Below are positions 1 through 36,041 of a stretch of DNA of 36,041 bases, piece after piece (the first letter of the stretch is position 1; each line of letters starts with the position of its first letter). The position numbers and the translations under genes were made by a program. Origin of the DNA: Chroococcidiopsidaceae cyanobacterium CP_BM_ER_R8_30 (GTDB taxonomy: Bacteria > Cyanobacteriota > Cyanobacteriia > Cyanobacteriales > Chroococcidiopsidaceae); contig JAFASY010000201.1 in NCBI GenBank assembly GCA_019244235.1, positions 1 to 36,041 of the forward strand, read 5' to 3'. The notes below the pieces were generated by a model, which saw only the letters and a program-made list of their open reading frames with translations, had not been told where the DNA came from and did not search any database.

Positions 1-180
1 TCAGCACAAAGTAACCCAGTCATTCAAACGTTTTACTCCCGTTTACGAGCGGCGGGAAAACCCATGAAAGTTGCCAGATGTGCAGCAGCTAGAAAGCTGT
101 TACACCTTGCTTGGGCTGTGGTGAAAAAGGGGCAACCCTTTGACCCAGATTATAGGGAGATGAAGCAGCAAACCACTTGA
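1..180 (+). CDS. IS110 family transposase, C-terminal end (partial)
   Basis: An open frame runs from the window edge to a TGA at 178-180 and encodes 59 residues. The segment with SNPVIQTFYSRLRAAGKP, followed by KVARCAAARKLLHLAWAV, matches the C-terminal transposase_20 part of IS110/IS116/IS902 transposases, where SNP..FY.RL...GK and a basic R-K-L-L stretch are conserved. Only the last part of the protein is visible, so whether the element is intact cannot be judged. IS110 elements usually lack clear terminal inverted repeats, and none was recognised in 181-382, which has no other feature I can name. The element may explain the decayed state of the neighbouring SDR pseudogene, but that is inference. 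Confidence 0.8.
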   Translation, partial: SAQSNPVIQTFYSRLRAAGKPMKVARCAAARKLLHLAWAVVKKGQPFDPDYREMKQQTT

Positions 181-382
181 CAACCAACTACCGTATCTTC
201 GCTAGATCTGGGCCTATTATTAAAAACAAGGAATAGGTCGATTTAAAAAAATATTCTTCAGATTAGTCTTAAGAGAAGAGTACAGTTTAGCCTGCATCCT
301 CAGTAGAGTGTGAGATATCCCTGTTAGACAAGAGCCAAGCAGGAGTGCTAATTAAAAGGCGACTTACTTGCACTGAGCGGAA

Positions 383-1129
383 TTATTTGTAGAAGCACAA
401 CAATTGCGTTGTGTCAAGCGGATCGTGATAGAGGCAATCAACGCGAGAAAAGTGATGTTTCCGGGCGAGTGAGTAGAGAGTTTCCTGAGTTTCGGGAAAA
501 TCACTTGAAGAAATATGTTCTTCAACTCTGAAAAATTCTTGAGGAGTCAGTAAAGACCAATACTGGCGAACATTCTCCAAATAGCGCCTAATGTAAGTTT
601 CTCGGTCTTCTTCTATAGGTAGAACTATATCGATGAGAAGAAAAACGCCGTCAGTTTTTAAAAGATGCGGCAACTGACTAATAAGACAATCTTTTTGTTC
701 AAGGCTCAGATGATGGAGAGCAAAAGAAGCTAGAATAGTATCAAATTGTTCTTCTTGGTTTTGGCTTAATTGAAGAACCAATTCAAACAGGTTCCCATGA
801 ATGAACATCTTTTCGCCAGAGAGTTTCGCCGTATTGCTACGGGCAATCTCTAGAGCTGGTTCAGACAGATCAATACCACAGTAGAAATTAACGGTGGTAT
901 CTAATAGAGCCTGAGCGGCAAAGCTAGCATCTCCGCAGCCGAGGTCAAGCATCTTAAAAGGTTTATTATAGTAGCTGCCTAAAAACTTATGCAGAACGTC
1001 ATAAATTTCCTGGTGCCCCATGTAGTTCTGGTTCAGAACTTTTTGATAGAGCCTCCACTGTTCATTGAAAAACTCATTTGAGGGAGTAGATGGCTTTTCA
1101 CTCCTTTCATATTGCGATAGTTCTATCAT
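383..1129 (-). CDS. Class I SAM-dependent methyltransferase
   Basis: A 248-aa protein with a Rossmann-type methyltransferase fold. Motif I is at residues 59-70 (KMLDLGCGDASF), followed by an acidic strand end (YCGIDLSEPALEIA). The motif IV region is FDTILASFALHHLSLEQK, typical of Methyltransf_25/12 families. The substrate cannot be told from sequence. I chose the ATG at 1129 although the frame is open to 1369. AAGGAGAG lies about 12 nt upstream of this ATG, and the extra 80 residues would overlap the decayed SDR gene on the other strand and have no recognisable domain. The gene stands alone, between an IS110 remnant and a pseudogene. Confidence 0.85.
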   Translation of the reverse strand: MIELSQYERSEKPSTPSNEFFNEQWRLYQKVLNQNYMGHQEIYDVLHKFLGSYYNKPFKMLDLGCGDASFAAQALLDTTVNFYCGIDLSEPALEIARSNTAKLSGEKMFIHGNLFELVLQLSQNQEEQFDTILASFALHHLSLEQKDCLISQLPHLLKTDGVFLLIDIVLPIEEDRETYIRRYLENVRQYWSLLTPQEFFRVEEHISSSDFPETQETLYSLARKHHFSRVDCLYHDPLDTTQLLCFYK

Positions 1130-1340
1130 TATTGTGCTTTCTCTCCTTTTATGGGCAAGTTTTTGAGTCGAAGCAAGGTTCAGTATACCTCTCAAACTCC
1201 CATTAAAACCAGTAAGGAGGGAAAAAGATTGCGTAGTAAAGAGAAGAGTCAACCCGGTCAATGAAGGGTTGTAAAATCTCTTTGCAAATTTAACTTTGCA
1301 TACAGCTTCAATTACTGGGGACAATGTTAGTTGCGCGAGT

Positions 1341-1812
1341 TCGGGGTAGGGCAACATTGAAGAAATCACCTAGGAGGATTTCCAGCAAAGCTGGCGGGTG
1401 AACGCATTGGGAGCGTTTTTGGCATCGAAACAGGTGATTCCTGCCATGAAGCAAAATGGACGAGGCAACATTATTTTTATCGGTGCAACCGCCTCGCGAA
1501 GGGGTGAGGCAAGAACAGCTGCCTTTGCTCCTGCCAAAGCCGCTCAGAAAAGTTTGGCAGAGTCGATGGCGCGTCATCTCTGGCCATTGGGTGTGCATGC
1601 GTCATCTCTGGCCATTGGGTGTGCATGTGGCGCTGGTTCTCATAGATGCGGTTGTGGATACACCAGCAACACGCAGGATGATGCCAGATAAACCGAATAG
1701 CTTTTTTACTCAACCTGATGACATTGCAGAGACAATCTTTGGAATCAGACAACAAAACCCCTTAGCTTGGACTTTTGAGATTGAAGTGCGTCCCTTTGGT
1801 GAGACTTGGTAG
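1341..1812 (+). pseudogene. Short-chain dehydrogenase/reductase pseudogene
   Basis: Two overlapping frames together make the C-terminal two thirds of an SDR. The first covers EDFQQSWRVNALGAFLASKQ, then GRGNIIFIGATASRRG and an F-x3-K form of the active-site helix (AAFAPAKAA). The second continues through LWPLGVHVALVLIDAVVDTP to the TAG at 1810-1812. The switch occurs inside a 28-bp tandem duplication at 1571-1626; removing one copy restores one frame. Upstream, in-frame TAG codons at 1371-1373 and 1347-1349 interrupt what still looks like SDR sequence (GNIEEIT before the stop). The N-terminal cofactor-binding half is missing. The gene is therefore dead by 5' loss, stop codons and a duplication frameshift. 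Confidence 0.85.
1571..1626. repeat. Perfect 28-bp tandem duplication
   Basis: Bases 1571-1598 and 1599-1626 are identical 28-mers beginning GCGTCATCTC and ending GTGTGCAT. They lie inside the SDR pseudogene. Since 28 is not a multiple of three, the second copy shifts the frame by one, which fits the observed frame change exactly. Perfect identity suggests a recent replication-slippage event. Confidence 0.95.
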
Positions 1813-1860
1813 GAGGAAATCCAGCCATCTTTCGTTGAGATTCACTTTTTTCTAAAAATC

Positions 1861-1876
1861 TGTTACAACAGATACA
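1861..1876. promoter_or_regulatory. NtcA-like binding site upstream of the glutamine riboswitch
   Basis: TGTTACAACAGATACA fits the NtcA consensus TGTA-N8-TACA at seven of eight defined positions. It ends 10 nt before the first base of the riboswitch at 1887, so it would overlap or abut the promoter core. In Synechocystis, NtcA represses the gif genes from promoter-overlapping sites, so a repressor role is the natural guess. The transcription start is not mapped. Confidence 0.5.
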
Positions 1877-1886
1877 GAAATAAAAA

Positions 1887-1959
1887 CGTTCATCTCCTCT
1901 AGAGCCATAAGGCCTGACTGAGGAGACGGAAGTAGGGACTTGTCCTGAAGGAACGCGCC
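1887..1959 (+). promoter_or_regulatory. Glutamine riboswitch (glnA / downstream-peptide motif)
   Basis: The RNA has the layout of the cyanobacterial glutamine-II riboswitch. P1 pairs CGTTC at 1887-1891 with GAACG at 1951-1955. P2 pairs TCTCCTC at 1893-1899 with GAGGAGA at 1920-1926 and carries an inner GCC/GGC hairpin. The signature ACGGAAGTAGG follows at 1926-1936, a short AGG...CCT helix comes next, and the conserved TGAAGGAACGCGCC closes the motif at 1946-1959. The family binds L-glutamine and switches on small genes downstream when nitrogen is plentiful; in Synechocystis it controls gifB. Here a 47-codon gene starts 34 nt after the motif, with its ribosome binding site in that spacer. Confidence 0.88.
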
Positions 1960-1992
1960 CCAATCACAACAACTTCCTTGGAGGCGATTAAG

Positions 1993-2136
1993 ATGAAACC
2001 TACTACTCACGCTCAGTCTGTCCAAGAACGATACCGTTATCTTATGGTGGCCGATCCCCAAGCACTCAAGCGACGCCAGCAATGCATATTAATGCGTGGT
2101 TTGCAGCAAATTGACTTCGACACTTTGTCTGCTTGA
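1993..2136 (+). CDS. gifA: IF7-like glutamine synthetase inactivating factor (small protein)
   Basis: A 47-aa basic protein directly behind a glutamine riboswitch, with TTGGAGGCG about 8 nt before the ATG. The core LMVADPQALKRRQQCILMR resembles the IF7/IF17 core (LMM...Q.IK.RQQ.ML.R). Arginines R15, R28 and R35 have the 13- and 7-residue spacing of R8, R21 and R28 of Synechocystis IF7, which, as I recall, are needed for binding glutamine synthetase. IF7 is about 65 aa, so this protein has a shorter C-terminus. IF proteins block type I glutamine synthetase when ammonium is abundant, and the riboswitch plus NtcA-like site match that role. The homology call rests on alignment by eye; it could be another short peptide of the downstream-peptide class. 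Confidence 0.62.
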   Translation: MKPTTHAQSVQERYRYLMVADPQALKRRQQCILMRGLQQIDFDTLSA

Positions 2137-2241
2137 TTATCATTCGCTAGGGATACGTCAGTTGCTAGACGACATGGCTACCCTGTAGGTCCTAGCTTGT
2201 ACAAATAGTTAGTCTTTTGCAAGTTAAGCTTAAGGGGTAAC

Positions 2242-2481
2242 ATGACTCAAAAGCCACATCAGCCAGTTGATTTACATTTGTCAGTCCATGAAAGCGCTGA
2301 CCCTAGCGTTATCAGCTCTAATCCAGAGCAAGAAGCTTCTGGAGTGTCGAATGACTTAAATGACTCCGTTCATGATGACGAAAACGTAGACGTTCCTCAT
2401 CCAGGATTATTTGATCCTGCTCAAGATGATGAAAATGTTGTAGATCGTCAAGTTGGCATCGCTAATCTCAGCGCTGGCTGA
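2242..2481 (+). CDS. Small acidic hypothetical protein
   Basis: A 79-aa, strongly acidic, hydrophilic protein with no signal peptide or membrane segment. AAGGGG lies 5 nt before the ATG. It contains two similar units (VHDDENVDVPHPGLFDP and AQDDENVVD), suggesting an internal duplication of a D-D-E-N-V motif. The protein is probably disordered. It starts 105 nt after the IF7-like gene on the same strand, so co-transcription is possible but not shown. I do not recognise the family. Confidence 0.55.
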   Translation: MTQKPHQPVDLHLSVHESADPSVISSNPEQEASGVSNDLNDSVHDDENVDVPHPGLFDPAQDDENVVDRQVGIANLSAG

Positions 2482-2513
2482 GCAACTGTGTTGTATTGCC
2501 TACGATACCAATA

Positions 2514-3377
2514 TCAACCTAGTTCGACTGTCATCTTCACCACAGTTTCTACAGTAGATCTGGGTGGTGCCTGGATTAAATGCTCTCCAATATTGAGGGC
2601 ATTTCTGGGAGCGCTCCAGGGTTCTAAGCAGTAGAAGTCTTTACCTTTCACAGTCCAGAACACTAGGGTGGAGTAGTGGTCATCACACCCAATGGTGAGT
2701 TTCAGGTTGCGGTCCCGATCTGTGACGGTGGCTGATGAACCAGTTAGGTTGATAAAGGCAATATCAATTTCTTCTTGGTCAAAGTCAAACTGCCCAGAGA
2801 ATGAGTAAACCTCATTTCCTCCCTTGATCTTGTATTTGGTAGAGGGGATATCAAAGGTTAATGCTTCTTTATTTGCTACAGCGAAGTAAGGATGAATTCC
2901 TGTCGCAAAAGGCATTGGCTGCTCTGACAAATTTGTGTGACGGTAGTGCAGCTGCAAACTATTGCCCCGCAGGGTATAGATAAAATTCAGCTCAAAGTCA
3001 AAGGGATATCCAGCCCAAGTTGTCTCATTGCTTTTGAGACTGACTGTCAGGCTAGCACCATCTTTGGTAGATTGATTTGTAGCTTGCCAAGGGAGATTCC
3101 GAGCAAAGCCATGCTGCTTGAGGTGGTAAGTCTGTCCGTTCAGGGTATAAGTATCTTCTTGTAGGTTGCCACAGATGGGAAACAGTAAGGGAATGCCACC
3201 CCGTACTGTTAGGCTGGGGTCCTTAAACCGCTCAGCGTCCATGTAGAGAATTTCCTGATTGGCAATCTGCCAACGGGTGATAATGCCTCCACGTTCGGGT
3301 ACCACAGCAACCTGGGCATTGCCATCAGAAAGCACGTAGGTTTTGTACTGCTGCTGCTCAACTGCGATCACAGACAT
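2514..3377 (-). CDS. Aldose 1-epimerase family protein
   Basis: A 287-aa galactose-mutarotase-like protein of the cytoplasmic aldose/hexose-6-phosphate epimerase group. The GGIPLLFPICGNL stretch at residues 60-72 is typical of the family. H89 (KQHGFAR) and H162 (GIHPYF) are in the positions of the two active-site histidines, and E252 (CLEPWSAPRNALN) matches the catalytic glutamate. The enzyme interconverts alpha and beta anomers of a free or phosphorylated sugar; the substrate is not resolved. It lies upstream of the carbonic anhydrase 3' end on the same strand, about 100 nt apart, and is probably a separate unit. Confidence 0.85.
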   Translation of the reverse strand: MSVIAVEQQQYKTYVLSDGNAQVAVVPERGGIITRWQIANQEILYMDAERFKDPSLTVRGGIPLLFPICGNLQEDTYTLNGQTYHLKQHGFARNLPWQATNQSTKDGASLTVSLKSNETTWAGYPFDFELNFIYTLRGNSLQLHYRHTNLSEQPMPFATGIHPYFAVANKEALTFDIPSTKYKIKGGNEVYSFSGQFDFDQEEIDIAFINLTGSSATVTDRDRNLKLTIGCDDHYSTLVFWTVKGKDFYCLEPWSAPRNALNIGEHLIQAPPRSTVETVVKMTVELG

Positions 3378-3481
3378 AAGAGATTACCAAAGACAACTGC
3401 CACTAAGGTCGCACATAATTACTTCTCTGCAACGAGAAAATCTCTCGAACCTCGTCCGAATTTCCCCTTAGCCTCTTCTGG

Positions 3482-4156
3482 TTAAGCTGGTATGCTCACA
3501 ATCAATGGATCTGGGACAGGGAAGGAACGTTTTTCCAACAGAATAAATTTTCGCAGTTCAGCATTGTACGCAAAGATCGTCCCTGACTCAATTTCGTAAA
3601 TCCAGGCATGGAGATTCAATTGCCCACTGTGCAATTTAGAACGAATTGCAGGATAGGTTTCCAAGTTTCTAATCTGCGTCAAAACATTTTGCTCAACCGC
3701 TATCTTTAAAAGCCTATCAGCTTCTAAACCAACATAATTGTCTAGCACTAAACGACGGGTTGCTTCACCATGACGCTTTAACCAACTGTGTACAAGTGGC
3801 ATCTGCTCTGATAGGGAATTAATTTGCAGTAATCCCTTCATTGCTCCACAATGGGAGTGTCCACAAATGATAATATCTTTAATACCTACTCCCTGTACGG
3901 CATATTCAATTCCTGCTCCTTCAGCACTATCAGCAGTTCCGTAGGCAGGAATGATGTTACCGACATTCCGCATCACAAAGAGTTCCCCTGGCTGTGCTTG
4001 GGTGATTAAACAAGGATCAATGCGGGAATCAGAGCAAGTAATGAACAAAACTTCTGGAGACTGACCAGTAGATAGCTGTTCAAAGAGTTCTCTGTGATGA
4101 CTGAAGTAGTTAGTGTGAAATGCATTGAGTCCTTGAATAAGTCCTGTAACTGACAT
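3482..4156 (-). CDS. Beta-class carbonic anhydrase, CcaA/IcfA-like
   Basis: A 224-aa beta-carbonic anhydrase that interconverts CO2 and bicarbonate. The zinc site is C41 (CSDSR), H100 and C103 (GHSHCGAM), with the D43-R45 dyad. The stretch EATRRLVLDNY and the later HAWIYEIESG are close to carboxysomal CcaA of Synechocystis. The long C-terminal extension of CcaA is missing here: the protein ends about 30 residues after that strand. That tail is thought to help recruit CcaA to the carboxysome, so this protein may be free in the cytoplasm. I chose the ATG at 4156 because GGGAAGGA sits just upstream; the frame stays open to 4201. Confidence 0.92.
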   Translation of the reverse strand: MSVTGLIQGLNAFHTNYFSHHRELFEQLSTGQSPEVLFITCSDSRIDPCLITQAQPGELFVMRNVGNIIPAYGTADSAEGAGIEYAVQGVGIKDIIICGHSHCGAMKGLLQINSLSEQMPLVHSWLKRHGEATRRLVLDNYVGLEADRLLKIAVEQNVLTQIRNLETYPAIRSKLHSGQLNLHAWIYEIESGTIFAYNAELRKFILLEKRSFPVPDPLIVSIPA

Positions 4157-4301
4157 GATTTCCTTCCCTAATTTCGGTAAAGCAGGCTGGTCGTTTAGCA
4201 CCTTGTCGTTAAGGACTGAAGGTTCTTAGCTTTAGGATTCCCTTTATAAAGAGAATTGTATCACTTCTATAAGTTTTGTAAACATGTTGGTGGTATAGCT
4301 G

Positions 4302-4332
4302 CTGTCGGCCCTGCATTAGGAAAGGGCGGCAG
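4302..4332. repeat. Imperfect hairpin between carbonic anhydrase and aldehyde dehydrogenase genes
   Basis: The arm at 4302-4312 pairs with 4323-4332 through about 10 base pairs with one bulge and a 10-nt loop. Neither strand has a T-run after the stem, so it is not a classical intrinsic terminator. It may still end or protect the aldehyde dehydrogenase transcript, whose stop is at 4401. Confidence 0.35.
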
Positions 4333-4400
4333 TAAGCCTCTCGTTCTGCCGCGTCGTCCTTATCAACTGCAATATCTTTCGCTTCCTGCAACAAAAAAAG

Positions 4401-5912
4401 TCAAAGCTGTATACAGACTGCTTTGACTTCGGTATAAAGTTCCAACGCGTCATGTCCCATTTCACGACCCCATCCTGATTGCTTATAGCCGCCAAAGGGC
4501 AGGGCAGCATCGAAGACGTTGTAGCAATTAATCCAGACTGTACCCGCGCGAAGTTTGCTAGCCAGACTATGTGCTTTTGACAGGTTGTTTGTCCAGATTC
4601 CCGCAGCCAATCCGTAGACACTATCGTTAGCAAATGGTATGAGTTCATCAACCTGTTGGAATGGCATGGCTGTCACTACAGGTCCAAAAATCTCTTCCTG
4701 CACCACTTTCATTGTCTGCTTAGTATTAACCAGAACTGTTGGCTCAACAAAGTATCCCTGACTTTCAATTCGCTGTCCGCCTACCGCAGCTTTTGCACCT
4801 TCAGAAAAACCTGACTGTAAATAGCCACAGACGCGATCGAGCTGCTCGTCAGAAACGAGTGGTCCCATTTCAGTGTCAGGGTTGAGCCCAGGACCAACTT
4901 TGATATTCTTGGCTTTTTGGGCAACTCCCTCAACAACTTGATCGAAAATAGCTTGTTCAACGTAGAGCCTTGAGCCAGCAGCACAGCATTGACCGTGATT
5001 AAAAAAGATTGAATTAGCTGCACCTGCGATTGCTGTTTCTAAGTCGGCATCTTTAAACACAATGTTGGGAGATTTACCGCCTAGCTCCAGCGTGACTTTT
5101 TTGAGATTGCCAGCCGCCGCTTTAACGATGAGTTTGCCCACTTCCGTAGAGCCAGTGAAGGCGACTTTATCAACATCGGGATGGGCAGCTAGGGGTGCTC
5201 CTGCCGTTTCACCGTATCCCGTAACGATATTCACCACACCATCAGGAAATCCAGCTTCGCACAACAGTTCTCCTAAACGCAAGGATGACAGGGGAGTTTG
5301 TTCAGCGGGTTTCAGGACAACTGTACAGCCAGTAGCTAGCGCTGGGCCTAATTTCCAGGCTGCCATTAGTAGCGGAAAGTTCCAGGGGATAATTTGTCCA
5401 ACAACGCCAACTGGTTCACGCACAGTGTAGGCAAAATACTGGGTGTCGGGAGTGTAAGGCACGGAGAGAGGAATCGTATTACCCTCAATTTTGGTTGCCC
5501 ATCCTGCCATGTACCGCAACAAATCAACAGCAAGCGGCACATCAGCGACACGAGCGACACTGATTGGTTTACCATTATCGAGAGATTCTAATTCTGCCAA
5601 CTCTTCCAGATGTGTCTCTAATAGGTCAGCTAATTTCCAGATTAAGCGTCCGCGCTCTGAGACTGTCAGCTTTGACCAGGGACCGCTATCGAAAGCAGAG
5701 CGAGCAGCTTTTACTGCTCGGTTAATATCTTCACTATCACCGGAAGCAACGTGAGCGATGGTATGACCTGTTGCTGGGTTGAACACCGGAAAAGTTTGAC
5801 CGCTGGCAGATTCAACCCATTTTCCTCCAATCAGGAGTTTAAACGGTTGGCTTAAAAACTTCGATGTCTGAGTCTTTAACTGAACTTCAGTCTCTTGCAT
5901 TTGCGTTGACAT
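4401..5912 (-). CDS. NAD(P)-dependent aldehyde dehydrogenase
   Basis: A 503-aa member of the ALDH superfamily, closest in feel to class 1/2 and betaine-aldehyde-type enzymes. Visible motifs are IIPWNFPLLMAAWKLGPALA (cofactor binding), GFTGSTEVGK-like AFTGSTEVGK, the catalytic glutamate E276 in LELGG, and the nucleophile C310 in NHGQCCAAGSR. It oxidises an aldehyde to the acid in the cytoplasm; the substrate cannot be assigned from sequence. Length is normal. The gene diverges from the small ORF and Rieske oxygenase at 6080-7251 across 167 nt, which leaves open a shared promoter region. Confidence 0.92.
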   Translation of the reverse strand: MSTQMQETEVQLKTQTSKFLSQPFKLLIGGKWVESASGQTFPVFNPATGHTIAHVASGDSEDINRAVKAARSAFDSGPWSKLTVSERGRLIWKLADLLETHLEELAELESLDNGKPISVARVADVPLAVDLLRYMAGWATKIEGNTIPLSVPYTPDTQYFAYTVREPVGVVGQIIPWNFPLLMAAWKLGPALATGCTVVLKPAEQTPLSSLRLGELLCEAGFPDGVVNIVTGYGETAGAPLAAHPDVDKVAFTGSTEVGKLIVKAAAGNLKKVTLELGGKSPNIVFKDADLETAIAGAANSIFFNHGQCCAAGSRLYVEQAIFDQVVEGVAQKAKNIKVGPGLNPDTEMGPLVSDEQLDRVCGYLQSGFSEGAKAAVGGQRIESQGYFVEPTVLVNTKQTMKVVQEEIFGPVVTAMPFQQVDELIPFANDSVYGLAAGIWTNNLSKAHSLASKLRAGTVWINCYNVFDAALPFGGYKQSGWGREMGHDALELYTEVKAVCIQL

Positions 5913-6079
5913 ATTTTTATCTATTTTTGTGTATTAGGGTAAAGAGTCAGAAAGATTTATCATAGGTTTTAAAACAAAGATAAAGCAAGTGTTTTTTACA
6001 TATTTCAAACAGCGATTCTCAAACACTGCCTTCACTCGGTAGCCCGTCAAAGAATTCTTTTTGGTAACTATAGTAAAAA

Positions 6080-6238
6080 ATGACACAGATAGTTGAACCT
6101 TTAAATGAATTTGAGAACCACAAAATCATAGAGGCAGTGCGTCGCTATACTTGGAAAATGAGCATGTCACAGCCATTAGAAAAGAAGGTTCTGCTAGAAT
6201 TAATCAAACCAGTTTCGATCACTAGAAGTACTCTATAA
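6080..6238 (+). CDS. Small hypothetical protein upstream of a Rieske oxygenase
   Basis: A 52-aa reading frame from the ATG at 6080 to the TAA at 6236-6238. The sequence has an amphipathic look (FENHKIIEAVRRYTWKM, then PLEKKVLLELIKPV) and no membrane segment. It ends 5 nt before the ATG of the Rieske gene, which has no clear ribosome binding site of its own, so translational coupling would make sense. This ORF also lacks a good Shine-Dalgarno sequence. I do not recognise a family. Confidence 0.4.
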   Translation: MTQIVEPLNEFENHKIIEAVRRYTWKMSMSQPLEKKVLLELIKPVSITRSTL

Positions 6239-6243
6239 TAAAA

Positions 6244-7251
6244 ATGGAAAACACCATGCGCTCGATGCTTCCCGGCGCTCCCTGGTTGTTGGCACATAAG
6301 TCGATGTTGAAGGTCAACCAACCCCGAAAGATTTCCCTGTATGGCATTGACTATGTGATGTGGAAGGATGCAACGGAAACAGTTCATGCTTTGCCGAATG
6401 CCTGTCCACATATGGGGGCGATGCTGTCAGAAGGATGGTGTGAAGCTCAAAGTGATGATACAAGCGTTGTTGTGTGTCCGTTTCATGCCTTACCCTTTGA
6501 TGCAACAGGTTGCACAGTTTTACCGGGTTCAGGCAAGAAAACACTACCTCAATTAAAACCTTTAAAACTCATCATTCAAGGTGATTTCATCTGGTCGTAT
6601 GGTGGATACGAACTCAAAATTCCCATCCCTACTGTGTTGGATGAAATTGCAAAGGAATACTATTTTGTTGGCTCTACAGGTGATCGCAGTGTTGAAACAG
6701 ATCTGCTGACCATGCTGCTCAATATGCATGACTACAATCATCAGAACGGTACACATCGAGATTTGTTCCGCATCACAGATGTTAAGTTTCACCAATTCAT
6801 TGACGACGGGCATCATTCCCATGCGTTTTATGACTTACCCACCGCACCTTACAAGTTGACAGAAAAACTGAGAAAACCTAATTTGTTTCTGCTACCCACC
6901 ACGATTAAGGCACACTTAGAAAATCATTTCCCATCCCTAGTCATTTTTCACGGCGAGATGCCATGGGGTAAAGCAGCACAGTGCCATCTCTTTGTGCCGG
7001 AAGCTGAGAATCGCACTCGAACATACATTTTACTTTTTGGGCAAGCTAAACATCCTGCCTTTAAACTCTTGGGCAGCACTTATCTCAAATTCGGTAAAGT
7101 CGTTATCGATCAAGATGCGGATATTTTGAGCAAACTTTATCCAGACGCACCACAGAAGATTAAACTCAACAATGAAGTGGGAATGGATTGGGTACGACGG
7201 AACTTTGAGAGTTTTCCCAAAGTCGTTGCAGAGCCAAATCTTTCTAGATGA
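6244..7251 (+). CDS. Rieske non-heme iron oxygenase
   Basis: A 335-aa oxygenase with an N-terminal Rieske [2Fe-2S] domain: C54 and H56 (ACPHMGA) and C78 and H81 (VCPFHALPFD). The C-terminal catalytic part has D163-x2-H166-x4-H171 (HDYNHQNGTHRD), the usual spacing for two histidines of the mononuclear iron site. Such enzymes hydroxylate or demethylate a ring substrate and take electrons from a ferredoxin or reductase, not seen nearby. The substrate is unknown. It is unlike the second Rieske oxygenase at 33542-34591 in sequence and context. It follows the small ORF at 6080 and diverges from the aldehyde dehydrogenase. Confidence 0.85.
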   Translation: MENTMRSMLPGAPWLLAHKSMLKVNQPRKISLYGIDYVMWKDATETVHALPNACPHMGAMLSEGWCEAQSDDTSVVVCPFHALPFDATGCTVLPGSGKKTLPQLKPLKLIIQGDFIWSYGGYELKIPIPTVLDEIAKEYYFVGSTGDRSVETDLLTMLLNMHDYNHQNGTHRDLFRITDVKFHQFIDDGHHSHAFYDLPTAPYKLTEKLRKPNLFLLPTTIKAHLENHFPSLVIFHGEMPWGKAAQCHLFVPEAENRTRTYILLFGQAKHPAFKLLGSTYLKFGKVVIDQDADILSKLYPDAPQKIKLNNEVGMDWVRRNFESFPKVVAEPNLSR

Positions 7252-7315
7252 AACCCAATTAGCTTTGTCGTGTCAAAATAAGACTTTAGGGCGCGTTGAA
7301 CTATCGATCCAGTAG

Positions 7316-7609
7316 ATGTCAGAAATCATTACTGATGTCTACGAAAATGGCGTGCTGCGCCCCTTAAGTTCATTACCCCTGCAAGAACACCAAACTGTGC
7401 GGCTTCAAGTCTTGAATTCTGAACCCTCTACAGACGTCCAACAAGTCATCCAATCTCTTATAGAAGCGGGCGTAGTCACTCCTCCTCCCCACCGAAACGA
7501 TATTGAGCCAGTTTCCGAGGAAGCTCGTTGGGAATTAGCTCAAAAACTGGGTCAGTGCCCTGGCAAGCCTTTATCAGAAATCATTATTGAAGACCGAGGA
7601 CCCTATTGA
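7316..7609 (+). CDS. DUF104-type antitoxin family protein without partner toxin
   Basis: A 97-aa protein beginning MSEIITDVYENGVLRPLSSL, the typical start of DUF104/AF2212-like antitoxins (x-A-V-Y-E-N-G-V-L-x-P-L). The tail with ARWELAQKLG and GKPLSEIIIEDR resembles the toxin-binding end of VapB-like proteins. In usual pairs a PIN-domain VapC gene starts at or within a few bases of the antitoxin stop. Here the next gene, 69 nt on, is an MFS transporter, and no PIN fragment is visible. It is therefore an orphan antitoxin, or its toxin lies elsewhere. No strong ribosome binding site precedes the ATG. Confidence 0.75.
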   Translation: MSEIITDVYENGVLRPLSSLPLQEHQTVRLQVLNSEPSTDVQQVIQSLIEAGVVTPPPHRNDIEPVSEEARWELAQKLGQCPGKPLSEIIIEDRGPY

Positions 7610-7678
7610 CACATCAATTTCGTCTCTTGAGTCTGAGATAATTTCAGGGCACAACCAAGCTCCGACACCGTACAGAGA

Positions 7679-9265
7679 ATGACAGACACTTCCAACTCAG
7701 CAGTATGGGCACCCTTGCGCCGAGCGGTATTCCGCGATCGCTTGATTTCCTCAATCATCTCCAATATTGGGAGTTGGATGCAAGATACAGCGGGAGCTTG
7801 GTTGATGACCTCACTCACCCACTCTCCATTCCTAATCGCACTTATGCAAACGGCAGCAACTCTGCCTGTACTCTTTTTGGGACTCCTGGCTGGGGCTACC
7901 GCAGATGTTTTCGATCGCCGCCGACTACTGATATTCTGGCAAGCTTGGATGTTGGTTGTGGCATTAGTGTTGAGCGGATTAACTTTAACAGGGGCGATCG
8001 CACCCTGGATGCTACTGGCACTCACCTTTTTGTTGAGCTTGGGCAATGCCATGGGTGGTCCTGCTTGGCAAGCGATTGTACCAGAATTAGTACCTCGCTC
8101 TGAGCTACCAACTGCCATTGCTTTGAATAGTGCCGGGTTTAATCTAGCGCGAGCAATCGGTCCGGCTCTGGGAGGGTTGGTTGTAGCTTTTACTGGAGCA
8201 GGCGTTGTGTTCCTGATCAACTCAGCTTCCTTTATTGCTGTCATCCTAATGCTCTATCGTTGGCATCGCCAGCCGCTTTATACCAGCGCATTGCCAACAG
8301 AAATGGTTGTAGGTGCGATGCGGGCTGGCCTGCGTTACCTCCGCTATGCTCCTGCACTGCAAGGGATTCTGATCCGAGCTTTTGTTCCAACTATTTGTAT
8401 CAGCGCTGTATGGGCACTGCTGCCTCTAGTCGCCCAGAAGGACCTCAATCAAGGTGCATTAGGGTACGGAATATTAAATGGTTGCTTGGGATTTGGTGCA
8501 GTTATTGGTGCCGCTTTACTTCCAAGGCTGCGGCAGCAGTTCTCTGCTGATTGGCTGGTCATACTCGCCTCGTTAGTGTTTGCTTTGACTCTCTTGACCC
8601 TAGCATATGTCCAGGCGATTGCTCTTGTCATGATTGCACTGGTAATTGGGGGAATTGCCTGGATCAGCATGACTTCCAGCTTTAATGTTGCGGTGCAACT
8701 TTCGGTTCCCGCATGGGTCCAAGCACGTGCCCTGGGAACGTATCAGATGGCCTTCCAGGGTAGCTTGGCAGTTGGCAGTGCCATATGGGGCTTCCTGGCT
8801 GAGTCAATCGGCATTTCAACTGCCTTATCCTATGCTGCAATCGGACTCCTTGTGGGAATTCCCACAGCCCTACGCTATCGCTTGATGCAGGGAGCTTCAT
8901 CCAATCTGACCCCTGCGCTTAATCGGACTGAACCCCAGGTGGTGATTGAGTTCCGTCCAGAAGCAGGTCCGGTTTTGGTGACGGTTGAATATCGCATTAA
9001 CCCTAAGCAAGCAGAACTGTTTATCCAAAAAATCCACGCCCTCCGGGTCGTGCGACTTCGAGATGGTGCGGTGCGATGGGGCATTTTTCACGACACCGCC
9101 GATCCGACTCGTTATCTCGAAACCTTCGTCGTTGAATCGTGGATAGAACATTTGCGCCAACACGAACGGGTCACTGAGGCAGATAGAGTCATTAGGGAGC
9201 AGGTACTTGCCTTGCATCAGGGTGATGGATCCCCAATTGTCTCTCATCTCATTTACGCTCGCTAG
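7679..9265 (+). CDS. MFS exporter of the MFS_3/EntS-like family with cytoplasmic C-terminal domain
   Basis: A 528-aa membrane transporter. Residues 1-410 hold about 11-12 hydrophobic segments, beginning with the family-typical VFRDRLISSIISNIGSWMQDTAGAWLMTSL, and ATADVFDRRRLLI is the loop 2-3 motif. About 120 hydrophilic residues follow, including VLVTVEYRINPKQAELF and a late WIEHLRQHERVT. This segment resembles an antibiotic-biosynthesis-monooxygenase-like (ferredoxin-like) fold and is standard in the PF05977 group. The group exports siderophores, drugs or other small molecules; the substrate is unknown. The ATG lies 69 nt after the antitoxin-like gene. Confidence 0.88.
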   Translation: MTDTSNSAVWAPLRRAVFRDRLISSIISNIGSWMQDTAGAWLMTSLTHSPFLIALMQTAATLPVLFLGLLAGATADVFDRRRLLIFWQAWMLVVALVLSGLTLTGAIAPWMLLALTFLLSLGNAMGGPAWQAIVPELVPRSELPTAIALNSAGFNLARAIGPALGGLVVAFTGAGVVFLINSASFIAVILMLYRWHRQPLYTSALPTEMVVGAMRAGLRYLRYAPALQGILIRAFVPTICISAVWALLPLVAQKDLNQGALGYGILNGCLGFGAVIGAALLPRLRQQFSADWLVILASLVFALTLLTLAYVQAIALVMIALVIGGIAWISMTSSFNVAVQLSVPAWVQARALGTYQMAFQGSLAVGSAIWGFLAESIGISTALSYAAIGLLVGIPTALRYRLMQGASSNLTPALNRTEPQVVIEFRPEAGPVLVTVEYRINPKQAELFIQKIHALRVVRLRDGAVRWGIFHDTADPTRYLETFVVESWIEHLRQHERVTEADRVIREQVLALHQGDGSPIVSHLIYAR

Positions 9266-9300
9266 CTGTAGGGTATGAGCGGTTGTGTGGATAGCTCTCT

Positions 9301-9540
9301 TCAAAATTCATCCTCACAAATCGTTAGCTCTGTTGGCTGACACTGCTTGCTCTCAATAGCAATTCCCTGGACTGATTCCTGTTCAAGATCCTCAACATAG
9401 CCAGGAATGGCGAGTTCAGCTTCCTTTGCACAGACAAAAGGTCCAAAGAAGTAGGTACATTTAGGCTTTTGGGTAACAATTTCAACCCACCAATCTAAAG
9501 TAGAAGTCAAAGGCTCTTGAGCCACTTCTAGTAACTTCAT
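9301..9540 (-). CDS. DUF1816 domain-containing protein
   Basis: A 79-aa cyanobacterial protein with the DUF1816 core: LDWWVEIVTQKPKCTYFFGPF, then KEAELAIPGYVEDLEQE and IAIESKQCQPTELTI. The family is largely confined to cyanobacteria; its function is unknown, with some relatives linked to phycobilisome or linker proteins. Of two ATGs two codons apart (9546 and 9540), I chose 9540 because GCGGAG lies about 7 nt before it, whereas it is too close to the first. The stop is 35 nt from the convergent MFS gene. Confidence 0.85.
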   Translation of the reverse strand: MKLLEVAQEPLTSTLDWWVEIVTQKPKCTYFFGPFVCAKEAELAIPGYVEDLEQESVQGIAIESKQCQPTELTICEDEF

Positions 9541-9668
9541 AGTCATGCTCCGCAGTCTCCAAAACTTATAGACATCACTGCTGAAATTAAAGAGGATATA
9601 GAGAATTATTCCTTCAGCAGTAGTAATTGCTCCAATTTAATGACTGCCAACTTAAAGGATTTTGTAAA

Positions 9669-9944
9669 TTATTTGCTGGTTGACTTGCAATGGTATACCA
9701 TCAGCCCTTTTATGATCTCGTCCTCAGTTTTGTTAAGATACACGGCTTGATCGTCTACTGATTCTACCCATTCTGTAGGAATCCAGTGATACTGACCATC
9801 TGGTGAGTCACTCTTAGCCAACTTGATATACTTCTCACTATCCAGGTGTTCTACAGTACCAATACGCACGTCAGCTGTTTCTTGCCTCTTCCCATTGCCT
9901 TTAGCATAAACTATCAAGTGTTCTTGAACCCTGGTTAAATTCAT
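9669..9944 (-). CDS. DUF2171 domain-containing protein
   Basis: A 91-aa protein with the DUF2171 pattern: VQEHLIVYAKGN, IGTVEHLDSEKYIKLAKSD, SPDGQYHWIPTEWVE and AVYLNKTEDE. The family is a PRC-barrel-like small domain found in stress-related bacterial proteins, without an assigned reaction. GGAGG lies 6-7 nt before the ATG, a strong ribosome binding site. The gene reads out of a very AT-rich promoter region (9945 onward) and lies 129 nt upstream of the DUF1816 gene on the same strand, so they may be co-transcribed. Confidence 0.85.
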   Translation of the reverse strand: MNLTRVQEHLIVYAKGNGKRQETADVRIGTVEHLDSEKYIKLAKSDSPDGQYHWIPTEWVESVDDQAVYLNKTEDEIIKGLMVYHCKSTSK

Positions 9945-10663
9945 GTGTATCCTCCAATTAGAAAAGTTTTTTTAAGAACATTTTTTTGAAAAATAAGTTT
10001 TAATCATTATTCTTGCATCAACATTATTTACTATATTTACTATTAGTATTTTTTTCGAATCCAAATAAAATCAGTAGTAAATAATTCAAAAACCTCATTA
10101 TTCAATAAAACTATCTATATAAAAATATAAGTTTTCATCTAGTTTTTCGTAAACCTTCAAATAGGAGATTTGTGTTTAAAATTTACTTAAAGTATTAAAC
10201 TGAAATCCTTACGCTTCAAGCAATTTAAAGAAAAATTAAAGTTTTTTTGATTGGTAACTTAAATCACAATCTTTGTCTAATTACCAACGGTTATATCAAC
10301 CCGTGCAGAAGTTAAAGACTCTCCTCCTGGGCTGAACTAATTGAATGAGCAGAGCTTTAATCTAACGTCTTGGAATCAAACGATCTCAAAATCTTTAAAT
10401 CTATATCAAGCTATACTGTAAATATATAGAATTTAGTAAGAAAACAGAACTAGGAGATCCCCCCAAGTAGATAGGGAGAACTCCCCAAACTTGAGATTAA
10501 AGATTTACTCTACCAAAAGCAAGGTTAGGCTATACTTCACAATCTACAAAGCTAAGCCAGCGTAAATTTAAAAGCAGCTTAACCTTTGTCAGTTTGTCAA
10601 GATTGTGCAATCCATCCAAGACTTCTGGTTCACCACGGCTACCCTGGCAAGGGAGTAAAGAAA
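9945..10663. other. AT-rich intergenic region, no gene recognised
   Basis: About 700 bp with runs of A and T, especially at 9960-10260, and no convincing ORF on either strand. The left part should contain the promoter of the DUF2171 gene and the right part that of the receiver protein (TATACT at about 10532 is a possible -10 box). GGGAGAACTCCC near 10475 is a small imperfect palindrome. I see no tRNA, CRISPR or known riboswitch. Confidence 0.6.
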
Positions 10664-11107
10664 ATGGCAGAACACCCTGCAAAAATCCTGTTAGTTGAAG
10701 ACAATCCCGAAGAGGCCCGCCTAGTGCAGGAAACTTTGATAGAAGCGAATTCTGTTCAATTCAAACTAGTACCTGTTGATCGGCTTGACCAGACCTTAAA
10801 GCTGTTGGGTGAAGAGAGCTTCGACTTGATTCTGTTAGATCTGACACTGCCAGATAGCCAGGGGTTAGAAACTTTTGTCGCAACCCATACTCAGGCTCCA
10901 GACATTCCCATCATCCTGCTCACAAGCTTAAATGATGAATCGCTTGCTCTTAAGGCTATGCAGTCGGGAGCGCAGGACTACCTCATCAAGGGGCAAGTTT
11001 TTGGCGTTGGTGATTTGCTGGCACGCTCGGTGCGCTACGCGATTGAACGCCAACGGGTAGAAATGGAACGGCAGCAACAAACTAAGCGGGAGCGACTGAT
11101 GGCATGA
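10664..11107 (+). CDS. Response regulator receiver domain protein, probably truncated
   Basis: A 147-aa protein made of one receiver domain. E12 and D13 form the acidic pocket, D59 (LILLDLTLPD) is the phosphoacceptor, and T87 and K109 are the switch residues. I chose the ATG at 10664 because GGGAG lies 9 nt upstream; the frame opens earlier at 10586 without domain content. The end (AIERQRVEMERQQQTKRERLMA) is the coiled-coil linker that usually leads into PAS/GAF and kinase domains in long cyanobacterial hybrids, then a stop follows at once. The stop overlaps the leftover tail of another receiver domain (11106-11201), so this is likely the N-terminal stump of a deleted hybrid kinase that may still work as a free receiver. 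Confidence 0.85.
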   Translation: MAEHPAKILLVEDNPEEARLVQETLIEANSVQFKLVPVDRLDQTLKLLGEESFDLILLDLTLPDSQGLETFVATHTQAPDIPIILLTSLNDESLALKAMQSGAQDYLIKGQVFGVGDLLARSVRYAIERQRVEMERQQQTKRERLMA

Positions 11108-11201
11108 AGTTGCTTCCATGGGTGTCAAAGCATTCTTGTCGAAGCCCTGCACAGCAATGGAATTAGTGAATACCATTAACGCAGTACTGAGCGCCAACTA
11201 G
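11106..11201 (+). pseudogene. Tail of a receiver domain left by an internal deletion
   Basis: Thirty-one codons (EVASMGVKAFLSKPCTAMEL and so on to a TAG at 11199-11201) match the last residues of the hybrid kinase at 11489-14647 (EVASMGVKAFLSKPCTAKEL). The fragment is out of frame with the receiver gene by one base and has no start codon. Nucleotide similarity to 14546-14635 is high, including an identical AAGCCCTGCACAGC. It is best read as the 3' end of a REC-kinase-REC gene paralogous to the downstream kinase. Confidence 0.8.
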
Positions 11202-11488
11202 AGTACATAGAGGTCACGTATAGTTTGATGAATTTTTCTTCAAATTGCTGGAAACCTCAAATTATATTCTACTCTATCTGCTTTTTTCTCAGGGAGTTGG
11301 TATTTAACTTAAGAAAGATTAAGTCTTTTTACCGTTGTCGTTCCACTTCACAAAGTTTGCATATTGGTTCTACATCTTTATCAAAGTCTTTTCCGCTATT
11401 GTAATTTTCCCAATATCAGTTCCGGGGAAACACTGTAAAAACCATCTGTGACACTATTGTCCACCGACAGTTAGCAGCAGAACCGGGT

Positions 11489-14400
11489 ATGAACCATCAC
11501 CTTTCTCAGCACTTAGACAGCTTGCATAGGCACTTAACTAGGTTACAGCTGTATGCCAACGAATTACCTAGACCGCAATCAGATTTGCAGCTAACTACCT
11601 TAGTGGAGAAGCTCTACACTGTCTTGGAAGAACTGCAGGTGAGCTTTGAGGAATTCTACGCTGCTTCAGAACAAACACAGGTGGTTGAGGAGGCACTCCA
11701 CACTACCTGGGCAGAACTGCAAATGTTTAAGGAGGAAGTGCGCCAGCAAAATGCAGAGTTGGCGACTGCTTACCAAGAACTCAGCCTGCTATATCAGCGC
11801 TACTTAAACCCGTGCGTTTTAGTACCCAATGGCGGCTATTTAACCACCAATACAAAGCGGATGGATTTAGCACTGCGGGGAAGCCGTCATCTCTTAGAAG
11901 CAGTGATTGAAGGAACTACCGATGCCATTTTTGCTAAGGATCTGCAAGGACGCTACATAATAGCTAACTCCACTGCTGCTCAGATGTTGGGCAAGTTGCC
12001 GAAGGAAGTCATTGGCAAGGATGATATTGAATTGGTTTCAGCCGAGCAAGCAAAGCAACTGAGAGAAATTGACTTAAGAATCCTGACGACTAAACAAACC
12101 GAGATAGTCAAGGAAAGTTTGACAGTAGCAAGTGTTGCACGAACATACCTTTCAATGAAAGGACCATGTCAAGATAGCCAAGGAAATGTCATTGGTCTTA
12201 TTGGCATAATGCGTGACATTACCGAGCGTGAGCAGGTGGAGGCAATCCTGCTCACACATCAGCGTTTTATTCAACGGATTGTTGAAACCACCCCAGATAT
12301 CTTATATGTCCACGATCTGATTGCACAGCGCAATATTTATACAAGTCCCCAAATTGCTCAGATTCTTGGCTACACTCAGCAACAGATTCGCGCAATGGGA
12401 GAGGCAATCTTGCCAACTCTCGCTCATCCAGATGACCTGGCACGAATTCAAGAACACATCAAACACTTTGCAACTGCCGCAGAGGGTGAAGTTGTGGAAA
12501 CTGAGTACCGGATGAGACACGCTAATGGCGAGTGGCGTTGGTTCCACAGCCGGAATACTCTGTTTGCCAAAAGGGCAGACGGCTTGCCTGTGCAAGTTCT
12601 TGGTACAGCTCAAGACATTACCGAGCAAAAGCAAGCCGAGGAGAAGCTAAAAGCACATACTCACCAGCAGGCAGCTGTAGCCCAACTGAGTCAATTGGCT
12701 CTGGCAAATGCAGACCCAACCACGGTAATGAACCAAGCCGTTGCTCTGGTTGCCCAAACTCTTGAGGTGGAGTACAGCAAGGTGTTAGAACTCCTGAGCG
12801 ACGGCAACAACTTGCTGCTGCGGGCGGGTGTAGGTTGGCAAGAAGGACTTGTGGGTCGCGCAACGGTGGGTGCCATGATAGATTCGCAAGCTGGCTACAC
12901 CTTGCTTTCCCATCAGCCTGTGGTTGTCGAAGACTTGCGCAAAGAAACGCGGTTCAGCGGACCGCCTTTACTCCATGACCACAATGTAGCCAGTGGCATG
13001 AGCGTCATCATTCATGGTCAGAACCGACCTTTTGGTGTCCTGGGTGCACATACAACCAGACTGAGGACATTTACCCAAGATGACATTCATTTCCTCCAGG
13101 TCATTGCCAATGTGCTAGCTACGGCCATTGAGCGCAAGTGGAACGAACAGAAAATCTCGGAACAAGCTGCCCTGCTCGATATTTCTACCGATGCGATCGC
13201 CGTTCGAGATCTGACTCACCACATCTTATTCTGGAATTCCAGTGCCGAGAAGTTGTATGGCTGGAAAGCAGGAGAAGTTCTTGGTAAGAATACCAGCGAA
13301 CTTTTGTATAAGTATTCACCAGAACTCGAAGAAGCTCTTGATATCGTCGTTAAGAAAGGTGAATGGTGGGGTGAATTGCGTCAAGTCACAAAATTAGGCA
13401 AGGAAATCATCGTTAATAGCCGTTGGACGCTGATGCGCGATGAACAAGGCCAACCAAAATCAATACTCACTGTTGACACTGACATGACGGAGAAAAAACA
13501 ACTCGAAGCACAGCTTCTCCGTACCCAGCGACTGGAAAGCCTTGGTACCCTTGCTTCCGGCATTGTCCATGACCTGAACAATGTGCTGGCACCTCTTCTG
13601 ATGTCAGTGGAACTGTTAGAAATGGAACTCCCTGACGAGTACAGTCAGCGTTTGAAGACAATGGAAGCCAACATCAAACGTGGGGCGGCTTTGGTCAAGC
13701 AAGTGTTGTCGTTTGTTCGGGGTGTCGAAGGTGAACGCACGATTTTACAAGTCAGGCACTTGATATTGGAAATCGAGCAGATTATCAAACAGACATTCCC
13801 CAAATCAATCGAAGTTTGCAGGAATATCTCGCCCGATTTGTGGACGGTTTCTGGCAATGCCACTCAACTGCATCAGGTGCTGATGAACCTAGTCGTTAAT
13901 GCCCGTGATGCGATGCCCGATGGCGGTACCCTGAGTATCTATGCTGAAAATCTGTTCATTGATGCTCACTATGCACAGATGCACCTTGAAGCTGATGTAG
14001 GTGCCTATATTGTGATTATTGTCTCGGATACTGGAACTGGTATTCCGCCGGAAATTTTGGAGAGAATTTTCGAGCCCTTTTTCACAACCAAAAAGGCAGA
14101 ACTCGGCACCGGGTTAGGTCTTTCAACCGTAACTGGCATCCTCAAAAGCCATAGAGGTTTTGTGAGTGTGACGAGTGAGGTGGGCAAAGGTAGCCAATTT
14201 CAGGTGTACTTGCCAGCAGTGGAAGGAACCCAAAAGCAGCAGGTAGAAGCGGTCGAACTATCAAAAGGAAACAAAGAATTAATTCTCGTTGTGGATGACG
14301 AAACCTCCATCAGAGAGATTACCAAAACAGCTCTTTTAACACATAACTATAAAGTTCTTACTGCTGAGGATGGAATTGAGGCGATCGCACTGTATGCCCA

Positions 14401-14647
14401 GCATAAAGATGAAATTATTGTGGTGTTAATGGATCTGATGATGCCATCTCTGGATGGCGTAATCACCATCCGCACTTTGCAAAAGATGAACCCCTTAATC
14501 AAAGTTATCGCCATTAGTGGTTTTATGTCAAACCAGAAGATTGCTGAAGTAGCTAGCATGGGGGTGAAAGCATTTTTGTCTAAGCCCTGCACAGCGAAGG
14601 AATTGCTGCAAACCATTGATGGTGTCTTGAGGGCTCCAAGCATTTAG
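11489..14647 (+). CDS. Hybrid sensor histidine kinase (PAS-PAS-GAF-PAS-HisKA-HATPase-REC)
   Basis: A 1052-aa cytoplasmic sensor without membrane segments. Domains in order: a coiled-coil start (about 1-110), PAS (130-250), PAS with a PAC segment (255-385), GAF (395-545), PAS (550-675), HisKA with phosphorylated H694 (GIVHDLNNVL), HATPase with DTGTGIPPE and GTGLGLSTVTG (about 795-905), and a C-terminal receiver with phosphoacceptor D982 (VLMDLMMPSLDG). The signal is unknown; the GAF core shows no clear bilin-binding cysteine motif. The ATG at 11489 has only a weak ribosome binding site. The 287 bp upstream holds no other gene. The receiver stump just upstream is probably the remains of a sister kinase. 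Confidence 0.92.
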   Translation: MNHHLSQHLDSLHRHLTRLQLYANELPRPQSDLQLTTLVEKLYTVLEELQVSFEEFYAASEQTQVVEEALHTTWAELQMFKEEVRQQNAELATAYQELSLLYQRYLNPCVLVPNGGYLTTNTKRMDLALRGSRHLLEAVIEGTTDAIFAKDLQGRYIIANSTAAQMLGKLPKEVIGKDDIELVSAEQAKQLREIDLRILTTKQTEIVKESLTVASVARTYLSMKGPCQDSQGNVIGLIGIMRDITEREQVEAILLTHQRFIQRIVETTPDILYVHDLIAQRNIYTSPQIAQILGYTQQQIRAMGEAILPTLAHPDDLARIQEHIKHFATAAEGEVVETEYRMRHANGEWRWFHSRNTLFAKRADGLPVQVLGTAQDITEQKQAEEKLKAHTHQQAAVAQLSQLALANADPTTVMNQAVALVAQTLEVEYSKVLELLSDGNNLLLRAGVGWQEGLVGRATVGAMIDSQAGYTLLSHQPVVVEDLRKETRFSGPPLLHDHNVASGMSVIIHGQNRPFGVLGAHTTRLRTFTQDDIHFLQVIANVLATAIERKWNEQKISEQAALLDISTDAIAVRDLTHHILFWNSSAEKLYGWKAGEVLGKNTSELLYKYSPELEEALDIVVKKGEWWGELRQVTKLGKEIIVNSRWTLMRDEQGQPKSILTVDTDMTEKKQLEAQLLRTQRLESLGTLASGIVHDLNNVLAPLLMSVELLEMELPDEYSQRLKTMEANIKRGAALVKQVLSFVRGVEGERTILQVRHLILEIEQIIKQTFPKSIEVCRNISPDLWTVSGNATQLHQVLMNLVVNARDAMPDGGTLSIYAENLFIDAHYAQMHLEADVGAYIVIIVSDTGTGIPPEILERIFEPFFTTKKAELGTGLGLSTVTGILKSHRGFVSVTSEVGKGSQFQVYLPAVEGTQKQQVEAVELSKGNKELILVVDDETSIREITKTALLTHNYKVLTAEDGIEAIALYAQHKDEIIVVLMDLMMPSLDGVITIRTLQKMNPLIKVIAISGFMSNQKIAEVASMGVKAFLSKPCTAKELLQTIDGVLRAPSI

Positions 14648-14702
14648 TGGGCTTTAAGGACTTCTTGCCGAAGAAAATTATAAGTTCAGCTTTAATCAGA
14701 GC

Positions 14703-17633
14703 TTATAGATAATCCTCCATAGGTAAACAAGAGCAGACAAAATTCCGATCGCCGTAAGCGTTGTCTATTCGCCCCACAGCAGGCCAGAACTTGTATTCGC
14801 GAGTCCACGGCGCAGGATAAGCCGCTTGTTCGCGGGAATATGAATGGTGCCATTCTGTTGCAATCAGTGCTTCTGCCGTGTGGGGGGCATGCTTCAACAC
14901 GTTATCTTCAGGATCTACCTGACCCTGTTCAATTGCCTCTATTTCCTTACGAATCGCAATCATTGTCTCACAAAAACGATCTAGCTCTTGCTTAGATTCG
15001 CTTTCTGTTGGTTCTACCATCATGGTACCCGCGACTGGCCAGGAAACTGTTGGGGCATGGAAGCCGTAGTCCATCAGGCGCTTGGCAATGTCATCTACTT
15101 CGATTCCGGCACTCTTCTTGAGGGAGCGCAGGTCTAGAATGCACTCATGAGCCACAAAACCTGCCTTACCTTTGTACAAAATAGGATAGTAAGGTTCAAG
15201 CCGACGGGCAATGTAGTTGGCATTGAGAATTGCGACTTTAGTGGCTTCTGTCAAGCCTGTCCCACCCATCATGGCAATGTACATCCAAGAAATCGTGAGG
15301 ATACTTGCGCTCCCCCAAGGTGCAGCAGCAACAGCACCAATGCCTTGTTGACCTCCAGTTGGAATCACTGCATGTCCTGGCAAGAACGGCAATAAATGAG
15401 GCATGACTCCAATTGGTCCCATCCCAGGACCACCGCCACCGTGGGGGATACAAAAAGTTTTATGCAGGTTTAAATGACAAACATCTGCTCCAAAATCTCC
15501 GGGACGACACAGCCCCACCTGGGCGTTCATATTTGCTCCATCCATATACACTTGTCCGCCATGAGCATGGACAACAGCACAGATGTCTTTAATCTGCTCC
15601 TCAAATACACCGTGAGTAGATGGATAGGTGACCATTAAAGCGGCAAGCTCATTGCTATGGCTCTGCGCTTTAGCTTGAAGATCTTCTAGATCAATATTAC
15701 CTAGCGCATCGGTCGCGATCGCCACCACCTTCATCCCGCACATGACGGCGCTTGCAGGATTCGTCCCGTGAGCTGATTGAGGAATCAGACAAACATTTCG
15801 GTGTCCTTCCCCTCGGTGTTCGTGATACTGCCGTATGACCAACAGACCTGTATATTCTCCCTGAGAACCAGCATTAGGCTGAAGAGAAATTCCGGCAAAC
15901 CCTGTAATTTCGGCTAACCATTCCTCTAATTGCTGAAACAGAATTTTGTAACCCCGCGCTTGTGACTGAGGGGCAAAAGGATGAATTTTGCCAAACTCCG
16001 GCCAAGTTACAGGCATCATCTCAGCAGTCGCATTCAGCTTCATCGTGCATGACCCTAACGGAATCATAGATGTAGTCAGCGACAGATCCTTGGCTTGCAG
16101 ACGGTGCAGGTAGCGTAACAGTTCAGTTTCGGAGTGATAGCTGTTAAATACAGGATGGGTCAAATAACTGCTCTGACGGGCAAAAGGGGCATCAAAGTCA
16201 GTTTGAGCCCGCTCTACCAATCTTTCGATTGTAAAAGGCAAGGAATCTGCACCCGCAAAAACCTCGAATAAGTTCAGCAAATCCTGTACTGTAGTTGCTT
16301 CATCTAGCGAAATTCCGACTGAATTTGCATCCCAAACCCGCAAGTTAATACCAAGTGCCTGAGAAGCACCAAGAATTTCTGACCGACTACGCTTGCTCAG
16401 TTCTACCCTTACCGTATCAAAGAAAGGTTCTGTGCTGATTTTATATCCCAACCGCTTCAGCCCTTCTGCCAAAATCACGGTCAAGAGATGCACCTTTTCA
16501 GCAATTTTCTTAATCCCTGCTGGACCATGATAGACCGCATACATAGAAGCCATCACCGCCAGCAGAACCTGGGCTGTACAAATGTTACTAGTGGCTTTAT
16601 CGCGCCGGATATGTTGTTCGCGAGTCTGTAGCGCCAGACGCAGCGCTGGCTTACCATGAGCATCTTTGGATACACCAATAATTCGTCCTGGAACCTGCCG
16701 CTTGTATTCTTCTTTAGTTGCAAAGTAAGCCGCATGAGGACCGCCGTATCCTATAGGAACGCCAAAGCGTTGTGTACTTCCCACAGCAACATCAGCCCCA
16801 AATTCCCCTGGTGGTGTGAGCAGAGCTAAGCTTAAGGGGTCTGCTGCTACAGTCACTAACGCACCAGCTGCATGGGCTTGATTGATAAATTCGCGGTAGT
16901 CATAAATCGTGCCATCGGTCGCAGGGTACTGTAGCAACGCCCCAAAAATTGTTGACTCAAACGAGAAAGTTCGATGATCGCCCACAATCACCTCAATACC
17001 TAACGGCAAAGCCCGAGTTTGTACCACTGCGATCGTTTGCGGATGGCAAGAACTACTGACAAAAAAAGCTTTTGCCCCACTTTTGCTAAGACTGTAGCTC
17101 ATTGTCATCGCTTCGGCTGCTGCTGTTGCCTCATCTAATAGGGAAGCATTAGCAATTTCCAAACCCGTTAGGTCAATAACCATAGTCTGGAAATTCAATA
17201 GTGCCTCCAGACGTCCTTGCGCGATCTCCGGCTGGTAGGGAGTGTAAGCAGTATACCAGCCAGGATTTTCCAGAATATTGCGCTGAATGACAGGTGGGAT
17301 TACGCAATCGTAGTAGCCCATCCCAATAAACGACCGATACACTTGGTTTTTAGAGGCAATATCTCTTAACTCAAGCGAAGCTGCGTACTCACTACGCTCT
17401 GCTCCCAGCTGTAGCGGTCTATTGAGCCGGATAGTCTGTGGTACCGTTTGATCGATGAGAGCATCAAGGCTTGGCAACCCCAGCACTTCCAGCATCTGCT
17501 GCACCTCACTGATGCTAGGACCGATATGCCGTTGTTCAAAGGAAACAGACTCTAAACCCATTTTTCCCAACAGGTGCTGCTGGCTAGACTCGGTAGGGGG
17601 GCTGTAAATTACCACAGTTTGCTCTCCGGACAC
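14703..17633 (-). CDS. gcvP: Glycine dehydrogenase (decarboxylating), P-protein
   Basis: A 976-aa homodimer-type P-protein of the glycine cleavage system. It decarboxylates glycine on pyridoxal phosphate and passes the methylamine group to lipoyl GcvH. The cofactor lysine is K725 in [20 protein letters not shown]. The N-terminal [20 protein letters not shown] and C-terminal [17 protein letters not shown] are full-length landmarks. In cyanobacteria this pathway helps salvage photorespiratory glycine. It is last in gcvT-gcvH-gcvP on the minus strand, 143 nt after gcvH, with a G-rich tract in the gap. It converges with the hybrid kinase gene. Confidence 0.97.
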
Positions 17634-17723
17634 GACTTCTTTATATTTTGCAACAAGTAGCTTTCAGCTAACAGAGGTCAACCGTAAAAGTTTTGTATAG
17701 TTGACGACTAGATTATGTATTTT

Positions 17724-17776
17724 CCTCCCCAGCTCCCCCAGCTCCCCTAGCTCCCCCTGCCTCCCCTGCCCTCTTC
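17724..17776 (-). repeat. G-rich tract between gcvH and gcvP, potential RNA G-quadruplex
   Basis: On the transcribed minus strand there are six runs of three to five G (complement of C-runs at 17727-17730, 17735-17739, 17744-17747, 17753-17757, 17763-17766 and 17769-17771). They are separated by 2-5 nt, mostly AGCT. Any four could form a quadruplex in the mRNA, about 90 nt before the gcvP start. Similar C-rich intergenic tracts occur in cyanobacteria as plain sequence repeats, so folding is a guess. Confidence 0.6.
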
Positions 17777-18163
17777 TTACTCCCCCTCTACCTGTGCCTG
17801 ATACTCATCCGCAGATAGAACATCGCCTAGATCGGGGTCTTTGACGCGCACCTTGAGCAACCACCCTTCACCGTAGGGGTCTTCTGCTAGTTGCTCTGGC
17901 GACTCCACTAATGGGTCATTGCGCTCTACCACTGTACCGGTCACTGCTGAGTTGAGGTCTTCAACTGCTTTTACTGATTCAACTGTTCCAAAGCTTTCCC
18001 CTTTAGTGACAGTATCACCAACTTCTGGCAACTCTAAAAAGACAATATCGCCTAATTGATCAACAGCAAAAGCGCTGATGCCAAGGGTGGCAATTTCACC
18101 TTCGAGACGCACGTACTCATGAGAATCAAGGTATTTCAGGTCACTTGGATATTCTAAAGACAT
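17777..18163 (-). CDS. gcvH: Glycine cleavage system H-protein
   Basis: A 128-aa lipoyl carrier that shuttles the aminomethyl group between the P-, T- and L-proteins. The lipoylated lysine is K65 in [14 protein letters not shown]. Length and the N-terminal [14 protein letters not shown] are normal for the family. It lies 30 nt downstream of gcvT on the same strand and before gcvP, forming an operon. The L-protein (dihydrolipoyl dehydrogenase) is not in the window, as is usual. Confidence 0.97.
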
Positions 18164-18193
18164 GTAACTTCCTCAAAACCTTCGGTTATCAGT

Positions 18194-19381
18194 TCAATGA
18201 CGATTTTTTGACCGATAAAACGGACGCTTCACCACAACAGCCGGATAAGCCTTACCTCTGATTTCCACCTCCAGCTTCTGATTTGGAGTCGCTAGATGAG
18301 CAGGAACATATGCCAAGGCAACTGGATAGCCCAATGTGGGAGATAGTGTTCCACTCGTGATCTCTCCTACCACTTGACCGTTTGATAGAACTTGGTAGCC
18401 GTGACGGGCAATGTTACGACCCTGCATAGATAACCCTACCAAGCGGCGAGGCACCCCAGTAGCTTTTTGCTGTTCTAACACTGAGCGTCCAATAAAATCA
18501 CCTTTAGTATCTAGGTGAATTAGCCAACCTAATCCAGCTTCTAATGGTGTGGTGGTTTCGTCAATATCCTGGCCGTAGAGTGCCATACTCGCTTCTAGCC
18601 GTAGAGTATCTCTAGCACCCAATCCACAGGGAACGACGCCAGCTTGCAACAGAAGCTGCCACAATTCCACCCCGACCCCTGGATCTACCATCACCTCAAA
18701 TCCATCTTCTCCGGTATAACCAGTTCGGGCAACGAAGCCCGGTTGTCCTAATACTGTTGCCTCTAAATGACAAAACAGTTTCAGATGTGACAGGTCTTCT
18801 TGAACTAATGGCTGGAGGTATGTAGCTGCTTGTGGTCCTTGCACGGCAATTAGGACTTTCTCTGCTGAATGATCCTGCAATTTGACGCCGTCTTTGGCCT
18901 TGCTCCCGGAGGTTCCTCCTTTGAGAACGTTGACCTGACGCAGATTGAGATGTGCCTCTAGCCAGGACTTGTCTTTAGCTGTGGTAGCAGCGTTGACAAT
19001 CATAACTCCCCGCTGCTCACCAGTATCGTCTTTACCCTGGTAATAAAAGATTATGTCATCAACAATCCCTGCTTGAGGGTTTAGTAACACTGTGTACTGC
19101 GCTTGACCAGGTTGTAACCGATTTAAGTCTGAAGGGACCAACGGTTGGAGGTGGTCAATTAGCTGTTGACCCCGCAGGACAAATTTGCCCATGTGGGAGA
19201 TATCGAACATTCCCGCTGCTGTCCTGACAGCAGCATGTTCGCGCCCAATGCTTGTGAACTGCACAGGCATCTCCCAACCTCCAAAGCTAGTCAGCCGTGC
19301 CTTCAGTTCGACAGCTAACTGATACAGAGGTGTCTGAGCCAAGGGCAGTAATGTTTCTGGTTCTAATTCTGACTTAGCCAC
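18194..19381 (-). CDS. gcvT: Aminomethyltransferase, T-protein
   Basis: A 395-aa tetrahydrofolate-dependent aminomethyltransferase that releases ammonia from the GcvH-bound intermediate. Family signatures are FGGWEMPVQF, MFDISHMGKF, GYTGEDGFEV and ARDTLRLEASMALYG. The frame begins with a GTG at 19381; no in-frame ATG precedes the conserved TPLYQLAVELKA, so the GTG is the likely start, with a weak ribosome binding site. It is the first gene of gcvT-gcvH-gcvP. The 212-nt divergent gap to the amidase shows no recognisable glycine riboswitch. Confidence 0.95.
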   Translation of the reverse strand: MAKSELEPETLLPLAQTPLYQLAVELKARLTSFGGWEMPVQFTSIGREHAAVRTAAGMFDISHMGKFVLRGQQLIDHLQPLVPSDLNRLQPGQAQYTVLLNPQAGIVDDIIFYYQGKDDTGEQRGVMIVNAATTAKDKSWLEAHLNLRQVNVLKGGTSGSKAKDGVKLQDHSAEKVLIAVQGPQAATYLQPLVQEDLSHLKLFCHLEATVLGQPGFVARTGYTGEDGFEVMVDPGVGVELWQLLLQAGVVPCGLGARDTLRLEASMALYGQDIDETTTPLEAGLGWLIHLDTKGDFIGRSVLEQQKATGVPRRLVGLSMQGRNIARHGYQVLSNGQVVGEITSGTLSPTLGYPVALAYVPAHLATPNQKLEVEIRGKAYPAVVVKRPFYRSKNRH

Positions 19382-19593
19382 AGATGATCTTTAATATAGG
19401 TCTATTTTTAATATCGTGACGTACTCCCGACACGGCTGCAAGCGGACATTGATGCAGGCTTTTTGCGGTTGCAGCTAAATGAAGTATTTCCCAATCCGAT
19501 TGCTTCTGTTAAGATGAAGCTGCCTTACTGGGGATGGTAAAAGAAGCGCGTAGACTAGAAGCTAGGGCCAACAATTCTTCTTCTAGTCAAGGC

Positions 19594-21003
19594 ATGAATC
19601 AAACTGACCTAGCCTTTACTCCCGCACTGGAACAGGCACAGCTAATTCGCCGTCGTGAAGTATCACCTCTAGATTTGGTAGAAGTCTATTTAGAGCGCAT
19701 CCAGCGTCTAGATGGACAACTGGGTAGTTACTTTACGGTGATGGCAGAGCAGGCGATCGCAGATGCTAAAGTAAAGACCGAGCAACTGGCGATCGCCAAA
19801 CAGACCTCGGAATTCCCACCTTTTTTTGGTGTGCCCATCTCGATTAAAGACCTGAATTCAGTTGCTGGTGTGGTTTGTACATATGGCAGCCAGGTGTTGC
19901 GAGAAACAGTTGCTACCACCGACGACGGTGTGGTGACGAAGATTAAACAGGCTGGGTTCATTATTTTGGGCAAAACAGCTACGCCTGAATTAGGCACACT
20001 ACCCTACACTGAACCCCCTGGTTTTCCTCCAGCTCGAAATCCTTGGAATTTAGACTATACCCCAGGGGGGTCAAGCGGTGGCGCGGCAGCGTCTGTAGCA
20101 GCAGGATTGTGTGCAATTGCTCAAGGTTCTGATGGTGGTGGGTCAATTCGTGGTCCAGCTGCCTGTTGTGGTTTGGTGGGAATCAAGCCAAGCCGGGGTC
20201 GGGTGTCATCGGCTCCAGTAGGTGAGCGCCTTAGTGGAATGGCAGCAATTGGTCCTTTGGCTCGTACCGTTGCCGATGCTGCTGCGCTTTTAGATGTTAT
20301 GTCTGGCTACATCACAGGCGATCCCTACTGGTTGCCAGATCCAAACCCGTCATTTCTCGCTGCTGCTGCGCAAAAACCGAATCCTTTACGGATCGCCTTT
20401 GTCACTGCACTGCCACCTTTGGGCAAAGCTGACCCCGTATGTCAGCAAGCCGTACATGAGACTGTGCAGCTGTTAGCAGAACTGGGTCACATAGTTGAAG
20501 AAATCAACTGTTTCGATCTCACTGATTTAATAGAACCTTTCACCGCTGTCTGGCAAGCTAGCGTAGCTGTTGCTGAGATTCCGGAAGCATCACTGCAACC
20601 GATGAACCGTTGGTTGCGATCACGAACTGGCTCGGCTAGCGATTACCTACGGGCTGTCGCCAAAATCCAGGTGATAGCAAGACGAATTGTGGCAATTTTC
20701 GAGGCAGTAGACATACTGGTACTGCCAACTTACATGCATCAACCAATTCTGGTAGGTGAGTGGGCAAATTTGAGCCATGAAGAGACTTTAGAGAAAATTA
20801 TCCACTGGATTGCTCCCTGTCCGCCGTTTAATGCCAGCGGACAACCCGTGATCGCAATTCCCACTGGATTTGATACCGAGGGGTTACCAGTTAGCGTGCA
20901 ATTAGTTGGAACTCCGGCGGCTGAAGCCACACTGATTGCCCTAGCAGCTCAAATAGAAGCTGCAAAACCTTGGAGACAGTACCGACCAGTTTTGGCGACA
21001 TAA
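19594..21003 (+). CDS. Amidase of the amidase-signature family
   Basis: A 469-aa amidase-signature enzyme that hydrolyses an amide bond. The Ser-cisSer-Lys triad is K85 (ISIKDLN), S160 (TPGGSSGG) and S184 (GSDGGGSIRGPA), with the usual 24-residue gap between the two serines. It is not GatA: it lacks a gatCB context, and the tail (PWRQYRPVLAT) is that of a general amidase. I prefer the ATG at 19594 (MNQTDLAFTPAL, where the family similarity begins); the frame also has an ATG at 19534 that gives a 20-residue low-complexity extension. The substrate is unknown. It diverges from gcvT. Confidence 0.88.
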   Translation: MNQTDLAFTPALEQAQLIRRREVSPLDLVEVYLERIQRLDGQLGSYFTVMAEQAIADAKVKTEQLAIAKQTSEFPPFFGVPISIKDLNSVAGVVCTYGSQVLRETVATTDDGVVTKIKQAGFIILGKTATPELGTLPYTEPPGFPPARNPWNLDYTPGGSSGGAAASVAAGLCAIAQGSDGGGSIRGPAACCGLVGIKPSRGRVSSAPVGERLSGMAAIGPLARTVADAAALLDVMSGYITGDPYWLPDPNPSFLAAAAQKPNPLRIAFVTALPPLGKADPVCQQAVHETVQLLAELGHIVEEINCFDLTDLIEPFTAVWQASVAVAEIPEASLQPMNRWLRSRTGSASDYLRAVAKIQVIARRIVAIFEAVDILVLPTYMHQPILVGEWANLSHEETLEKIIHWIAPCPPFNASGQPVIAIPTGFDTEGLPVSVQLVGTPAAEATLIALAAQIEAAKPWRQYRPVLAT

Positions 21004-21050
21004 ATGTCTACACTTTTAACAAGTCAAGAGATAGAAGGGAGCAAGTGCAT

Positions 21051-22229
21051 ATGAGCAAATACCGATCTATTTCCGTGTTCTTGCTCAGCCTCATCGCGCT
21101 TTCTATCTTCAGCATATTCTGGGCTTATCCAGCCCTTGCACGAGATCGCGTCTTTCTTGACATATCTCTAGACTTCTTAGGGGAGTACAGGTTCTCGAAC
21201 CCTAATTTAGACATACCAGTCGGAGGATTGACAGCAATAACCTATGACCGACAGCGCGATCGTTTCTACGCCTTGAGTGAGGATAGCCAGTTTGCTCCGT
21301 CTCGCTTCTACACCCTCAAGTTGACCTTCAATGCCACGGGTACTGAAAAAATCGGTATTCAGAAAATTGATGTAGAATCTGTTACTTTTCTAACTGATAA
21401 AGACGGTAAAACCTATACCCAAGGCACCATTGATCCTGAAGGCATCGCCTTATCTCCTCAGCAAACCATATTTATTTCTGACGGCACCACCCCATCTATA
21501 CAAGAATTTGACCTGACTACTGGGAGGTTGCTCACTAGCCTACCCATACCAGATCGTTATCTACCTGATGCTGCCAATGGGGTCGAACGTACTAAAGGTG
21601 TTCAAGACGCCAGTGCATTTGCTTCCCTAACCCTGAATCCTACTGGCACCATCCCAGCCATTGGGGAACCGATTCGCTTATTTACTGCTACTAAATCTGC
21701 TTTGGTGCAAGATCGGGAGCCACCTAGTTCAGAACTAGGAACTAAATCTCGTTTCTTACACTACTTAATCGGCTACGGACCACCTGTCTTGATTGCCGAG
21801 TATCTCTATCTCTTAGATCCTCATGGAATAGCCAATGAGTTGGTGGAATTATTGGCCTTAGATCAAGGTGGTCACTTTCTCAGTTTAGAGCATTCTCAGG
21901 AGCGTTCTGGATTCAATATTCAGCTGTTTCAAATGACAACTGGTGGGGCAATTGATACATCTAGAATCAACAGCCTCAAAGGTTCACCTAGGAGCATTCG
22001 ATCAGTTAAGAAAAAGCTACTATTGGACTTGAAAGAACTCGACATATCTCTTGAGAATCTACAAGGAATGGCTCTTGGTCCTCGCTTAAGTGATGGCACA
22101 TCAAGCTTACTTCTAGTCAGCAACAGTGAGTTTGCTAAAGAACAAGCAACCCAGTTTCTGTTATTTCGTCTCAATCAGCCTCTACGGGACATCCCCCAGA
22201 TACTGAAGAAAACTAAGACGCACATGTGA
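21051..22229 (+). CDS. Secreted phytase-like esterase domain protein
   Basis: A 392-aa protein with an N-terminal signal peptide (hydrophobic segment about residues 8-28, AYPALA before the probable cleavage). The rest matches the esterase-like activity of phytase domain (PF13449): GGLTAITYDRQRDRFYALSED, then IDPEGIALSPQQTIFISDGT and LENLQGMALGP. The family is a beta-propeller-like extracytoplasmic domain, and an acid phosphatase or esterase role is assumed. I chose the ATG at 21051, with AAGGGAG about 10 nt upstream. It starts 47 nt after the amidase stop and could be co-transcribed with it. Confidence 0.85.
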   Translation: MSKYRSISVFLLSLIALSIFSIFWAYPALARDRVFLDISLDFLGEYRFSNPNLDIPVGGLTAITYDRQRDRFYALSEDSQFAPSRFYTLKLTFNATGTEKIGIQKIDVESVTFLTDKDGKTYTQGTIDPEGIALSPQQTIFISDGTTPSIQEFDLTTGRLLTSLPIPDRYLPDAANGVERTKGVQDASAFASLTLNPTGTIPAIGEPIRLFTATKSALVQDREPPSSELGTKSRFLHYLIGYGPPVLIAEYLYLLDPHGIANELVELLALDQGGHFLSLEHSQERSGFNIQLFQMTTGGAIDTSRINSLKGSPRSIRSVKKKLLLDLKELDISLENLQGMALGPRLSDGTSSLLLVSNSEFAKEQATQFLLFRLNQPLRDIPQILKKTKTHM

Positions 22230-22250
22230 ATCTATTGGCAGGCTTAGTCA

Positions 22251-22262
22251 CGTACATGTACG
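22251..22262. repeat. 12-bp perfect palindrome in a convergent gene gap
   Basis: CGTACATGTACG reads the same on both strands. It fills the gap between the stop at 22229 and the convergent stop at 22264. With no loop it is more likely a protein site or chance than a terminator. Confidence 0.4.
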
Positions 22263-22263
22263 C

Positions 22264-23799
22264 TTACCAAATGGTCCTCTGAAGGTAAAGAGTCCGCAAT
22301 CCTAGAGCTAAAAACCCACAAGCGAGCATCAAACCCAGTACATACAGAATTCGGGTGGTACGTTGAGCCATGACCAAGATTTCTTGGTAGGAAAGTTGAT
22401 AATTTTGGATGAGTAAGAAGGCTGGAGGACTAAAAAAATAGGGCAGCAGCCGATTGAGTAGAAGCCGGAGAAAAAAGTTGACATTCCACAGTAGTCTGCG
22501 CAAGGGGGCCTGATTATACTGCCATGGAAAAGCAATTTGGGCAAGACGTACTAAGGCTTTTACATCAGGAAACCGCAAGGATTCGTATAAAGGCAGGGCA
22601 TCTGAAAGATTATCATCACTCCTTGAGAGCGCTTCGTTGAGGACATACACATCCTCCAATGCTGAATTCACCCCTTGTCCGATGTCTGGAGGAAAGCAAT
22701 GGATGGCATCTCCTAAGAGTACTACCCCGATTGCAGAAGATTGATTATTCCCGCCTGCTTGCTTCTGCCTTAATAGGAAGTGTAATCCCGAACAGTACTG
22801 AGGAGTAGGGAAGTAACCGCCTTCACTTTTGGCAAATCGAGCAGCTTCTTCAGGCGACACTATTTGATATATGGGCAATTGTATGAAGGCTTGCTCAAAA
22901 AAATTGTATATCTCCTCACTAGTTTTTAATTGCCATATATCATGATCAGGTTGTGTAATAATATTTGCAGTACGGGGGTCATCTGGATTTTTAAGCGGCA
23001 GTAGACCAAGGGAGACAGATCGTTTACGGTTTCTGAAAGCTCCATGAATCGCGTATGCCATGTTGCATGCAGCGTGTTCTTTACCCATGTGATCGAGAGG
23101 GAAGTTTGGCGGCAGGCTTAACACTTTATATCTTAAATGTGAACTTGGTGATGGAAAATACCTCATCTCAAATCTATTTAATGTAGATTTGTCCCAATCT
23201 TTAAGGGTATTTCGGGCTATCGAGTGTATGCCTTCGCAACCAACCAGGAGACAAGGCTCAAATTTGATAATAATGCCATCCTCTTGGTGGGCAATAATCT
23301 CCAGCTTTTCCTCCTCTCCATTATTTATAGCTATCTTGTTAATATCAGTACATTTTGTACTAAATAGAACGGTGATATGATCTTGCCAATTTCGTTCGAT
23401 TTCCTGGTATAGTAGAAGGACAAATGCTCTACGTGTTACCCAATATGCGGTTTTTCGATTGGGATCTACAAGGGGTATCTTCAAGGTTTTTCGGCTGCCG
23501 TTTGGTTTAATCTTCGTTAAGTAAAATTCTGTACTGGGAACACCAATCTCTAATATTTGGTAGGTGAGCCCTAGAAAGTCAGTCAATTTTTGACCCCGAC
23601 CGTCAATTAAATAATTGAATGACTTGTCAGGTTCATAGTAATCAGCAGCAGCACGTTTTTCCAGGATTGTAATATCTGTCCAACCACGTTTGGCTAGCAT
23701 TAACGCAGTAGCTAGCCCTGCTGGACCTCCCCCAATAATTAATACGTTTCGGTGAGAATAGTTGATTTTCTTTGGCAAAGAAGATTCTTTCGTCAGCAT
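22264..23799 (-). CDS. FAD-dependent monooxygenase, kynurenine 3-monooxygenase-like, with C-terminal membrane segment
   Basis: A 511-aa flavoprotein monooxygenase. The FAD-binding GGGPAGLA is at residues 23-30, and the second FAD motif GDAIHCFPPDIGQGVNSALED begins at 363, in the style of kynurenine 3-monooxygenase. After it comes a basic-hydrophobic stretch and a final membrane helix (about 483-505, ILYVLGLMLACGFLALGL), so the enzyme is probably membrane-anchored, as eukaryotic KMO is. The substrate is not proven and no other tryptophan-catabolism gene is present. I prefer the ATG at 23799 with GGTGGG just upstream; a GTG at 23835 is the alternative start. Confidence 0.82.
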   Translation of the reverse strand: MLTKESSLPKKINYSHRNVLIIGGGPAGLATALMLAKRGWTDITILEKRAAADYYEPDKSFNYLIDGRGQKLTDFLGLTYQILEIGVPSTEFYLTKIKPNGSRKTLKIPLVDPNRKTAYWVTRRAFVLLLYQEIERNWQDHITVLFSTKCTDINKIAINNGEEEKLEIIAHQEDGIIIKFEPCLLVGCEGIHSIARNTLKDWDKSTLNRFEMRYFPSPSSHLRYKVLSLPPNFPLDHMGKEHAACNMAYAIHGAFRNRKRSVSLGLLPLKNPDDPRTANIITQPDHDIWQLKTSEEIYNFFEQAFIQLPIYQIVSPEEAARFAKSEGGYFPTPQYCSGLHFLLRQKQAGGNNQSSAIGVVLLGDAIHCFPPDIGQGVNSALEDVYVLNEALSRSDDNLSDALPLYESLRFPDVKALVRLAQIAFPWQYNQAPLRRLLWNVNFFLRLLLNRLLPYFFSPPAFLLIQNYQLSYQEILVMAQRTTRILYVLGLMLACGFLALGLRTLYLQRTIW

Positions 23800-23994
23800 A
23801 TTTCCCACCTTACCACTTTCCCGTTTTTGCGACACAACCCGGCAAAGTAGACGGTGCTATCAGGCACTTGCAGTCTCACTCCAAGATGTAAATTTTTTAC
23901 TTGCACTTTCTGCCGACGGCTGTCTAAGTTAAGTTTAGTGCATCTTCATGAGCCTTTGGGCAACCAGCTTAGACCGAATATCAGGATATTTGAA

Positions 23995-25494
23995 ATGACC
24001 GACACTCCTAACCCAGCCATAACTCGCAAGGTAAGCAGAACCGAGCATACACTATCGCTCCTTGACCAGCAGCTCCGTTACAGTGCCTCAGCTGAGTGGC
24101 AAACTCTGTTTGAGCAGGAAAAGCCCGTTGCTGAGATGTTTCATGTGGCTTATCTTGTTGAGACAGATGCAACCCCACAACGACCGCTCACCTTTGTGTT
24201 TAACGGTGGACCAGGAGCTGCCTCAGCCTATTTACACATGGGAGCCCTTGGTCCGAAACGCATCCATTTTGATGCCCAAGGCAGTCTGCCCAAGCCCCCA
24301 GTCCGGCTTGTGGATAATCTCGACAGCTGGCTAAGCTTTACTGATTTGGTGTTTGTCGATCCGATCGGCACAGGCTTCAGCCGCAGTTTGCCTCAAGATA
24401 AAGATAGCCAAGATAAATCTGGTGAAAAAGCTAGCCCCAATGAGGCAGAAAAACCCAAGGAAGCCGCATTCTGGGAAGTCGAGAGAGACTTGAAGTCCCT
24501 AGGAGAGTTCATCCAAAGATTTCTCTCGCAAAAGCAGCGCTGGCTATCACCTATTTTCATTGCTGGAGAAAGTTACGGTGGCTTTCGAGTCGCCAAGTTA
24601 GCCCGCAAGCTCCAGCAAGAATTTGGCGTTGGGCTTTCTGGTGCCATTCTTATCTCTCCAGCTTTGGAGTTCAGTCTTCTGGGCGGTGACGATTATAACC
24701 TGACCTCCTGGGCAACACTGCTCCCTTCCTTAGCAGCGGCAGCAGCTCATCATGGTCGGGCTAAATGGATGGGTGAGCCAGGAGATTTAATAGCTCACAT
24801 GGCTGCTGCTGAACAATTTGCCCGTAAAACACTCATCCCACTTTTAGCCATGGGAGATACGCTAACACCTGATGAACGTCAGGGAGCTTATCAACAGCTA
24901 GCAAATTTAATTGGTCTCCCTCTAGCACTAGTGGAAAGACAAGCTGGACGGGTTGGCATTGAAGTCTTTGCTAGGGAATTATTGAGAGATCAACAAAGGA
25001 TTGTGGGACTCTATGATGCTTCGATTACGGCAATTGATCCCTTTCCCGATCGCCTAAGCTTCGAAGGAAGTGATCCCACCCTAGATGGACTCGATCGCCT
25101 GTTTACAGGGGCGATTAACAGTCACTTGCGGGATGTATTAGCAGTGGAGACTGACTTAACTTACAACCTGCTAAACTTAGAAACATTTAAAGCCTGGAAG
25201 TTTGAACTTAAAGGCGAGTTGAGACAGGGCTTTCTCGGATCGGTAGACGATCTGCGTGTGGGGATGACGCTGAATCCATACATGCAGGTATACATCACAC
25301 ATGGATTTTTCGATCTGGTAACTCCCTATTTTGCCTCAACCCATCTGGCAGATCTAATGAAACTAAATCCTGAGATTCGTCCCAATCTAACGCTGCGGCA
25401 TTTTCCAGGTGGACATATGTTCTACACTTGGGATGAATCACGTCAACAGTGGTTTACCGAGATGCAAACTTTTTACCGAAACGCAGCAGGATAA
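23995..25494 (+). CDS. Serine carboxypeptidase family protein (peptidase S10)
   Basis: A 499-aa protein with the S10 fold: FNGGPGAASAYLHMGALGP (oxyanion region), DPIGTGFSRSL, and the triad S193 (GESYGG), D440 (GFFDLVTPY) and H474 (FPGGHMFY). S10 enzymes trim C-terminal residues from peptides and normally work outside the cytoplasm. No signal peptide is seen from the ATG at 23995; the longer frame from 23854 also lacks a convincing one. The ATG at 23995 has AGGA about 8 nt upstream. It diverges from the KMO-like gene across 195 nt. Confidence 0.87.
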   Translation: MTDTPNPAITRKVSRTEHTLSLLDQQLRYSASAEWQTLFEQEKPVAEMFHVAYLVETDATPQRPLTFVFNGGPGAASAYLHMGALGPKRIHFDAQGSLPKPPVRLVDNLDSWLSFTDLVFVDPIGTGFSRSLPQDKDSQDKSGEKASPNEAEKPKEAAFWEVERDLKSLGEFIQRFLSQKQRWLSPIFIAGESYGGFRVAKLARKLQQEFGVGLSGAILISPALEFSLLGGDDYNLTSWATLLPSLAAAAAHHGRAKWMGEPGDLIAHMAAAEQFARKTLIPLLAMGDTLTPDERQGAYQQLANLIGLPLALVERQAGRVGIEVFARELLRDQQRIVGLYDASITAIDPFPDRLSFEGSDPTLDGLDRLFTGAINSHLRDVLAVETDLTYNLLNLETFKAWKFELKGELRQGFLGSVDDLRVGMTLNPYMQVYITHGFFDLVTPYFASTHLADLMKLNPEIRPNLTLRHFPGGHMFYTWDESRQQWFTEMQTFYRNAAG

Positions 25495-25509
25495 AGTTTG
25501 TAACAACCG

Positions 25510-25638
25510 TTAATTCGACAATGTCCTCTGAATGCTATTTTTGTTCTGTTTTAGGTTGGAATGGTAGTACAAGAAACCAGCACATAACGAACCAACTACT
25601 ACAAGGATCAGCGTAAATTCCGCAAACCAGGGCTCTAT
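25510..25638 (-). pseudogene. Possible small single-pass membrane protein lacking a start codon
   Basis: On the minus strand 43 codons encode EPWFAEFTLILVVVGSLCAG, then FLYYHSNLKQNKN and a short polar tail before TAA at 25510-25512. This is the profile of a real one-helix membrane protein: a 17-20-residue hydrophobic core then a charged tail. The expected initiator position is ATA (25636-25638). No ATG, GTG or TTG occurs in the open frame upstream. It may be a gene killed by an ATG-to-ATA change, or chance. Confidence 0.3.
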
Positions 25639-25688
25639 AGCAATTCTAAATGATTTGTAAAAATCTTTATTTTTTTCTTTGCACTCTT

Positions 25689-25725
25689 GGCGTTCTAACG
25701 CCTACGCCTAACGCCTTATGCCTTG
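25689..25725. repeat. Short GGCGTT/AACGCC hairpin with AACGCCT-type repeats
   Basis: GGCGTT-CT-AACGCC at 25689-25702 is a perfect inverted repeat with a 2-nt spacer. It is followed by more ACGCCTA, ACGCCTT and ATGCCTT units to about 25720. Such short repeats are common between cyanobacterial genes. The rest of the gap 25495-25952 shows no gene on the plus strand, apart from the start-less minus-strand frame noted separately. Confidence 0.5.
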
Positions 25726-25952
25726 ACGCTCCCCGCGCCGCAAAGTTTCAACATCAGGCAAGCAGCGCTCTAAGCATTACCGCGATCAAACTAAAATTTC
25801 AATCTCTAACTTGGTAGAGTAGCAAAATACACCTCTGGAACGATACGGATTTTGTATAAAAACATTCAAACTAGATATAAGTGGTACAGAGCAGAGTCAA
25901 GAGATTCTGTGTCTGTACTCGTTTCATTAATAACATGATTAGAGGCAAAACA

Positions 25953-26636
25953 ATGACTCTAGGCTTAGATCAACGGGCAGTCGGTGTTTTCTCCAGTCGT
26001 CGAGATGCAGAATATGCTCTCCAGGAGCTGAGGGATGCTGGTTTTTCGATGGATAAAGTTTCTGTGGTTGCTAAAGACGCAGATCGTACAGATAATATTG
26101 CTGGTGCTGATGTAAGTAAGCGTGTCGGTAATAAAGCTGATGAGGGTGCAGGTTACGGTGCAGCAGCCGGTGGCACTTTAGGTGGCATAGGTGGATTGCT
26201 AGTAGGTCTTGGTACTCTGGCAATTCCTGGTATTGGTCCTATTATGCTTGCAGGTGCTGCGGCGACGACTCTAGCAACGACAGCTGCGGGAGCTGGTATT
26301 GGCGCTGCCGCTGGTGGTTTAATTGGCGCTTTGGTTGGCTTAGGAATACCCGAAGGGAGAGCTAGAGTTTACAACGAGCGAGTGTCTCAAGGGGATTATC
26401 TAGTGATAGTGGATGGAACTGAGAACGAAATCCGTCAAGCTGAAGCGATTTTGCAGCGTCAAGGGATTCAGGAGTGGGGAATCTATGATGCACCCAATGC
26501 TGATACCACTCGCGCAAATTATGGTACGACTGGCACACCTGGAGTTGATACTACCACTCGCACCGAATACCCTGGTAGTGTTACGTACAGCGATTCTGAG
26601 GTGACAATTATTGACCATCGAGAGCCAAATATTTAG
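25953..26636 (+). CDS. General stress protein (YflT-like N-terminus, Gly/Ala-rich hydrophobic core)
   Basis: A 227-aa protein. The start DQRAVGVFSSRRDAEYALQE with DAGFSMDKVSVVAKD matches the heat-induced stress protein YflT/general stress 17M domain. Residues about 65-130 are Gly/Ala-rich and hydrophobic (a possible membrane-embedded glycine-zipper). YNERVSQGDYLVIVDG and EAILQRQGIQEWGIYD complete the repeat-like second half. The tail is Thr-rich and polar. The ATG at 25953 has AGAGGC 6 nt upstream. It stands 75 nt before the BON lipoprotein on the same strand, suggesting a stress operon. Biochemical role unknown. Confidence 0.8.
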   Translation: MTLGLDQRAVGVFSSRRDAEYALQELRDAGFSMDKVSVVAKDADRTDNIAGADVSKRVGNKADEGAGYGAAAGGTLGGIGGLLVGLGTLAIPGIGPIMLAGAAATTLATTAAGAGIGAAAGGLIGALVGLGIPEGRARVYNERVSQGDYLVIVDGTENEIRQAEAILQRQGIQEWGIYDAPNADTTRANYGTTGTPGVDTTTRTEYPGSVTYSDSEVTIIDHREPNI

Positions 26637-26711
26637 TAGAGCAGCTGGTGTAAAAGAATTACTCCTCATCCTTGTATCCTTTAAAACGCTCAAATGAGAG
26701 AGTCGAAGCAA

Positions 26712-27176
26712 ATGAAAAAGTTCATTCCCCTGCTACTGAGCACTGTTTTAGTTATTGGTGCGGCTGGTTGCCAGAATACCGCCAAGACAAGTGCTAACGC
26801 CCCTGACAATACTAATGAAGCACCGAAGTCACCTGATACCCAGACAGCTCAGACTAACCAAAATGATGCCCAAAACCAGACTCGCAAAGCTCAGCTCAAC
26901 TCTGACATTCGAGCGCATGAACAGCGGAACAACGCAACTGGTGGGGGAACAAACCGAAATGGGAACGCTCTAGCCAGTGAGGTCCGTGACAAGCTGGAGG
27001 CAAATATACCAGATAGTCAGCTATCAGTTCAAGCTAACAATGGAATTGTGACTGTAGCTGGAACGGTTGCTAATCAGCAAGACTTGAACAAGATCGTGCC
27101 AGAAGCATCCAAAATTAAAGGTGTCAAGAACGTAGTTAATAAGGCATTGGTTGCTCCACCAAAAGCCAAAAGTTAA
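26712..27176 (+). CDS. BON domain lipoprotein
   Basis: A 154-aa envelope protein. The first 20 residues are a lipoprotein signal (MKKFIPLLLSTVLVIGAAGC) with modification at C20; the lipobox has Ala at -3 where Leu is usual. A polar Asn/Gln/Thr-rich linker follows. The C-terminal third is a BON domain (EVRDKLEANIPDSQLSV, GIVTVAGTVANQQDL, IKGVKNVVNKAL), which in other bacteria attaches to membranes or phospholipids. The ATG at 26712 is preceded by GAGAG. It is probably co-transcribed with the stress protein upstream. Confidence 0.88.
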   Translation: MKKFIPLLLSTVLVIGAAGCQNTAKTSANAPDNTNEAPKSPDTQTAQTNQNDAQNQTRKAQLNSDIRAHEQRNNATGGGTNRNGNALASEVRDKLEANIPDSQLSVQANNGIVTVAGTVANQQDLNKIVPEASKIKGVKNVVNKALVAPPKAKS

Positions 27177-27320
27177 GAAAATTGGACTTTGGTTGTGTTG
27201 CAAAGAACTGGAGCAGTATATGGTGGGGTGATTTGCAACATAACCATGATTAGTCATATCAACCATGTCTTGGATTTGAGGACTGAGAAGTTGAAGGCAG
27301 GAAGTAAAAGTGTTGAAGTG

Positions 27321-28559
27321 TCAAGTTGTATATTCAGCATTAATCTTGACGTAGTCATAGCTAAGGTCGCAACCCCAGGCTTTCCCGTACCCAGAACCAC
27401 TTGCTAAGTTGACAGAGATTAAGACAGTATCCTCTTTAAGGTAAGCACCAGCAGCTGCTTGTTTCAAATAGACACTTGCGGCTTGCCGATCAAACGGCAG
27501 AGGTTGACCATTTTCCATCATCAAGAAATTCCCTAACTTAATTTGGAGATTTTCTTGCTCAAAGGGAACTCCAGCTCTACCCGCTGCAGCAGCAATACGT
27601 CCCCAGTTGGGATCGCGACCAAAAATAGCCGATTTGACTAAAGCAGAACCAGCAACAGTTCTAGCAACTTGACGAGCGGCCTTATCATCAGTTGCCCCAC
27701 TCACTTCAACTTCTATAAGGCAAGTGGCTCCTTCACCATCGCGAGCGATCGCCTTTGCCAAATGCTGACAAACGGATGTCAACATCCCCTCCAACTTTTC
27801 TGCTTCTGTTCCTACATCTGTAATAGCTGGTGTGCGGGATTGACCATTAGCTAGAGCTATGAGGGAGTCATTTGTGCTGGTATCACCATCTACAGTGATT
27901 TGATTAAAACTCCGATCGGCTGCCCGACTTAACATCTGCTGCCAAAGAGAGGGAGACACAACGGCATCACAGGTGACAAAGGCAAGCATTGTTGCCATAT
28001 TGGGATGGATCATGCCAGAACCTTTGCAGATCCCACCAATTCGCACCGGACGCCCTCCAATATCTGTTTCTAGAGCGATGGATTTTGTCACTAAGTCTGT
28101 GGTGATTATGGCTTTGGCAGCGGCATCAGATCCGGTTTCAGAGGTGGACGCTACCAATTGAGGAATCCCAGCCTTGAGGGCATCCATGCGAATGCGTTGA
28201 CCAATAACACCAGTGGAAGCCAGCAGGATAGATTCGGGCGGAATATTCAAGGCTTGACCCAGCGCTTGGGCACTTTCTAAGGCATCAGCACAGCCTGCAT
28301 CACCCGTTGCGGCATTTGCTTGCCCTGCGTTGCACAGGATGGCACGGGCACTGGCTTTAGCTTGGAGACGCTGGCGACAGTAGTCTACGCAGGCTGCGCG
28401 CACTCGTGATGTAGTGAACACGCCAGCAGCGATCGCTTCCACATCTGATAGGATCAGCGCTAGATCCGGAAGTCCTGAAGGTTTTAGCCCCGCAGCAATT
28501 CCACCTGCTCGATACCCCTTAGGAGCGGTTACACCGCCGAGAATTTCCTGCCAGTCCAT
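27321..28559 (-). CDS. argJ: Bifunctional ornithine acetyltransferase / N-acetylglutamate synthase
   Basis: A 412-aa ArgJ. It moves the acetyl group from N-acetylornithine to glutamate and can also use acetyl-CoA, in the cyclic arginine pathway. The precursor is expected to cleave itself before T190 (NMA-TMLAFVTCD), the nucleophile. Landmarks are FTTSRVRAACVDYCR, NAGQANAATG and DGDTSTNDSL. GGGGGGAGG lies 4 nt before the ATG, a very strong ribosome binding site. No other arg gene is in the window. Confidence 0.97.
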   Translation of the reverse strand: MDWQEILGGVTAPKGYRAGGIAAGLKPSGLPDLALILSDVEAIAAGVFTTSRVRAACVDYCRQRLQAKASARAILCNAGQANAATGDAGCADALESAQALGQALNIPPESILLASTGVIGQRIRMDALKAGIPQLVASTSETGSDAAAKAIITTDLVTKSIALETDIGGRPVRIGGICKGSGMIHPNMATMLAFVTCDAVVSPSLWQQMLSRAADRSFNQITVDGDTSTNDSLIALANGQSRTPAITDVGTEAEKLEGMLTSVCQHLAKAIARDGEGATCLIEVEVSGATDDKAARQVARTVAGSALVKSAIFGRDPNWGRIAAAAGRAGVPFEQENLQIKLGNFLMMENGQPLPFDRQAASVYLKQAAAGAYLKEDTVLISVNLASGSGYGKAWGCDLSYDYVKINAEYTT

Positions 28560-28583
28560 TATCCTCCCCCCTGCAAACGTTTA

Positions 28584-28622
28584 GCCTTTGACACTCCCCC
28601 AACTAGAAGTCGAGGGATTCTA
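28584..28622. repeat. Possible eroded IS200/IS605-type end hairpin
   Basis: GCCTTTGACACTCCCCCAAC, an AGA loop, then AGTCGAGGGATTCTA resembles the TTTGACACTCCCC...GGGGATTCT hairpin at ends of IS200/IS605 elements in cyanobacteria. CCC/GGG and ACT/AGT pair, with mismatches between. No transposase is adjacent, so at most it is a solo end or a target-site relic. It lies between argJ and the ABC genes. Confidence 0.35.
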
Positions 28623-28668
28623 TAGAGTTTACACTCAACGTCAGAGAAACTGGTCAGCTAATCCATGG

Positions 28669-29568
28669 CTACGCATTGTTTTTATCAGTAAACTCGATGT
28701 AGATATGTTCCAGACGTACTGGTTGACGAGCAATCGAATCAACAGGAATTCCTTCAAAGCGAGAAACAATTTCCTTTAGTTCTAAATGCTCTGGCAGCCA
28801 AAAAGCGAGTTGGTTGCCGTAGCGACGAGCAATAAAGCCCCATTTACCTGCCCGCTCGATCGCTCTTTCCTCGTCTTGCGTCTGTACAACCAAAATTTCT
28901 TGAGCTGGTATTCGTTGCCGCAACTCGGCTAAACTACCCTCTGCTAAGAGCCTACCATTCTTGAGAATGCCAATTCGCTGACAAAGACGCTCTGCTTCAT
29001 CTAATAGATGAGTTGTCAGCAGGATCGTTATGCCTTGACGCTGCAATTGCAGGATCAACTCCCAGATTTCGTAACGTGCCTCTATATCTAAGCCAGTTGT
29101 CGGCTCATCAAGAATCACCAATTTAGGTTGATGGACAAGAGCGATCGCTAAATTCATCCGCCGTTGCATCCCACCACTAAGAGTTGCCACTGGACTTTTT
29201 GCTCGCTCTGTTAAGTTTACTGCCGCTAAGCTTGCCTGTACTTGTTGACGGCGATGAAGCCCCCGTAAACCGTAAATCTGGGCAAAGAAATTAAGATTTT
29301 CCTCACATGACAGAGTTTTATAAAGTAAATTTTCCTGTGGTGCTACTCCAATTAGTGGTTTTGTCGCATTGGAAACTGGTTGGTTATTAATAGCGATTAC
29401 ACCACTATCAGCCCGTAGCAAATTACAGATGATATTAATAGTCGTGGTTTTGCCTGCTCCATTTGGTCCTAGTAACCCGTAAATCTCCCCTGCGCCAATC
29501 TGCAGTGTCAAATCTTGAAGAACCAATTGCCTTCCGTAAGACTTATTTAGTTTTTCTATCCGCAACAC
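28669..29568 (-). CDS. ABC transporter ATP-binding protein (DrrA/CcmA-like)
   Basis: A 299-aa ATPase. Walker A is GPNGAGKT at residues 34-41, the signature LSGGM at 130-134, and Walker B LVILDEPTTGLD around 150-161, followed by the LLTTHLLDEAERLCQ switch region. The C-terminal 80 residues are those of DrrA-type exporter ATPases. It would drive the ABC-2 permease encoded just upstream. The start is a GTG with AAAGGAGG 11 nt before it. Five bases separate it from the permease stop, so the two are co-translated. Substrate unknown; the neighbouring carotenoid genes suggest a hydrophobic one, as inference. Confidence 0.9.
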   Translation of the reverse strand: MLRIEKLNKSYGRQLVLQDLTLQIGAGEIYGLLGPNGAGKTTTINIICNLLRADSGVIAINNQPVSNATKPLIGVAPQENLLYKTLSCEENLNFFAQIYGLRGLHRRQQVQASLAAVNLTERAKSPVATLSGGMQRRMNLAIALVHQPKLVILDEPTTGLDIEARYEIWELILQLQRQGITILLTTHLLDEAERLCQRIGILKNGRLLAEGSLAELRQRIPAQEILVVQTQDEERAIERAGKWGFIARRYGNQLAFWLPEHLELKEIVSRFEGIPVDSIARQPVRLEHIYIEFTDKNNA

Positions 29569-29573
29569 TAGCG

Positions 29574-30347
29574 TTAAAGCCTCCTTTCAACTATCAACAT
29601 CCGGCGATAAAATAACCATCCCCCTCCTACCATCAAAATAGCAAACCCTAATAAAAACCAGAAATGCCACGCTATCGAACTTAGATCATCGCCAGAGGCA
29701 GAAACTCCTAATAGAGCTTCACTCATGTGATAAATTGGATCTAATTTAGCAATCCTTAACAGTGTTTTCGGAAATAAGAACGCGGGCACGAAGGCACCTC
29801 CTAAAATTAGTAAAGGCACCCCAAACGCTGCTACTAAAGAATTCACATCCTCTGTGCGACGAGCTAAGTTGGTTCCTAGTATAAAGCCCAATCCTACGTA
29901 AGATATTATACTTAGGAAAATAATGGTTCCTCCAAGTAAAAGCGAACCATTGAACCTAGCGCCCCAAAACCCTGCAACTATATAAACCAGGAGTGTTTGT
30001 CCAATGCCAATACAACTGTGAGCTAAAAACATTCCTAAAAAATAGGATGTACCACTGAGCGGCGAGATAAAAAGGCGCTTGAGCGTTTGCTGTTCTCGCT
30101 CTGCCACCACAATTGCTACACTACCGCCCAGGCAACTGAAAAACAATGCAGCACCGACTAAGGTTAAGGGGGCAGCAATTGCAAAAGCCTGAGCCATTGA
30201 TAGCTTGGCACGTTCTGCAAAAATACATCCATTAAGTAACAGAACAGAAATCGGAAAAGTACTCCAAAAAACCAGACTGCGTCGCCGTCGCAACAGTTCA
30301 ATTAAGATTCGCTGAGCAACAGCCAGCGTTTCATGCCAGTATTTCAT
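29574..30347 (-). CDS. ABC-2 type transporter permease
   Basis: A 257-aa membrane protein with about six hydrophobic segments (for example LVFWSTFPISVLLLNGCIFA, then AAPLTLVGAALFFSCLGGSVAIVVAEREQQTLKRLF). The EREQQTLKRLFISPLSGTSYFLG stretch is the ABC-2 signature. It partners the ATPase downstream. The ATG at 30347 is used here; a TTG four codons earlier at 30359 is possible. Neither has a clear ribosome binding site. It is transcribed away from the TetR gene; the gap carries the paired palindromes at 30381-30415. Confidence 0.88.
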   Translation of the reverse strand: MKYWHETLAVAQRILIELLRRRRSLVFWSTFPISVLLLNGCIFAERAKLSMAQAFAIAAPLTLVGAALFFSCLGGSVAIVVAEREQQTLKRLFISPLSGTSYFLGMFLAHSCIGIGQTLLVYIVAGFWGARFNGSLLLGGTIIFLSIISYVGLGFILGTNLARRTEDVNSLVAAFGVPLLILGGAFVPAFLFPKTLLRIAKLDPIYHMSEALLGVSASGDDLSSIAWHFWFLLGFAILMVGGGWLFYRRMLIVERRL

Positions 30348-30380
30348 CTTTTTTGACAAATGAATGCAAGTCGAGTAATC

Positions 30381-30415
30381 TACTAGGTATTAGGTAGCCT
30401 ACTTATATATAGGTA
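30381..30415. promoter_or_regulatory. Two tandem TetR-operator-like palindromes between exporter and tetR
   Basis: TACTAGGTATTAGGTA (30381-30396) and TACTTATATATAGGTA (30400-30415) share the pattern TACT-N6-TAGGTA at a 19-bp period. The second is a palindrome at 14 of 16 positions. Between them, TAGGTAGCCTACTTA (30391-30405) is another imperfect palindrome. They lie 34 bp upstream of the permease start and 6 bp before the TetR start. A related 16-mer occurs at 31044. Position and symmetry fit autoregulatory TetR operators; binding is inferred. Confidence 0.6.
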
Positions 30416-30421
30416 AGCTGC

Positions 30422-31027
30422 TTGTCGTTCAGTATATTTGAAGTGCCTGACCAAGATCCACCAGACGCACGAGAACGTGTTTTAAGGGCAGCTGAAACTC
30501 TGTTTTTTCAGCGGGGTTATAAAGGCGTGAAGATGAAAGATATTGCTGAAAAAGTAGACATTCGTCAGGCATCACTTTACTATCACTTTCCCAGCAAGGA
30601 GAAACTCTTTGTGACAGTGACTGAAAGAGTTTTCGAGCGGCACCGCCAAGGTTTACAGCAGGCAATTGATTCAGCGGGGTTAGATTTGAGAGTACAGTTG
30701 CATGCTGTAACGGGTTGGTTCCTCTCACAACAACCGATCAACTTTCTCACTATGGTGCATGCTGAGACGCCAGCCTTGAGCGACGAGTATAAGCAGCATT
30801 TATCATTAATCTCCTATCAGTCAGTCTTCGATCCGATTGTGCAAGCATTCATTAGAGCGCGAGAAAGAGGTCAAATTAGAGATGTAAAACCAGAGACTTT
30901 AGCTGGCTTTGTCCTGTCAATTATAGACGGTATCAATTATGCCAGCAGTTTACCAGAAGCCCCGCCCAAGCAGGAGATGGCGGATGATATGGTCTCGGTT
31001 TTATTGGACGGTTTGCAGCCACGATAA
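30422..31027 (+). CDS. TetR/AcrR family transcriptional regulator
   Basis: A 201-aa dimeric repressor. The N-terminal helix-turn-helix is RERVLRAAETLFFQRGYKGV, then KMKDIAEKVDIRQASLYYHF and PSKEKLF, a textbook TetR domain. The C-terminal part should bind a small hydrophobic ligand. The start is a TTG at 30422 preceded by AGGTAAG; a GTG seven codons later (30443) is the alternative. It sits between a divergent ABC exporter and a downstream carotenoid-type operon, with similar palindromes on both sides, so it probably controls both. Ligand unknown. Confidence 0.9.
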   Translation: MSFSIFEVPDQDPPDARERVLRAAETLFFQRGYKGVKMKDIAEKVDIRQASLYYHFPSKEKLFVTVTERVFERHRQGLQQAIDSAGLDLRVQLHAVTGWFLSQQPINFLTMVHAETPALSDEYKQHLSLISYQSVFDPIVQAFIRARERGQIRDVKPETLAGFVLSIIDGINYASSLPEAPPKQEMADDMVSVLLDGLQPR

Positions 31028-31043
31028 TTTTTTGAAATTAAAC

Positions 31044-31059
31044 TACCAATTTATAGGTA
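31044..31059. promoter_or_regulatory. TetR-operator-like palindrome before the DUF2141-cruE-cruH operon
   Basis: TACCAATTTATAGGTA has perfect 4-bp outer arms and matches the tetR-proximal site at 13 of 16 positions, sharing ATAGGTA. With flanking bases it forms CTACC-N8-GGTAG. It lies 17 bp after the tetR stop and 29 bp before the next start, a good place for a repressor to block a promoter. Confidence 0.6.
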
Positions 31060-31087
31060 GATACGAGAGAGGAAAATTAACAGTTAT

Positions 31088-31594
31088 ATGGTAAGCAAAG
31101 TCAAATCGGCATTTTTTCTAGCAATGCTGTCAAGTTTAGTGTTGGTAGACAGCGCCAAAGCCGACCTCAAGGCTTTGCCGGAGGCAGCTCCCAAGCTCGC
31201 GTTGAGTAAGCTCAAAAGTAAGCTAGCGCTCGAAATAGATGGGTTAAACAGTCAGAACGGTGAAGTCTGTCTCAAACTATTTTCAGCTAGCTCAGGATTT
31301 CCCTATACCAATAACAACGTTGTTGAAAAGCAGTGCGTCAAAATCACCAACAATCCATTAACAATTACGCTAAATGAAATTCCATCTGGTAGCTACGCTG
31401 CTGCGATCTTTCATGACATATACGGCGATCACAAACTCCGCCGTAATTCTCTTGGGATGCCTACAGAAGGTTACGGATTTTCCAACAATCCAATAGTACG
31501 CGATGGACCACCAAAATACGGAGACTGCGTGTTTGTAGTTGCAGGTTCCGACACTACTATCAAAATTCAAATGAACTACTCAAAAGAAAACTAG
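31088..31594 (+). CDS. DUF2141 family secreted protein
   Basis: A 168-aa protein with a signal peptide (hydrophobic residues 7-20, probable cleavage after AKA at 25). The mature part is DUF2141: LALEIDGLNSQNGEVCLKLF, SGFPYT, SYAAAIFHDIYGDHKLRRN and PTEGYGFSNNP. The family is periplasmic or outer-membrane-associated and has no assigned reaction. Two cysteine pairs are possible. It is the first gene of the operon with the desaturase, whose start follows its stop by 4 nt. Confidence 0.87.
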   Translation: MVSKVKSAFFLAMLSSLVLVDSAKADLKALPEAAPKLALSKLKSKLALEIDGLNSQNGEVCLKLFSASSGFPYTNNNVVEKQCVKITNNPLTITLNEIPSGSYAAAIFHDIYGDHKLRRNSLGMPTEGYGFSNNPIVRDGPPKYGDCVFVVAGSDTTIKIQMNYSKEN

Positions 31595-31598
31595 TTTG

Positions 31599-33545
31599 AT
31601 GAGTCAAATATCAAATTCGCCATTGTCTCCACCTGTCTCCCGCCGCACACTCCTCAAGTGGTTTGGTATCAGTACTGTTAGTGGAGTAATGGGATACTCT
31701 CGCTTCTCTAAGCCACAGCCAACAGTTTTTCAGCAAGATACCCTAAATTTGCCACGGCAACTGAATCGACCTATGAGCGTTGTAGTCGTTGGAGCTGGGC
31801 TAGCTGGATTGGCTTGTGCTTATGAACTTAGCCAACGGGGTTTTACAGTGATTTTGTTAGAGCGATCGCCCCAGCTAGGTGGAAAAATAGCCAGTTGGCA
31901 GATCCAGGCGGGAGGTGAAACTTTCACTATGGAACATGGCTTCCACGGTTTTTTTCCGCAGTATTACAATCTTAATAGCTTAGTCAAAGAACTGGGGATA
32001 GATGAAAATTTTAAGTCCTTAAATTCTTACTCAGTTCTATACCGAGAAGGCGATTACCAGCCGGAGGTGTTCCGCCCTAGCCACTCAGCTTTTCCCTGGA
32101 ATATTGTTGATTTGGCGATCAGTTCTCCCAATCGGCTACGTTGGGGTATTAATTTAACTAAATTGAAACACTGGCAAGTATTTCTAGCAATTACTGGCTT
32201 CCAAACTCAGAAAAATTACCAGCGCTGGGATAGCTTATCGGTTTCTGAGTGGGTAGCGAAAGAGTTTCCACAGGGTTTATATGACTTGTATTTTCTGCCC
32301 TTTGCGAAATCTAGCTTGAATGCCCCAGATCGGATGAGCGTAGCAGAACTTATGCAGTTCTTTCACTTCTACTTTTTTGGCAATCCGGAGGGACTGGCTT
32401 TCAACGGTACTCGGCAGGATATGGGCACAAGTCTGGTGCAGCCGATAGCAAAGGCAATTGAGCGTCGGGGCGGCAAGATTGTCAAGGGTGCAACAGTAAG
32501 CGAAATTCACACTCAACAAGCAAGAATCGATTGCCTAAGCTATCAGCAGGGAGATGCAACGAATAATATTCCCTTCTGGGTAAAGCGCGATCGAGTTGTT
32601 GCAGACAGCATCGAATACTTTGCCTCCAAAGATACGACTTTTGCAAGGACACCGCTTGAAACAGAACTTATTTCACTAACTTGTACTCACCAAGGTTGTA
32701 CGGTTGGGCTGGCAGAAGATGGAAATTTTCACTGCCCTTGCCACGGAGCAGTTTTCGATCGTCAGGGACGGGTGTTAACTGGACCAGCAGCAAGGGATTT
32801 GCCACGCTTCCAAGTCATTCAACGTCAAGAAGATCGGTTGCAACTTTTAGGACTTACTACAAATGAACGATTTTCGACTCCAACAAGGCAGATCGAGGCA
32901 GATTACTATGTTTTTGCTACCGACGTGCCAGGTGTGCAACAGCTATTCGAGCGCATGAGCGGTGAAACCAATCAACTGGTGCAAAAGCAGGTAGAAAAGC
33001 TAGCTATAGCAGACCCTTTTGCCGTAGTCCGCTTCTGGTTTGACCGTGACTTCGAGTGGCAACACAGCTACTTTACCTCGCTTTCGGGCTACCGACTGAC
33101 AGATAGCATCACACTTTATCATCGAATTCAGGAGCAGTATATCGACTGGGCAAAAAGAACTGGTGGTAGTGTGGTTGAGTTACATGCCTACTGCTACAAA
33201 GAAAAAAACTTCCCAACCCAGCAAGCTTTGCTAACAACCTTTGAGGAGGAACTGTACCAAATTGTGCCAGAGTTACAGCAAGCCACTATGTTGCACCGCG
33301 AACTCGTAAATCAAAAGAACTTTTCTGGCTATCCTCCAAACAGCTATGCGGCTCGACCAGAAACCAGTACAGATATCGCTAATCTTTTGTTTGCTGGGGA
33401 CTGGGTGAAAATGCCGTTTCCTTGTGGCTTGATGGAACGCGCGATTAGTAGTGGGTTGCTAGCAGCGAATGAGATTTTGCACCGCGAGGGGTTACAGAGG
33501 CGATCGCTGCTGTCGGTGAATCCAGAAGGAGTACTCAAGATATGA
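31599..33545 (+). CDS. cruE: CruE/CrtU-type carotenoid ring desaturase with inserted Rieske domain
   Basis: A 648-aa flavoprotein. Residues 61-97 are a Rossmann FAD site (VVVVGAGLAGLACAYEL and the ERSPQLGGK loop). EHGFHGFFPQYYNL at 112-125 is the hallmark of CrtU/CruE carotene desaturase/methyltransferases, which turn a beta ring into an aromatic ring and shift a methyl group. A complete Rieske [2Fe-2S] module is inserted at about 355-410: C362, H364 (CTHQGC) and C379, H382 (CPCHG), with C367 and C381 placed for a disulfide. The N-terminus SRRTLLKWFG resembles a Tat signal. I start at the ATG 31599, not the preceding TTG. The stop overlaps the next gene by 4 nt. Confidence 0.75.
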   Translation: MSQISNSPLSPPVSRRTLLKWFGISTVSGVMGYSRFSKPQPTVFQQDTLNLPRQLNRPMSVVVVGAGLAGLACAYELSQRGFTVILLERSPQLGGKIASWQIQAGGETFTMEHGFHGFFPQYYNLNSLVKELGIDENFKSLNSYSVLYREGDYQPEVFRPSHSAFPWNIVDLAISSPNRLRWGINLTKLKHWQVFLAITGFQTQKNYQRWDSLSVSEWVAKEFPQGLYDLYFLPFAKSSLNAPDRMSVAELMQFFHFYFFGNPEGLAFNGTRQDMGTSLVQPIAKAIERRGGKIVKGATVSEIHTQQARIDCLSYQQGDATNNIPFWVKRDRVVADSIEYFASKDTTFARTPLETELISLTCTHQGCTVGLAEDGNFHCPCHGAVFDRQGRVLTGPAARDLPRFQVIQRQEDRLQLLGLTTNERFSTPTRQIEADYYVFATDVPGVQQLFERMSGETNQLVQKQVEKLAIADPFAVVRFWFDRDFEWQHSYFTSLSGYRLTDSITLYHRIQEQYIDWAKRTGGSVVELHAYCYKEKNFPTQQALLTTFEEELYQIVPELQQATMLHRELVNQKNFSGYPPNSYAARPETSTDIANLLFAGDWVKMPFPCGLMERAISSGLLAANEILHREGLQRRSLLSVNPEGVLKI

Positions 33546-34591
33546 GCCGCGCTCTTCGCTCCTGTGGGATCGATCTTAATCACTGGTATGTAGTTGCGCG
33601 TAGTAGCGAGCTGAAAGAGCAGCCTTTAGGTGTCGTCTTGTGGCATCAACCGATCGTTATCTATCGAGATTGTGACGCTAAGATCCACGCGCTAGAAGAC
33701 CGATGTCCTCATCGCTTAGTTAAACTCAGCCATGGGCGCGTAATCGGCGATCGACTCGAATGTGCCTACCACGGTTGGCGCTTTAGCTTTGCTGGTGAGT
33801 GTGTGGAAGTTCCCTACTTGGAAGCTAAGCAGAAACTACCCAATTGTAGGATTCGCGCTCTACCAGTGCAGGAGCTAGACGGCTTTATTTGGCTATTTCC
33901 TGGGGACACTAGATTAGCTCACTTGCAGTTTCCCTTAGGAGTCCCGGAGTGGGAACACCTCAACTATATCGGCACTGTCTCTGTTATCAATTGTGCTGCC
34001 CACTACTCTTATTTAATCGAAAACCTGATGGACATGTACCACGGGCATCTACACAATCATTATCAGGCTTGGACTGGAGCGGTACTCAAGGAGATTTGCG
34101 AAGATACTCATCGGGTGGATGCTCTGTACCAGGCCGAGAGCTATTACCGAATTGATAAAATCTGGTCTATTTCTCAGCTGTTTTTTCCAACTTTGCGCCG
34201 TCTCCACTCGGAACCTCTAAAGGTGAGTTACATTTACCCACACTGGGTTTCAACACTAGGCGAAGACTTTAAAATCTACTGCCTGCTGTGTCCAGTCAAT
34301 CAACTGGCAACAAAAGCATATCTTGTTCATTTTACCTCACTCAATGCTTTTAAGCGCTTGCACAAGCTGCCAGTGGCATTTCGTCAATTTGTAAAAAACA
34401 GTTTATTTGGTTCGGCTCAAAAACTACTCGACGGATTGGTAAGCCAGGATGTGCAGATGATTGAAGAAGAACAACAAGCTCATCTGGATTGTCCAGAGCA
34501 GCAGAGCTACGAATTGAATCGTGCGTTGGTGAGTGTGCGAAGATTGATTTTGAATCAAGCAGGGCGAGAATTAGACAAAAACGATACGTAA
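33542..34591 (+). CDS. cruH: Rieske ring-hydroxylating oxygenase, CruH candidate
   Basis: A 349-aa Rieske oxygenase. The [2Fe-2S] ligands are C55, H57 (CPHRL) and C74, H77 (CAYHGW). The mononuclear iron site is ENLMDMYHGHLH with D164, H167 and H171; the two histidines are three residues apart instead of the common four. It overlaps the desaturase by ATGA, so it is translationally coupled to it. In Synechococcus PCC 7002, CruH oxidises the C-18 methyl groups made available by CruE to give synechoxanthin. That role fits here by context and family, but other ring oxidations are possible. Confidence 0.6.
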   Translation: MSRALRSCGIDLNHWYVVARSSELKEQPLGVVLWHQPIVIYRDCDAKIHALEDRCPHRLVKLSHGRVIGDRLECAYHGWRFSFAGECVEVPYLEAKQKLPNCRIRALPVQELDGFIWLFPGDTRLAHLQFPLGVPEWEHLNYIGTVSVINCAAHYSYLIENLMDMYHGHLHNHYQAWTGAVLKEICEDTHRVDALYQAESYYRIDKIWSISQLFFPTLRRLHSEPLKVSYIYPHWVSTLGEDFKIYCLLCPVNQLATKAYLVHFTSLNAFKRLHKLPVAFRQFVKNSLFGSAQKLLDGLVSQDVQMIEEEQQAHLDCPEQQSYELNRALVSVRRLILNQAGRELDKNDT

Positions 34592-34614
34592 ACGGTCGGT
34601 GTGCAATGGAATTG

Positions 34615-35094
34615 CTATGTACCCGACCAAGGAGCCCATCTTAAAAAACATCGATTTCCGTGCTGTTCCATAATCTCTGCACCTAACCAATGATAAAAAC
34701 TAAGCCCACGAGTATTTCGAGCATCAGCATTCCAAGCAAGATGGGTGCAGTCATTTTCTTTAGCGATTTGAGCAAGCCGATCCATTAATGCAGCTCCTGC
34801 ACCTTGACTTCTTTGATGTTCATCCACATATAAGTCATCAAGCCAAATACTTGGCTGACCCATAAATGATGAACATCTGAATCCGTATAACGCGAAACCA
34901 ATCTCAAGTTCTGAATCTTCTGCAAACAAAACGTAAGAAAAAGGGATTTTACTAAAAAGTATTTTGCGTATTTTGTCTTCAGTTGCCTGCAATATTCCAG
35001 AAAATGCACCAATGTTGCGGTCAAATTCTGCTTTCTTTTGAATGAATGAGAAAATGAGTGACACATCATTAGAAGTAGCAGATCTAACATTCAT
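34615..35094 (-). CDS. GNAT family N-acetyltransferase
   Basis: A 159-aa GNAT acetyltransferase. The acetyl-CoA loop is Q-R-S-Q-G-A-G-A (residues 94-101), preceded by the WLDDLYVDEH strand and followed by AWNADARNTRGLSFYHWLGA. It is closest in outline to small-molecule (diamine or thialysine-like) acetyltransferases; the substrate is unknown. The ATG at 35094 has no clear ribosome binding site. It converges with the CruH-like gene, 23 nt apart. Confidence 0.85.
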   Translation of the reverse strand: MNVRSATSNDVSLIFSFIQKKAEFDRNIGAFSGILQATEDKIRKILFSKIPFSYVLFAEDSELEIGFALYGFRCSSFMGQPSIWLDDLYVDEHQRSQGAGAALMDRLAQIAKENDCTHLAWNADARNTRGLSFYHWLGAEIMEQHGNRCFLRWAPWSGT

Positions 35095-35363
35095 TGCTTA
35101 ATTTGCTCTAGCGTCAAAACGTTCCCACACATTCTACTAACTGAATACGATCCTTAGAAAGCGATTTGGGTTGAGATTCAATCTGATAGCTGGGCTGTAC
35201 AACTACGAATTAGGACTTTCTAAGAGTCTTCCTGCCTTATGCAAGATCTCTAGTTATTAAATAGCAGGACTAAAGTCCCAGCCCCAATCAGGGCTTGAGC
35301 CTCATGTGTTTGACTGGGGGACAAGCCTAGGATAAGAGCATCAAGTTGAAAGGAACACAAATC

Positions 35364-35828
35364 ATGAAATTCACTACATCCCTCATCTCTGGTCTGACCG
35401 TTGTCACCCTGGCGATCGCCCCCCTTGGATTCACTCCTACTGCTCAAGCTTCTACTATCTCTAGATCTGCCTACGGTTCCAATGGATCTGCTAGTCGCTC
35501 TGCTGCTTGGGGACCCCATGGTGCCGCCCAGTGTGCTAGTGGGGTGTACTATGGCGGTGGCTTTGCTGGCGGCTGTCGCTCCACCTACAACGGGGCAAAT
35601 GGCTCCTACCACGGTTCCCACTACAACAGCTACAACAGCCAAACCAGCAACGGCTACCATAGCGCCAATCGCAACGGCACCTACAACGACAACTCCTATG
35701 GCTACAACAGCCAAACTAACTACAGCTACAGCAAAGGTAGTGGAGTTAGCGGCAGTACCACCATTAACACCCAGAACAATGGTTCCTACACCTGCAGCCT
35801 GTCTACCCAATCTGGGTGTAGCAAGTAA
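35364..35828 (+). CDS. Secreted Ser/Asn/Tyr/Gly-rich hypothetical protein
   Basis: A 154-aa protein with a clear signal peptide (cleavage expected after AQA at 29). The mature part is low-complexity and polar: Ser, Asn, Tyr and Gly make up most of it, with repeats such as YNSYNSQTSNGY and YGYNSQTNYSY. There are two cysteine pairs, one early (CASGVYYGGGFAGGC) and one near the C-terminus (CSLSTQSGC). It could be a structural or surface-layer component. AAAGGA lies about 9 nt before the ATG at 35364; a TTG at 35346 also opens the frame but gives a poor signal. I do not recognise a family. Confidence 0.75.
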   Translation: MKFTTSLISGLTVVTLAIAPLGFTPTAQASTISRSAYGSNGSASRSAAWGPHGAAQCASGVYYGGGFAGGCRSTYNGANGSYHGSHYNSYNSQTSNGYHSANRNGTYNDNSYGYNSQTNYSYSKGSGVSGSTTINTQNNGSYTCSLSTQSGCSK

Positions 35829-35903
35829 TCTCTGATTCAATTAACTCCTGATTCAATCAACGAACACAACCCATTTATCGACAAATCAACAGAGAGAAGC
35901 ATC

Positions 35904-35945
35904 ATGAAAACCTTCAAACGTCGTCTACCCCTCATCCTTAGTTAA
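35904..35945 (+). pseudogene. 13-codon signal-peptide-like fragment
   Basis: ATG at 35904 with GAGAG upstream opens MKTFKRRLPLILS and stops at TAA 35943-35945. The basic start and hydrophobic run look like the beginning of another secreted protein that has been cut off. The stretch after it to the window end shows no continuation. Two copies of CTGATTCAAT, followed by TAAC or CAAC, lie just upstream (about 35833-35862). It may be a remnant of a tandem paralogue of the preceding gene. Confidence 0.25.
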
Positions 35946-36041
35946 CCCAATGTACCAAAGCTGAAGTGAACCACTCGATATTACCCAATTAAGTTCACTA
36001 AGTTTCATTTCATCATCCCTACATTGCTCATCTGTTCGTTT

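What the first reader, a model, noticed from the sequence alone, without database searches (positions are those of the whole stretch)
1861..2136. Glutamine riboswitch driving an IF7-like glutamine synthetase inhibitor, with an NtcA-like site
Three independent signals line up in 276 bp: an NtcA-type palindrome, a complete glutamine-II riboswitch and a 47-aa protein whose R15/R28/R35 spacing equals R8/R21/R28 of IF7. In Synechocystis the riboswitch is known on gifB, and NtcA represses gifs. Here both controls act on an unusually short IF-like protein beside transposon and pseudogene debris. It could be a new minimal form of the inactivating factor.
Basis: partly seen in the sequence, partly recalled or inferred. 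Interest (0 to 1): 0.85.

Follow-up and report, generated by a model that had tools for sequence, protein, structure and literature searches.

The report
Glutamine-sensing leader on mini GS inhibitor
A cyanobacterium carries two very small relatives of the proteins that switch off glutamine synthetase, each behind a glutamine-sensing RNA and a nitrogen-regulator site, so the cell can probably brake ammonium use when glutamine is plentiful; the parts are known but this combination is an uncommon variant.

Summary
An NtcA-like box (1862-1875) lies 9 nt before it. The 47-aa ORF (1993-2136) is a distant homologue of GS inactivating factors: NCBIfam IF7A E 7e-6, below that model's cut-off, with three arginines at IF7 spacing. 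A 43-aa paralogue has the same box and aptamer; dN/dS is roughly 0.16. These are the only convincing IF-family matches in the 97%-complete assembly. In 60 genomes 44 have the aptamer, 80 matches; 20 of 80 precede short IF-like proteins, so shortness is not unusual. Seventeen of the 20 lack the box within 60 nt and have a PirA domain downstream (one match weak); the other three, both of ours and L056, have the box and no PirA. Our cores score best with IF7A and IF17 cores, not with the PirA-linked short IFs. Most likely: a tail-less IF, repressed by NtcA under nitrogen hunger and translated when glutamine is high, inhibits GlnA. New variant of a known kind.

The parts
1862..1875 (+). NtcA-like box GTTACAACAGATAC overlapping a -10-like hexamer TACAAC (1864-1869); box centre would be -7.5 for a start at about 1876 (start site inferred)
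   Evidence: a strict box lies 20-32 nt upstream of the aptamer in 49 of 80 leaders
1885..1959 (+). type-1 glutamine riboswitch aptamer (RF01739)
   Evidence: 51.7 bits, model positions 1-53 of 53
1956..1963 (+). anti-Shine-Dalgarno strand CGCCCCAA right after P1 of the aptamer (overlaps the end of the Rfam match)
   Evidence: predicted helix with 1978-1986, duplex -12.2 kcal/mol; support across leaders is moderate, see full report
1978..1986 (+). ribosome binding site region UUGGAGGCG, predicted paired with 1956-1963
1993..2136 (+). 47-aa IF7A/IF17-like glutamine synthetase inactivating factor core (R15, R28, R35), without the C-terminal tail of IF7 and IF17
   Evidence: dN/dS roughly 0.16 against the 43-aa paralogue

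Best explanation
A glutamine- and 2-oxoglutarate-controlled gene for a stripped-down glutamine synthetase inactivating factor. Under nitrogen limitation NtcA sits on the box over the -10 region and blocks transcription. When nitrogen is ample NtcA leaves, the mRNA is made, and glutamine bound to the type-1 aptamer frees the ribosome site, which otherwise pairs with the strand just behind the aptamer. The 47-aa protein then binds GlnA through its three arginines and slows ammonium assimilation. A paralogue (43 aa, contig C304) works the same way. Shown by sequence: aptamer, box, homology of the window protein, paralogue, selection on the protein, anti-SD pairing potential, presence of GlnA and NtcA genes. 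Inferred: NtcA binding, the direction and mechanics of the switch (taken from the published gifB case), and GS inhibition.
For: RF01739 over cut-off. Six such leaders in this genome, five of six with the strict box at -23 or -22. Box 20-32 nt before the aptamer in 49 of 80 leaders, 27 boxes at exactly -23. NCBIfam IF7A E 7.3e-6 for the window protein and 0.0032 for the paralogue. Profiles without own rows: IF7A-type cores 32.9 and 26.5 bits, IF17 cores 29.3 and 20.1 bits, with 0 of 5000 shuffles as high in each test, also with arginines kept in place. R15, R28, R35 invariant in 13 rows, 11 not own. dS 1.24, dN 0.20 between the copies. Anti-SD helix perfect in 35 of 75 leaders. GlnA (472 aa) and NtcA (387.6 bits) present. 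Published: IF7 needs three arginines, gif genes are NtcA-repressed, the gifB box is centred at -7.5, the gifB riboswitch activates (PMC6316151).
Against: The IF7A match is far below the family's cut-off (26.1 against 70 bits) and there is no Pfam match. The paralogue alone is not above shuffles with the short-IF and canonical IF7 profiles (11.8 bits against a best shuffle of 14.7; 6.9 and 7.2 bits, reached by 12-22 of 5000 shuffles). Folding with the aptamer forced did not open the ribosome site, so the switching step is not reproduced. In the 40 leaders without the perfect anti-SD pair, true pairs (-6.58 kcal/mol on average) beat swaps but are weaker than pairs with consensus partners (-7.28 and -8.32). 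The leader folds only modestly better than shuffles (z -1.69, 10 of 200 as good). The tail conserved in many IF7 and IF17 proteins is missing. No expression or binding data.
Confidence: 0.75

Rival explanations
1. The protein is an IF relative that no longer inhibits GS well (tail lost) and serves as a weak competitor or binds another partner.
For: The C-terminal tail of IF7 and IF17 is absent; the core has diverged (16 of 31 positions identical to the nearest IF7A core; long branch and unusual composition in the tree).
Against: Both copies keep the three arginines and look constrained; they are the only convincing IF matches in the assembly, so a competitor would have nothing to compete with unless a gene lies in a gap.
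Confidence: 0.15
2. The ORF is a PirA-like PII-binding small protein rather than an IF.
For: Glutamine aptamers in relatives are followed by PirA domains in 28 of 80 cases, and PirA is a small basic protein of similar size (51 aa, PMC8092223 passages).
Against: NCBIfam gives IF7A and no PirA match for both own proteins; separate PirA genes lie on contigs C51 and C45.
Confidence: 0.03
3. The leader is a relic beside a decayed region and the ORF is not expressed.
For: A broken SDR-like frame lies directly upstream.
Against: Aptamer complete over 53 of 53 model positions; box, ribosome site and anti-SD strand in register; dN/dS roughly 0.16 between the two copies.
Confidence: 0.05

Closest known systems
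gifB/IF17 of Synechocystis sp. PCC 6803
   Same: NtcA-repressed promoter with the box centred near -7.5, type-1 glutamine riboswitch in the 5' UTR, IF core with three arginines (PMC6316151)
   Different: IF17 has 149 aa (PMC7760959) with an N-terminal DUF4278 part; the window protein has no such part
IF7A (NCBIfam NF052599), the IF of Nostoc/Anabaena sp. PCC 7120
   Same: Only NCBIfam match (E 7.3e-6); cores of IF7A proteins from family f33 score best (32.9 bits; three of these proteins match NF052599 at 113-123 bits); same arginine spacing
   Different: The model has 66 positions with a tail that the window protein lacks; 13 loci of this type scanned held no Rfam riboswitch (an IF7A-like protein was read out in 11 of the 13)
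Short IF7-like proteins followed by PirA behind type-1 glutamine riboswitches (seen here in relatives)
   Same: Short, without the IF7 tail, three arginines, RF01739 leader
   Different: No strict NtcA box within 60 nt of the aptamer and a PirA domain follows (17 of 17, one match weak); their cores fall on the other side of a 100/100 split
[quoted passage not shown]
   Same: Small basic NtcA-repressed regulator of nitrogen metabolism (PMC8092223, passages)
   Different: No PirA match for the window protein or its paralogue

Membership tests
Type-1 glutamine riboswitch (RF01739) | Covariance model match over the gathering score | tested here: met
   51.7 bits against 35
Type-1 glutamine riboswitch (RF01739) | Binds L-glutamine and changes translation | not testable with these tools
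   needs in-line probing and reporters
Glutamine-II riboswitch (RF01704) | Covariance model match | tested here: not met
   window scan at gathering score gave only RF01739; no match in the genome (where no control genome rang)
GS inactivating factors (IF7/IF17 core) | Homology to the IF core | tested here: met
   E 7.3e-6; profiles without own rows; the paralogue alone fails with two of the four profiles
GS inactivating factors (IF7/IF17 core) | Three arginines at +0/+13/+20 | tested here: met
   R15, R28, R35 invariant in 13 rows; spacing as in the canonical IF7 proteins
NCBIfam IF7A equivalog NF052599 | Score over the curated cut-off of 70 bits | tested here: not met
   26.1 bits, model positions 2-36 of 66
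IF17 (gifB) | DUF4278 N-terminal part | tested here: not met
   no Pfam match
GS inactivating factors (IF7/IF17 core) | Inhibits glutamine synthetase by binding | not testable with these tools
   needs purified proteins
NtcA-repressed promoters | GTA-N8-TAC-like box over the core promoter | tested here: met
   GTTACAACAGATAC, one mismatch, conserved position; NtcA gene present; core promoter placed by eye
NtcA-repressed promoters | NtcA binds and represses | not testable with these tools
   needs a gel shift and an ntcA-depleted strain

The most novel reading that the evidence does not exclude
Tail-less GS inhibitors under glutamine riboswitches arose at least twice: once as an IF7A/IF17-type core under an NtcA box (this genome, where it has become the only GS brake of its kind), and once as a short IF in an operon with PirA. 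In relatives the same aptamer class therefore ties GS inactivation and arginine synthesis (IF plus PirA, or DUF4278-PirA) to one glutamine signal.
Probability: 0.55. Interest if true: 0.7.

Novelty: new variant of a known kind. Interest (0 to 1): 0.55.

Why it matters
If true, about 45 residues with three arginines are enough for a natural GS inactivating factor, which tests what the IF tail and the DUF4278 part are for. It also suggests that glutamine sensing by RNA reaches well beyond gifB: of 80 type-1 aptamers examined, 20 precede short IF-like proteins and 28 are followed by a PirA domain, so glutamine may set arginine synthesis too.

Tried and rejected
Glutamine-II class: rejected. PirA identity for the window protein: rejected. 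First idea that the own proteins are IF17 stripped of DUF4278: IF17 cores scored better than short-IF and canonical cores, but IF7A cores of family f33 scored better still; those rows were picked by a search with the own proteins, so the comparison leans towards them, and the tree does not resolve which is the parent. In a leave-one-out test of a simple nearest-group rule only 7 of 17 IF17 cores were assigned to IF17, so that rule was not used. 'Unique number of riboswitches': six is high but 6 of 291 genomes of the class have six or more. Own-type orthologues: a two-row profile of the own proteins over 388 genomes of the order gave nothing but the own pair above 38 bits, and scans of named genomes and viral contigs found none. 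Forced-aptamer folding did not explain the switch. Sequence search found no convincing solved structure for the window protein or a canonical IF7. AlphaFold of the 47-aa protein on 5 rows gave helices 10-20 and 22-46, mean pLDDT 71.9, pTM 0.36: too uncertain to use, no fold search made. Weaker IF matches in the genome (C215 16.9, C64 12.0, C67 11.3 bits; C194 13.6 bits with the IF7A model) were dropped; only C215 was looked at, and it shows no sensible small ORF by eye.

Full report
Observation. The window stretch carries, in order, an NtcA-like box (1862-1875), a glutamine aptamer (1885-1959, RF01739, 51.7 bits), a GGAGG ribosome site and a 47-aa ORF (1993-2136).

The genome. G000 has 5.54 Mb in 328 contigs, 97.18% complete, and six RF01739 aptamers. 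Oriented, they precede: the window 47-aa protein (L004); a 43-aa paralogue (L001); a 93-aa DUF4278 protein (L005; PF14105, 57.9 bits); and three small proteins of 76-94 aa that look membrane-bound by eye and match no family convincingly (L002, L003, L006). Five of six have the strict box GTWN8TAC at -23 or -22; L002 has only the loose GTN10AC form. The genome also has NtcA, a GlnA of 472 aa and two PirA genes on other contigs than the aptamers. A profile of 13 IF-like proteins finds L004 and L001 (68.5 and 62 bits, both in the profile) and then nothing above 16.9 bits; the same profile found IF matches in 55 of 60 genomes. Six aptamers is high, but 6 of 291 genomes of the class have six or more.

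The protein. NCBIfam names IF7A at E 7.3e-6 (26.1 bits, cut-off 70). R15, R28 and R35 are invariant in 13 aligned rows, 11 from other genomes, and sit at the spacing of R8, R21 and R28 in canonical IF7 proteins fetched here. A profile from the 11 non-own rows gives 21.7 bits; the best of 20,000 shuffles gives 14.7; the paralogue alone reaches only 11.8. With IF17 cores the two score 29.3 and 20.1 bits and with IF7A cores 32.9 and 26.5, and none of 5000 shuffles reaches these, also with arginines fixed; with short-IF and canonical IF7 cores the window protein scores 16.0 and 15.5 bits (again 0 of 5000), but the paralogue only 6.9 and 7.2, reached by 12-22 of 5000. The pair differs by dS 1.24 and dN 0.20 over 40 codons (dS is near saturation, so the ratio of about 0.16 is rough), which points to selection on the protein. 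The C-terminal tail (YW..IQGK and YDRS or similar) of IF7, IF7A and many IF17 proteins is missing. Other tail-less or tail-altered IF7 relatives exist (L100, L104, L109-L111, some in L113-L115).

Relatives. In 60 genomes, own included, 44 have the aptamer, with 80 matches, 79 over the cut-off (L083 is the one below). I fetched all 80 and sorted them by the first ORF of at least 35 aa starting within 95 nt, with simple rules: 20 short IF-like, 19 IF17-like, 15 DUF4278-like without an IF core, 26 other. The IF profile used there was built from members of the short group, so membership of those rows is by construction. The strict box is present within 60 nt in 3 of 20, 17 of 19, 13 of 15 and 16 of 26. 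For 13 short-IF loci I looked 300 nt upstream: L011 and L032 have a box-like sequence farther up, at -67 and -103.

PirA. A PirA domain lies within 700 nt after the aptamer in 28 of 80 (that profile was made from PirA genes, at least two of which are the ones downstream of L013 and L016). In 17 of the 20 short-IF loci it is a separate downstream ORF or match. With the curated model NF050139, 16 of these 17 reach the cut-off (13, L044 only narrowly; L025, L036 and L059) and L018 does not (25.8 bits). In 11 loci it is the C-terminal part of a protein with DUF4278 (PF14105 found in 11 of 11: L048, ten); NF050139 reaches its cut-off in 9 of these 11 by position, and L064 and L066 stay below. The three short-IF loci without PirA are exactly the three with the box: both of ours and L056. 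In the tree the cores of these three also fall away from the other 13 short-IF cores, across a split with support 100/100; but with 31 columns most other forks are unresolved, the bootstrap had not settled, the own pair has unusual composition and a long branch, and two long-branched IF17 rows join the short group. L056 matches IF7A at 50.7 bits, also below the cut-off.

Named examples. Leader plus short IF occur in Hydrococcus rivularis NIES-593, Pleurocapsales cyanobacterium LEGE 06147, Aphanothece sp. CMT-3BRIN-NPC111 (MAG) and a Chroococcidiopsidaceae MAG; a PirA-like ORF follows by eye in LEGE 06147 and Aphanothece, while none stood out in the other two (the MAG is very likely the L018 locus). 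That MAG's contig has the same length as G010:C51, which suggests that family f1, to which the window genome belongs, is Chroococcidiopsidaceae; this is an inference.

The leader. The strand behind P1 (CGCCUC) can pair with the ribosome site (GAGGCG): perfect in 35 of 75 leaders with a spacer of at least 22 nt. Among the other 40, true pairs bind better than permuted ones (7 of 2000), some by changes on both sides such as CACCUC/GAGGUG (L034, L040), but they bind less well on average than with consensus partners, and several barely pair. In the window the pair is CGCCCCAA with UUGGaGGCG, -12.2 kcal/mol. This supports control of translation, but folding with the aptamer imposed does not open the site, so how glutamine frees it is inferred from the published gifB case (PMC6316151). 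Taking TACAAC (1864-1869) as the -10, the start would be near 1876 and the box centre near -7.5, the value published for gifB; the start site is my inference.

Literature. I read sections 2 to 2.6 and most of 2.7 of PMC6316151, and passages of PMC8092223, PMC11288750, PMC7760959, PMC8400943, PMC9964548, PMC12475003, PMC9196836 and PMC13362535. The original riboswitch paper (PMC6212724) was not held. The listings and the passages seen showed no report of a riboswitch on a short IF plus PirA operon, or of a DUF4278-PirA protein under a riboswitch; PMC8092223 mentions PirA versions with extended N-termini of unknown function. PMC6212724 or supplements, which I could not see, may list such loci. 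The review says the aptamers are mainly found with DUF4278 genes.

Verdict. The site is real and its function can be predicted fairly well; the class label and the claim of unusual shortness were wrong. It is a new variant of a known kind.

Noticed in passing
L011, L012, L013, L016, L017, L018, L023, L025, L026, L028, L030, L032, L033, L035, L036, L044, L059: Type-1 glutamine aptamer, then a short IF7-like ORF, then a PirA domain: a probable operon joining GS inactivation and arginine control (17 of 20 short-IF loci; 16 of 17 over the NF050139 cut-off, L018 below).
   Followed up: partly
L043, L045, L048, L049, L050, L053, L057, L062, L063, L064, L066: DUF4278 fused to a C-terminal PirA domain behind NtcA box and glutamine aptamer: built like IF17 but with PirA in place of the IF core (PF14105 in 11 of 11; PirA over the curated cut-off in 9 of 11; box in 11 of 11).
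   Followed up: partly
L093, L095, L097, L099, L116: Proteins with two IF-like cores in tandem (84-100 aa by the script's start), whose middle arginine is leucine in both cores.
   Followed up: no
L002, L003, L006: Three small, apparently membrane-bound proteins of unknown family behind glutamine aptamers in the window's genome; L002 and L006 share a YxGGA ... AGFTxKxTT pattern by eye.
   Followed up: no
L031, L041, L081; L014, L046, L067, L069, L074, L076, L078; L054, L055, L068, L071, L077, L082, L083: Three further groups (made by eye) of uncharacterised small proteins recur behind the glutamine aptamer in relatives; one member of each scanned gave no convincing family.
   Followed up: no
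window 2242-2481: 79-aa acidic ORF 105 nt after the IF-like gene, no family match; could share the transcript, as no terminator-like site was found in 1700-2560.
   Followed up: no
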